Assembly: GCF_011927825.1 (NCBI RefSeq)
Contig: NZ_JAATJI010000001.1
Coordinates: 372,001-436,000 of the forward strand
DNA from: Polymorphobacter fuscus
Lineage (GTDB): Bacteria > Pseudomonadota > Alphaproteobacteria > Sphingomonadales > Sphingomonadaceae
DNA: 64,000 nt
Direction: 5' to 3'
In this document: positions 1 to 64,000 of the stretch, piece after piece
Layout of the letters: each line of letters starts with the position of its first letter
Numbering within the stretch: the stretch's first letter is position 1
Translations under genes and position numbers: made by a program
Notes under the pieces: model-generated
Told to the model about the DNA's origin: nothing
Seen by the model: only the letters and a program-made list of their open reading frames with translations
Databases searched by the model: none

Positions 1-2525
<2,525 letters not shown>

Positions 2526-2530
2526 CGGGG

Positions 2531-3760
2531 TCAGACGAGCATCGCGGCCCAGGCTGCGAGCATCGACAGCGTGACGCCGGCGCCGATGCGCAGCGCATAA
2601 TCGCGCCCGCCGGTGCCGATCGCCATGCTGATCTTCATCGCCGCGTTGGCGGTCATCGCCGCCAGCACCGGCACCAGCGCCGCCGCCGGTGCCAGCCGGT
2701 CCGCGGCGACCAGCGACGCCACCCCCATCGCGGCGGCATGGGTATCGACGATGCCGCCGAGCGCGGCGCCGAGCGTCACCCCGGCCTGACCGAACAGCGG
2801 CTGCACAACCGCCGTCAGCACCAATATGCCGGCCATGGCGGCAACGAGGACCAGCGCCGCAACGAGGCTGAAGGCGCGGCCGGCGCTGGCCTCGGCCGCG
2901 GGGGCGGATTGCGACGCCCGCCAGGCGAAGAACGCCCCATAGGCGGTGATGACGCCGCCGCCGGCGACCAGTGACGGGGTGAGAGCACGCAGCGTCGGCA
3001 TGCTGACGGCGGCGAGGACGATTCCCATCTGGACGAAGGTGGCAACGCTCGACAGCGCCGCCCCGGCGACGGCGGCGTTGCGCGTCGGCGGCTCGGCCCG
3101 GGCGCGGGCGCCCATGGCGCCGATGGTGGCGACGCTCGAGACGAACCCGGAGGCCAGGCCGGAGACCGCAAGCCCGAAGCGCGGACCGAGCGCACGCACC
3201 GCGACATGGCCGGCGGCGCCGATGGCCAGCACCAGGATCGCCACCAGCCCCAGCATATGCGGGTTGATCGCCCCCGCCGGACCCATGGCGCGATCGGGGA
3301 GCAGCGGCCAGACGACGATGGCGACGATGGCGAGGACAAGGCCGTCGCCGACTTCGGCATCGGTCAGGCGGGTGCGCACGAAGCGATGCAGCGCCGGCTT
3401 GGCCGCCAGCAGCGCCGCCGTGACGACCCCGAGCATCGCCGCGAGCAGCCGGTCGGACATGGCGAGCGCACCGAGCAGCGGGGTGAGCAGCAGCGCGACT
3501 TCGGTGGTCAGGCCCGGGTCGCGCACGGCGCTGCGGCGATAGGCGAGCGCTGCGAGAACGGCGACGGCCGCGACCACCGCGGCAACGAGCAGCGGGCCAC
3601 CGAGTTGCCCGGCCGCGGCACCGGCGAGCGCCGCAATGGCGAAGGTGCGGATGCCGGCAGGGCCACGGCGCGGCCCTGCGCCCTTGCTGCGTTCGCGTTC
3701 GAGCCCGATCAACAGGCCGATGGCGAGCGCCACGAGCAGGTTCAGCGGATCATTGCCCAT
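2531..3760 (-). CDS. MgtC/SapB-DUF4010 family integral membrane protein
   Basis: Multi-helix membrane protein. The N terminus (NDPLNLLVALAIGLLIGLER) is the MgtC/SapB-type opening with its GLLIGLERER motif. The C-terminal two thirds match the DUF4010 layout, with glycine- and alanine-rich helices and the conserved SGLASGFVSSVATIGAMG stretch. Function is not established for this subfamily; a transport or magnesium-homeostasis role is only suggested by MgtC. The start chosen is the ATG at 3758-3760, directly before NDPLN. An ATG 33 bases upstream would add a charged leader unlike the family. It ends 5 bases from the convergent comEC stop and lies downstream of lexA on the same strand after a gap of about 70 bases. 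Confidence 0.8.
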   Translation of the reverse strand: MGNDPLNLLVALAIGLLIGLERERSKGAGPRRGPAGIRTFAIAALAGAAAGQLGGPLLVAAVVAAVAVLAALAYRRSAVRDPGLTTEVALLLTPLLGALAMSDRLLAAMLGVVTAALLAAKPALHRFVRTRLTDAEVGDGLVLAIVAIVVWPLLPDRAMGPAGAINPHMLGLVAILVLAIGAAGHVAVRALGPRFGLAVSGLASGFVSSVATIGAMGARARAEPPTRNAAVAGAALSSVATFVQMGIVLAAVSMPTLRALTPSLVAGGGVITAYGAFFAWRASQSAPAAEASAGRAFSLVAALVLVAAMAGILVLTAVVQPLFGQAGVTLGAALGGIVDTHAAAMGVASLVAADRLAPAAALVPVLAAMTANAAMKISMAIGTGGRDYALRIGAGVTLSMLAAWAAMLV

Positions 3761-3831
3761 CCTGCTTCCGTGGGCGCCTTCGCGCCGTGCCACAAGGCCA
3801 GGCGCCGGTCACCGCCCCGGTTGGCAGCGGG

Positions 3832-4506
3832 TCAGTGATAGCGGCGCAGCAGTCCGGCGAGCTTGCCCTGCACCCGGACGCGGTTGGCGGGGTAACGCTG
3901 CGGTTCGAAGGCGGCGTTGGCGGGGTCGAGCCGGACATGGCCCTTTTCGCGGTGGAGATATTTCAGCGTCGCTTCGGCCTCGTCGATCAGCGCGACGACG
4001 ATATCGCCGTCCCGCGCGTCGTCGCAGCGCCGCACCAGGGCGTAATCGCCATCGAAGATCCCGGCGTCGATCATCGAATCCCCGGACACTTCAAGCGCAT
4101 AATGATCGCCCGGTCCGAGCAGCGCCGCCGGCACCGACAGCGAGCGGTCGCTTTCCAGCGCTTCGACCGGAAGCCCGGCGGCGATGCGGCCGTGCAGCGG
4201 CACGACCACCGTGTCGTTGGCGGCGATCATTGCCTGCACCGGGGGACGCGGCGGCACCGCCGGCGGCACCAGCCGCAACGGCGCGCGCACCGCATCGGGC
4301 ATCTGCAGCACTTCGAGGGCGCGGGCGCGGTTGGGCAGGCGGCGGATGAAGCGCCGTTCCTCCAGCGCATTGATGAGGCGATGGACGCCCGATTTGGAGC
4401 GCAGCTGCAGCGCGTCCTTCATCTCCTCGAACGACGGCGAGACACCATCGGCCTGCAGCCGTTGATCGATAAATACCAGCAGTTCCTGTTGCTTGCGCGT
4501 CAGCAT
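3832..4506 (-). CDS. lexA: SOS-response repressor LexA
   Basis: Transcriptional repressor of the SOS regulon that cleaves itself when RecA is activated. The winged helix occupies residues 1-65 ([17 protein letters not shown]..., recognition region [21 protein letters not shown]). The S24 protease domain follows: Ala110-Gly111 is the expected cleavage bond (HGRIAAG), Ser144 (SGDSM) the nucleophile and Lys182 (ATLKY) the general base, so all catalytic parts are intact. At 224 residues it has the usual length. The ATG at 4504-4506 is preferred over an upstream in-frame TTG. An SOS box lies 17 bases upstream, which implies autoregulation. The gene follows moeA on the same strand with only 33 bases between. 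Confidence 0.95.
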
Positions 4507-4522
4507 CGTCACCCCCAATGAG

Positions 4523-4537
4523 GAACACAGGAGGAAC
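4523..4537. promoter_or_regulatory. LexA-binding SOS box, GAAC-N7-GAAC
   Basis: A direct repeat GAAC-N7-GAAC, read as GTTC-N7-GTTC on the coding strand, lies 17 bases upstream of the lexA start. This is the established alphaproteobacterial LexA operator, so lexA should be autoregulated. The box lies between the moeA stop (4540) and lexA, so lexA has at least one promoter of its own inside the longer gene run. Confidence 0.8.
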
Positions 4538-4539
4538 GT

Positions 4540-5736
4540 TTAGGAAACAGCAGAGAACGTGTCAAGCGCGATGCACGCCACGCATTCGCCCGCCGCTGCC
4601 GCCGCCGCGCCGGGTTCGCGGATGATCAGCAGTTCCGCCGCCGCCAGCACCCCGAGGCGCGCCGAATCCTGCGAGGCGAAGGGCAGGGCGCCCTCCGCCG
4701 TCCGCCGGGCGCGGATATGGTCGCGGCGCTGGTCGTTGGCGGGCAGCGCGGCCGCCAGCGGCAGTTGTTCGATCGGCGCCGTGGCGGGCCGACCCCCGAG
4801 CCGGGCAAGCATCGGCACGGCGAACAGCAGCGCGCAGACAAAGGCCGACACCGGGTTGCCGGGCAGGCCGATGACCCGGGTATTGCCGAGCCGGCCGGCG
4901 AGCATCGGCTTGCCCGGGCGCATGGCGATCTTCCAGAAATCGATCTCGGCACCGAGATCGCGCAGCACCGGCACGACGAGGTCATGGTCGCCGACCGAGG
5001 CGCCGCCGGTGGTGACGATGAGTTCGGCATCCGCCGCCGTCAGCGCCGCCGCCAGCGCCGCCCGATCGTCGGCGATGATGCCCGGGTCGATCACCATAGC
5101 GCCGACGCCTTCCAACAGCGCGCGCAGCATGGCAGGGTTGGAGCTGACGATCTGGTCGGCACCGGGCGCCGTGCCGGGGAGCACGAGCTCGTCGCCCGTG
5201 GCGATCAGTGTGACGCGCGGGCGGCGGACGACCGAGAGCGTGCCATGACCGGCGGCCGCGAGCAGGCCGATCCGCGCCGGGGTCAGCCGGTCACCGGCAG
5301 CAGCGAGCCGGTCGCCGCGGGCGAAGTCCTGGCCGGCGGCGCGGATATGGGCGCCGCGGCGCGGCGGACCGCTGCCCGACAATGCGGCGACGGCGTCGGC
5401 GTGGGTGATGTCCTCCTGCACGACGACCGTATCGGCGCCGGCGGGCAGCGGCGCGCCGGTGAAGATGCGCACCGCCTCGCCGGCGCCGACCGCGCTGCCG
5501 AACCCGCGCCCGGCGGCGGATTGGCCGATGACCCGCCATGGGCCCGGCAGATCGTCCCAGCGGATCGCATAGCCATCCATGGCGCTGGCGGCGAACGGTG
5601 GCTGGTCGAGCGTCGCCGCGACATCCTCGGCGAGCACTCGGCCATGCGCGGCATCGATCTTGACCGGCTCGCCGCCCAGCGCGCCGACACCGGCGAGCAG
5701 GCGATCGAGCGCGTCCTGGACCGGAAGCAGCGCCAT
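4540..5736 (-). CDS. moeA: Molybdopterin molybdenumtransferase MoeA
   Basis: Inserts molybdate into adenylylated molybdopterin, the last common step of molybdenum cofactor synthesis. The 398-residue product shows the MoeA domain order: N-terminal linker ([16 protein letters not shown]), the PPFAASAMDGYAIRW substrate segment, the EDI block, the MogA-like central domain with VTTGGASVGDHD, then MRPGKPMLAG and GLPGNPVSA, and a C-terminal beta-barrel domain. The start is the ATG at 5734-5736, which shares one base with the moaC stop (TGATG); a start 18 bases upstream is possible. Translational coupling to moaC matches their joint pathway. Confidence 0.93.
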   Translation of the reverse strand: MALLPVQDALDRLLAGVGALGGEPVKIDAAHGRVLAEDVAATLDQPPFAASAMDGYAIRWDDLPGPWRVIGQSAAGRGFGSAVGAGEAVRIFTGAPLPAGADTVVVQEDITHADAVAALSGSGPPRRGAHIRAAGQDFARGDRLAAAGDRLTPARIGLLAAAGHGTLSVVRRPRVTLIATGDELVLPGTAPGADQIVSSNPAMLRALLEGVGAMVIDPGIIADDRAALAAALTAADAELIVTTGGASVGDHDLVVPVLRDLGAEIDFWKIAMRPGKPMLAGRLGNTRVIGLPGNPVSAFVCALLFAVPMLARLGGRPATAPIEQLPLAAALPANDQRRDHIRARRTAEGALPFASQDSARLGVLAAAELLIIREPGAAAAAAGECVACIALDTFSAVS

Positions 5737-6206
5737 CAGTCGGGTGCCCGCCATTCGCCCGAGCGGCCGCCCGATTTGCGCAGCAGGCGGATGCCGGAGA
5801 TAACCATGGCGCGATCGCTTGCCTTCGCCATGTCATAGATTGTCAGCAACGCCACCGAAGTTGCTGTCAACGCTTCCATTTCGACCCCGGTGCCATGGGT
5901 GGTAACGACATTGGCGGTGACCCTGATGCCTTCGGCTTCGATCGCCAGGTCGACCGTCACCGCGTCGATCGGCAGCGGGTGGCACAGCGGGATGAGGTCG
6001 GCGGTGCGCTTGGCGGCCATGATGCCGGCGATCCGCGCGGTGGCGATGACGTCGCCTTTGGCAAGGCTGTTGGCAGCGATGGCGGCAAGGGTCGGGGCGG
6101 CGATGGCGATGAAGCCTTCGGTCACTGCCTCGCGGCGCGTCGCGGCCTTGGCCGAAATGTCGACCATGCGGGCGGTGCCCTGCGCATCGACATGAGTCAG
6201 CGTCAT
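5736..6206 (-). CDS. moaC: Cyclic pyranopterin monophosphate synthase MoaC
   Basis: Converts the MoaA product to cyclic pyranopterin monophosphate in molybdenum cofactor synthesis. The 156-residue protein has the full family pattern: [13 protein letters not shown] near the N terminus, [20 protein letters not shown] in the middle, and the [25 protein letters not shown] block holding the catalytic Asp and Lys. It overlaps the trpC stop by four bases (ATGA) and the moeA start by one, so it sits in a tightly coupled trpC-moaC-moeA unit. moaA is not in this window. Confidence 0.95.
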
Positions 6207-6994
6207 GCCGGCAGGCCGAGCAGGTCGCGGGTGGCGCGGGTCACGTCGGACTGGCGCATCAGCGATTCGCCGACGAGGAAACAGGTGATGCCGACGGCGG
6301 CGAGGCGATCGAGATCATCGGGGTCGGACAGGCCGCTTTCGGCGACCAGCGTTCGGCCGGGCGTGTCGGCGAGATCGAAACTGGTCTGAAGATCGACCGC
6401 CAATGTCTTGAGATTGCGGTTATTGATTCCCAGAAGCGGTGTCTTGAGCGCAAGTGCGCGGTCGCGTTCGGCGGCGTTGTGGACTTCGACCAGCACGTCG
6501 AGGCCATGGGCGATGGCGACGGCTTCGAGTTCGGCGGCCTGGGCGTCGGACAGCGCCGCCATGATCAGCAGGATCGCGTCGGCGTCGATGGCGCGGGCCT
6601 CGATCACCTGCCACGGGTCGATGATGAAATCCTTGCGCAGGACCGGCAGGGTGCAGGCGGCGCGGGCGCTGGTCAGATAGGCGTCATGGCCCAGGAACCA
6701 GCGGTCTTCGGTCAGCACCGACAGGCAGGTCGCGCCGCCGGCGGCATAGTCGCGGGCGAGGGTTTCGGGCACGAAATCGGCGCGAATCAGGCCCTTGGAC
6801 GGGCTCGCTTTCTTGATTTCCGCGATCAGTGCGTGGCGACCGGCGGCCTGGGTCGCGTGGATGGCGGCAAGAAAGCCGCGCACGGGGCCGGCGGCGGCGG
6901 CGGCGGCCTCGAGATCGGCGAGGCTGCGTTCGGCGCGCGCGGCGGCGACGCGGTCCCGCTTGTAGGCGACGATCTCGGCCAGTGTGTCGCTCAT
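6203..6994 (-). CDS. trpC: Indole-3-glycerol-phosphate synthase
   Basis: Fourth step of tryptophan synthesis, closing the indole ring from CdRP. It is a 263-residue single-domain TIM barrel, as in other alphaproteobacteria; there is no fused TrpF. Recognisable segments are [13 protein letters not shown] (catalytic Lys in the first strand), [44 protein letters not shown] and [10 protein letters not shown]. It overlaps trpD upstream and moaC downstream by four bases each (ATGA), which indicates one polycistronic message. No attenuator-like leader is visible in the trp run. Confidence 0.95.
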
Positions 6995-7977
6995 CGAAAG
7001 CTGCTCCAGCGTGCCAATGTGTCTGCGGCGGCGCCGCTCGCCAGTGCCGCGCGGGCGCGGTCGGCGGCGGCGGGCCAGGCGAGATCGGGATCGACCAGCC
7101 GCAGCGCTGCCGCCGCGTTGACGACGACGATGTCATGATAGGCGCCGGTTTCGCCCGTCAGCAAGGCGCGCAGGCGCGCGGCATTGTGCTCCGCATCGCC
7201 GCCGGCAAGCGCGTCCGAAGCATGGACCGGGATCCCCATGGTGGCGGTGTCGATTTCCCCCGTCGTCACCACGCCATGATCGGCGACCGCGATCCTTGTG
7301 GCGCCCGAAACGGCGATTTCGTCATAGCCGTCGCCATGGACGACCATCGCCCGGTCCGACCCCAGTTGCGCCAGCGCTTCGGCGAGCGGCGCGACGCGAT
7401 CGGGCGCGAAGACGCCGACAAGCTGGCGCCGCACTCCGGCCGGATTGGCGAGCGGGCCGAGCAGGTTGAAGATCGTGCGGCGGCCGAGCGCGCGGCGGAC
7501 GGGTGCGACCCGCGCCATCGCCGGGTGGTGGCGGGCGGCGTGGAGAAAGGTGATGCCGACCGCATCGAGGCATGGCCCGAGCCGGTCGACCGGCAATTCC
7601 GGAACCCCCAGCGCTGCCAGGACATCGGCGGCGCCGCTCGATGACGACGCGGCGCGGTTGCCGTGCTTTGCGACGGGTACGCCGCAGGCGGCGACGACCA
7701 GCGACACCGCAGTCGAGACGTTGAGACTGTGTTTGCCGTCGCCGCCGGTGCCGCAGACATCAATTGCATCAGGAGCTTGCGGCGCGAAACTGGCACGCGC
7801 CCGCAGCATCCGCGCGGCCGCGACGATTTCGGCGACGGTTTCGCCGCGGTCGGCAAGCCGGGTCAGGAACGCGGCCAGCGCCGCATCGTCGACCTTGCCG
7901 TCGAGGATCAGGGCAAAGGCATCGGCGGCGGCATCGGCCGCCATCGGCACCGATGCGTCGGGCAGAGGATGGCTCAC
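6991..7977 (-). CDS. trpD: Anthranilate phosphoribosyltransferase
   Basis: Transfers phosphoribose from PRPP to anthranilate. The 328-residue product carries the expected motifs: [20 protein letters not shown] (PRPP-binding glycine-rich loop), [18 protein letters not shown], and [11 protein letters not shown]. The start overlaps the trpG stop by four bases (ATGA) and the 3' end overlaps trpC in the same way. It is a stand-alone TrpD, not the TrpGD fusion of enterobacteria. Confidence 0.95.
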
Positions 7978-8576
7978 GCGGCGCGCGCCAGCCGTTTCGG
8001 CGTCATCCCGGCGATGGTCAGGAAATTGGCGATCAGGTCATGGCCATGCTGGGTGGCGATGCTCTCCGGGTGGAACTGGACGCCGTGGAGCGGCAGTTCG
8101 CGGTGGTGCATGCCCATGATCAGGCCATCGGGACTGCGGGCGTTGATGGCGAGGCAGGCGGGCAGGTCGTCTTCCTGCACGATGAGCGAATGGTAGCGGG
8201 TGGCCTCGAACGGCGACGGCAGGCCGGCGAAGACGCCGCTGCCATCATGCGCCATCGCGCTGGTCTTGCCGTGCATCACCTGCGGCGCGCGCACCACCGT
8301 GCCGCCGAACGCTTGCCCGAGCGCCTGGTGGCCGAGGCAGACGCCGAACAGCGGCAGCCGGGTTTCGGCCGCCGCGGCGATGAGATCGAGGCAGACGCCG
8401 GCTTCGTTCGGCGTGCAGGGGCCGGGGGAGAGCAGGATCGCCTGGGGCGCCATCGCCAGCGCTTCGGCGGCGGTGATCGCGTCGTTGCGAACGACCTGTG
8501 TTTCGGCGCCAAGCTCGAGCAGGTAATGCACGAGGTTGAAGGTGAAGCTGTCGTAATTGTCGATGACGAGGATCAT
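7974..8576 (-). CDS. trpG: Anthranilate synthase component II (glutamine amidotransferase)
   Basis: Supplies ammonia from glutamine to TrpE and may also serve p-aminobenzoate synthesis. The 200-residue class I amidotransferase starts with [20 protein letters not shown]. The nucleophile Cys lies in [10 protein letters not shown] and the His/Glu pair in HPES near the C terminus ([13 protein letters not shown]). The ATG at 8574-8576 matches the conserved N terminus; a longer in-frame start would add 26 unrelated residues. It is the first gene of the trpG-trpD-trpC-moaC-moeA run. The partner trpE lies about 1 kb upstream on the same strand, beyond a divergent vapBC-type module and a DUF427 gene. 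Confidence 0.94.
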
Positions 8577-8625
8577 GCGCTTGGCTGTAGCGCGTGATGG
8601 CGGCGGCGTCATCCCGTGCGACCAA

Positions 8626-8654
8626 TTGCTGGTCCCGACGTGCCGTGCTACCAT
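8626..8654 (+). promoter_or_regulatory. Candidate sigma-70 promoter for the vapBC-type module
   Basis: TTGCTG (8626-8631) and TACCAT (8649-8654) are separated by 17 bases and lie 26 bases before the antitoxin ATG. This is a reasonable housekeeping-type promoter, but the match is partial and GC-rich DNA produces such matches by chance. Confidence 0.3.
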
Positions 8655-8680
8655 TTCGTGATCGATCGAGGAAAAGTGTG

Positions 8681-8893
8681 ATGAGCACAGTGACGGTTTC
8701 GCCGAAATATCAGGTGGTGATCCCGAAGGATGTCCGCGAAGCGCTGCATATCGAGCCGGGCCAGAAGCTGTCGGCCATGGTGTGGAATGGCCACATCGCG
8801 CTCGTGCCGGTTCCGACGCTTGCGGCGTTGCAGGACATGTTCAAGGGCACGCGCAATGATTTCCAGCGCCAGAAGCAGGATCGAGACCTCTGA
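8681..8893 (+). CDS. AbrB/MazE-type antitoxin (VapB-like)
   Basis: A 70-residue protein with an N-terminal SpoVT-AbrB swapped-hairpin DNA-binding domain: [20 protein letters not shown], then [19 protein letters not shown]. The basic C-terminal tail ([19 protein letters not shown]) would be the toxin-binding segment. It is followed after two bases by a PIN-domain gene, the classic VapBC arrangement, so it probably neutralises that toxin and represses the shared promoter. The ATG at 8681 follows AGGAAAAGTGTG, a usable ribosome-binding site. The module points opposite to the trp genes on both sides, which suggests a later insertion. Confidence 0.82.
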
Positions 8894-8895
8894 TC

Positions 8896-9294
8896 GTGCC
8901 CGGCGATGGTTTGCATGTTCTCGATTCGAGCGGCTGGATAGAGTGGCTGTCGGGCGGGCCGGGGGCCGCGCACTTTGGGCCGTTGATTGCAGTACCGGAT
9001 CAGATGATCGTCCCTGCGATCACCATCTACGAGACGCTGCGTTGGGCTCTGGCCAAGGCCGACGCCGACCGCACACAGCGGTTGGCGGTCAGGATGCAAT
9101 TGAGCCGCGTGGTGGATCTCGACGTGAATCTGGCTGTTGCAGCGGCGAATTTCGCCCATCAAGGCAAGATGGGAATGGCCGACAGCATGATCTATGCCAC
9201 GGCGCAGCGCTTTGGTGCAGAACTCTGGACGCAGGATGCCGATTTCGAGGGTCTGCCCGGCGTCCGCTATTTTCCCAAACTCAGCGGACCTTGA
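8896..9294 (+). CDS. PIN-domain RNase toxin (VapC-like)
   Basis: A 132-residue PIN-fold ribonuclease, the probable toxin of a type II toxin-antitoxin pair. The acidic active-site residues are in place: Asp10 (HVLDSSGWIEW), Glu46 (TIYETLRW), Asp96 (GMADSMIYATA) and Asp114/Asp116 (LWTQDADF). Translation would begin at GTG 8896, two bases after the antitoxin stop, so the two are coupled. The 3' end overlaps the convergent DUF427 gene by 14 bases. Target RNA cannot be told from sequence. Confidence 0.82.
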   Translation: MPGDGLHVLDSSGWIEWLSGGPGAAHFGPLIAVPDQMIVPAITIYETLRWALAKADADRTQRLAVRMQLSRVVDLDVNLAVAAANFAHQGKMGMADSMIYATAQRFGAELWTQDADFEGLPGVRYFPKLSGP

Positions 9295-9562
9295 CGCCTT
9301 TCCAGAAGGCGACGCGGCCCTTGATCTCGGCGGCGGCGGCCTTCGGGTCGGCATAATACCAGGCGGCGTCCTTGTTCTCGGCGCCGCCGGCGACCAGCGT
9401 GTAATAGTTGGCGGTGCCCTTCCAGCCGCACACCGTTGTCGTGCTGCTCGGCAGCAACAGCGCCGGATCGATCGCGTCCAGCGGAAAATAGTGATTGCCT
9501 TCAACGACAACCGTGTCGTTGCTGTCGGCGATCGTCACGTCGTTCCAGATGGCCTTGGGCAT
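9281..9562 (-). CDS. DUF427 domain protein
   Basis: Small 93-residue protein of the DUF427 family. It has the typical pattern of a short beta-rich fold: KAIWNDVTIADS, VVVEGNHYFP, the TTTVCGWKGTANYYTL core, and DAAWYYADPKAAAAEIKGRVAFWKGV. Function is unknown. It lies 10 bases downstream of the trpE stop and converges on the toxin gene, overlapping its last 14 bases. It may be the last gene of a ppiD-trpE-DUF427 transcript. Confidence 0.85.
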   Translation of the reverse strand: MPKAIWNDVTIADSNDTVVVEGNHYFPLDAIDPALLLPSSTTTVCGWKGTANYYTLVAGGAENKDAAWYYADPKAAAAEIKGRVAFWKGVKVR

Positions 9563-9572
9563 CGTGTCTCTC

Positions 9573-11096
9573 CTATTGGCCGAAGCCGGGGGCGGCGGCG
9601 GCGCGCAACGCTTCGCGGGCGGCGGCCATCAGCGCGCCGGCCTTGGCTTCGCATTCGCGCTGTTCATATTCGGCAACGCTGTCGGCGACGATGCCGGCGC
9701 CGGCCTGGACGTGCATGACGCCGTCCTTGACCACGGCGGTGCGCAGCACGATGCACGAATCCATCGATCCGTCGGGGCTGAAATAGCCGACGCCGCCGGC
9801 ATAGGCGCCGCGCGCCTCGGGCTCGAGTTCGGCGATCACCTGCATGGCCCGGACCTTGGGGGCGCCGCTGACCGTGCCGGCGGGAAAGCCCGCCAGCAGC
9901 GCGTCGACGGCGTCGTTGCGCGGGTCGAGCCGGCCGCGCACGTTCGAAACGATGTGCATGACATGGCTGTAGAATTCGACGCCGGCACGATCCGTGACGG
10001 TGACCGTGCCGGGCAGGGAGACACGGCCGGTGTCGTGGCGGCCGAGGTCGAGCAGCATCAGATGCTCGGCCTGTTCCTTGGCATCGGCGAGCAGCGAGGC
10101 GCGGTTTTCGGCATCCTCCACGGCGTCGCGCCCGCGCGGGCGGGTGCCGGCGATCGGCCGGATGGTGACATCGCCGTCGCGCACCCGGACCAGGATTTCG
10201 GGGCTGGACCCGACCAGGGCGAAATCCGGCAGGTCGAGGAAATAGAGGAAGGGTGACGGGTTGATGCGGCGCAGCGCCCGATAGAGATCGAACGGCGGCA
10301 GCGGGAAATCGACCGAAAAGCGCTGCGCCAGGACGACCTGGAAGACGTCGCCGGCGAGAATATACTCCTTGGCGCGGGCGACCATCGCCGCATAGGCGGC
10401 GGGAGTCAGCCGGGGCGTCGGGGTGCCGTCGGGGAGCGTGGCGGGACGCTTCAGGGCCGCCGCCGGGGTGCCGGCAAGCCGCGCCTGGGCGGTTTCGATG
10501 CGCTCCACGGCCTCGGCATAGGCCAGGTCCGCATCATCGGCCGCGAACACCGGTGCAACGAGGAACAGTTCGTCCTTGAGCCGGTCGAAGACCAGGATCA
10601 GCGTCGGGCGGACGAAGACCATGTCGGGCAGGGCGAGCGGCGACGGCGCATTGGCCGGCACGCTCGGTTCGACCAGCCGCACCGCTTCATAGCCGATATA
10701 GCCGACAAGGCAGGCGAGCGCCGGCGGCAGTTCGGGGGGCACTTCGGCGCGGGCCTCGGCGACGAGGGCGCGCAGCGCGGCCAGCGCACCGCCCGGAACC
10801 GCGACAAAGGCGTCGCGATCACGGCGCCAGTCGCGGTTGATCGCGCTGCTGTCGCCGGTGGCCCGCCAGACGAGATCGGGGTCGAGCCCCAACAGCGAAT
10901 AGCGGCCGCGGACCTGGCCGCCTTCGACCGATTCGAGCAGGAAGCTGCCGCTTTGTGCGGCGCCGAGCTTGAGCATCGCCGAGACCGGCGTTTCGGTATC
11001 GGCGACGATCCGCGTCCACACCAGCTGCGCCGCGCCGCGGCCGAGCGCAGCCGCAAAGTCGGCCGGCGACGGCGCGATGCTGCCGAAATCGGCCAT
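9573..11096 (-). CDS. trpE: Anthranilate synthase component I
   Basis: Makes anthranilate from chorismate with TrpG. The 507-residue product has an N-terminal regulatory domain carrying the LLES motif that binds tryptophan (GSFLLESVEGG). The chorismate-binding domain contains GDVFQVVLAQRFSVDF, PSPFLYFLDLPDFALVGSSPE, PIAGTRPRG and GAPKVRAM. The ATG at 11094-11096 follows the ppiD TAG stop after one base, so the two are coupled; a longer in-frame extension is the ppiD 3' end in another frame. trpE is detached from trpG by the vapBC and DUF427 genes. Confidence 0.95.
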   Translation of the reverse strand: MADFGSIAPSPADFAAALGRGAAQLVWTRIVADTETPVSAMLKLGAAQSGSFLLESVEGGQVRGRYSLLGLDPDLVWRATGDSSAINRDWRRDRDAFVAVPGGALAALRALVAEARAEVPPELPPALACLVGYIGYEAVRLVEPSVPANAPSPLALPDMVFVRPTLILVFDRLKDELFLVAPVFAADDADLAYAEAVERIETAQARLAGTPAAALKRPATLPDGTPTPRLTPAAYAAMVARAKEYILAGDVFQVVLAQRFSVDFPLPPFDLYRALRRINPSPFLYFLDLPDFALVGSSPEILVRVRDGDVTIRPIAGTRPRGRDAVEDAENRASLLADAKEQAEHLMLLDLGRHDTGRVSLPGTVTVTDRAGVEFYSHVMHIVSNVRGRLDPRNDAVDALLAGFPAGTVSGAPKVRAMQVIAELEPEARGAYAGGVGYFSPDGSMDSCIVLRTAVVKDGVMHVQAGAGIVADSVAEYEQRECEAKAGALMAAAREALRAAAAPGFGQ

Positions 11097-11097
11097 G

Positions 11098-12993
11098 CTA
11101 TTGCCCGCTGTCCTGGCCCGACAGGCGGCGGGTGGTGGCGGCGATGACGCCGTCGTTGCGCTTGACGCCGACGGCGCGCTCGGTGGCGGCGGCGAAGGCG
11201 CGGCTGAACTCCTCGGGCAGGGCGCTGGCGATGTCGCGGCGGCTGGCATCGAGCAGGCCCGGGGTATCGGCGATCTTGCCGGGTTCGATCGCGTCGACGT
11301 TGATCAGCACCCAACCCGCCGGGCTCGGTTCGACGCGGACGGTGCCGGCCGGTGTGGCGAGGAAGGCCTGGATGATCGGCGGCACCTGCGGCTGGCCTGC
11401 GACATCGACGCGGCGGCCCGACAGCGGCTGCGGCGCGGCAAGGCCCTGCGCCAGCACCGCAGCCTTGAAGTCGCCGTTCTTTTTCGTCGCGGCGACGATC
11501 GCATCGGCCTTGGCGCGGGCGGCGCGCATCGCCTTGTCGCGGGTGGCGCCTTCGACCGCGGCGGCGCGCACGGCGGTGAGCGGCTGCGCCGCCATCGGCA
11601 CGATGTTCATGGTTTCGATGACGACGAGGCGGCCATCGCCCAGGTCCTCGACTGCCGCGGCTTCGCCGGGTTCGTGGCGAAAGGCCTTGGCAGCGACGGC
11701 GAGCGGCGGGCCGGTCAGCGGCGGCGCCCCGGGGGCCATGCCGGCGACCGTCACCGGCGCCTGGGTGACGATGGTGAGGCCGGTTTCCCTGGCGAGGTCG
11801 GCAAAGCTCTTGCCGGCATCGGCGCCGTCCTCGATGCGGGCGACGACATCGGCGACAGCGGTTTCGATGGCGCGGGTGCGCAGCTCGGCCTCGACCGCCG
11901 GCCGCGCCTGGGCCAGCGTCTTGCCGCTGGCGCCTTCGGCTTCGACGCGCACCACATGCCAGCCGAACGCAGTCTTGATCGGCGCGGTGATACCGCCGAC
12001 CGGCGCTGCAAAGGCAGCAGCGGCGACTTCGGCACTGGTCGCCTTGCCGAACGCGGCCTGGTTCTGCTCGCCGAGCGCAATGTCTTCGGCGCCGAAGCCG
12101 GCGAGCCGCTCGGCGGCCTTGGCAAAGCCTTCGGTGGCGGCCGCGGCGGCGATCGCCTTGGCCTTGGCTTCATCCGGGACGACGACCTGCTGGAGCTTGC
12201 GGGTCGCGGCGGCGCCGAATTTTGCCGGGTCCCTGGCAAAGGCGGCGGCGATATCGGCATCGGAAACCTTGACGCCGGCGGCGATGGAGTCGCGGTCAAT
12301 GAAGGCATAGCGGAAGCTGCGGCGTTCGGGGACGGTGAAGCGCAACTTGTTGGCGTCGTAATAGGCGGCGACCTCGGCGTCCGTCGGCGGCGCGGTCGCG
12401 GCCAGCGGCACCATGGCGACGGCGCCGCGATGGGTGTCGACCATCAGCCGGGCATAGGGTTCGGCCATGCCGGCCGGCACGCCGAGCGCGCCGGTGACGG
12501 GGGTCAGCAGCTGCTTGCGCAGGATATCGCCGGCGATGCTGGTGCGCAGTTCGCGGTCGGACATGCGCTGTTCGCCCAGGATCCGGCGGTAGGTGGCGTC
12601 GTCGAACTTGCCGCCGACCTGGAAGGCCGGGATGCCGGCGATGACGGCGCCGATGGCCCGATCGGACGCGACCAGCCCTGCATCGCGGGCGAATTCCTCG
12701 ATCGCGGTCTGGCCGATCAACTGGCCGGCGACGGCCGCGACGCCGCCTTCGCGCGCCGCCTGCGCCTGGGTCAGCGCCGGGTTGGTCTCCCGGGCGTTGC
12801 GGATGGCCCGGTCGAAGGCGCCGGCAAGCTCGGGTTCCGAAATCGTCCGGCCGCCGACCTTGGCGACCGATCCGGTCGGCGCGCCGCTGCCCAGCGGGTC
12901 ACCGATGCCGGTAACGGCAAAGGCGACGAGCAGGAAGCCGAGCATGATGATGACCGGCCAGCTGGTCAGCCATTTGCGGATGAATGTGATCAT
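11098..12993 (-). CDS. ppiD: PpiD-like periplasmic folding chaperone/prolyl isomerase
   Basis: Membrane-anchored periplasmic chaperone for outer-membrane and secreted proteins. A short cytoplasmic N terminus (MITFIRKWLTSW) is followed by one transmembrane helix (VIIMLGFLLVAFAVTGIG), a SurA-N-like region (residues about 40-240), a PpiC rotamase-type domain near residues 250-370 (FAKAAERLAGFGAEDIALG, then FGWHVVRVEA), and a second degenerate unit. The 631-residue length fits PpiD. The start is the ATG at 12991-12993, where the conserved anchor begins. It lies divergent to tpiA, an order common in sphingomonads, and is coupled to trpE downstream. Confidence 0.88.
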   Translation of the reverse strand: MITFIRKWLTSWPVIIMLGFLLVAFAVTGIGDPLGSGAPTGSVAKVGGRTISEPELAGAFDRAIRNARETNPALTQAQAAREGGVAAVAGQLIGQTAIEEFARDAGLVASDRAIGAVIAGIPAFQVGGKFDDATYRRILGEQRMSDRELRTSIAGDILRKQLLTPVTGALGVPAGMAEPYARLMVDTHRGAVAMVPLAATAPPTDAEVAAYYDANKLRFTVPERRSFRYAFIDRDSIAAGVKVSDADIAAAFARDPAKFGAAATRKLQQVVVPDEAKAKAIAAAAATEGFAKAAERLAGFGAEDIALGEQNQAAFGKATSAEVAAAAFAAPVGGITAPIKTAFGWHVVRVEAEGASGKTLAQARPAVEAELRTRAIETAVADVVARIEDGADAGKSFADLARETGLTIVTQAPVTVAGMAPGAPPLTGPPLAVAAKAFRHEPGEAAAVEDLGDGRLVVIETMNIVPMAAQPLTAVRAAAVEGATRDKAMRAARAKADAIVAATKKNGDFKAAVLAQGLAAPQPLSGRRVDVAGQPQVPPIIQAFLATPAGTVRVEPSPAGWVLINVDAIEPGKIADTPGLLDASRRDIASALPEEFSRAFAAATERAVGVKRNDGVIAATTRRLSGQDSGQ

Positions 12994-13117
12994 GGCGTGT
13001 GGATACCGGTTCCGTTGCGGTGGGTGCAGCCGAAGTCGACGCCCGCGAAGCGCGCGGTTGTAACGGCGGGCGCGACTTGCCACAAGGCACGCCGAAAACA
13101 GCCGTGAAAGGGCGCAT

Positions 13118-13837
13118 ATGGGCAGGTCGCTGATCGTCGGCAACTGGAAGATGAACGGCCTTGCTGCCGCGCTGCCCGAAATCGCCGCCATGGCGGCGGC
13201 GCGGGACGACCTTTGGTTGGCGCCGCCGTTCACGCTGATCGGTGCCGCGGTCGCGGCGGCGGGCGGACGGGTGGCGATCGGCGGGCAGGACTGCCACGCC
13301 AGTGCCTCCGGCGCGCATACCGGCTGCGTTTCGGCGCCGATGCTCGCCGATCTGGGCGCCGGCTTCGTCATCGTCGGCCACAGCGAGCGGCGGACGGACA
13401 TGCACGAGACCGATGCCGATGTCCGCGCCAAGGCGCTGGCCGGGCAGGCGGCGGGGCTGCAGGTCATCGTCTGTGTCGGCGAAAGCGAGGTGCAGCGCGA
13501 CGCCGGCGCGGTGGAGGCGGTCGTCGGCGGCCAGCTGGCGGGGTCGTTGCCCGACGATGTGGCGGGGGTGATCGTCGCCTATGAACCGGTCTGGGCGATC
13601 GGCACCGGGCGCACGCCGACACCGGCGGAGGTCGCCGCCGTCCATGGCTTCATCCGCGCCCGGCTGGTGGCGCGCTTCGGCGCTGCGGGGCAGGGCGTGC
13701 GCATCCTTTATGGCGGGTCGGTCAAGCCCGACAATGCGGCGCTGCTGCTCGGCCAGGCCGATGTCGGCGGCGCGCTGGTCGGCGGCGCCAGCCTGACCGC
13801 CGCCAGCCTGCTGGCGATCGCCGCGGCTGCGGAATAG
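13118..13837 (+). CDS. tpiA: Triosephosphate isomerase
   Basis: Interconverts dihydroxyacetone phosphate and glyceraldehyde 3-phosphate. The 239-residue TIM barrel has Lys11 (GNWKMNG), the electrophile His88 (VGHSERR), the base Glu156 ([10 protein letters not shown]) and the phosphate loop ILYGGSVKP. It is slightly shorter than the 250-residue norm but complete. It is divergent from ppiD across about 120 bases and followed by secG, an order also seen in other alphaproteobacteria. Confidence 0.96.
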
Positions 13838-13909
13838 CCGCACAACCTTGCCGAAGCGGCGCCGTGACGCTACATCCCCGCAACAGTCCGACCTGAAAGT
13901 CTCCGTTCC

Positions 13910-14236
13910 GTGACCACCTTCCTGCTTGTCGTCCACACGCTGATCGCCATCGCGCTCGTCGCGGTCATCCTGCTGCAGCGGTCGGAAGGCGGCGGGCTGG
14001 GCATCGGTGGCGGCACCGGCGGCGGGTTGATGTCGGCGCGCGGCGCGGCCAACCTGCTGACGCGGTCGACGACCGTGCTGGCGACGCTGTTCATCGGCAC
14101 CTCGATCATCCTCGCCGTGCTCGCGGCGGGCACCAACAAGGTCAAGCCGATCGATACCAGCCTGGTGCGCCCCGCGGCACCGGTGACAAGCCCGACGGCC
14201 CCGGCCGCCCCGGCCGGCGTTCCGCTCGCGCGTTGA
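13910..14236 (+). CDS. secG: Preprotein translocase subunit SecG
   Basis: Small auxiliary subunit of the SecYEG channel. The 108-residue protein has two transmembrane helices (TFLLVVHTLIAIALVAVILL and ATLFIGTSIILAVLAAG). The family signature LLQRSEGGGLGIGGGTGG lies between them, and the C-terminal tail is rich in Pro and Ala. Translation starts at GTG 13910. The stop overlaps the TTG start of the next gene. Confidence 0.93.
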   Translation: MTTFLLVVHTLIAIALVAVILLQRSEGGGLGIGGGTGGGLMSARGAANLLTRSTTVLATLFIGTSIILAVLAAGTNKVKPIDTSLVRPAAPVTSPTAPAAPAGVPLAR

Positions 14237-15534
14237 ACGACGCGGCCGCGACCCTTCGGCCGGCGCCCGCGAAGCCATCGCAGGCGCGCCAGCTGTTCGG
14301 CGGCGCTGCCGGCAATCTCGTCGAATGGTATGACTGGTACGCCTATTCGGCGTTCGCGCTCTATTTCGCCCCGGCGTTCTTTCCCAAGGGCGATGCGCTG
14401 GCGCAGGCGCTCAACACCGCCGCGATTTTCGCCGTCGGCTTTTTGATGCGCCCGATCGGCGGCTGGGTGCTCGGCATCTATGCCGACAAGCACGGCCGCA
14501 AGGCGGCGCTGACCGTGTCGGTGGCGATGATGTGCACGGGGTCGCTGATCATCGCGGTGGCGCCGACCTATGACCAGGTCGGGCTGCTGGCGCCGTTCAT
14601 CCTGTTGTTCGCGCGGCTGGTGCAGGGCATTTCGGTCGGCGGCGAATATGGCACTTCGGCGACGTTCATGAGCGAAGTCGCCGATCCGAAGCGCCGCGGC
14701 TTCCTCGCCAGCTTTCAATATGTGACCCTGATCGGCGGGCAACTGATCGCCCTGGGGCTGCTCATCGCCATGCAGGCGGTGTTGACCGAGGACCAGCTGT
14801 TCGCCTGGGGCTGGCGGGTGCCCTTTGCCGTCGGGGCGCTGTGCGCGGTGCTGGTGTTCGTGCTGCGCCGGTCGCTGGTCGAAACCGATGCCTTCAAGGC
14901 GGTGCGCGCCGAGGATCATCGCGGCCTGACCGGGCGGCTGCTGGCGCATCCGCGCGCGCTGCTGACCGTCTTGGCGCTGACGGCGGGGGGCAGCCTCGCC
15001 TTCTATACCTACACCACCTACATGCAGAAATATCTGGTGCTGTCGGGCGGCTGGTCGAAGCCCGAGGCGACGCGGATCACGGCGCTGGCGCTGGTCTTCT
15101 ACATGCTGATGCAGCCGCTGTTCGGCGCCCTGTCGGACCGGATCGGCCGCCGGCCACTGCTGATCGGATTCGGGCTGCTCGGCATGGTGATGACGGTGCC
15201 GGCGATGCACGCCATCGGCGCCGCGACCTCGCACGGCGAAGCCTTTGCGCTGATCATGGTCACGCTGACGGTATTGAGCTGCTACACGGCGATTTCGGGG
15301 GTGGTGAAGGCGGAGATGTTCCCGGCGAGCATCCGCGCCCTGGGTGTCGGGCTGCCCTATGGCGTCGGTGTCGCGGTGTTCGGCGGGTCGGCCGAATATG
15401 TCGCACTGGCGTTCAAATCGGCGGGAATCGAGGCCGGTTTCTTCTGGTATGTCGCGGTCATGTGCGGGGTTGCGCTGGTCGCGGCCTGGTCGCTGCCCGA
15501 TACCCGCCGAAATTCGATGATCGAGACGGTCTGA
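14233..15534 (+). CDS. MHS-family metabolite/proton symporter (KgtP-like)
   Basis: A 433-residue major facilitator of the metabolite:H+ symporter family, with about 12 transmembrane helices. The opening GNLVEWYDWYAYSAFALYF, the loop ADKHGRKAALT after helix 2, and LVQGISVGGEYGTSATFMSE are close to the alpha-ketoglutarate permease pattern. A dicarboxylate or 2-oxo acid substrate is inferred, not shown. The start is a TTG overlapping the secG stop (TTGA), so it depends on upstream translation. It lies between secG and pyrG, which are adjacent in many relatives, so it may be an insertion together with the following protease gene. Confidence 0.85.
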   Translation: MNDAAATLRPAPAKPSQARQLFGGAAGNLVEWYDWYAYSAFALYFAPAFFPKGDALAQALNTAAIFAVGFLMRPIGGWVLGIYADKHGRKAALTVSVAMMCTGSLIIAVAPTYDQVGLLAPFILLFARLVQGISVGGEYGTSATFMSEVADPKRRGFLASFQYVTLIGGQLIALGLLIAMQAVLTEDQLFAWGWRVPFAVGALCAVLVFVLRRSLVETDAFKAVRAEDHRGLTGRLLAHPRALLTVLALTAGGSLAFYTYTTYMQKYLVLSGGWSKPEATRITALALVFYMLMQPLFGALSDRIGRRPLLIGFGLLGMVMTVPAMHAIGAATSHGEAFALIMVTLTVLSCYTAISGVVKAEMFPASIRALGVGLPYGVGVAVFGGSAEYVALAFKSAGIEAGFFWYVAVMCGVALVAAWSLPDTRRNSMIETV

Positions 15535-15594
15535 CGATCTATCGCCATCGCTGTTGATGACGTAATCTTCATCGTCTTGCTGCAGACCGGGGCC

Positions 15595-17820
15595 ATGAAG
15601 AATCATTCTGCGTTCCTGTTGTCGAGCGCGGGCCTGCTGGCCCTTGGCGGGTGCGGCGGCGGTGGCGGCAATGGCGGCATCGTGTCGACCCCCGCGCCGG
15701 TGGCGCCGCCGGCCGCGGTGGCGCCGCCGGTGCTGACCCCCAACCCCGCCAATTTCGACACCGCCGAATATCGGCGGTCGAACGCCGTCGTGTCGTCGCA
15801 GGCGATCGCCGCCTATCGGGCGGGGGCCAGCGGCGCCGGAGTCACCGTCGCGGTCATCGATACCGGCGTCGCCATCGCCAACAGCGAATTCGCCGGGCGC
15901 ATCTCGCCCGCCAGCCGCGATCTGGCCGGCGACCGCGGCTATGGCGACGAGGATGGCCATGGCACCGAAGTCTCCGCCATCATCCTGGCGGCCCGCGACG
16001 GCGCCAATATCCACGGTCTCGCCTGGGGTGCGACGTTGCTGGCGTTGCGCGCCGACACGCCGGGCAGCTGCACTACGGCCGAGGGCTGCAACTTCGCCTC
16101 GGCGACGCTGGCCACCGGTTTCGATGTCGCCGCATCGGCGCGGGCGCGCGTCGTCAACCTGTCGCTCGGCGGCGGCAGCGCGCTGCAATCGGTCAGCTTT
16201 GCCGCGGCCCGTGCCAGCGCGGCGGGGGCGGTCATCGTCCTGTCCGCCGGCAACGAGGCCAGCGCCGAAATCGACCCCTTTGCGGCGTCGGTGCAGCGCG
16301 CGGCGCCGGGCGCCGTGATCGTCGCCGGCGCCATCGACGAAAACCGCGCGATCGCCGATTTCAGCAACCGGGCCGGCGCGGCGGCATCCTATTATCTGAC
16401 GGCGCTGGGCACGCGGGTGCGCAGCTTCGACCAGACCGGCACCGCCTATGTCTACACCGGCACTTCCGAAGCTGCGCCGATCGTTTCCGGCGCCGTGGCC
16501 TTGCTGGCGCAGGCCTATCCGCAGCTGTCGCCGGCGCAGATTGTCGAGATCCTGCTCAGCACCGCCGATGACCTGGGGGCGCCGGGCACGGACCCGGTCT
16601 ACGGCCGCGGTGCGCTCAACCTGGCGCGGGCCTTCGCGCCGATCGGCACGCTTTCGGTCGGCCGGGTGGCGGTGCCGCTGTCTGCCGATGCCGGGCTGCT
16701 CGGCAGTCCGCTGGGGGACGCCGGGCAGGTGGGGATGGCGCTGCGCCAGGTCGCGGCGCACGACAGCTATGGCCGCGGTTACAGCGTCGACCTGGCGGCG
16801 AACCTGCGGCAGCAGGCGCCAGGCCGGCTCGCCAATGCGCTGCTCGGCAGCGACCTGCGCACCGGCGCGGGCGTCTATGGCAACGCCGAAGTCGCGGTGA
16901 TGACGCGCGCCGTCGATGGCGCCGCCTGGCGCGGCGATGTCGCGACGGGCGTCGAATGGCGCGACCGGCCGCGCGGCAGCTTCCTCGGCGGCCAGACACG
17001 GGTGCAGCTGGCGCCCGGGCGGACGCTGGTGCTCGGCTATGGCCAGTCGGCCGGGGCGATGCTCGACGACGCGACCGGCACGGCGGGCCTGGTCGCGCCG
17101 CTGGTGGCGTGGCGCGCGAGCGAAACCGGGCTGGTGGCACAGCCGCTGGCCGGCGGCGCCGCGGCGCAGCGGCTGGGCGACTGGACACTGGCGATGGCAT
17201 TTGGCGCCATGGCCATGCGCGGGGTGAGCGGCGGGGGCGGCGATGCCCCGGCCACCGCGTCGCGCGCCATCCTGCGCGCCGACCATGCGCTGGGTGCCGG
17301 ACAGTTCGGGCTGGCGATGGAGATACTGGCGGAGCAGGGCGCGTTGCTCGGCTCGCAACTGCCCGCCGCCTATGGCGTGCGCGGCGCGACGACGACCAGC
17401 GCGGTGGCGACGCTGTCGCTGCCGCTGGCAGACTGGGCCGTGCGCGCCGAAGCGCGGCTGGGGCTGACGCGCGCCGACCTGACCGGGCAGGGGCTGTGGC
17501 AGGGCGGCGGCCGGCTGGTCGGCACGGCGGGGTCGCTGACGCTGTCGCGCGCCGGCGTGCTCGACCGCCGCGATACCGCCAGCCTGACGATCGCCCAGCC
17601 GCTGCGCGCCAGCGGCACGGCGCTGCTGGCGACCGGCGCCGACCCGGTGGCGCTGCGGCTGGGGCCGAGCGGCCGCGAGATCGCCGTCGAGGCCGGCTAT
17701 GGCCGCGGCTTCGATGGCGGCGGCTTCAGCCTTGGCAGCTTCTGGCGGCATCAGCCCGGCAACATCGCCGGCGCGGCGGCGGATTTCGGCGGCGCGGCGC
17801 GGGTTCACCTGCGTTTCTGA
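15595..17820 (+). CDS. Subtilisin-type (S8) lipoprotein protease with C-terminal barrel-like region
   Basis: Exported serine protease. The start at ATG 15595 gives a lipoprotein signal (HSAFLLSSAGLLALGGC) with the lipidated Cys near residue 20, followed by a Gly/Pro-rich linker. The catalytic triad of family S8 is intact: Asp89 (VAVIDTGVA), His122 (DGHGTEVSA) and Ser291 (GTSEAAPIVSG). Residues about 340-741 form a repetitive, beta-strand-rich domain of alternating polar and hydrophobic residues that ends in Phe (ARVHLRF), as outer-membrane barrels do. It therefore looks like an autotransporter-style cell-surface protease, although a lipidated N terminus on an autotransporter is uncommon. Substrate unknown. 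A TTG 18 bases upstream is an alternative start. Confidence 0.82.
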   Translation: MKNHSAFLLSSAGLLALGGCGGGGGNGGIVSTPAPVAPPAAVAPPVLTPNPANFDTAEYRRSNAVVSSQAIAAYRAGASGAGVTVAVIDTGVAIANSEFAGRISPASRDLAGDRGYGDEDGHGTEVSAIILAARDGANIHGLAWGATLLALRADTPGSCTTAEGCNFASATLATGFDVAASARARVVNLSLGGGSALQSVSFAAARASAAGAVIVLSAGNEASAEIDPFAASVQRAAPGAVIVAGAIDENRAIADFSNRAGAAASYYLTALGTRVRSFDQTGTAYVYTGTSEAAPIVSGAVALLAQAYPQLSPAQIVEILLSTADDLGAPGTDPVYGRGALNLARAFAPIGTLSVGRVAVPLSADAGLLGSPLGDAGQVGMALRQVAAHDSYGRGYSVDLAANLRQQAPGRLANALLGSDLRTGAGVYGNAEVAVMTRAVDGAAWRGDVATGVEWRDRPRGSFLGGQTRVQLAPGRTLVLGYGQSAGAMLDDATGTAGLVAPLVAWRASETGLVAQPLAGGAAAQRLGDWTLAMAFGAMAMRGVSGGGGDAPATASRAILRADHALGAGQFGLAMEILAEQGALLGSQLPAAYGVRGATTTSAVATLSLPLADWAVRAEARLGLTRADLTGQGLWQGGGRLVGTAGSLTLSRAGVLDRRDTASLTIAQPLRASGTALLATGADPVALRLGPSGREIAVEAGYGRGFDGGGFSLGSFWRHQPGNIAGAAADFGGAARVHLRF

Positions 17821-17911
17821 CCGGCGGCGTGGTGCTTCGCCGCCTTATCCACAAACAATCGGCCCCCGGCACTGGCGCTGCGGGGGGCAAAGCGACTAAG
17901 GCGTTCATCCC

Positions 17912-19546
17912 ATGACCCGGTTTATTTTCATCACCGGCGGCGTGGTTTCGTCGCTCGGCAAGGGCCTTATGGCCGCCTCGCTCGCCGCGCTGCTCCAGGC
18001 GCGCGGCTATACCGTCCGCATCCGCAAGTTCGATCCCTATCTCAACGTCGATCCCGGAACGATGTCGCCGTACCAGCACGGCGAAGTCTATGTGACCGAC
18101 GATGGCGCCGAGACCGATCTCGACCTTGGCCATTACGAGCGTTTCACCGGCGTCGCGTCGCGGCAGACCGACAATATCACCAGCGGCCGAGTCTATCAGG
18201 ACATCATCACCAAGGAACGCCGCGGCGATTTCCTGGGGGCGACGGTCCAGGTCATCCCGCATGTCACCGATGCCATCAAGCATTTCGCCCGCGCGGACAC
18301 CGAGGGGCTGGATTTCGTGCTGTGCGAGATCGGCGGCACCGTCGGCGACATCGAATCGCTGCCCTTTCTCGAGGCGATCCGCCAGCTCAGCGCCGATGTC
18401 GGCCGCGCCAATGCCGTCTATATCCATTGCACGCTGGTGCCGTATCTTGCCGCTGCCGGCGAGTTGAAGACCAAGCCGACCCAGCACAGCGTTGCCGAAC
18501 TGCGCGGCATCGGCATCCAGCCGCATGTGCTCGTCTGCCGGTCGGAACATCCGCTGCCCGATGGCGACCGCGCCAAGATCGCGCTGTTCTGCAATGTCGC
18601 CAAGGAAGCGGTGATTTCGGCGCTCGACGCCCCCAGCATCTACGACGTGCCGCTGCAATATCATGCCGAAGGGCTCGACGACCAGGTGCTGGCGGCGTTC
18701 GGCATCAACGGCGCGCCGGCGCCGCTGCTGACGCGCTGGACCGACATCACCGATCGGCTGCACAGTCCGGAAGGCGAAGTCACCATCGGCGTCGTCGGCA
18801 AATACACGGGCATGAAGGACGCCTATAAATCCCTCACCGAGGCGCTGGCGCACGGCGGCATCGCCAACCGCGTCAAGGTCAACATCCGCTGGATCGAAGG
18901 CGAGCTGTTCGAAGGCCCCGATGCCGATATCGTCGCGCAGCTGGAACCGATGCACGGCATCCTGGTGCCCGGCGGCTTCGGCGAACGCGGCACCGAAGGC
19001 ATGATCCGCAGCGTCCATTTCGCCCGCGACCGCCAGGTGCCGTTCTTCGGCATCTGCCTCGGCATGCAGATGGCGTGCATCGAGGCCGCCCGCAACCAGG
19101 CCGGGGTGGCGGAGGCCGGGACCACCGAGTTCGGGCCGACCGCCGAGCCGGTCGTCGGCATGATCACCGAATGGATGAGCGCCGACGGCCTGCAGGTGCG
19201 CGAAGCCGGCGGCGACCTGGGCGGCACCATGCGGCTGGGGGCCTATGACGCGACCCTTGCTGGCAACAGCGTCGCTGCCAGCATCTATGGCGACACCGCC
19301 ATCTCCGAACGCCACCGCCACCGGTACGAGGTCAACGTCAACTATCGCGAGCGGCTGGAAGCCTCGGGGCTGATCTTTTCGGGCATGTCGCCCGATGGCC
19401 TGCTGCCCGAAATCGTCGAGCGGCCCGACCATCCCTGGTTCATCGGCGTCCAGTTCCACCCGGAGCTGAAATCCAAACCCTTCGACCCGCATCCGCTGTT
19501 CGCCGAATTCATCGCCGCCGCGGTGCGCCAGAGCCGCCTGGTGTGA
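17912..19546 (+). CDS. pyrG: CTP synthase
   Basis: Makes CTP from UTP, ATP and glutamine. The 544-residue product has the amidoligase domain ([20 protein letters not shown] with its P-loop, [20 protein letters not shown], and [14 protein letters not shown]). It also has a C-terminal class I glutaminase with the nucleophile in GICLGMQ and the closing [16 protein letters not shown]. Length and motifs are standard. The tpiA-secG-pyrG neighbourhood is kept here but widened by two inserted genes upstream, and it is followed by the pucBA pair. Confidence 0.97.
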
Positions 19547-19559
19547 CTTTGTCGCTTAG

Positions 19560-19577
19560 TGTCGGGTTTGCCTGACA
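19560..19577. promoter_or_regulatory. PpsR/CrtJ-type operator, TGT-N12-ACA
   Basis: An exact TGT-N12-ACA palindrome (TGTC...GACA arms) lies 20 bases upstream of the -35-like TTGACA of the pucBA promoter. In purple bacteria this is the recognition sequence of PpsR/CrtJ, the aerobic and light-dependent repressor of photosynthesis genes including puc. A second, imperfect match (TGT-N12-ACG) starts at 19624 and overlaps the start-site region. Finding the box in front of antenna genes makes chance unlikely. Confidence 0.6.
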
Positions 19578-19596
19578 CTTTCGGGGTCGCGACCAA

Positions 19597-19624
19597 TTGA
19601 CACACACCCGGGTTGCGATAAAGT
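19597..19624 (+). promoter_or_regulatory. Candidate sigma-70 promoter for pucBA
   Basis: A consensus TTGACA at 19597-19602 is followed after 16 bases by TAAAGT (19619-19624). The remaining 190 bases before pucB would form a long leader with no convincing gene. The position between the PpsR-type box and pucB fits a repressed photosynthesis promoter. The transcription start is not shown. Confidence 0.5.
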
Positions 19625-19814
19625 GTCGCTAACACGTGACGGGTTACGGGGAGTCGATCCTCCAGCGAAGGCGCCGGCAACGGCACCGGGATCGGGCGAA
19701 CGGGGCAGGATCGTGTGAAGACGGATGGCTGCCAAGGGGGTGGTCTTCTGGCTGCGCTGCGGGCGAGAGCCGGCGGCACGGCAGTACAGCTGGTCTCAAA
19801 AGCGGAGATGGTCG

Positions 19815-19967
19815 ATGGCAGATGAAACAAAGGTTTACCCATCCGGGTTGACCGAAAAGGAAGCCGAAGAAATCCAGGGCGGCCTGATGTGGGGCACCCG
19901 GATCTATGCGGCAATCGCGATCCTGGCGCACATCCTGGCGTACATGCTTACGCCTTGGCTCAAGTAA
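19815..19967 (+). CDS. pucB: Light-harvesting complex 2 beta chain
   Basis: A 50-residue inner-membrane antenna polypeptide that binds bacteriochlorophyll a. It aligns along its whole length with LH2 beta chains: KVYPSGLTEKEAEEI, then GTR, AHILAY and the terminal TPWL. The GTR and TPWL motifs are LH2 features; LH1 beta chains end in WRPW. His39 is the expected ligand of the B850-type pigment and Arg29 corresponds to the Arg that bonds B800. The beta His normally found eight residues before that Arg (His12 in Rhodoblastus) is Gln21 here. The ATG at 19815 is preceded by GGAG. An in-frame ATG 90 bases upstream would add an unrelated leader. pucA follows after 15 bases. Confidence 0.9.
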   Translation: MADETKVYPSGLTEKEAEEIQGGLMWGTRIYAAIAILAHILAYMLTPWLK

Positions 19968-19982
19968 GGGGAGGCCGTAATC

Positions 19983-20183
19983 ATGAATGAAGGTCGTATC
20001 TGGCTCTATGTCCGCCCGACGGTTGGTATTCCGTTGTTCTTCATCGCCTTTGTTCTGGCAGCGCTCGCGGTGCACGCGTCGATCCTGAACAACACCACCT
20101 GGTTCGCTGCCTATTGGCAGGGCGCCGCTCCGGTCGCGACCAGCGCCGAAGCTCCGACCGCCACCGCCACCAAGGCGGGCTGA
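19983..20183 (+). CDS. pucA: Light-harvesting complex 2 alpha chain
   Basis: A 66-residue alpha antenna chain. The N terminus MNEGRIWLYVRPTVGIP is the LH2 form in which the first Met ligates B800. His31 ligates the B850-type pigment. Tyr44 and Trp45 (TTWFAAYWQG) keep the positions that hydrogen-bond B850 in Rhodoblastus, so the complex should be B800-850-like rather than the blue-shifted 820 type. A flexible Ala/Thr-rich tail of about 19 residues extends beyond usual alpha chains. A strong ribosome-binding site (AGGGGAGG) precedes the ATG. A terminator follows about 45 bases downstream. No pucC assembly factor is adjacent. Confidence 0.92.
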   Translation: MNEGRIWLYVRPTVGIPLFFIAFVLAALAVHASILNNTTWFAAYWQGAAPVATSAEAPTATATKAG

Positions 20184-20226
20184 ACGGACGGCTCGGCTCG
20201 GCGCCCAGGCGCCGGGTCGTGACACG

Positions 20227-20259
20227 AAAAGGCCGGGGTCTCGCGACCCCGGCCTTTTT
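20227..20259 (+). terminator. Intrinsic terminator of pucBA
   Basis: A perfect 14-base-pair hairpin (arms 20227-20240 and 20245-20258, AAAAGGCCGGGGTC type) with a four-base loop runs directly into a T tract. It closes the pucBA transcript and, because of the A tract on the other side, may also terminate the convergent MoxR-type gene. Confidence 0.88.
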
Positions 20260-20296
20260 CGCGTCCGGCGCAGGTGGCGGAGCGTGATCGAGCGCT

Positions 20297-21148
20297 CTAG
20301 GCGTTGCCGCGCCGGCTCATGAAGGCCAGCCGTTCGAACAGCATCACATCGGCCTCGTTCTTCAACAGCGCGCCGTGCAGCGGCGGGATCAGGCTCTTGG
20401 TATCGCGATTGCGCAGCACGTCGATCGGCAGGTCCTCGTGCATCAGCAGCTTGAGCCAGTCGAGCAGTTCCGACGTCGACGGCTTCTTCTTCATGCCGGG
20501 CACTTCGCGGATGTCGAAGAAGATGTTGAGCGCCTCGGCGACCAGCGCCTTCTGGATTTCGGGGAAGTGGACGTTGACGATGGACTGCATCGTCTCGCGA
20601 TCGGGGAACTTGATATAGTGGAAGAAGCAACGGCGCAGGAAGGCGTCGGGCAGCTCCTTTTCATTGTTCGAGGTGATGATGACGATCGGGCGCACCGCCG
20701 CCTTCACCCGTTCGCCGGTTTCATAGACATCGAATTCCATGCGATCGAGCTCGGTCAGCAGGTCGTTGGGAAACTCGATATCGGCCTTGTCGATCTCGTC
20801 GATCAGCAGCACCGGCAGCTTCGGCGCGGTGAACGCCTCCCACATCTTGCCGCGGCGGATATAATTGGAAATTTCGTGGACGCGCGGGTCGCCGAGCTGG
20901 CTGTCGCGCAGCCGGCTGACGGCGTCATATTCGTACAGGCCCTGCTGCGCCTTGGTCGTCGACTTGACGTTCCATTCGATCAGCGGCGCGTCGAAGGCAT
21001 CGGCGATCTGCTGCGCCAGCACGGTCTTGCCGGTGCCGGGTTCGCCCTTGACCAGCAGCGGCCGCCGCAGCGTGACGGCGGCATTGACCGCGACCTTCAG
21101 ATCCTCGGTGGCGACATAGCCGGAGGTGCCCTGGAAACGCATCGACAT
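20297..21148 (-). CDS. MoxR-family AAA+ ATPase
   Basis: A 283-residue AAA+ ATPase of the MoxR group, which act as chaperones for metal- or cofactor-containing complexes. Walker A is GEPGTGKTVL, Walker B VLLIDEIDKAD, and sensor 1 is in IITSNNEKELPDAFLRRC. The C terminus KNEADVMLFERLAFMSRRG is typical of the family members often paired with a VWA-domain CoxE gene. No such partner is adjacent; the next gene upstream on this strand is an unrelated secreted protein. The client is therefore unknown. It converges on pucBA. Confidence 0.85.
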   Translation of the reverse strand: MSMRFQGTSGYVATEDLKVAVNAAVTLRRPLLVKGEPGTGKTVLAQQIADAFDAPLIEWNVKSTTKAQQGLYEYDAVSRLRDSQLGDPRVHEISNYIRRGKMWEAFTAPKLPVLLIDEIDKADIEFPNDLLTELDRMEFDVYETGERVKAAVRPIVIITSNNEKELPDAFLRRCFFHYIKFPDRETMQSIVNVHFPEIQKALVAEALNIFFDIREVPGMKKKPSTSELLDWLKLLMHEDLPIDVLRNRDTKSLIPPLHGALLKNEADVMLFERLAFMSRRGNA

Positions 21149-21212
21149 GGGGCTGGGAAACCTTGAAAATTGGAGGTTCCCGCAGCCTAGAGGCGCACAA
21201 TCCGTCCCGCAA

Positions 21213-21911
21213 CTAGCGATAGGTGAAGGTGACCTGGGCCTTTTCCCCGCCCGGAAAGCCGAACATCGAGCCGACCGATTCCGATTTCTGCGACACCAGC
21301 CGCGGCGTGCCGTCGGGCGCCAGCTGATATTCGCTGGTCTGGTCGAAGCTGCTGACCTTGATCAGCATGCTCATCCGGAACGGCTCGCGCGCCGTGACGT
21401 GCAGCTGGTCGACCCAAACCAGGTCGCCGCGCCGCGCCAGCCGCGCTTCGGCCTGAAGGTGGTCGGAAATGTCCCCCGAATCGGTCCGCACGGCATCGGC
21501 GGGCAGCACCGGGATGGTCAGGATCGTCCGGCCCTGGGCATCGACGCTGCTCGCGGTCGCCGCGGCGATGATCGGGCCCAGCTGGTAATAGCCGGGGACG
21601 GGGATAAGCGTCACCTGCCGGCCATGGTCGTGCCGTTCGGCGGGCGTCGGCGGCTTGCCGAGCAGGCTGACCAGCGTCCAGCGGGTGCCGTCCCAGCGGT
21701 CGACGGTGTTGACATTGGTGGTCATGCCACCGCCGGTGCGAACCGAGCGCGTGCCGCGTTCGAAGGCGAGCGTCGACGGCGGCGCCGCGGCGGCATCGGC
21801 GACGATCCGATCGCGCAGCGGTGCCGGCACCGGCGCGGCGGCGGTCAGCAGCAGGGCGGGCAACACCGCCAATGGCGCCAGGGCCAGTGGCAAACGCCGT
21901 TCATGGGTCAT
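21213..21911 (-). CDS. Secreted protein of unknown function
   Basis: A protein of about 232 residues with a clear signal peptide (RLPLALAPLAVLPALLLTAA, probable cleavage after the Ala run). The mature part is beta-rich with alternating hydrophobic residues (WTLVSLLG, MLIKVSSFDQTSEYQLAP, AQVTFTYR). I do not recognise a family. The start at ATG 21911 places the hydrophobic core correctly; an ATG 36 bases upstream is less likely. It lies downstream of rpoD on the same strand, separated by a gap, and upstream of the MoxR gene. It probably acts in the periplasm or outer membrane. Confidence 0.7.
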   Translation of the reverse strand: MTHERRLPLALAPLAVLPALLLTAAAPVPAPLRDRIVADAAAAPPSTLAFERGTRSVRTGGGMTTNVNTVDRWDGTRWTLVSLLGKPPTPAERHDHGRQVTLIPVPGYYQLGPIIAAATASSVDAQGRTILTIPVLPADAVRTDSGDISDHLQAEARLARRGDLVWVDQLHVTAREPFRMSMLIKVSSFDQTSEYQLAPDGTPRLVSQKSESVGSMFGFPGGEKAQVTFTYR

Positions 21912-21983
21912 GGCCGCACCCGTATAGGTCACGGGCGCGGCAAACAAGTTATGACTTTGTGGCAGCCGCCCGGCAAACAGCGA

Positions 21984-24035
<2,052 letters not shown>

Positions 24036-24117
24036 TCGGGACCATCCTTGTTTCATCGCGAGCGGCAGCCGCTCCGGTATAATTATAACCCATCGACCAA
24101 AAGCGAATCGCAGCGCT

Positions 24118-25962
24118 TTAGTCGTCGCGGCGTGATTCTGCCAGTCGCATCATCGCTTCGTCGATTTCGACGCGTTCGGCGCGCAGCGCCTGCTGGCGTT
24201 CGAAATCGGCCTCCGACAGCGTCACCTTCAGCCGCGCCGTCACGGCCGCAAGCTCGCTTTCCACCCGGCCGCGCGCCAGGATGGTATCGACCAGAACGGC
24301 AAAATCATGCGCAGCAACGTCGGCATCGGCCCGTGTTCCTGTGAAGGAGAAGCGCAGCCGGTTCGACGCACGAAGCTGATCGATGCTGGCGCCAAGGCCT
24401 TCGGTGCCAAGTTCGTGCGCCAGCGCCGCACTTTCAAGGTGCGGCCGCGCCGAAAGGATGGCCAGGATCGCATTGCACAGCGCCGCCTGGCGCGGATCGG
24501 GCAGCGGCAGCGCCGCCAGCGCCTCGCCATGGCGGTCGGCGAGCGCCGGATAGGTCAGCAGCCCGAGCAGGATCGCCGCGGTCTCCTGGGCCGCATCCCC
24601 GGCGCGTGGCCGGGCCTTCAGCGCCGCAGAGGCGCCGCTGCGCGGCGGCACCCAGGCCGTGCCGGGCTTGAAGGGGGTGAATTCGCGCTGCGGCCGCTGC
24701 GGCCGGGCCAGGAACATCGCATCGAACCGCGCGGCAAATTCGGCGGCATAAAGCGCGCGCACGCTGGCATCGGCGATGCTGTCGCTGTGCGCCTTCAGAT
24801 GCTGGCGGACAAGGGCGCGGCGTTCCGGAGTCGATGTGTCGCCGCCGGTGACTTCGCTCGCCCACAGGAAATCGATCAGCGGCACGGCGGCATCGAGCAC
24901 GGCACCGAACGCCGCGGCGCCGCCGCGCTTGACGAGATCGTCGGGGTCCTCGCCCGGCGGCAGCGTGGCGATGCGCAGCGACTTGCCGGGCGCCAGCAGC
25001 GGCAGCGCCCGCACCGCCGCGCGCAGCGCGGCGCGCTGGCCGGCGCCATCGCCGTCGAAGCACAGGGTCGGTTCGTCGACGACGCGCCAGGCCAGCGCCA
25101 GCTGTTCCTCGGTCATCGCCGTGCCGAGCGGCGCCACCAGCTCGGCAATGCCGGCGCCGGCGACGCCGATGACGTCCATATAGCCTTCGACGACGACCAG
25201 CCGCCCGGCCTTGCGCCCCGCCGGCCCGGCGCGGTCCAGATTGTAGAGCAGCCGGCCCTTGTCGAAGAGCGGCCCGTCGGCGGAGTTGAGATATTTCGGC
25301 TGCACATCGCCCAGCGCGCGGCCGCCGAAGCCGGTGACGCGCCCGCGGCGATCGCGGATCGGGAACATCAGCCGGCCGCGGAACCGGTCATAGGTGTCGC
25401 CGCTGTCGGCGCGGCCGAGCAGCCCGGCCTCGACCAGCCGGTCCTCGCCCGCGTCTTTCAGTGCCGATTTGAGCGCGGTACGCGAGTCGGGCGCAAAACC
25501 CAGCGCGAAGTCGCGGACAAGGGCAGGGGTGACGCCGCGTCGTTCCAGATAGGCGCGCGCCTCGGCGCCGGCGGGGCTGCGCAACTGCGCCTGGAACCAT
25601 TCGGCGGCACGGCCGGCGAGCGACTGGAGCGTGTCGTTGACCTCGGCCCGCTCCCGCGCCGCCGGGCTGTCGGCCGGCACCTCCATCCCGGCCTGGGCGG
25701 CGAGCTGCTTGACCGCATCGATGAAGCCGAGCCCTTCCTGTTCGGTGAGGAAGCGGATGACATCACCATGCGCGCCGCAACCGAAGCAATGGTAGAAACC
25801 CTTGTCATCGTTGACATAAAAGCTGGGGGTTTTTTCGTTGTGGAACGGGCAGCAGCCTTTCCATTCCCGCCCTGCGCGGGTCAGCTTGACCCGCCGCCCG
25901 ACGACCGGGGACAGGGCCACCCGAGCGCGAAGTTCGTCGAGAAAGGCGGGCGGGAGGCTCAG
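24118..25962 (-). CDS. dnaG: DNA primase DnaG
   Basis: Synthesises RNA primers for replication. From the conserved N terminus ([11 protein letters not shown]) the product has 614 residues: a zinc-binding domain with [12 protein letters not shown] and [10 protein letters not shown], the TOPRIM catalytic core ([11 protein letters not shown], then [11 protein letters not shown]), and a C-terminal helicase-binding region. No ATG, GTG or TTG lies at the conserved N terminus. The best start is CTG 25960-25962, four bases behind a GGGAGGGGAGA ribosome-binding site supplied by a palindromic repeat, and it overlaps the stop of the upstream DUF559 gene. The reading frame stays open far upstream, but the extension reads into that neighbour. 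Confidence 0.93.
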
Positions 25963-26384
25963 GGTCTCCCCTCCCGCTTGCGGGAGGGGTCGGGGGTGGG
26001 CGCTTCGGTGGGCGCTTCTGGGGCCAAGGCTTCGGCGATTATCGCCACCACCATTTCGGTGTGGTCGACAGCCTGCCAGTTCCAGAACCGCAGCACGCGA
26101 TAGCCATGGGCCTCGATATAGTGTTGGCGGGCAAGATCGGCGGCGCCGCCGTGCTGGCTGCCATCGAGTTCGATCACGAGCCGCTGCTTGCGGCAAACAA
26201 GATCGGCGATGTAGGGGCCGACGGCAATCTGGCGGCTGAACTTGTGCCCGTTCAACTGGCTGGCGCGCAGGGCCTGCCAGAGTTTGCGTTCGGCTGGGGT
26301 CGCATTGCTGCGAAGCTGCCGTGCTTTGGTCAGTTGTTCGGCGGCGATCGTCCGCGGTGGTTGTCCGCTCACGCTCACGCCCAC
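25959..26384 (-). CDS. DUF559 (Vsr/PD-(D/E)XK-like) endonuclease domain protein, copy 1
   Basis: A 141-residue protein of the DUF559 family, related to very-short-patch-repair and other PD-(D/E)XK nucleases. The core is ARQLRSNATPAERKLWQALR, then NGHKFSRQIAVGPYIADLVC and LVIELDGSQH, which supply the expected Asp and Glu-x-Asp active-site residues; GYRVLRFWNWQ follows. The last 14 residues (TPDPSRKREG type) are translated repeat DNA. The likely start is GTG 26384, inside the tail of repeat copy B. The whole gene lies between two inward-facing inverted repeats and separates yqeY from dnaG, so it looks inserted. Its biological target is unknown. Confidence 0.8.
   Translation of the reverse strand: MGVSVSGQPPRTIAAEQLTKARQLRSNATPAERKLWQALRASQLNGHKFSRQIAVGPYIADLVCRKQRLVIELDGSQHGGAADLARQHYIEAHGYRVLRFWNWQAVDHTEMVVAIIAEALAPEAPTEAPTPDPSRKREGRP
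25967..26002. repeat. Type 1 palindromic repeat, copy A
   Basis: A perfect stem CCCCTCCCGC-N2-GCGGGAGGGG (25968-25989) followed by the tail TCGGGGGTGGGCG (25990-26002). It is the inverted partner of copy B at 26378-26412, with both tails pointing inward around a DUF559 gene. On the minus strand its G-rich arm supplies the ribosome-binding site of dnaG. Confidence 0.85.
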
Positions 26385-26412
26385 CCCCGACCCCTCCCGC
26401 GAGCGGGAGGGG
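26378..26412. repeat. Type 1 palindromic repeat, copy B
   Basis: The tail CGCCCACCCCCGA (26378-26390) precedes the stem CCCCTCCCGC-N2-GCGGGAGGGG (26391-26412). It is the exact inverted counterpart of copy A except for the two loop bases, so the two copies bound a 446-base segment like terminal inverted repeats. Confidence 0.85.
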
Positions 26413-26439
26413 AGCAGACAGGCAAACTGCCCCGCAAAC

Positions 26440-26895
26440 TCATCCCGCCAGCGCCGCCTTCACCATCCCGCCCGCCGCGCCCATGTCCAACTGACCGGCA
26501 AAGCGTTCCTTCACCGCCGCCATCACCCGGCCCATGTCCTTGACCGATGTCGCCCCCAGTTCGGTGACCAGCGCCGCGATCTTGGCCTGCGCCTCGTCCG
26601 CCGACATCTGCGCCGGCATGAAGCTTTCGATGATCGCCAGTTCGGCGCGTTCGGCGTCGGCGAGTTCGGGGCGGTTGCCGGTCACGTACATCTCGATCGA
26701 TTCCCGGCGCTGCTTGGCCATTTTCGACAGGACATCGGCGACCAACACATCGTCGTCGGCGGGCGCGGTGCCGGTGCGCAGCTCGATATCCTTGTTTTTC
26801 AGCGCCGCCGCGATCAGGCGCAGCGTGCCGGTGCGGGCGCTGTCGCCGGCTTTCATCGATGCGATCGTTGCGGCCTTGATGTCGTCGCGTACCAT
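26440..26895 (-). CDS. GatB/YqeY domain protein
   Basis: A 151-residue helical protein of the YqeY family, which shares the tRNA-interacting tail domain of GatB. Conserved stretches are KAGDSARTGTLRLIAAALKNKDIE, KMAKQRRESIEMY, ELAIIESFMPAQMS and MGRVMAAVKERFAGQLDMG. The precise role is unsettled; links to tRNA or amidotransferase chemistry come from the domain only. It is the usual first gene upstream of dnaG-rpoD and is divergent from carA, with the promoters in the 133-base gap between them. Confidence 0.92.
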   Translation of the reverse strand: MVRDDIKAATIASMKAGDSARTGTLRLIAAALKNKDIELRTGTAPADDDVLVADVLSKMAKQRRESIEMYVTGNRPELADAERAELAIIESFMPAQMSADEAQAKIAALVTELGATSVKDMGRVMAAVKERFAGQLDMGAAGGMVKAALAG

Positions 26896-27028
26896 GTGCG
26901 TATTCCTGACTTGCTGATCGCCCCCACTAGCGCCTGGCGGTGCGAAAGAATAGATTGACGCAGCCGGCCCCCCTCCCTAACTCGCCAGCCGTTTGACCAC
27001 CCGAACCGCACAACCAAAGGACCCAACC

Positions 27029-28192
27029 ATGGCCGCTGCGCCCGCGCCCGCCCAACCCAAAGGCGCGACTGGCGTTTTGGTCTTGGCGGATGGATCGGTC
27101 ATCTGGGGCATGGGCTTCGGCGCCGAAGGCGTGGCAGTGGGGGAGGTGTGCTTCAATACCGCGATGACCGGCTATCAGGAGGTGATTTCCGATCCCTCCT
27201 ACGCCGGCCAGATCATCACCTTCACCTTTCCGCACATCGGCAACACGGGGTCCAACCCCGAAGACATCGAATCGGCCAACCCGCACGCGCTCGGCTGCGT
27301 GGTGCGCGAGGCGATCACGCCGGCGGCATCGTTCCGCTCGACGCGCAATTTCGATGACTGGATGCGCGCCTGGGGGCGGATCGGGCTTTCGGGGGTCGAT
27401 ACCCGCGCGCTGACCAAGCGCATCCGCATGGGCGGCGCGCCCAATGCCGTCATCGCCCATAACCGCATGGGCAGTTTCGACATCAAGCAACTGACGGCAC
27501 AGGCCAAGGGCTGGCCGGGGCTGGAGGGCATGGACCTCGCCTCGGTCATTTCGACGACGCAGAATTACGGCTGGGACGATGGCCTGTGGACGCTGCAGGG
27601 TGGCTATGCCGTCCACAGCGGCAACCCCGATGGCCCGCACGTCGTCGCAGTCGATTACGGCATGAAGCGCAACATTTTGCGCAACCTCGTCGCCGCCGGG
27701 GCGCGGGTGACGGTGGTGCCGGCGATGGCAAGCTTTGACGAGATCATGAGCCTGAAGCCCGACGGCATCTTCCTGTCGAACGGCCCCGGCGACCCGGCCG
27801 CCACCGGCGTCTATGCCGTGCCGGTGATCCAGAAGGTGCTCAACGCGGGCGTGCCCTTGTTCGGCATCTGCCTCGGCCACCAGCTGCTCGGGCTGGCTGT
27901 CGGTGCCAAGACGGTGAAGATGCAGCAGGGGCACCGCGGCGCCAACCATCCGGTCAAGCGGCTCAGCGACGGGCGGGTGGAGATCACCAGCATGAACCAT
28001 GGTTTTGCCGTGGAAACCGAAACGCTGCCGCCGACGGCACGGCCGACGCATATCTCGCTGTTCGACGGCTCGCTGGCGGGGCTGGAACTGACCGACATGC
28101 CGGCGTTTTCGGTGCAATATCATCCGGAGGCGAGCCCGGGGCCGCAGGACAGTGCCTATCTTTTCGAAAAGTTCGTCGGGTCGCTGCGGTGA
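27029..28192 (+). CDS. carA: Carbamoyl-phosphate synthase small subunit
   Basis: Glutaminase subunit that feeds ammonia to CarB for pyrimidine and arginine synthesis. The 387-residue product has the N-terminal CarA domain (GEVCFNTAMTGYQEVISDPSY, QIITFTFPHIGNTG) and a class I amidotransferase domain with Cys in GICLGHQLLG and the closing QYHPEASPGPQD. The ATG at 27029 follows a plausible site and avoids an upstream leader. Unusually, carB does not follow directly; an RraB-like gene and a DUF559 gene lie between, starting with a GTGA overlap at the carA stop. Confidence 0.96.
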   Translation: MAAAPAPAQPKGATGVLVLADGSVIWGMGFGAEGVAVGEVCFNTAMTGYQEVISDPSYAGQIITFTFPHIGNTGSNPEDIESANPHALGCVVREAITPAASFRSTRNFDDWMRAWGRIGLSGVDTRALTKRIRMGGAPNAVIAHNRMGSFDIKQLTAQAKGWPGLEGMDLASVISTTQNYGWDDGLWTLQGGYAVHSGNPDGPHVVAVDYGMKRNILRNLVAAGARVTVVPAMASFDEIMSLKPDGIFLSNGPGDPAATGVYAVPVIQKVLNAGVPLFGICLGHQLLGLAVGAKTVKMQQGHRGANHPVKRLSDGRVEITSMNHGFAVETETLPPTARPTHISLFDGSLAGLELTDMPAFSVQYHPEASPGPQDSAYLFEKFVGSLR

Positions 28193-28536
28193 GCATCGAC
28201 CCCGCACGCCTCGCCGAGGAAATGGCCGCCGACCAGGAGGTGCTCGCCGAACTCGCCCGCAACGGCGACATCGCCGAATTGCCGCGGACGATCGACGTGC
28301 ATTTCAAGGGGCCGCAGGACGCCATCGAGAACCTTGCCGAGGATGCGCAGGGGCTGGGTTTCCGCTTCATCGACTTCGGAGATTTCGAGGATGGCGACTG
28401 GGCGGCGGATTTACAGGTCGATGGCCCGGTGACGTCGGTGGCCTTGAAGGCGCTGATCACCCGCGCGCTGGAGATCGAGATTTCGCACGGCGTCGAGTTC
28501 GACGGCTGGGGCTGCCAGGCGGAGACGGGAGCGTGA
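28189..28536 (+). CDS. RraB-like (regulator of RNase E activity B) protein
   Basis: A 115-residue acidic protein with the RraB/DUF1260 pattern: an N-terminal helix (EEMAADQEVLAELARNGD), then two beta-alpha units (RTIDVHFKGPQDAIENLAEDAQGLGFRF shortened here; SVALKALITRALEIEISHGVEFDGWGCQ). RraB proteins bind and inhibit RNase E in enterobacteria; whether this one does is inferred. The GTG start overlaps the carA stop (GTGA), so it is translated with carA. Its own stop overlaps a GTG that opens the frame of the following DUF559 gene. Confidence 0.75.
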   Translation: MSIDPARLAEEMAADQEVLAELARNGDIAELPRTIDVHFKGPQDAIENLAEDAQGLGFRFIDFGDFEDGDWAADLQVDGPVTSVALKALITRALEIEISHGVEFDGWGCQAETGA

Positions 28537-28550
28537 TCGCCAACACCCAA

Positions 28551-28606
28551 CCTCCCCCCGCCGGGGGGAGGCCGAGAGACGCCGCAGGCGGCCCGGGAGA
28601 GGGGCT
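28551..28606. repeat. Type 2 palindromic repeat, copy E
   Basis: Perfect stem CCTCCCCCCG-N-CGGGGGGAGG (28551-28571), followed by a tail containing CGAGAGACGCCGCAGGCGG and GGGAGAGGGGCTC. The tail faces copy F, which is inverted. A near-identical tail recurs at copy G. Confidence 0.8.
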
Positions 28607-28623
28607 CTCGCGCGCCGGCAGAC

Positions 28624-28680
28624 AGAGCCCCTCTCCCGGCTCGGCTGCGCCGAGTCCGACCTCCCCCCGGCGGGGGGAGG
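28624..28680. repeat. Type 2 palindromic repeat, copy F (inverted)
   Basis: Reverse-oriented relative of copy E: the tail GAGCCCCTCTCCCGG...CCGA precedes the stem CCTCCCCCCG-N-CGGGGGGAGG at 28660-28680. Copies E and F form a large inverted pair of about 130 bases. The right arm of F ends six bases before a TTG that can start the DUF559 gene and forms a strong Shine-Dalgarno sequence. Confidence 0.8.
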
Positions 28681-28685
28681 TTGCG

Positions 28686-29110
28686 TTGGCACGTGCCAAG
28701 GCGTTGCGGGCCAATATGGCGCCGGCGGAAGTCGTTGTTTGGGAAATGCTGCGTGGCGGTCGGCTCAATGGCTGGAAGTTCGCCCGCCAGGTGCCGATCG
28801 GCCCGTACATCGCCGATTTCGCAGCGCGGCGCGAAAAATTGATCATCGAAATCGACGGGCGTTCGCACGACCACAGCATCGCCCATGACGCGCGGCGCGA
28901 AGCCTTTCTCGCCAGCCGAGGCTATCGCGTGCTCCACATCACCAACGCCGACGTCGCCAGCGACCGCGACAGTGTTGCGCGGCATATCGACCATCATATG
29001 CGCGCATCAGCTCCCCCCGCCGGGAGAAGGTCGAGAGACGCCGCAGGCGGCCCTGGAGAGGGGCGCCCCATCGACCACCAGATGCGCCCTGTGGCGCCAG
29101 AAGGCCTGTA

Positions 29111-29111
<1 letters not shown>
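28686..29111 (+). CDS. DUF559 (Vsr/PD-(D/E)XK-like) endonuclease domain protein, copy 2
   Basis: Second DUF559 protein: [53 protein letters not shown] and [12 protein letters not shown] carry the family core with the Asp and Glu-x-Asp active-site positions. It is clearly diverged from copy 1. TTG 28686 gives a protein starting at the domain, behind the GGGGGGAGG arm of repeat F. A longer product could start at GTG 28533, overlapping the RraB-like stop, but would translate repeats E and F. The C terminus runs through repeat G (about 40 low-complexity residues) and its stop overlaps the carB ATG. It separates carA from carB. Function unknown. Confidence 0.75.
29011..29064. repeat. Type 2 palindromic repeat, copy G
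   Basis: A decayed stem (CTCCCCCCGCCGGGAGAAGG, 29011-29030) followed by a tail almost identical to copy E (CGAGAGACGCCGCAGGCGG, GGAGAGGGGC). Same orientation as copy E, so E and G are direct repeats around DUF559 copy 2 and copy F. Confidence 0.75.
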
Positions 29112-32359
<3,248 letters not shown>

Positions 32360-32460
32360 GCCCCCCTGGACCACGAACCGTCGGCAGTGCAACCACTGCC
32401 GGCCTCCCGCGTTACCAAGGCCCCGCGTTTCGGGAAGTCCAAAGACAAGAGTTCAAAAGA

Positions 32461-32940
32461 ATGGCGACGATCGAAAAACTGCCGATGCTTGCGGACGGCC
32501 ATGCCGTGCTGGTGTCCACCCTGCGCCGCCTGAAGGAAACCGAGCGTCCGGAAGTCGTCGAGCAGATCGAAGTCGCGCGCGCCCATGGCGACCTGTCGGA
32601 AAATGCCGAATATCATGCCGCCAAGGAACGCCAGGGCCAGATCGAGGCCCAGGTGATCGAGCTCGAGGACCAGCTGGCGCGCGCCGTCATCATCGATCCG
32701 ACGACGCTGTCGGGCGACAAGGTGGTGTTCGGCGCCACGGTGCATCTGCTCGACGAGGACGACAAGAAGATCGTGTATCAGATCGTCGGCCATACCGAAG
32801 CCGATGCCCGTCGCGGCCGCATCAGCTACAACTCGCCGCTCGGCCGTGCCCTGATCGGCCGCCGCATCGATGACGAAGTCGAGGTGACGACGCCGTCGGG
32901 CGATCGCTATTACACCATCGAGGCGGTCGAGTTCATCTGA
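32461..32940 (+). CDS. greA: Transcription elongation factor GreA
   Basis: Rescues backtracked RNA polymerase by stimulating transcript cleavage. The 159-residue protein has the N-terminal coiled coil with the acidic tip ([20 protein letters not shown], containing the Asp and Glu needed for cleavage) and the C-terminal FKBP-like domain ([28 protein letters not shown] shortened). It lies about 100 bases after carB, in the common carAB-greA order. Confidence 0.96.
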
Positions 32941-32995
32941 CGCACCCGGCTTGCCCGGCCTTGGCGTTCGACCGGTCGGGAGCCATATAGTCCGA

Positions 32996-33655
32996 ATGAA
33001 GCCCTTCAAACCGCCGACGCCGCTGGCCACCAACAGCCTGTTGGGGCTGTGCGTCGCCGTGCAGGCGGCCATGGCGGTGGGCAGCGTCGGGTTCGGCCAG
33101 GCGGTCATCTTCAACTTCGGGCTCATCCCGGCGCGCATCACCGCGATGCTCGTCGGCAATGCGCCGTTGCTCACCAGCGCGCCGACGCTGGTGACGCACA
33201 TGTTCCTGCACAGCGGCTGGCTGCACCTGGGGCTCAACCTGTTGTTCCTCGCCTGGGTCGGCCGCTATGTCGAATGGGTGACGGGGCGGTGGTCGCTGGT
33301 CGGGCTGTTCCTCGCCGGCGGCATCATCGGTGGCGTGGCGCAGGTGGTCGCGGACCCGCAGGGCACCGTGCCGGTCGTCGGTGCCAGCGGCGCCATTGCG
33401 GCGATCTTCGGCGCCTATGCCGTGCTGTTCGCCACCAGCCGCATGGCCCCGCGCCGTTTCATCGGCATCGCCATTCCCGGCGAAACGCTGACATCGCTCT
33501 GGTACGCGGCGACCTGGATCGGGCTGCAGCTGCTCACCGGCCTCGCCTTCAACACCGGCCCCGGCGGCGGCATCGCGATCTGGACGCATATCGGCGGGTT
33601 CCTGACCGGGCTGGTGGTGGCGCGTTTCTGGGGCAAGGGGCCGCGGCCCTACTAG
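32996..33655 (+). CDS. Rhomboid-family intramembrane serine protease
   Basis: A 219-residue integral membrane protein with six or so helices. The rhomboid features are present: HMFLHSGWLHLGLNLLFLAWVG (L1 loop and helix 2 with the His-x3-Asn-like pattern), Ser in VVGASGAIAAIFGAYA, and His in the last helix (IWTHIGGFLTGL), giving the Ser-His dyad. It should therefore be proteolytically active against membrane substrates, which are unknown. ATG 32996 is chosen over a start 45 bases upstream that lacks conserved sequence. Confidence 0.9.
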   Translation: MKPFKPPTPLATNSLLGLCVAVQAAMAVGSVGFGQAVIFNFGLIPARITAMLVGNAPLLTSAPTLVTHMFLHSGWLHLGLNLLFLAWVGRYVEWVTGRWSLVGLFLAGGIIGGVAQVVADPQGTVPVVGASGAIAAIFGAYAVLFATSRMAPRRFIGIAIPGETLTSLWYAATWIGLQLLTGLAFNTGPGGGIAIWTHIGGFLTGLVVARFWGKGPRPY

Positions 33656-33699
33656 CTTTGCGACTGGCCGGGCGCGTGGACGCCGGGCATATCCCGGCG

Positions 33700-34653
<954 letters not shown>

Positions 34654-34662
34654 CGGGCCAGC

Positions 34663-34743
34663 GCGTCCCTCGCCTTCGCTCGGGATGCGCGAGGATAGCG
34701 ACAGTCACCAGTTCCGCTCATCCCGAGCGAAGTCGAGGGACGC
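34663..34743. repeat. Imperfect inverted repeat (type 3 palindrome) between genes
   Basis: Two 25-base arms (34663-34687 and 34719-34743) are inverted copies of each other with one mismatch, centred on a short loop; the shared core is CTTCGCTCGGGATG. It lies between two plus-strand genes and could fold into a long hairpin. It resembles interspersed extragenic palindromes of sphingomonads, but its core differs from the type 1 and 2 repeats of this window. A role as terminator or mobile repeat is open. Confidence 0.7.
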
Positions 34744-34790
34744 AGCCAAACCCCCTTGCGTCCGCCGCCACAAGGCGCAAGGCAGGCGCG

Positions 34791-36014
34791 ATGACCGAAC
34801 AGACCTATGATGCGATCATCCTCGGCGGCGGCGGCGCCGGCCTGATGTGCGCCGCCGTGGCGGGGCAGGGCGGCAAGCGCGTGCTCGTCATCGACCACGC
34901 CGACGAACCGGGGAAGAAGATCCTCATTTCCGGCGGCGGCCGTTGCAACTTCACCAACATCGGCGCGGTGCCCGATCGCTATCTGTCGGCCAACCGGCAT
35001 TTCGCCAAAAGCGCGCTGCGCCGCTACACGCCGGCGGATTTCCTCGCGCTGGTCGATCGGCACCGCATCGCCTGGCATGAAAAGACGCTGGGGCAGCTGT
35101 TCTGCGACGGCTCGGCGCGCGCCATCGTCGCCATGTTGCTCGATGAATGCGACGCCGGCGGCGTCACCCTCAGCCTGGGGCGCGGCATCGGCGCCGTCGA
35201 TCACGCCGATGGCCGCTTTCGCGTCGCCCATGGCGATCGCACCGCCTCCGCGCCGGCGCTGGTCGTCGCCACCGGCGGGCCGTCGATTCCCAAGATGGGC
35301 GCCACCGACTATGCCTATGGCCTCGCCCGCCGCTTCGGCCATGCCATCGTTGAGCCGCGCCCGGCGCTGGTGCCGCTGACGCTGGCCGGCGATGACATGC
35401 TGTTCCGCGACATTTCGGGGGTCGCCACCGATGTCGTGGCGCGCTGCGGCAAGACGGCGTTCCGCGAGGCCGCCCTGTTCACCCATCGCGGCCTGTCGGG
35501 CCCGGCCATCCTGCAGGTGTCGAGCTATTGGCGCCATGGCCAGCCGATCGGCATCGATTTCCTGCCCGATGCGCCAGCCGGCTGGCTGACCGCCGCCAAG
35601 CGGGCGCGGCCGCGGACGTTCCTGCGCAACCAGCTGGCGGCGCTGCTGCCCAACGCCCTCGCCGATGCCCTGTGGCAGCGTATCGGGCTTTATGGCGACC
35701 TCAACAGCCTGTCCGACACCCGACTGGCCGAGCTCGAACACCGGCTGGGGGACTGGCAGTTCCATCCCAATGGCAGCGAAGGCTTTGCCAAGGCCGAAGT
35801 CACCGTCGGCGGCATCGCCACCGACGGGCTGTCGTCGCAGACGATGGAATCGCGCAAGGTTCCCGGCCTTTATGCCATTGGCGAAGCGGTCGACGTCACC
35901 GGCTGGCTCGGCGGTTACAACTTCCAATGGGCATGGGCCAGCGGCTGGGCTGCAGGTACGGCGATCGCTGCAACGATGGAGGGCGCCGGGCCGAGAAACG
36001 TCACATCGGTTTAA
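34791..36014 (+). CDS. HI0933/BaiN-family NAD(P)/FAD-dependent oxidoreductase
   Basis: A 407-residue flavoprotein. The N-terminal FAD motif is DAIILGGGGAGLMCA, followed by the family-specific PGKKILISGGGRCNFTN. A second signature, LFCDGSARAIVAMLL, lies near residue 105, and the C-terminal FAD contact is GLYAIGEAVDVTGWLGGYN with FQWAWASGWAAG. The physiological substrate of the family is largely unknown; some members act as reductases in bile acid or other metabolism. Start ATG 34791. Confidence 0.9.
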   Translation: MTEQTYDAIILGGGGAGLMCAAVAGQGGKRVLVIDHADEPGKKILISGGGRCNFTNIGAVPDRYLSANRHFAKSALRRYTPADFLALVDRHRIAWHEKTLGQLFCDGSARAIVAMLLDECDAGGVTLSLGRGIGAVDHADGRFRVAHGDRTASAPALVVATGGPSIPKMGATDYAYGLARRFGHAIVEPRPALVPLTLAGDDMLFRDISGVATDVVARCGKTAFREAALFTHRGLSGPAILQVSSYWRHGQPIGIDFLPDAPAGWLTAAKRARPRTFLRNQLAALLPNALADALWQRIGLYGDLNSLSDTRLAELEHRLGDWQFHPNGSEGFAKAEVTVGGIATDGLSSQTMESRKVPGLYAIGEAVDVTGWLGGYNFQWAWASGWAAGTAIAATMEGAGPRNVTSV

Positions 36015-36110
36015 CACTTCATCATCGTGTCACTAATCTTACTTATTAACCAGTTAGTTGCGTGTTGCGCGGGGGTTAATTTCATTCCCGGCCACTCAGG
36101 GAGCTAGTTA

Positions 36111-36884
36111 ATGCGTTCTTCAATGACAATTGCAGCGGTGGTTCTCGGCACCGTTGCGACGATGCCGACATATGCCGCCGTCACCCTCACATCGGTGCCC
36201 TATACCCAGGATTTCAACGCGCTCGCGAGCACGGGTACGAGCAGCGTTCTGCCGACCGGCTGGGCCATCGCCGAAAGCGGCAGCAATGCCAATGCCACCT
36301 ATGCGGCGAACAATGGTTCGAACAATGCCGGCAACACCTACAGCTATGGCGCCACCGGATCGTCCGAACGCGCGCTGGGCGGCCTTGCCAGTGGATCGCT
36401 GGTCCCGCGTTTCGGCGCGGAGTTCACCAACAACCTGGGCAGCACCATCACCCAGCTCGACATCGCCTATTTCGGCGAACTGTGGCGCGTCGGCACCAGC
36501 GGCAATCTCAACACGCTGAGCTTTTCCTACTCGCTCGACGCCACCAGCCTGACCAACGGGACCTACACCGAATTTTCGGCGCTGAACTATAGCGTTGCGC
36601 CGGGAACGCCCGCCAATGCGGCGCGCGACGGCAATGCCAACCGTACCGCGATCAGCGGCGTGATTACCGGCCTCAACATTGCACAGGGCGACAGCGTCTT
36701 CCTTCGCTGGACGGGTACCAATGCCGCGTTCAACGATCATGGCCTTGCCATCGATGACTTCCAGCTGTCGGCCACGGCTGCGGCCGCGGTCGTTCCCGAG
36801 CCCTCGAGCTGGGCGATGCTCATTGCCGGCTTCGGCATGGTCGGTGCCGCTGCGCGTCGCCGCCGGACATCCGTGGTCGCCTGA
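36111..36884 (+). CDS. PEPxxWA-CTERM sorted secreted protein 1
   Basis: A 257-residue secreted protein. It has an N-terminal signal peptide (SSMTIAAVVLGTVATMPTYA) and a beta-rich, Asn/Ser/Thr-rich mature domain (ITQLDIAYFGELWRVG, NTLSFSYSLDATSL). The C-terminal sorting signal is VPEPSSWAMLIAGFGMVG followed by AAARRRR: the PEPxxWA motif, a hydrophobic helix and a basic tail. In sphingomonads such signals are processed by an exosortase system, often with exopolysaccharide. Enzymatic activity is not evident. It has low GC compared with its neighbours in the first 300 bases and its own upstream region with AT-rich sequence (36015-36110). Confidence 0.88.
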   Translation: MRSSMTIAAVVLGTVATMPTYAAVTLTSVPYTQDFNALASTGTSSVLPTGWAIAESGSNANATYAANNGSNNAGNTYSYGATGSSERALGGLASGSLVPRFGAEFTNNLGSTITQLDIAYFGELWRVGTSGNLNTLSFSYSLDATSLTNGTYTEFSALNYSVAPGTPANAARDGNANRTAISGVITGLNIAQGDSVFLRWTGTNAAFNDHGLAIDDFQLSATAAAAVVPEPSSWAMLIAGFGMVGAAARRRRTSVVA

Positions 36885-36896
36885 CGCCGACATCGC

Positions 36897-36918
36897 GGCC
36901 GGAAGCCAGCTTCCGGCC
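36897..36918 (+). terminator. Hairpin downstream of PEP-CTERM gene 1
   Basis: A perfect 10-base-pair hairpin (arms GGCCGGAAGC and GCTTCCGGCC, two-base loop) starts 13 bases after the stop codon. There is no T tract, so it may only stabilise the 3' end; a better terminator follows at 36967. Confidence 0.5.
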
Positions 36919-36966
36919 GATCGGTGCAGACGCGGTTCGCCGTTCTCGTGCGGACCTGCAACAATG

Positions 36967-36998
36967 CGCCACCCCGGCTGCGGCCGGGGTGGCGTTTT
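36967..36998 (+). terminator. Intrinsic terminator
   Basis: A perfect 12-base-pair stem (CGCCACCCCGGC, loop TGCG, then its complement) followed by TTTT. It should end transcription of the PEP-CTERM gene. Confidence 0.8.
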
Positions 36999-37410
36999 GC
37001 ATGAACGGCACGGCCGCGCCCCTTGCGCGTGCGCTGAATGCATCACCCCGGCCGCGGATTGCGGCTGGTCCGGCGGCATGTCGCCGTCCCGTCCCCGCAC
37101 TGGCCTGTGGGTCTGGGCTGCGGGTCGCCGGCGTACAGCGACCGCTGGCCATCGCGTGCCGTGGCTGCTGACGACGCCGGGCAAGCATGACATCCACCAC
37201 CGGGCATTGCCATGGGCGCTCGCTTCGAACGCCTCGTCGGGGCTCAGCCTGTGAGACCGGCTGCATGGCCTTTTGCCGACGGCATTGCCGGCAGGGCGCC
37301 GGACGCGCCCATCGGCGTGCCGGGTGGCGGAGCGGAGGGTCTGTTCGCCGCGCTGCGATGCCGTTCGCGGCTGGCGTGCACCGGCTCGAATGCGCTAGCG
37401 TCGGCTGAAC
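36999..37410. other. Gene-poor stretch, nothing recognised
   Basis: Roughly 410 bases between the terminator and the ribosome-binding site of dctA. Short open frames occur on both strands, but none has a convincing start, composition or family match. A dctA promoter and regulatory sites are expected here, but I cannot point to a specific one. Confidence 0.5.
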
Positions 37411-37425
37411 AGGGGGAGCCGAACC

Positions 37426-38727
37426 ATCGCCATCATTCCAGCGACACCGGTCTCGCGTCGACCCCGGCCTTTCTATCGCCAGATCTATGTCCAGGTGCTG
37501 GCGGCGATCGTCGCCGGCGGGCTGATCGGGCATTTCGCGCCCGAGACGGGCGTGGCGCTCAAGCCGCTCGGCGATGGCTTCATCAAGCTGGTCAAGATGG
37601 TCATCGCCCCGGTGATCTTCCTGACCATCGTCACCGGCATTGCCGGCATGCGCGACGTCGCCAGCGTCGGCCGGGTGGCGGGCAAGGCGCTGGTCTATTT
37701 CTTCATCATGTCGACGCTGGCGCTGGTCGTCGGGCTCGTCGTCGGCAACGTCGTCCAGCCGGGGGCCGGGCTCAATATCGACCCGGCATCGCTGCAGATC
37801 GGCGCTGTCAGCGAATATGTCGCCAAGGCACACGACGCGACGCTCATCGGCTTCCTGACCGGCATCATCCCCGATACCATCGTCGGCGCCTTTGCCGACG
37901 GCAACCTGCTCCAGGTGCTGTTCTTCGCGATCAGCTTCGGCATCGCGCTGGCCACCATCGGCGCGCCGGCGCGGCCGCTGCTCGACGTGCTGGGTTCGGC
38001 GAGCGCCGGCATGTTCAAGCTGGTCGACATCTTCATGCGCGCGGCCCCCATCGGCGCCTTCGGTGCCTTTGCGTTCACCATCGGCCGCTATGGAATCGGC
38101 ACGCTCGCCAATCTGGCGGCACTGGTCGCCACCTTCTACCTGACGGCGCTGATCTTCGTCCTCGGCATATTGGGGCTGGTGGCGCGGGCCGCCGGCTTCT
38201 CGATCTTCCGCCTCATCGGCTATCTGAAGGCGGAACTGCTGCTCGTGCTCGGCACCAGCTCGTCCGAATCGGCGCTGCCAAGCCTCATCGAGAAGATGGA
38301 AGCCGCCGGCTGCCCGCGGCCGATCGTCGGGCTGGTGGTGCCGACAGGCTATTCGTTCAACCTGGATGGCACCAACATCTACATGACGCTGGCGGCGCTG
38401 TTCATCGCCCAGGCGACCGACATCCATCTGTCGCTCGGCGAACAATTGCTGCTGTTGGGCGTCGCGATGCTGAGCTCCAAGGGCGCCGCCGGGGTGACCG
38501 GGGCCGGCTTCATCACGCTGGCGGCGACGCTGTCGATCGTGCCGAGCGTGCCGGTGGCGGGCATGGCGCTGATCCTGGGGGTCGATCGCTTCATGTCGGA
38601 ATGCCGGTCGCTGACCAACTTCATCGGCAATGCGGTGGCGACCGTGGTGGTGTCGCGCTGGGAAGGCGGCATCGACGAAAAGCGATTCGCTGCCACCCTC
38701 GGGCGCCAACGGTCCGTCCGCTCATGA
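37426..38727 (+). CDS. dctA: C4-dicarboxylate/amino-acid:cation symporter (DctA type)
   Basis: Inner-membrane carrier for succinate, fumarate, malate or related dicarboxylates, coupled to cations. It matches DctA throughout: [48 protein letters not shown], the hairpin-loop serines in [13 protein letters not shown], and [14 protein letters not shown]. Conserved sequence begins before the first GTG (37495), which would remove most of helix 1. Upstream, in frame back to the stop at 37396, there is no ATG, GTG or TTG. ATC 37426 sits seven bases after AGGGGGAG, so translation probably starts there (or at a nearby ATT); the next residues read AIIPATPV. The gene otherwise looks intact at about 433 residues. 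Confidence 0.88.
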
Positions 38728-39603
38728 CGTGCGATAGCGGATAAGGCCTTCCTGGACGATGTTGGCGACCACCGCGCCTGTGCGATCATGGACGATGCCG
38801 CGATTGAGCCCGCGCCCACCTGCCGCCGACGGCGAATCCTGGTCGAACAACAGCCAGTCGTTGAGATCGGGGGTGGCGTTGAACCAGATGGCGTGGTCGA
38901 GGCTGGCGACCTGCAGCCGCGGGTCGGACCAGCCGATGGCGTGCGGCAACAGGCAGGTGTCGAGCAGCGTCATGTCGCTGGCATAGGCGAACAGCGCCCG
39001 CATTACCGGTTCGCCGGCGCGGAACGGCGCCGCGGCGCGGCACCAGTGGCGGGCGCGGGGGCTGCGCGCCTCGGGATTGAACGGGTCCATCGGTTCGACC
39101 GGGCGAAACTCCAGCGGGCGCTCGCGCTCCCGCCACAAGGTGCGGTGCGGCTCGGGGGTGTTTTCCGCATTGATTTCCGCCCATTCGGCATCGCTGCGCA
39201 GTTCTTCGGGCGGGGTGACGCGCGGCGCCGGCGTGCCGTGCACCAGCCCCGGCTCGACGGTCTGGAACGACGCCGCCATGTTGAAGATCGGCCGGTCCTT
39301 CTGCAGCGCGACAACGCGCCGGGTGGTGAAGCTCTGGCCGTCGCGATCGCGCTCGACGACATAGTCGATGGAATGGGCAGGATCGCCCGGACGGATGAAA
39401 TAGCTGTGCAGCGAATGGCACAGCCGACCGTCGGCCACCGTCTTCGACGCCGCCATCAGCGCCTGGGCGACGACCTGGCCACCATAGACGCGCATCCAGC
39501 CTTCGTTGGTCGACTGGCCGCGAAAGCGGTTTTCCGCGATCGGTTCGACGTCGAGCAGGGTGAGAAGGCGCGCGATGCTGGCGGCGGGATCGGTGTTCGT
39601 CAT
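38722..39603 (-). CDS. tesB: Acyl-CoA thioesterase II (TesB family)
   Basis: Hydrolyses acyl-CoA to fatty acid and CoA. The 293-residue protein is a double hot-dog fold: the first half has [26 protein letters not shown] (shortened) and [12 protein letters not shown]; the second has [15 protein letters not shown] and [10 protein letters not shown], the block with the catalytic Asp. It converges on dctA, overlapping its last six bases, and lies divergent to tRNA-Asp. Confidence 0.92.
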
Positions 39604-39693
39604 CGTTGCTGCGTAGAATCATTTGCGCGCATGGGGAAGCGCGCTTGACATGCCGGGACCACGACCCTAATCCCCCGGCTCCGCAGCGCTTAT

Positions 39694-39770
<77 letters not shown>

Positions 39771-39819
39771 CTGCCGTTCCGGCAGTTGGCATCGCAATCG
39801 GTGTAACGCCCGGCCGGCG

Positions 39820-40149
39820 TCAGGCGCGGCCGGCGTCCCAGCGGGTCAGTTCATAGGCGATGGACGCTTCCACCAGGCTTTCCCACAGCGTTTCGGCAAG
39901 CCCGTCGGGCAGGCCGGCGGCAGCGGCGGCCACGCTGGCATTGGCGATCACCTGTGCCTTGCGGGCTTCGTCGCGCACGGCGTCGCGGCTGGGCTTGATG
40001 CGCGCCGCTGCGTCCATATAGGCGAACCGCTGTGCCAGCAGCGCCACCAGCGCCCGGTCGAGCGCATCGACGCCGGCGCGCACCTCCAGCATCGTCGTGC
40101 AATCGGCACCGGCCTTGACCTCGGCCGGCAAAGTGTCCGCGGCGGTCAT
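39820..40149 (-). CDS. Chorismate mutase (AroQ type)
   Basis: Converts chorismate to prephenate for phenylalanine and tyrosine. The 109-residue helical protein has the type II fold pattern: EVRAGVDALDRALVALLAQR (helix 1 with the conserved Arg and Asp), RIKPSRDAVRDEARKAQVIA, and a final helix LAETLWESLVEASIAYELTRWD. The start overlaps the stop of the DUF2842 gene upstream by four bases. It is monofunctional, without a fused dehydratase. The related isochorismate-pyruvate lyases are an alternative. Confidence 0.87.
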   Translation of the reverse strand: MTAADTLPAEVKAGADCTTMLEVRAGVDALDRALVALLAQRFAYMDAAARIKPSRDAVRDEARKAQVIANASVAAAAAGLPDGLAETLWESLVEASIAYELTRWDAGRA

Positions 40150-40388
40150 TTCGCTTCTCCGTCATGCGTCCAGCGGCCGGTGTTCATCCACAGGAACAGC
40201 GGCCGCAGCGGCAGCACCCAGGCGAGGCCGGCGGCGATATAGGCCAGCACCACCAGCGGCTGCGGCAATGTCGCCAGCGCGTCGGCGAAGGAGGTGACGA
40301 CCAGCGCGTAAAGGGCGAGATAGCCGAGCAGGCCAAGCATGCCGACGGGCTTGCGCCAGCTGGGTTCGGGGGGAGGGGAAAGAGCCAT
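40146..40388 (-). CDS. DUF2842 small membrane protein
   Basis: An 80-residue protein with two transmembrane helices (GMLGLLGYLALYALVVTSFA and VVLAYIAAGLAWVLPLRPLF) and the C-terminal LRPLFLWMNTGRW motif of the DUF2842 family, which is confined to alphaproteobacteria. Function unknown. ATG 40388 gives the standard length. The 3' end overlaps chorismate mutase by four bases and the gene follows fau after 11 bases, so fau-DUF2842-chorismate mutase form one transcript. Confidence 0.85.
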   Translation of the reverse strand: MALSPPPEPSWRKPVGMLGLLGYLALYALVVTSFADALATLPQPLVVLAYIAAGLAWVLPLRPLFLWMNTGRWTHDGEAK

Positions 40389-40399
40389 GGCCCAGCCTG

Positions 40400-40966
40400 T
40401 TAGCGGAGGCGGGCGCAATCGAACAGACGCGTTGGCGTCGCGACATAGTCGACGGGAATGTCCCAATCGTCGCGCGGCAGGTCGTCGGTGACCTGTACGT
40501 CCCAGGCAAGGCCGATGGTGCGCACCGGCGCCCGGCGGCGCAGCGCGGCCAGCGCGCGGTCATAATGGCCCTGGCCCTGGCCCAGGCGTACACCGGCGGG
40601 GGTCACGGCGATCAGGGGCACCAGCAGCATGTCGGGGGTCACCTGCGGCGCGTCCGCCGGCGGTTCCAGGATGCCGGCATAGCCCGGGCGCAGATCGGCC
40701 CAGCGGCACTGGTGGAAGGTCAGCCCGCCGGGCGTCACCCGCGGGAAGGCGGAGGCGGCAAAGCCCCGCTCGACGACATGCGGATCGATCTCGTCCCCGC
40801 TGGAGGCGTAGCTGCCGGTGACCGAATGGCCGGCAACGACCGGCGCCAGCATGGCCGCCAGCGCGGTTTCGAGCGCCACCCGCGCGTCGGGCGACAGCCC
40901 CGCGACATATTCGCGCCGGGCATCGCGGAACAGTTGGCGCAGCGCCGGCTTGGCATCGTCGGTCAT
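40400..40966 (-). CDS. fau: 5-formyltetrahydrofolate cyclo-ligase
   Basis: ATP-dependent conversion of 5-formyl-THF to 5,10-methenyl-THF. The 188-residue product has the N-terminal RQLFRDARREYVAGLSPDAR segment with the ATP-binding Arg/Lys region, the ILEPP motif, and the glycine-rich RLGQGQGHYDRALAAL loop. ATG 40966 is chosen; an ATG 12 bases further upstream is possible. It lies directly downstream of the 6S RNA gene and zapA, the ssrS-ygfA linkage seen in many proteobacteria. fau is also linked to 6S processing in that arrangement. Confidence 0.92.
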   Translation of the reverse strand: MTDDAKPALRQLFRDARREYVAGLSPDARVALETALAAMLAPVVAGHSVTGSYASSGDEIDPHVVERGFAASAFPRVTPGGLTFHQCRWADLRPGYAGILEPPADAPQVTPDMLLVPLIAVTPAGVRLGQGQGHYDRALAALRRRAPVRTIGLAWDVQVTDDLPRDDWDIPVDYVATPTRLFDCARLR

Positions 40967-40996
40967 GCGGTCTGCCAACTGGGAGAAGGGAAGGTC

Positions 40997-41151
40997 GGCG
41001 GAACCACCATGGGTCGTTGCGAGAAGATCCTCTGACGCCGTTTACGTCAGGTGGGAACCAGATAGGACGGACCACGGTCCGCCCAGGGCCAGCCCCCTAG
41101 GATAGTGAATCGCCTCAGGGATGCTCGATGCACGTGCCGGGCAGTCCCGCC
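40997..41151 (-). ncRNA. ssrS: 6S RNA (SsrS) candidate
   Basis: The gap between zapA and fau holds a structured stretch of about 155 bases. The two ends form a closing stem of 12 pairs with wobbles (GGCGGGACTGCC with GGTGGTTCCGCC on the minus strand). Inside are CATCCCTGAGGCGATTCAC, a GGGCGGACC/GGTCCGTCC hairpin and a CTGACG/CGTCAG hairpin, consistent with the long rod and central bubble by which 6S RNA mimics an open promoter and binds sigma-70 polymerase. Position, strand and length all match. No protein frame is convincing here. Confidence 0.7.
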
Positions 41152-41175
41152 TGTCGCCAATATAGGCGCGGGCGA

Positions 41176-41466
41176 TCAACCCTGCAATGCGTCGGCCAGC
41201 GCTTCTGCGCGCGCCACCAATGCTGCCAGCCGCGGGTCGGCAGGGGCCGTGCCGAAATGGCCCTTGCGTGCCTCGTGGAGTTCATCGGCGATCATCAGCG
41301 CGGTCATCAGCAACAGCCGCGATTCGCTCATCTGGCCGAGCTGGCCGGTCAGCCGGTCGGCCTTGGCGGCGATGTCGGCGGCGAGCGCTGCCAGATGCGG
41401 TTCATCGCCGTCGCGGCACGACAAGGGGTAGCCGCGGCCGCCGATCTGGACATTGACCTGTCCCAT
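41176..41466 (-). CDS. zapA: Cell division protein ZapA
   Basis: Small FtsZ-associated protein that bundles the Z ring. The 96-residue product begins GQVNVQIGGRGYPLSCRDGDE, the ZapA N-terminal domain, and continues with a long coiled coil (LAALAADIAAKADRL, SRLLLMTALMIADELHEA). Two adjacent ATG codons (41469 and 41466) are available; the first overlaps the stop of the coiled-coil gene upstream. Placement upstream of 6S RNA and fau is typical. Confidence 0.88.
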   Translation of the reverse strand: MGQVNVQIGGRGYPLSCRDGDEPHLAALAADIAAKADRLTGQLGQMSESRLLLMTALMIADELHEARKGHFGTAPADPRLAALVARAEALADALQG

Positions 41467-41750
41467 CAACGGTCTCCGATCATGGTGTCGAGAACGGCAA
41501 CGGCATCGGCCGCAGCCGCTTGCAGCGCCGCCAGCCGCCGCGTCGCCGCGGCCGCTTCGGCAGCGCGGGCGGCCATTGCGGTGTCGATCCGCGCCAGGGC
41601 CGATTCGAGGCGTTCGGCAAGCGCGTGCGCGGTTAGCTCCGCGGTCGGATCAGTGTCGGTCGAAATAATGCGGGTCCCGTCAAAACAGCGGCTTTGGCGC
41701 CAAGTGTAAGACGCTTGCTCAACACCGGTCAATCGTCCCGGCACGCGCAT
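41466..41750 (-). CDS. Short coiled-coil protein upstream of zapA
   Basis: An alanine-rich helical protein (ELTAHALAERLESALARID, then AEAAAATRRLAALQAA) overlapping the zapA start, in the place where many alphaproteobacteria carry a small coiled-coil gene with zapA. The helical part spans about 60 residues. ATG 41750 gives 94 residues, but the first 28 look unlike coding sequence. A start near 41667 would fit better, but only ATT codons are available there. A cell-division role is inferred from the context only. Confidence 0.5.
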   Translation of the reverse strand: MRVPGRLTGVEQASYTWRQSRCFDGTRIISTDTDPTAELTAHALAERLESALARIDTAMAARAAEAAAATRRLAALQAAAADAVAVLDTMIGDR

Positions 41751-41874
41751 GCTGCATCGTTGTGGCCGAAACCGGCGTCCATCACGGTTGACGCTAGCGT
41801 CAGGGTCTGGCCAATGTCCGCCGCGATTCGCCTGCACGCCGGCTTGCCGGCATTGATCCGGACTGTTTGTCAAA

Positions 41875-43851
41875 ATGACCGATTCCCGCACCCTGGCAAA
41901 TGCCATTCGCGCCTTGGCAATGGACGCGGTCGAAGCGGCGAATTCGGGACATCCGGGGATGCCGATGGGCATGGCCGATGCAGCGACGGCGCTGTTCACC
42001 CGGCATCTCAAATTCGATGCCAGCCGGCCCGACTGGGCCGACCGCGATCGCTTCATTCTGTCGGCCGGCCACGGGTCGATGCTGCTTTATGCGCTGCTCC
42101 ACCTGACCGGCTATGCGCGCCCGACGATCGACGACATTCGCAATTTCCGCCAGTTCGGCAGCCCCTGTGCCGGGCACCCGGAAAATTTCGAACTTGCCGG
42201 CGCGGAGACCACCACCGGGCCGCTGGGGCAGGGGCTGGCGATGTCGGTCGGCATGGCGATGGCCGAGCGTCATCTCAACGCGGTGTTCGGCGATGATCTC
42301 GTCGACCACCACACCTGGGTGATCGCCGGCGACGGCTGCCTGATGGAAGGCATCAGCCAGGAAGCCATCGGCCTCGCCGGCCATCTCAAGCTCGGCCGCC
42401 TTAACGTGCTGTGGGACGACAACCGCATCTCGATCGACGGCGCCACGTCGCTGTCGACATCGGAGGACATGGCCAAGCGCTTCGATGCGGCGGGCTGGCA
42501 CGTCATCGCCTGCGACGGGCTCGACTTCGCATCGGTCGATGCGGCCCTTACGGCGGCGAAGGCCGATCCGCGGCCGTCGCTCATCGCCTGCCGCACCGTC
42601 ATCGGCTTCGGCGCCCCGACCAAGGCCGGCACCAGCGGGTCGCACGGCTCGCCGCTCGGCGCCAAGGAGATCGGCGGCGCCCGCGAAGCGCTCGGCTGGA
42701 CAGCGCCGGCGTTCGAGATTCCCGCCGATATCAAGGCCGAATGGGAAGCCGCCGGCCGGCGCGGCGCCACCGATCGCGCGGCGTGGGAAGCGCGGCTGGC
42801 AGCCTCGCCGCATGCCGAGGACTTTGCCCAGCGCATGGCCGGCACCGTGCCCGCCGCGGCGCTTGCCGGCATCGATGCCCATATCGCCGCGCTGATCGCC
42901 AGCCCGCAGAAGATCGCGACGCGCAAGGCGTCGGAACTGGCGCTTGCGGCGATCAACCCGCTGGCACCGATCCTGCTCGGCGGCTCGGCCGATCTCACCG
43001 GCTCGAACAACACCCGCACCAAGGACCAGACGACCTTTTCGGCCGATGATTATGCCGGACGCTATGTCTATTACGGCATCCGCGAATTCGGCATGGCGGC
43101 GGCGATGAACGGCCTCGCCCTCCATGGCGGGGTCATTCCCTATGGCGGCACCTTCCTGGTGTTTTCGGACTACATGCGCAACGCCATCCGGCTCGGCGCG
43201 CTCAGCCATGCCCGGGTCATCCATGTGCTGACGCACGACAGCATCGGGCTGGGCGAGGACGGCCCGACCCACCAGCCGGTCGAGCATCTGCTCAGCCTGC
43301 GCGCCATTCCCAACCTTGCCGTCTATCGCCCGGCCGACACGGTCGAAACCGCCGAAGCCTGGGCACTGGCGCTCGCCGATGCGACGCGCCCGTCGGTGCT
43401 CGCGCTCAGCCGGCAGAACCTGCCGCAGCTGCGGCTGACGGCGGGCGAAAATCTGACCGCCAGGGGCGGCTATCGGTTGCGCGCCGCCACCGTGCCGCGC
43501 GCGGTGGTGTTCCTCGCCACCGGATCGGAAGTGGAAATCGCCATCGCCGCGGCCGCGCTGCTCGAGGCCGAAGGCTTTGGCTGCGATGTCGTGTCGATGC
43601 CGTGCTGGGAAGCCTTCGACGCCCAGGATGCCGCCTATCGCGCCGATATCCTGGGTGGTGACGTGCTGCGCGTCTCGGTCGAGGCCGGGGTCACCCTGGG
43701 CTGGCAGCGCTACACCGGCACCGACGGCCTGAACTTCGGGGTCGACAGCTTCGGTGCGTCGGCGCCGATCGACGTCCTCTACGATCATTTCGGGCTGACG
43801 GGTCCCAAGATCGCCGCCAGCGTCAAGGCACGGCTGCAACGCAATTCATAA
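41875..43851 (+). CDS. tkt: Transketolase
   Basis: Thiamine-diphosphate enzyme of the pentose phosphate pathway, exchanging two-carbon units between sugar phosphates. The 658-residue product has the N-terminal EAANSGHPGMPMGMADAA, the ThDP and metal site (AGDGCLMEGISQEA with NRISIDG), the pyrimidine-binding domain (YYGIREFGMAAAMNG with catalytic Glu; HDSIGLGEDGPTHQP), and the C-terminal transketolase domain. It leads a tkt-gap-pgk-unknown-fba operon that covers lower glycolysis and pentose phosphate conversion. Confidence 0.97.
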   Translation: MTDSRTLANAIRALAMDAVEAANSGHPGMPMGMADAATALFTRHLKFDASRPDWADRDRFILSAGHGSMLLYALLHLTGYARPTIDDIRNFRQFGSPCAGHPENFELAGAETTTGPLGQGLAMSVGMAMAERHLNAVFGDDLVDHHTWVIAGDGCLMEGISQEAIGLAGHLKLGRLNVLWDDNRISIDGATSLSTSEDMAKRFDAAGWHVIACDGLDFASVDAALTAAKADPRPSLIACRTVIGFGAPTKAGTSGSHGSPLGAKEIGGAREALGWTAPAFEIPADIKAEWEAAGRRGATDRAAWEARLAASPHAEDFAQRMAGTVPAAALAGIDAHIAALIASPQKIATRKASELALAAINPLAPILLGGSADLTGSNNTRTKDQTTFSADDYAGRYVYYGIREFGMAAAMNGLALHGGVIPYGGTFLVFSDYMRNAIRLGALSHARVIHVLTHDSIGLGEDGPTHQPVEHLLSLRAIPNLAVYRPADTVETAEAWALALADATRPSVLALSRQNLPQLRLTAGENLTARGGYRLRAATVPRAVVFLATGSEVEIAIAAAALLEAEGFGCDVVSMPCWEAFDAQDAAYRADILGGDVLRVSVEAGVTLGWQRYTGTDGLNFGVDSFGASAPIDVLYDHFGLTGPKIAASVKARLQRNS

Positions 43852-43893
43852 GGTCGGGGGCGCCGCCGCCGACGACAAAAGGGAGTGAACGCC

Positions 43894-44901
43894 ATGGCCA
43901 TCAAGGTCGCCATCAACGGTTTCGGCCGCATCGGACGCAACATCCTGCGCGCCATCCACGAGGCCAAGCGCGACGACATCGTCGTGGTCGCGATCAACGA
44001 CCTTGCCGACACCGCCGCCAACGCCCGGCTGCTCAAGCGCGATTCAGTCCATGGCACCTATCACGGCACGATCGAGGTCGACGGCAACGACATGATCGTC
44101 GATGGCCATCGCATTCGCGTCACCGCCGAGCGCGACCCGGCCAAGCTGCCGCACGCCGAACTGGGCGTCGATATCGCGCTGGAATGCACCGGCTTCTTCA
44201 CCGCCGCCGACAAGGCCGCCGCGCATTTGACGGCCGGCGCCAAGCGCGTGCTGATCTCGGCGCCCGGCAAGGGCGTCGACCTGACGGTCGTCTATGGCGT
44301 CAACCATGACAAGCTGACCGCCGAGCACAAGATCGTGTCCAACGCCAGCTGCACGACCAACTGCCTGGCACCGTTCGCGATGGTGCTCGACCGGGAGTTC
44401 GGCATCGTCAAGGGCCTGATGACGACGATCCACGCCTATACCAACGACCAGAAGATCCTCGACCAGATCCACGACGACCCGCGCCGCGCGCGGGCCGCGG
44501 CCCTGTCGATGATCCCGACGACGACCGGCGCGGCGCGCGCCGTGGGCGAAGTGCTGCCGCAGCTGAAGGGCAAGCTCGACGGGTCGGCGGTGCGCGTGCC
44601 GACCCCCAATGTCAGCCTGGTCGACCTGACCTTCCAGTCGAGCCGGCCGACCACCAAGGACGAAGTCAACGCTGTTCTCAAGGCCGCCGCCGACGGCGCG
44701 CTGAAGGGCATTCTCGACTGGACCGACGAGCCGCTGGTGTCGATCGACCTCAATCACAGCCCGGCGTCGTCGACGATCGATAGCCTGGAAACCGCCGTCA
44801 TCGGCGGCGACCTGGTTCGCGTCGTGTCGTGGTACGACAATGAATGGGGCTTTTCGAACCGCATGGCCGATACCGCCGTCGCAATGGGCAAGTTGCTCTG
44901 A
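43894..44901 (+). CDS. gap: Glyceraldehyde-3-phosphate dehydrogenase
   Basis: NAD-dependent type I GAPDH of 335 residues. The Rossmann start is [16 protein letters not shown] and the catalytic Cys lies in [13 protein letters not shown], with its paired His further on. Near the C terminus [13 protein letters not shown] is typical. ATG 43894 has a GGGAG ribosome-binding site; an ATG nine bases upstream is possible. It follows tkt after 42 bases and precedes pgk by two. Confidence 0.96.
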
Positions 44902-44903
44902 AC

Positions 44904-46121
44904 GTGGCGGATTTCCTGACCATCGACGCCATGCCCGAGGTGGCGGGCAAGCGCGTGCTGGTCCGCGCCGACCTCAACGTGCCGATGGTCGACGGGCATG
45001 TGGGGGATGCGACGCGGCTGACGGCGGCCGTGCCGACCCTTGCGGCGCTCGCCGATCGCGGCGCGGTGGTGCTGGTGCTGTCGCATTTCGGCCGTCCCAA
45101 GGGCGGCGATCGATCGGCGACGCTGCGACCGGTGGCGGCGGCGCTCGCCGATGTGCTCGGGCGGCCGGTGGCCTTTGTCGAGGATTGCGCCGGTGCCGCA
45201 GCGCAGGCGGCGGTCGCGGCACTGGCTCCGGGCGCGGTCGTGGTGCTCGAAAACACGCGCTTCCATGCCGGCGAGGAGGCCGACGACCCGGCGTTCGCGG
45301 CCGAAATGGCGAAACTGGGCGATTTTTTTGTCAACGATGCCTTTTCGGCGGCACATCGCGCCCATGCCTCCACAGTCGGCCTGGCGCGGCTGCTGCCGTC
45401 GTTCGCCGGCCGTTCGATGGAAGCCGAGTTGACGGCGTTGCAAAAGGCGCTCGGCCATCCGGAACACCCGGTGGCGGCAGTGGTCGGCGGCGCCAAGGTA
45501 TCGTCGAAGCTCGATGTGCTGACGCATCTGGTCAGCCGTGTCGACCATCTGATGATCGGCGGCGGCATGGCCAACACGTTTCTCGCTGCCAAGGGGGTGT
45601 CGGTCGGCAAATCGCTGTGCGAACATGACCTTGCCGGCACCGCACGGGACATTCTGGCGCGGGCCGACGCCGCGGGGTGCACGGTGCATCTGCCCTATGA
45701 TGTCGTCGTGGCGAAACAATTTGCTGCCAATGCCCCGCACCGGACGTGCAATGTCCATGACGTGGCGGATGACGAGATGATCCTCGATATCGGCGATTCG
45801 GCGGTCGAAGCGCTCGGCGACGCGCTGAAGATCTGCAAGACCCTGGTGTGGAACGGGCCGCTGGGCGCTTTCGAAACGCCGCCGTTCGATCGCGCCACGG
45901 TGGCGCTGGCGCGCATTGCCGGCGCACTGACGCAAAGCGGCAGCCTGTTGTCGGTCGCCGGCGGCGGGGACACGGTGGCGGCGCTCAACCACGCCGGCGT
46001 CGCCGACCAGTTCAGTTTCGTGTCGACCGCCGGCGGTGCGTTCCTCGAATGGATGGAGGGCAAGGCTCTGCCGGGGGTCGATGCGCTGCGCGAATCGGCC
46101 GGCAGCAAGGGGCACGCATGA
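44904..46121 (+). CDS. pgk: Phosphoglycerate kinase
   Basis: Interconverts 1,3-bisphosphoglycerate and 3-phosphoglycerate with ATP formation. The 405-residue product has the N-terminal domain ([33 protein letters not shown]) and the C-terminal nucleotide domain ([32 protein letters not shown]). The start is GTG 44904, two bases after the gap stop; ATG 44931 would truncate the conserved region. Its stop overlaps the next ATG (ATGA). Confidence 0.95.
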
Positions 46122-46450
46122 CCATCGACACCGAACATCTGTGGGAAAAACTCTACCCTGCCGCCTGGAAGCTGGCGCGGTCCGCCGATCCGATCCATGA
46201 CCGGATCGGCGAGGCCTTTCGGGCGATCCGCGACCTGAAGGGCGAGGAATTCGGCCCCGAGGAGCGGTTGATCTACAACGAGATCACCGCACGCATGACC
46301 AAGGCCGGGCCGGTGGTCGAAAACGGCGCGGTGAAGACCGGCGCCGTCGCCAACACCCTCGCCGACATGCCCGAAGGCGAGGCCTGTGAAATCGCCGAGA
46401 GCATTTTCGAGCTGTTCGTGCAGGTCGCCGAACTCCATTTCAAGAATTGA
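46118..46450 (+). CDS. Conserved-looking protein of unknown function between pgk and fba
   Basis: A 110-residue, mostly helical, acidic protein ([60 protein letters not shown]). I recognise no domain. It starts with an ATGA overlap on pgk, and its stop overlaps a TTG near the aldolase gene, so it is translated as part of the glycolytic operon. That tight coupling suggests a role linked to glycolysis, perhaps regulatory, but nothing in the sequence shows it. Confidence 0.72.
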
Positions 46451-46467
46451 ACGAAGGAAGCCCGACG

Positions 46468-47406
46468 ATGTCCGCCACCACGCCCCAGACCACCGGAATG
46501 ACCCCTGCGGTCCGCGCCATTCTGGCCAATTACGAAAGCGACAACCCCGGCACCAAGGCCAATCTGGCGCGCATCCTGATGCAGGGACGCCTTGGTGGCA
46601 CCGGCAAGCTGGTCATCCTGCCCGTCGACCAGGGTTTCGAGCACGGCCCGGCGCGCAGCTTTTCGCCCAACCCGCCGGCCTATGACCCGCATTACCATTT
46701 CCAGCTCGCCATCGACGCCGGCCTGTCGGCCTATGCCGCGCCGCTCGGCATGATCGAAGCCGGTGCCGATACCTTTGCCGGGCAGATCCCGACCATCCTC
46801 AAGGTCAACAGCTCGAACAGCTGGTCGACGAGCATCAACCAGGCCGTGACCGGCACCGTCGAGGATGCGCTGCGGCTCGGCTGCTCGGCGATCGGCTTCA
46901 CCATCTACCCGGGCTCGGACGATATTTTCGAGCTGATGGAAGAAATTCGCGAGCTGAGCCAGGAAGCCAAGGCCGTCGGCATCGCCACCGTCATCTGGTC
47001 GTACCCGCGCGGCGGGGAGATTTCCAAGGCTGGCGAACTGGCGCTCGATGTCGGCGCCTATGCGGCGCACATGGCGGCGCTGGCCGGCGCGCACATCATC
47101 AAGGTCAAGCTGCCGACTGACCATATCGAGCAGAAGGACGCCAAGAAGAGCTATGAAGGCGGCGACTGGTCGACCCAGGCCAAGCGGGTTGCCCATGTCC
47201 GGCAGGCATGCTTCGCCGGCCGCCGTCTGGTGGTGTTTTCGGGCGGCGCCGCCAAGGGTGCCGACGCCGTCTATCAGGATGCCCGCGACATTCGCGACGG
47301 CGGCGGCAACGGCTCGATCATCGGCCGCAACACCTTCCAGCGGCCGCGCGACGAAGCGCTGGCGATGCTCGACAAGATCGTCGAAATCTACCTCGGCAAC
47401 GACTGA
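46468..47406 (+). CDS. Class I fructose-bisphosphate aldolase (archaeal/FbaB type)
   Basis: Cleaves fructose 1,6-bisphosphate to triose phosphates through a Schiff base. The 312-residue protein belongs to the DhnA/FbaB group rather than the zinc-dependent class II: LVILPVDQGFEHGPARSF, ILKVNSSNSW, IYPGSDD, the lysine region HIIKVKLPTDH, and the phosphate loop VVFSGGAAKG with IIGRNTFQRP. ATG 46468 follows GAAGGAAG; a TTG at 46447 is less likely. It ends the tkt-gap-pgk operon and is followed by a strong hairpin. Confidence 0.93.
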   Translation: MSATTPQTTGMTPAVRAILANYESDNPGTKANLARILMQGRLGGTGKLVILPVDQGFEHGPARSFSPNPPAYDPHYHFQLAIDAGLSAYAAPLGMIEAGADTFAGQIPTILKVNSSNSWSTSINQAVTGTVEDALRLGCSAIGFTIYPGSDDIFELMEEIRELSQEAKAVGIATVIWSYPRGGEISKAGELALDVGAYAAHMAALAGAHIIKVKLPTDHIEQKDAKKSYEGGDWSTQAKRVAHVRQACFAGRRLVVFSGGAAKGADAVYQDARDIRDGGGNGSIIGRNTFQRPRDEALAMLDKIVEIYLGND

Positions 47407-47426
47407 ACCTGCCGGGGCTGAATGAC

Positions 47427-47454
47427 AAACGGCGGCGCCCCGGCGCCGCCGTTT
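47427..47454. terminator. Bidirectional terminator between fba and katG
   Basis: A perfect 13-base-pair hairpin (AAACGGCGGCGCC arm, two-base loop) with A and T runs at its feet, 20 bases after the aldolase stop and 18 bases after the convergent katG stop. It can serve both transcripts. Confidence 0.85.
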
Positions 47455-47472
47455 GCATGCGTGCGTCCGGAA

Positions 47473-50602
<3,130 letters not shown>

Positions 50603-50695
50603 GGTATCGGGGCCGATGCCACTGCCCGCAGTTGGCAGAACGGCCCGCGTCGGCTAAGGGCTGCCGCTTCCACGTCAGGCAAGAGACCGTTTCCC

Positions 50696-51259
50696 GTGAA
50701 GATCAACAGCGTCGAAATCCGCCCCGGCAACATCCTTGAGTATCAGGGCGGGCTGTGGCGCGCCGTGAAGATCCAGCACACCCAGCCCGGCAAGGGCGGC
50801 GCCTATATGCAGGTCGAACTCAAGAACCTGATGGATGGCCGCAAGACCAATGAACGCTTTCGTTCGGCGGAAACGGTCGAGAAAGTCCGGCTCGACACGC
50901 GTGATTTCCAGTTCCTGTTCGCCGAAGGCGAGCAGCTGACGTTCATGGACAAGGAAAATTACGACCAGATCAGCTTGCCGCGCGACCTGCTCGGCGAAGC
51001 CGCGGATTTTCTGCAGGACGGCATGGATGTGGTCATGGAAACCTATGAGGAACGCCCGATCTCGGTGCAGCTTCCCGACACCATCGAGGCGGTGATCCGT
51101 GATACCGAGGCGGTGGTGAAGGGGCAGACGGCGTCGTCGAGCTACAAGCCCGCCATATTGGAAAATGGGGTCCGGGTCATGGTGCCGCCGTTCATCAATG
51201 CCGGCACCAAGATCGTCGTCGATACCTACGAACGCGAATACGTCCGCCGCGCGGATTGA
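50696..51259 (+). CDS. efp: Elongation factor P
   Basis: Relieves ribosome stalling at consecutive prolines. The 187-residue three-domain protein starts [20 protein letters not shown], with the tip Lys in [12 protein letters not shown] available for modification, and ends with the OB domain ([20 protein letters not shown]). Translation begins at GTG 50696. It is followed by a pair of palindromic repeats and then suhB. Confidence 0.95.
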
Positions 51260-51266
51260 TGCTTTT

Positions 51267-51372
51267 CCCCTCCCGCGCGCGGGAGGGGGCGGGGCCGGCC
51301 ATGCCGCCGCCGCATTATTTCAGCGCTGTCGCGCTGTTTCCCACCCCCGACCCCTCCCGCACGCGGGAGGGG
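51267..51372. repeat. Type 1 palindromic repeats, copies C and D (inward-facing pair)
   Basis: Two stems CCCCTCCCGC-N2-GCGGGAGGGG occur at 51267-51288 (copy C) and 51351-51372 (copy D). Copy D keeps the tail CCCACCCCCGA on its inner side (51340-51350); copy C has a diverged G-rich inner tail. The pair has the same orientation as copies A and B around DUF559 copy 1, but encloses only about 60 bases and no gene. The right arm of copy D provides the ribosome-binding site of suhB. Confidence 0.85.
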
Positions 51373-51383
51373 AGGAGTTTGCC

Positions 51384-52181
51384 ATGGTTGCCCATTCTGC
51401 CCTGATCACCGTCATGGAAAAGGCCGCGCGCAAGGCGGCGCCGCGGTTGCGGCGTGACTTCAACGAAGTCGATGCGCTGCAGGTCAGCCGCAAGGGGCCG
51501 GCCGATTTCGTGTCGAATGCCGATCGTGCCGCCGAACAGGCGATCGGCGAGGTGCTGACGCACGCCCGGCCCGACTGGGGCCTGCTGATGGAGGAATCGG
51601 GGGAAACCATCGGCCGCGAAAGCCAGGCGCGCTGGATCGTCGATCCGCTCGATGGCACCACCAACTTTCTCCACGGCATGCCGCATTTCTGCATCTCGAT
51701 TGCGGCGGAAGTGCAGGGCGAGGTCGTCGCCGGGCTGGTCCACCAACCGCTGACCGGCGAGAGCTTCTGGGCCGAAAAGGGCAGGGGTGCCTGGCTGTCC
51801 GACCGGCGGCTGCGCGTTTCGGCGCGGCGCGACCTGGCGGACTGCGTCATCGCCACCGGCATCCCCTTCCAGGGCCATGGCAACGCCGCAGAATTCTCGG
51901 GCATCCTGTCTGCGGTGATCCCCGAAGTCGCCGGAGTCCGGCGCTTCGGCGCGGCGGCGCTCGATCTCGCCTGGGTCGCGGCAGGCCGCTTCGACGGGTT
52001 CTGGGAATCGGGCCTCAAATATTGGGATTGCGCCGCCGGCATCCTGCTGGTGCGGGAGGCGGGCGGGTTCGTGACCGATTACCGCGGCCAGGACAATATG
52101 GTGGCACGCGCCGAAATCGTCGCCGCCAATGGCAATATCCAGTCGAAACTGCATCGGCTCGTCGCCGGCGCGGTGCGCTGA
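51384..52181 (+). CDS. suhB: Inositol monophosphatase family protein (SuhB-like)
   Basis: A 265-residue lithium-sensitive sugar phosphatase. The metal-binding motifs are complete: EESGETIG (first Glu), the core WIVDPLDGTTNFLHGMP (Asp residues), and YWDCAAGILLVREAGG. The substrate may be inositol phosphate or another phosphomonoester; SuhB members also take part in rRNA antitermination, so the role is not fixed. ATG 51384 lies behind GGGAGGGGAGGAG, the arm of repeat copy D, so the repeat supplies its ribosome-binding site. Confidence 0.9.
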   Translation: MVAHSALITVMEKAARKAAPRLRRDFNEVDALQVSRKGPADFVSNADRAAEQAIGEVLTHARPDWGLLMEESGETIGRESQARWIVDPLDGTTNFLHGMPHFCISIAAEVQGEVVAGLVHQPLTGESFWAEKGRGAWLSDRRLRVSARRDLADCVIATGIPFQGHGNAAEFSGILSAVIPEVAGVRRFGAAALDLAWVAAGRFDGFWESGLKYWDCAAGILLVREAGGFVTDYRGQDNMVARAEIVAANGNIQSKLHRLVAGAVR

Positions 52182-52282
52182 CGCGCCGGGCGTTCGTTGC
52201 GGGCGGCGGCCTTGCTTGCCGATGCACCGCGGCATAGAAGGCGCCCGACACGAGTCCATCGATCGAAAGTGCGCCAGCACCC

Positions 52283-52660
52283 ATGTCCGAGATCGCCAAC
52301 CAGTATCTGCCGATCCTGCTGTTCCTGACGGTCGGCATCGTGTTCGCCTTCATTTTTGTCGGCGCGCCGATCGTGGTGTCGAAACTCGCCGGCACATCGA
52401 AGCCGGACACGGTCAAATTGTCCGAATATGAAAGCGGCTTTCCCGCCTTTTCGGACAGCCGCGCGCAGTTCGACGTGCGCTTTTACCTCGTCGCGATCCT
52501 TTTCATCGTCTTCGATCTCGAAGCCGCGTTCCTGTTCCCCTGGGCGGTGTCGCTGCACTGGGGTGGCGAGGCGGCCTGGTGGGCGATGATCGAATTCCTG
52601 GGCGAACTGGCCATCGGCCTTGTCTTCGCCTGGAAGGTGGGAGCGCTGGAATGGGAATGA
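52283..52660 (+). CDS. nuoA: NADH-quinone oxidoreductase subunit A
   Basis: Membrane subunit of respiratory complex I near the quinone site. The 125-residue protein has three transmembrane helices, with [20 protein letters not shown] as the first, the loop [26 protein letters not shown] (shortened) carrying the conserved Glu-Ser-Gly, and [20 protein letters not shown]. It opens a nuoABCDEF cluster and overlaps the nuoB start. Confidence 0.96.
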
Positions 52661-53208
52661 TGCCGGCCACCGAAGACCAGCAGATGCGCGGGCTGACCCT
52701 GCCGCAGGACAACCGCGACAACTGGCTTGCCGACGTCAACAAGGAGGTCGGCGACAAGGGCTTTCTCGTCGCCTCCACCGAAGATCTGTTCCATTGGGCG
52801 CGCACCGGCAGCCTGTGGTGGATGACCTTTGGCCTGGCCTGCTGCGCTGTCGAGATGATGCACACCAACATGCCGCGCTATGATCTGGAGCGCTTCGGTG
52901 TCGCCCCGCGCGCCAGCCCGCGCCAATCCGACGTGATGATCGTCGCCGGCACCCTGTGCAACAAGATGGCGCCGGCGCTGCGCCGGGTCTACGACCAGAT
53001 GGCCGAACCGCGCTACGTCATCTCGATGGGCAGCTGCGCCAATGGCGGCGGCTATTATCATTACAGCTATTCGGTGGTGCGCGGCTGCGACCGGATCGTG
53101 CCGGTCGATATCTATGTCCCCGGCTGCCCGCCGACGGCAGAAGCACTACTTTACGGAATTCTGGCGCTGCAGCGCAAGATCCGCCGCGTCGGGAGTTTCG
53201 AACGGTGA
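52651..53208 (+). CDS. nuoB: NADH-quinone oxidoreductase subunit B
   Basis: Carries iron-sulfur cluster N2, the last electron donor to quinone. The 185-residue protein contains the ligand set: the double Cys in [11 protein letters not shown], Cys in [12 protein letters not shown] and Cys in [14 protein letters not shown] 52651 lies seven bases behind GGGAG; ATG 52657, overlapping the nuoA stop as ATGA, is almost as good. nuoC starts inside its stop codon region (GTGA). Confidence 0.96.
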
Positions 53209-53873
53209 GTGTACCGGTCGTGACTCCGGCACTCGGCGTCCACAGCTGGCCGGTGATGGCCACGGTGGACGGCATCGGCGACCACCTGCGCGCGCTCCTC
53301 GGCGATGCGGTGGTTGAAATCATCGAACATGCTCATGAAGTCGGCGTGGTCGTTCGCCGCGACGCGATTGTCGACGTCGTCACCCGTCTGCGCGACGACC
53401 CCGAACTGCGCCTCAACCAGCTTATCGATATCTGCGGGGTCGATTACCCCGACCGGGTCGAGCGTTTCGATGTCGTCTATCACCTGTTGTCGATGGCACG
53501 GAACCTGCGCTTGCGCGTCAAGGTGACGACCGACCATCGCACGCCGGTGCCGTCGCTGACGCGCGTCTATCCGGTGGCGGGATGGTATGAGCGCGAAACC
53601 TGGGATTGTTATGGCGTGCTGTTCGAGGGCAACCCCGACCTGCGTCGCATCCTGACCGACTATGGCTTCGAAGGTCATCCGTTTCGCAAGGATTTCCCGC
53701 TGACCGGCCATGTCGAGCTGCGCTATTCCGAGGAACACAAGCGCGTCGTCTATGAGCCGGTGAAGCTCGCGCAGGATTTCCGCAGCTTCGATTTCCTGTC
53801 GCCATGGGAGGGGACCGACTATGTCCTCCCCGGCGACGAAAAGGGTGCGGTCGGAGCAAAACCCAATGGCTGA
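53205..53873 (+). CDS. nuoC: NADH-quinone oxidoreductase subunit C
   Basis: Hydrophilic 30 kDa-type subunit of the complex I connecting fragment. The 222-residue product shows [42 protein letters not shown], the family signature [22 protein letters not shown] (shortened) and [19 protein letters not shown] 53205 overlaps the nuoB stop, and the 3' end overlaps nuoD by eight bases. It is separate from nuoD, not fused. Confidence 0.95.
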
Positions 53874-55113
53874 ACTGACCGCGACGACGACTGCCTGGAC
53901 GGCGGCGGATACCGCCGACCTGTTGCCGCCGGTCAACCCGGCCAACAATATCCAGAATTACATGATCAACTTCGGGCCCCAGCACCCGGCCGCGCACGGC
54001 GTGCTGCGGCTGGTCATGGAGCTCGACGGCGAGGTCATCGAACGCTGTGATCCGCATATCGGGCTGCTGCATCGCGGCACCGAAAAGTTGATCGAGTACA
54101 AGACCTATCTGCAGGCGCTGCCGTACATGGACCGGCTCGACTATGTCAGCCCGATGTGCATGGAACACAGCTATGTGCTCGCCATCGAAAAGCTGGCGGG
54201 CATCGAAGTGCCGTTGCGCGCCAAATATATCCGCACGATGTTTGCGGAGATCACCCGCATCCTCAATCACATCCTCAACGTCACCACCCATGCGATGGAC
54301 GTGGGGGCGATGACGCCGATCCTGTGGCTGTTCGAGGAACGCGAAAAGCTGATGGAATTCTACGAACGGGTGTCGGGGGCGCGCTTCCACGCCGCCTATT
54401 TCCGCCCCGGCGGCGTCCACCAGGACCTGCCCGATGGCTTGCTCGGCGACATCAAGGACTGGTGCGACGGCTATCTCAAGGTCCTCGACGAAATGCAGGG
54501 CCTTGTCGCCGACAATCGAATCTTCAAGCAGCGCAATGTCGATATCGGGGTCATCTCGAAGGAAGACGCCATTGCCTGGGGCTTCACCGGCCCGTGCATC
54601 CGCGCATCGGGCGTCGCCTGGGACCTGCGCAAGGCGCAGCCCTACGATGCCTATGACCGCATGGACTTCAACGTCATCATGTCGAACGATGGCGATTGCT
54701 ATGCCCGCTTCATGGTCCGCATGGACGAGATGCGCGAATCGCTGAAGATCATCCGCCAGTGCCTGAAGGAGATGCCCGAAGGCCGGCACGCGACCCTCGA
54801 CCGCAAGGTCAGTCCGCCGTCGCGCGGCGAGATGAAACGGTCGATGGAAGCGCTGATCCACCATTTCAAGCTGTACACCGAAGGCATTCACGTGCCGGCC
54901 GGCGAGGCCTATGTGGCCACCGAAAGCCCCAAGGGCGAATTCGGCATCTTCATGGTCGCTGATGGCACCAACAAGCCTTGGCGCTGCCATATCCGTGCCA
55001 CCGGGATGGCGCATCTCCAGGCGATGGATTTCCTGTGCAAGGGCCATATGCTCGCCGACGCGCCGGCGATTCTGGGGTCGCTCGATATCGTCTTCGGGGA
55101 AGTCGATCGCTGA
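53866..55113 (+). CDS. nuoD: NADH-quinone oxidoreductase subunit D
   Basis: The 49 kDa-type subunit that forms the quinone cavity with NuoB. The 415-residue protein has the conserved [20 protein letters not shown] with the His and the Tyr-side of the cavity, [20 protein letters not shown], and GEFGIF near the C terminus. ATG 53866 is chosen, as a start 45 bases upstream would lie deep in nuoC. After nuoD the cluster loosens: a gap of nearly 470 bases with a tiny membrane gene precedes nuoE. Confidence 0.97.
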
Positions 55114-55307
55114 GCGTCGGGAGGCTGCCGTTTTTGCGGCAATGATCCGGGAATTTCCCTATCTTGTCATCGCCAGGCGCCGGTGGCACGGGGGCGGCGC
55201 TTTCACATTTGTGAAAGTCGGCCAACGTCTTGTCAAAACCCTTCATGGTGATAGATAAGGCGCTGGTCCGCACTGTGTCGGATTGTCGCTGGGGAGTCGG
55301 ATCGGTC

Positions 55308-55472
55308 ATGTACAGGGGACAGGACGAGGGCGTTTTTCTTTCGCTGATTTGCGCGGGGTTCGCCTGGGCTGCCGGTCGCAATCACCCGTCGATCTGGATG
55401 GACCTGATCCTGATTCTGATGATCGGCTGGTTTCTCTGGAGCGTTTACAAGATGACGCTCGATCGGCTGTAA
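55308..55472 (+). CDS. Putative small membrane protein between nuoD and nuoE
   Basis: A 54-residue product from ATG 55308: a polar N terminus (YRGQDEGVFLSLICAGFAWA), then WMDLILILMIGWFLWSVYKM, a strong transmembrane helix. A longer version could start at 55230. I recognise no family. Codon composition is ordinary for the region and no opposing gene exists, so a real small protein is plausible. The position inside a complex I cluster invites, but does not prove, a link to it. Confidence 0.45.
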   Translation: MYRGQDEGVFLSLICAGFAWAAGRNHPSIWMDLILILMIGWFLWSVYKMTLDRL

Positions 55473-55582
55473 CCTCGGTCGGGGTGTCGGTTTTCGCCTG
55501 ACATGTTGCATCCGTTGGCGCTGCGGGCCTATGACGCTGGCACCGCAGCGAGGACATCGGGCAACATCGTGAAGGCAGCATC

Positions 55583-56215
55583 ATGACGGGCGCAGCCATC
55601 GGCAGCAACGACAGGCCGGCGCCGGAGTTCAGCGATTTTGCCTGGACGTCCGAAAACGCCATTGAGGCGGATCGTATCATCGCGCTCTATCCGCAGGGCC
55701 GCCAGGCATCGGCGGTGATGCCGTTGTTGTGGCTCGCGCAAGGTCAGGTGGGCGACGCGACGGGCAGCGCCTGGTTGCCGGTTCCGGTGATCGAGCATAT
55801 CGCGCGGCAACTCGGCATGCCCTATATTCGGGTGTACGAAGTCGCCAGTTTCTACACCATGTACAATCTGGCGCCGATCGGCCGCTTCCATGTCCAGGTC
55901 TGTGGCACGACGCCGTGCCAGTTGCGCGGCTCGGACGATGTCATGCGTGCCTGCAAGGACGCCGGCTTGAAGAAGGGCGCCAACACCGCCGACGGACTGT
56001 TCACGCTCAGCGAGGTCGAATGCCTCGGTGCCTGCGCGAATGCGCCGATGGTGCAGATCAACGCCGACAATTACGAGGACCTGACCTACGACAGCATGAC
56101 CGCGGTCCTGGCCGCGCTGGCGCGTGGCGAAGCGCCTTCGTCGGGGTCGCAGATCGGGCGGACAGCGAGTTGCCCTGAAAACGGTCCCACGACACTGTTG
56201 GCGGTTTCGGGATGA
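55583..56215 (+). CDS. nuoE: NADH-quinone oxidoreductase subunit E
   Basis: The 24 kDa-type subunit of the NADH dehydrogenase module, holding the 2Fe-2S cluster N1a. The thioredoxin-like domain has VYEVASFYTMYNLAPIG, the first Cys pair in VQVCGTTPCQLRG and the second in VECLGACANAP. At 210 residues it has a polar C-terminal extension of about 30 residues. Its stop overlaps the ATG of a 59-residue membrane protein (ATGA), a coupling not usual for nuoE. Confidence 0.94.
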   Translation: MTGAAIGSNDRPAPEFSDFAWTSENAIEADRIIALYPQGRQASAVMPLLWLAQGQVGDATGSAWLPVPVIEHIARQLGMPYIRVYEVASFYTMYNLAPIGRFHVQVCGTTPCQLRGSDDVMRACKDAGLKKGANTADGLFTLSEVECLGACANAPMVQINADNYEDLTYDSMTAVLAALARGEAPSSGSQIGRTASCPENGPTTLLAVSG

Positions 56216-56391
56216 CGGCGCCGCTGCTGGCGCAAATCGGCATGGTTTTGCTGGTTTCGGCGCTGGCAGTGCTCCTGTTTTCCATCTACCGCTCGGCCAC
56301 CGGCGCGCCGTCGGCCGGGCTTGCTGGACTTGGGACCGTACTGCTGGTCATGGGGATCGGGCTGCGCAAATGGGCCCGGTCGGGCCGATAA
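56212..56391 (+). CDS. 59-residue putative membrane protein coupled to nuoE
   Basis: Starts with an ATGA overlap on nuoE and encodes 59 residues with two predicted transmembrane helices (IGMVLLVSALAVLLFSIYRS and AGLAGLGTVLLVMGIGLRKW) and a basic end. I recognise no family. The overlap and clean composition argue that it is translated. It may be an accessory of complex I, or an unrelated passenger in the cluster. Confidence 0.6.
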   Translation: MTAPLLAQIGMVLLVSALAVLLFSIYRSATGAPSAGLAGLGTVLLVMGIGLRKWARSGR

Positions 56392-56516
56392 TCGACTCGC
56401 CGGAACGGTGCTCTGGCGCGCGCGGAACATCGCCGCAGCCTGGGCCGGCGCCATGCAAAGGGGTAGCCGGGAGGCGTTTGCCCGCTTAAAGCGATAACAG
56501 CTTTCAGGAGTTTCCG

Positions 56517-56606
56517 ATGCGCGCCGCGCCGCTTGTTTTCGTTGGCCAGTCCGATGGTCGCCCGTCCGGTTTGCCGGACGGCGCGTTCGCTGGCGCGCAG
56601 TCATGA
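56517..56606 (+). CDS. 29-residue open frame coupled to the next small gene
   Basis: A tiny frame starting at ATG 56517 behind CAGGAG with seven-base spacing. It encodes 29 mostly small residues ([20 protein letters not shown]...) and its stop overlaps the ATG of the following 66-residue gene (ATGA). It may be a leader peptide that couples translation, or simply the 5' untranslated region. Low confidence as a functional protein. Confidence 0.3.
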
Positions 56607-56803
56607 ACAACATTGCCCTGCTGCGTCGTGTCTCGCTGGCGGCGATGCTCGTCGCAGTGGTGACGGGAACAATCTCGCTGTTCCTGCTGTTCACCCGCCC
56701 GACCGACAACAAGTTGCTGTTTGCCATCAGCGTCATCGCGCTTCTGGTCGGGCTGCTGCTCGATCGCCGCGCCGGCAAGCTGGAAGACCGCAATGCTGGC
56801 TGA
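56603..56803 (+). CDS. 66-residue putative membrane protein between nuoE and nuoF
   Basis: Two hydrophobic helices ([19 protein letters not shown] and [19 protein letters not shown]) flank a short polar loop (TRPTDNK), and the C terminus is charged. No family recognised. It lies 23 bases before nuoF on the same strand. With the neighbours at 55308 and 56212 it makes three small hydrophobic genes inside the nuo cluster. Confidence 0.6.
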
Positions 56804-56826
56804 CATTCACAATTGGGTCATTTGCA

Positions 56827-58134
56827 ATGCTCGCTGACCAGGACCGGATCTTCACCAATCTCTACGGGTTCCAGCCGTGGAACCTGGAACACGCCCGCAA
56901 GCGCGGCGACTGGGAGGACACCAATTCGCTGATGGCGTGTGGGCCCGATGCCATCGTCGATGCCATAAAGGCGAGCGGGTTGCGGGGCCGCGGTGGTGCC
57001 GGCTTCCCGACGGGCATGAAGTGGAGCTTCATGCCGAAAACGCCGAACCCCGAGCGGCCGAGCTACCTCGTCATCAACGCCGACGAATCCGAGCCGGGCA
57101 GCTGCAAGGATCGCGAGATCATCCGGCACGACCCGCACAAGCTGATCGAAGGCGCGCTGATCGCCGGCTTCGCGATGCGCGCGGTGGCGGCCTATATCTA
57201 TATCCGCGGCGAATATGTGCGCGAGGCGGAAACATTGTTCGCGGCGGTGCGCGAAGCCTATGCAGCGGGCCTGATCGGCAAGAACGCCTGTGGTTCGGGT
57301 TATGATTTCGACGTCGTCGTCCACCGCGGTGCCGGCGCCTATATCTGCGGCGAAGAAACCGCGATGCTCGAAAGCCTGGAGGGCAAGAAGGGCCAGCCGC
57401 GGCTGAAGCCGCCGTTTCCTGCCGGTGCAGGCCTTTATGGCAATCCGACCACCGTCAACAATGTCGAATCGATCGCCGTGGCGCCGACGATCCTGCGCCG
57501 CGGGCCGGCGTGGTTCGCCGCCATCGGCCGCCCCAAGAACGAAGGCACCAAGCTGTTCCAGATCAGCGGCCATGTGAACACGCCTTGCGTCGTCGAGGAG
57601 GCGATGGGCCTGCCGTTCCGCGAGCTGATCGAAAGCCATTGCGGCGGGATTCGCGGCGGCTGGGACAATCTGCTGGCGGTCATTCCGGGCGGGTCATCGG
57701 TGCCGCTGGTGCCGGCCGAACAGATCATTGATGCGCCGATGGATTTCGATGGGCTGCGCGAGCTGAAGTCTGGGCTGGGCACGGCAGCGGTCATCGTCAT
57801 GGACAAGTCGACCGACATCGTCCGGGCGATCGCGCGGCTGAGCTATTTCTACAAGCATGAAAGCTGCGGCCAGTGCACGCCGTGTCGCGAAGGCACCGGC
57901 TGGATGTGGCGGGTGATGGAACGGCTGGTCACGGGCGACGCCGAGCCGCACGAGATCGACCTGCTGCTCGAGGTCACCACGGAAATCGAGGGTCACACGA
58001 TCTGCGCACTGGGTGACGCAGCGGCCTGGCCGATTCAGGGGCTGATCCGGCATTTCCGGCCGGAGATCGAAAGCCGTATCCAGCGCCGCAAGGGTTTTGT
58101 GCAGGTTCCCGCCATGGCGGTGGCGGCGGAATAA
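56827..58134 (+). CDS. nuoF: NADH-quinone oxidoreductase subunit F
   Basis: The 51 kDa-type subunit that binds NADH, FMN and a 4Fe-4S cluster. The 435-residue product has the FMN and NADH sites ([47 protein letters not shown]) and the cluster motif [12 protein letters not shown] with the distal Cys in [13 protein letters not shown] 56827 begins the conserved N terminus. A terminator follows directly, and nuoG to nuoN are not downstream, so complex I genes are split at this point. Confidence 0.97.
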
Positions 58135-58137
58135 GCT

Positions 58138-58174
58138 GCCACCCGGCGGTCGCGCTGGGCGACCGCCGGGTGGC
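58138..58174. terminator. Terminator after nuoF
   Basis: A perfect 16-base-pair hairpin (arm GCCACCCGGCGGTCGC, five-base loop) begins three bases after the nuoF stop and is followed by ATTT. The gene beyond it is convergent, so it can act in both directions. It ends the nuoABCDEF transcript. Confidence 0.85.
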
Positions 58175-58180
58175 ATTTGC

Positions 58181-58984
58181 TCAGGCGGTGACGCGAGTCG
58201 GCTGGTTTGCACGCCGGCGCATGGCACCACCGACGAGTCCGAAGCCGGCGATCATCATTGCCCAGCTGGAAGGTTCGGGAACGCCGCCGATCGGCGGTGG
58301 CGCGGCGCCGAAGCCATCGAGATAGACATAGCCCCAGTGCGCGGTCGGCTCGCAATCGGCCGCGAGCACCGACAGCAGGAAGTCATGGCCGACGAGCGAC
58401 GCGTCGATGGCAAGCTGTTCGATCTGCCAATTCGCCGTGTAGAAATTGCTGCCGGACTGCGAGAAGCGGGAGTCGACACCGCCGCCGCCATTGGCGGCAT
58501 TATATTCGCGGCGGATGATCTCGGCGCCGCTGGTCAGGTCGCTCAGCGTGATGATCATGGTGGCGGCGTCATTCGGGCCATGGGCGCCGAGCAGCACGGA
58601 CTTCCAGGCGAAGAAGATGTTGGCGTCGGTGTAATTGTTGACGCGCTGCTGAATGACCGACGCATATCCGCCGGTGGTGGTGTCTTCGACGCGGAAGCCA
58701 TAATTGCCGCTGTAAACCGTGCTGCCGAGCGCTGCCCCGACGCGCGGATCGACATAGCCGGCGCTGATGACCGACGAGCGAACGCCGCCGTCGCCGGGCG
58801 TGAACAGGGCAGGGGTCAGCTGGTTGTTGAAATAGGGGCCGCGGTAACCGCCGCCCTGCGTCCAGCCGCTTGCGGTGCCATTTTCGAAGCCGCCGTTGAC
58901 GAAGCCGGCGGCATGCGCGGCACTACTTGCCCCAGCCGCCGCCAATGCAGCCAAAGCGCCAACAACAATTGCAGTCCTTTTCAT
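58181..58984 (-). CDS. PEPxxWA-CTERM sorted secreted protein 2
   Basis: A 267-residue secreted protein with a signal peptide (MKRTAIVVGALAALAAAGAS, cleavage near AHA) and a beta-rich domain typical of extracellular glycan-binding or structural folds (GFVNGGFENGTASGWTQGGG, NIFFAWKSVLLGAHG, HDFLLSVLAADCEP). The C-terminal signal is VPEPSSWAMMIAGFGLVGG plus AMRRR. It is not closely similar to PEP-CTERM protein 1 outside the tail. ATG 58984 is chosen; a start 42 bases upstream is weaker. The upstream region carries two adjacent perfect palindromes. Confidence 0.88.
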   Translation of the reverse strand: MKRTAIVVGALAALAAAGASSAAHAAGFVNGGFENGTASGWTQGGGYRGPYFNNQLTPALFTPGDGGVRSSVISAGYVDPRVGAALGSTVYSGNYGFRVEDTTTGGYASVIQQRVNNYTDANIFFAWKSVLLGAHGPNDAATMIITLSDLTSGAEIIRREYNAANGGGGVDSRFSQSGSNFYTANWQIEQLAIDASLVGHDFLLSVLAADCEPTAHWGYVYLDGFGAAPPPIGGVPEPSSWAMMIAGFGLVGGAMRRRANQPTRVTA

Positions 58985-59089
58985 CGATTTACACTCCCCT
59001 GTTGTTTTCCGAATGAAATTCGACACTTCGCGTGTGCAGAACCGGCAATAATCGACAAACTGTCGTCTTGCGCGGTTGCGCTTTCCCCG

Positions 59090-59131
59090 ACTCCGTAAAT
59101 ACTCCGTAAATATTTACGGTGAAACGTTTCA
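59090..59131. promoter_or_regulatory. Operator-like cluster: direct repeat and two perfect palindromes
   Basis: ACTCCGTAAAT occurs twice in tandem (59090-59100, 59101-59111). The second copy forms part of a perfect 16-base palindrome CCGTAAATATTTACGG (59104-59119), and the next bases form a perfect 12-base palindrome TGAAACGTTTCA (59120-59131). The cluster is AT-rich in GC-rich DNA and lies between divergent genes: PEP-CTERM gene 2 and gyrA. It looks like binding sites for one or two dimeric regulators. Which gene it controls is not known; it is closer to the PEP-CTERM gene. Confidence 0.55.
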
Positions 59132-59333
59132 TAAGAGGTATGTCGAAGCCGGAATGTGCCCGGGCGCTGGCGCGTTACGTCGTTCGCATGAGGGGTCGGC
59201 GGCAAATGCGGTACCATGCGCGGGCATCCGCTGCTGCGGGCCGTATCGATCCAGCTTTCACTGGCCTTTCCGGGTCTGATCCCCTATTCATGACACATCC
59301 GCGACAGCCCGTTGAAGGCGCAGAAAAAACCAA

Positions 59334-62001
<2,668 letters not shown>

Positions 62002-62015
<14 letters not shown>

Positions 62016-62598
62016 ACCGCACCAGCCGGACGACATACACGATCACCATGACACCGACGACGACGGTGGACAGCGGGTCGGCCCAGGCGGCGACGCGGCC
62101 GTAATCCTTGCCCAGCCAGAAACCGGCGGTCATCAACAGGCTGGTCCAGATCAGGCTGCCGAGCCCCGACAGCAGCAGAAAGCGCCACGCCGGCATATGG
62201 GCGATGCCGGCCGGCACCGAGACCACCGAGCGGATGGCCGGCACCATCCGGCCGAACAGCACCAGCGCCCCGCCATAGCGATCGAACCAGTCCACGGCGC
62301 GATCGATGTCGCGCGGGTGCAGGGTCAGCCAGCGACCATGGCGCGCCGCCAGCTGACGGGCACGACCGAGCCCGATCGCGCGCCCGATGGCGTACCAGAG
62401 CCAGGCGCCGGCCAGCGACCCCAGGGTTCCGGCGATGATCGCGCCGACGAGGCTGATCTCCCCTTGCGCCGCGACATAGCCGGCCATCGGCATGAAGACT
62501 TCGGACGGCAGCGGCGGAAAGATCGTTTCGATGAAGGTGAGCAGAACGATGCCGGGGTAGCCCCCGCGAACGATCAATTGCGACAGGAAACCGATCAT
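62002..62598 (-). CDS. DedA-family membrane protein
   Basis: A 198-residue inner-membrane protein of the DedA/SNARE-associated group: GYPGIVLLTFIETIFPPLPSE with the conserved Glu and Pro, then ARRHG..., the signature FGRMVPAIRSVVSVPAGIAHM with the key Arg residues, and a C-terminal helix pair. DedA proteins are lipid scramblases or transporters needed for envelope stability. ATG 62598 overlaps the stop of the upstream YhhN gene (ATGA). It converges on gyrA, overlapping its last 14 bases. Confidence 0.9.
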
Positions 62599-63272
62599 CG
62601 TGCCGTGCCCTTGGAAAGCCCGGCGGCGACACCGAGAAAGATCAACAGCTGCCCGAGATAATAGCTGAACCAGACCAGCAGGCCATGCGCCTGTGCGTCG
62701 CCAACCAGGTGCCCGCCCATGCGCATGATGAGCAGCATATCGGACAGGATGAACAGCAGCGCCCCGACAAGGGCAAGGCGCGGAAACCGGCTGAGCAGCA
62801 GCGCCGCCGCCATGGCGCAGAGCAGCACCGAATAGACCATCAGCGGCGCCAGCGCGGTGCCGGCGGGCGATACTAGCGCCGGCATCGCGGCGCCCCAAAG
62901 CAGAATGGCGACAGCAGCAAGGTGCTCGGCCTTGCCCGCCACGCGCCGATGGCGCCGATAGAAAAGGATGGCGGTGCCATGCCCCAGCGCAAAGGCAGCA
63001 GCACCCGCATAGAAAAGGCCGGGGATGTTGAGCAGCACATCGCCTAAAGCGCCGGCGGCCATGATCGCGGCGAGCCACCAGCGCTGTGGGGTGGCGAGCC
63101 GGGTCGCCGCCGCAGCGAGCAGCCCTACTGCCAGCCCCTTGACCAGCGCGGTGATCGCGATACCGGCCGGGCCATTGATCAGTGGATAGGCAATTCCCGC
63201 CGCCAGCGATCCCGCAAGCAGGGTAACGGGTAACAGCCTGGGTGCTGCAAACGAAAGGCGTGGCGCAATCAT
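62595..63272 (-). CDS. YhhN/TMEM86-family membrane protein (lysoplasmalogenase-like)
   Basis: About 225 residues with eight transmembrane helices. The family pattern is present: an early Lys in ALVKGLAVGLLAAAA, the GALGDVLLNIPGLFYAGAAAFALGH block with the conserved Asp and His, and LLFILSDMLLIMRM with a second Asp near the C terminus. Some members hydrolyse lysoplasmalogen vinyl ethers; activity here is inferred. The start is uncertain (ATG 63272, 63278 or 63308). Coupled to the dedA-like gene. Confidence 0.82.
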   Translation of the reverse strand: MIAPRLSFAAPRLLPVTLLAGSLAAGIAYPLINGPAGIAITALVKGLAVGLLAAAATRLATPQRWWLAAIMAAGALGDVLLNIPGLFYAGAAAFALGHGTAILFYRRHRRVAGKAEHLAAVAILLWGAAMPALVSPAGTALAPLMVYSVLLCAMAAALLLSRFPRLALVGALLFILSDMLLIMRMGGHLVGDAQAHGLLVWFSYYLGQLLIFLGVAAGLSKGTAR

Positions 63273-63377
63273 CGACATGTCTGGCGCATGAATCTTTGCG
63301 CTTCGCAACGGTCTCGTTTCTCTGTATCAGGCGAAACGCGCGGGGACTGCGCGAAATCACTGACGGAGAATTCCAAC

Positions 63378-63713
63378 ATGAAGACTGCTTTGACCCTGGC
63401 GGCTGTGGCCAGCCTCGGCCTGCTCGCCGCTTGCGGTGAGAAGGCTGCCGAAACCACCACCACGACGACGACGGAAACCGCAGCGCCCGCCGACGCCATG
63501 GCGACCACGGAAACGACCCCGGCTGTCGACGCGACGGCGCCCGCCGATGCCACCGCTGCCGCTGCCGACGCTGCTGCCGCCACGGGCGATGCTGCTGCCG
63601 CCGGTGCCAACGCCGTGACCGATGCCGCTGCTGCCGGTGCCGAGAACGCCGCCGACGCCGTCAAGGAAGGCGCCGACAAGGCCGCCGACGCCGTCAAGGA
63701 CGCACAGAAGTAA
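63378..63713 (+). CDS. Alanine-rich small lipoprotein
   Basis: A 111-residue protein with a lipoprotein signal (MKTALTLAAVASLGLLAACG, lipobox LLAAC, Cys19). It is followed by a low-complexity Ala/Thr/Asp region and a helical repeat with the register DAAAAGAENAADAVKEGADK, which would form an amphipathic helix. It resembles small envelope lipoproteins of sphingomonads, with no catalytic features. A GACGGAG ribosome-binding site precedes ATG 63378 and a terminator follows. Confidence 0.82.
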   Translation: MKTALTLAAVASLGLLAACGEKAAETTTTTTTETAAPADAMATTETTPAVDATAPADATAAAADAAAATGDAAAAGANAVTDAAAAGAENAADAVKEGADKAADAVKDAQK

Positions 63714-63751
63714 GCATATCTTCCCGGCACTTGCCGGGGGTTGATGTCGGT

Positions 63752-63786
63752 AAAGGGCCGGATCCGCATTGCGGGTCCGGCCCTTT
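63752..63786 (+). terminator. Intrinsic terminator after the lipoprotein gene
   Basis: A 16-base-pair stem with one mismatch (arm AAAGGGCCGGATCCGC, loop ATT) ending in TTTT, 39 bases after the stop codon. Confidence 0.8.
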
Positions 63787-63925
63787 TCGTTGCGGCCGTT
63801 CAGCTTGCCGTCATTCAGCCTGGGTATTGGCAAGATGAGCGATTGGCCAAGTGCCGCGAAGTGATTATGACGCATTGGCAAGACGATGGGCTTGGGGCCC
63901 GGCGTATATTGGGAGAGGTGATTTC

Positions 63926-64000
63926 ATGAAGATGCTGTCGCGCAGCCTGGCTGCGATCCTGCTGGCGAGTGCCGGCTTTGCCGCCGCGCCCGCCATTGCG
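63926..64000 (+). CDS. Start of a secreted protein (runs off the right edge)
   Basis: The final 75 bases encode 25 residues that form a signal peptide: MKMLSRSLAAILLASAGFAA then APAIA, with a cleavage site expected there. A GGGAGAGG ribosome-binding site lies eight bases before the ATG. The mature protein is outside the window, so no function can be given. Confidence 0.65.
   Translation, partial: MKMLSRSLAAILLASAGFAAAPAIA

Follow-up and report, generated by a model that had tools for sequence, protein, structure and literature searches.

The locus examined here raises the question of whether two small antenna genes, pucB and pucA, standing alone behind a CTP synthase gene (pyrG), encode a working LH2 antenna, and of how they came to lie apart from the other photosynthesis genes of their host. 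The window, that is the whole stretch of 64,000 nucleotides analysed, spans C1:372001-436000 of a 3.36-Mb genome in a near-complete assembly of three contigs. The two genes very probably constitute a working LH2 operon in a member of the Sandarakinorhabdus/Polymorphobacter group that lives by anoxygenic photosynthesis, with PucC-assisted assembly, B800 and B850 rings that deliver energy to LH1 and the reaction centre, probable control by PpsR, a pucA-pucC pair split by rearrangement and a clade-specific B800 site. The genes, genome content, synteny, tree and residue pattern behind this reading are observed, while expression, PpsR control, assembly and the spectrum are predicted.

The pucBA operon and its control region

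The features in and around the operon are as follows (positions in the window).

17912-19546, + strand: pyrG (CTP synthase; PF06418/PF00117), upstream neighbour of pucBA
19560-19577, no strand: perfect TGT-N12-ACA palindrome from a motif scan, candidate PpsR/CrtJ operator
19585-19602, no strand: counterpart of the relatives' operator box 1, with one of six key letters changed
19597-19624, + strand: sigma-70-like promoter (TTGACA, 16 nt, TAAAGT) from a promoter scan
19611-19628, no strand: counterpart of the relatives' operator box 2, with three of six key letters changed
19815-19967, + strand: pucB, LH2 beta chain, 50 aa (PF00556)
19983-20183, + strand: pucA, LH2 alpha chain, 66 aa, with Glu3, central His31 and Tyr44-Trp45 (PF00556)
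20184-20296, no strand: putative rearrangement junction, where pucA meets the 3' end of moxR; in genus relatives pucA meets pucC
20227-20259, + strand: terminator-like hairpin with T-run (97-nt fold, z -4.9)
20297-21148, - strand: MoxR-type AAA ATPase gene, followed in six relatives by SDR and VWA/CoxE genes

Both chains belong to the LHC domain family, scoring 39.8 and 36.5 bits against a PF00556 cut-off of 23, and each carries the central bacteriochlorophyll-ligand histidine; His31 of the alpha chain is invariant in alignment A1 (29 rows), as are His39 and Arg29 (of the GTR motif) of the beta chain in alignment A2 (16 rows). By analogy with the LH2 of R. sphaeroides, as described in the available text of PMC8775250, Arg29 may bond the B800 acetyl group. 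The motifs by which the initial annotation had assigned the chains to LH2 rather than LH1 (GTR, TPWL, MNEGRIW, His31 and AYWQG) are all found, and the assignment is borne out by solved-chain matches, the PucBA tree and unlikeness to the antenna proteins of LH1. Fifteen solved chains match the alpha chain, twelve named B800-type or LH II, three with generic names and none named LH1. The top-scoring solved chain for the beta chain is the B-800-850 beta chain of PDB 9LT4, at 71.9 bits against 33.5 for the top LH1-named chain, although some LH2 beta chains, e.g. 1KZU (31.7), score below that LH1-named chain. A further caution is that the sole NCBIfam model touched by the beta chain is an LH1 beta model, at 59 bits against a cut-off of 61. 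Similarity to the LH1 PufB and PufA of the same genome is low, and the PucBA tree, which comprises 95 columns with no LH1 outgroup and has little resolution inside the clade, places the window pair in a clade of 30 rows with support of 100/99. Judged by sequence, the window chains are closer to LH2 than to LH1. The GC content of pucBA (0.60, against 0.67 for the window), compared with the window only, is not counted as evidence.

The operon, of which pucB starts 268 bp past the end of pyrG, was described as having its own promoter, operator and terminator, and a promoter, a candidate operator and a terminator-like hairpin are indeed located in the window. TGT-N12-ACA, which we take to be the PpsR/CrtJ operator consensus, matches ten times in the whole window against approximately 5.2 expected from base composition, so that the palindrome on its own is weak evidence. 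At least one exact match occurs within 400 bp in 34 of 43 upstream regions, and in six (L019, L020, L021, L023, L027 and L030) of the 11 clade loci with a TTGACA-N16-TANNNT promoter two perfect boxes 26 bp apart lie over the promoter; the perfect palindrome of the window begins 25 bp upstream of the box 1 counterpart. A TTGACA-N16-TANNNT promoter stands upstream of pucB in 11 of the 27 clade loci scanned (window counted), with other spacings in three and none given in 13. Transcription of pucBA is probably under PpsR. The hairpin is not listed by a simple terminator scan, and Rfam returns nothing at gathering score for 19400-20400. Genome-wide searches place no other LHC (PF00556), PF00124 or PF03209 match in the window, in agreement with the absence of nearby puf and pucC genes reported initially.

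Photosynthesis genes, pucC and the distribution of LH2

A genome search for pufLM, bch, crt and pucC, proposed in the initial annotation, finds all of them. The genome carries pufL and pufM and only four LHC-family matches, namely the LH1 pufBA genes and the window pair, and ten proteins tested exceed their NCBIfam cut-offs: PpsR (392.5 bits against 275.4), BchG, BchH, PuhA, AcsF, BchC, BchX, BchZ, BchI and CrtD; the remaining bch and puh genes are named from position alone. The main photosynthesis cluster is itself split, with approximately 44 kb between a bchG-ppsR side with bchH, puhA and acsF (C1:2576-2598 kb) and a crtD-bchC-bchX-bchZ-puf part (2642-2653 kb), and bchI between them.

Three PUCC-family genes are found by a PF03209 search, none of whose products is named by NCBIfam. 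One, pucC (C1:677974-679191), lies 286 kb from pucBA (C1:391815-392183). In a PucC tree of 60 rows, derived from a quick search with SH-aLRT support only and a long outgroup branch, it belongs to the set of PucC sequences (42 rows, support 100) and to the one restricted to sphingomonads (27 rows, 96), with the G304 gene as its neighbour. The PUCC gene at C1:2591109 falls outside the pucC set with PUCC genes of, e.g., G286, G301 and G306, and is called LhaA as it precedes puhA. For R. sphaeroides the accessible part of PMC4949548 assigns PucC to LH2 and LhaA to LH1, in both cases without strict specificity.

For the distribution of LH2, 24 genomes of the genus, whose name is taken to be GTDB Sandarakinorhabdus, were compared with a family sample of 298 genomes drawn evenly from a larger group and searched with a PucA profile. 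Among the genomes, G106 is presumably Sandarakinorhabdus limnophila DSM 17366, G286 Polymorphobacter multimanifer and G167 strain AAP62. Within the genus, pucA is present in 21 of the 24 genomes and pufLM in 22. The three without pucA are G252, with neither pucA nor a reaction centre; G306 (98% complete), which keeps a reaction centre and an LhaA-type gene and has lost pucBA and pucC together; and G304, where pucBA was not found, but which is 78% complete with 6% contamination, so that the missing pucBA is weak evidence and only its pucC-side order counts. G308 (75% complete) has pucA with no reaction centre shown, and its adjacent pucC is split into two frames (C256; L043, L071).

Across the family sample pucA occurs in 11 of the 298 genomes, all 11 with pufLM, and the class sample gives PucA profile matches in 12 of 385 genomes, own one counted. 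The view that phototrophic sphingomonads usually have LH1 and a reaction centre only holds in so far as pucA occurs in just 11 of the 55 family genomes with a reaction-centre match over cut-off; a 2025 review likewise states, in the available part of its text, that most Sphingomonadales lack LH2 genes (PMC12654162), as do Erythrobacter NAP1 and Citromicrobium JL354 in the part of a 2011 survey that could be consulted (PMC3176799). The same view does not extend to this group, as Sandarakinorhabdus, Polymorphobacter and Erythromicrobium already have LH2-type bands on record (PMC12654162, PMC5017807, both as available in part). LH2-like spectra are also reported for some river-biofilm isolates, one of them S16, which groups with S. 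limnophila (PMC5017807). LH2 is therefore to be expected here.

Some side observations concern the reaction-centre and PUCC genes. Four reaction-centre matches apiece, forming two separate pufLM-like pairs, occur in the family genomes G006, G100, G162 and G211 (genus g7). At G118:C7:9056-9271 a brief segment resembles reaction-centre genes but is interrupted by two in-frame stops (E 7.4e-4, under the family cut-off). Three PUCC genes occur in six family genomes, each of which also has pucA (up to five candidates scored per genome). Eleven of the 24 genus genomes have pucC and a bchG-linked PUCC gene with no third PUCC gene, and so apparently no lhaA. In the sole genome checked by position, that of S. 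limnophila (G106:C8; L101, L102), approximately 0.94 kb separates bchL from puhA, and lhaA was not found in the examined stretch of the photosynthesis cluster. PucC may serve LH1 assembly in the genus genomes without lhaA.

The arrangement of pucC bears directly on the origin of the operon. The pucBAC layout, with pucC adjoining and co-directional, is absent here, and genus relatives have a convergent layout instead: each of the 20 other genus genomes with puc genes has a PUCC gene convergent with pucA at a distance of 92-677 bp. A PUCC gene adjoins pucA in 10 of the 11 puc-bearing family genomes, the exception being the window genome, with G038 co-directional; in the class-level genomes pucC is in view in nine of the 11 others and co-directional in all nine. 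pyrG lies upstream of pucBA in at least six of the 20 other genus genomes (L049, L062, L063, L064, L065 and L068; flanks of approximately 1.5 kb), and also in loci L021, L023, L027-L030, L035, L038 and L046.

The initial annotation suggested, in part from the lack of nearby puf, bch, crt and pucC genes, that the operon was acquired separately from the photosynthesis cluster. Horizontal acquisition apart from that cluster, with the operon landing behind pyrG, would account for its distance from the puf genes and for the rarity of LH2 in the sampled family, and transfer at a deeper level does look real, given the canonical His-type LH2 of G250 and G038 and the g23 and g41 PucC sequences nested beside P. 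multimanifer. Against a separate recent event stand the wide occurrence of pucA in the genus, its shared position behind pyrG, and a pucC of the same clade, which groups with the pucC genes that adjoin pucBA in kin; the PucBA and PucC trees moreover recover one common sphingomonad set. With pucA in 21 of 24 genus genomes and the pucBA-pucC pair conserved in kin, a separate recent acquisition is set aside and considered unlikely, while a very old acquisition preceding the radiation of the genus may have occurred. A puc operon outside the main cluster is found in most proteobacterial phototrophs according to the available text of the 2025 review (PMC12654162), and a lone puc operon need not imply separate acquisition.

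In the PucBA tree the grouping of the window with L020 and L038 has weak support (83/58). The g23 and g41 genomes stand next to P. multimanifer in both trees (PucC tree, SH-aLRT 97; PucBA tree, 83/97), and the latter joins 9LT4 to G260 of g41 (99/94). These placements suggest transfer out of the Sandarakinorhabdus lineage to g23 and g41. L020 and L032 are contigs of metagenome-assembled genomes labelled Acetobacteraceae and Hyphomicrobiales that carry Sandarakinorhabdus-type puc genes and are possibly misbinned; L020 has no pucC within 1.9 kb downstream of pucA and adjoins a carbamoyltransferase gene.

It is highly unlikely that the operon is a relic, in which LH2 is no longer made, pucC has moved off and the operator boxes have decayed. 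The unlinked pucC and the changes to operator boxes 1 and 2 would fit such a reading, but both chains are intact, with 86% identity over 95 columns to the nearest kin, L020, the -35/-10 promoter is retained and pucC is an intact 473-aa frame scoring 487.6 bits to PUCC. As pufLM are present, the absence of reaction-centre genes that would have marked the antenna as a relic is not observed, and together with puhA, the LH1 pufBA, bch and crt genes, PpsR and three PUCC genes they make a relic improbable. In a working operon, PucC, encoded 286 kb away, would help PucB and PucA to assemble into alpha-beta pairs, and these would bind a B800 ring and a B850 ring of bacteriochlorophyll a and pass energy on to LH1 and the reaction centre.

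A probable rearrangement between pucA and pucC

As pucC stands beside pucA in 20 of 20 kin and 286 kb away here, a rearrangement probably split the pair. The former surroundings of both genes can be read from relatives. In L089 the order is pyrG, pucBA, pucC, GST and a transketolase-like gene, with L087 and L088 agreeing as far as GST; L092 stops too early to show genes beyond pucC, and L090, with no pyrG in view, has its GST gene at the pucB end and a transketolase-like gene past pucC. In the pyrG-linked loci L086 and L091 neither GST nor a transketolase-like gene is seen within approximately 10 kb past pucC, so this stretch of the ancestral order is not universal. In the window genome pucC, patatin, GST and transketolase-like genes occur in mirrored order at C1:671-679 kb. 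On the other side, all six informative relatives have SDR and VWA/CoxE genes next after moxR (a seventh, L098, is too short), and these genes lie here at C1:551-554 kb. A block of approximately 128 kb (551-679 kb) that moved and turned round relative to one of approximately 159 kb (392-551 kb) would account for both former neighbour pairs. This fitting model has three junctions, two of them checked; the predicted third would place the gene near C1:551 kb beside the DUF5117 gene (679.3 kb) in relatives. A single 287-kb inversion was rejected, as moxR would then adjoin the DUF5117 gene in kin, where six of six relatives have SDR and VWA instead.

The least probable explanation is that the separation of pucBA and pucC is an assembly error. 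In its favour, a single near-complete assembly of three contigs was read and the rearranged blocks are large, yet a second genome, G304, has the same patatin-pucC-DUF5117 order (82% over 2,705 bp), which argues against an artefact on the pucC side, the pucA-moxR junction being seen in the window assembly only. The ancestral locus would have comprised pyrG-pucBA with a convergent pucC, and a rearrangement in the window lineage would have cut between pucA and pucC, making the stand-alone look of the window pucBA secondary. P. multimanifer (L035) shares the pyrG-pucBA arrangement and, unlike the window, has an adjoining, convergent pucC. S. limnophila (L040), of the same genus set, differs in its adjoining pucC and in that no pyrG is seen beside pucBA.

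The B800 site and the predicted colour of the antenna

In the alignment pucB has Gln (EEIQGGLMWGTR) where the B800-site His would stand, and this Gln is combined with Glu3 of the alpha chain; the canonical Rhodobacter type has the beta His and lacks alpha Glu3. The LH1 beta chain of the same genome has His at the equivalent position. Across 47 alpha-beta locus pairs, a few of them nearly identical, Glu3 accompanies beta Gln in 11 and beta Asn in 18 of the 29 clade pairs; the 18 pairs outside the clade all keep the beta His, and their alpha position 3 is Gln in 13, Tyr in three and Asn in two, never Glu. The two solved structures divide accordingly, 9LT4 with the clade type and 7PBW with the His type. 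9LT4 (B-800-850 beta, B-800/814 alpha) lies in the same 30-row clade and shares alpha Glu3, but has Asn where the window beta chain has Gln; Asn is also found in S. limnophila, with alpha Glu3, and in P. multimanifer. A literature search for the code 9LT4 returned unrelated text only.

The pattern extends to database relatives. Position 3 is Glu in 118 of the best 120 of 142 alpha relatives, with one Gln and one unread, and 30 of 31 near relatives of the beta chain have Gln or Asn. The one exception has His (EIHGGLMWGTR), so that replacement of His in the clade is not absolute; this otherwise window-type beta chain may be an intermediate, a reversion or an error. The 120 canonical beta chains listed of 1,547 matches have His throughout, a set biased by its ranking with a profile that has His in 14 of 16 rows. 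The family has at least two kinds of LH2, since its members G250 and G038 (L119, L120) fall outside the clade and have the His type.

The LH2 of R. sphaeroides (PDB 7PBW) and that of the window both consist of two LHC-family chains with central histidines, a beta Arg for the B800 acetyl group and aromatic residues at alpha 44/45; the B800 site of R. sphaeroides differs in its residues, His22 of the beta chain and Asn3 of the alpha chain (PMC8775250, as far as its text is available). His22 there holds a water at B800 together with the N-terminal carboxyl of the alpha chain, to which Asn3 also bonds, and a change of His22 to Ser abolishes nearly all B800 absorption (PMC8775250, same portion). 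Discussion of the B800-site swap was not found in the literature searched, which covered few subscription journals with searches not aimed at the swap, and residue terms had no match in the available part of the R. palustris LH2 paper PMC9618040. From the aligned residues, the B800 site is of a clade-specific type, in which alpha Glu3 is combined with a beta Gln/Asn that takes the place of His. It is slightly more likely than not that the sphingomonad LH2 represents a separate structural subclass, in which one ancestral branch rebuilt the B800 pocket through coupled replacements (Gln/Asn for the beta His, Glu3 for alpha Gln/Asn3 and a Trp before the beta GTR) into a hydrogen-bond network no longer needing the His, after which the antenna would have spread from the Sandarakinorhabdus lineage to the g23 and g41 sphingomonads, with the B850 colour retuned repeatedly through alpha 44/45. 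Nearly the whole clade lacks a His that is critical in Rhodobacter mutagenesis, and provides a natural test of which parts of the B800 site are essential.

Among the 29 clade loci, alpha 44-45 are Tyr-Trp in 13, Phe-Trp in eight, Phe-Phe in six and Phe-Met in one, with one cut off; P. multimanifer shares the Tyr44-Trp45 of the window, while 9LT4 has Phe44-Phe45. In R. sphaeroides the change Tyr44Phe shifts the band to 838 nm and Phe44-Leu45 to 826 nm (PMC8775250, available text). Polymorphobacter strain FW250 has bands at 855 (shoulder) and 800 nm in the accessible part of PMC12654162, a band matched to Tyr44-Trp45 by genus only. Given Tyr44-Trp45, the window LH2 is predicted to absorb near 850 nm and not at 830 nm. 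This colour prediction is open to a single spectrum, with Tyr44-Trp45 at approximately 850 nm here and Phe44-Trp45 in S. limnophila, for which bands at 800/837 nm are listed (PMC12654162, Table 2, as available).
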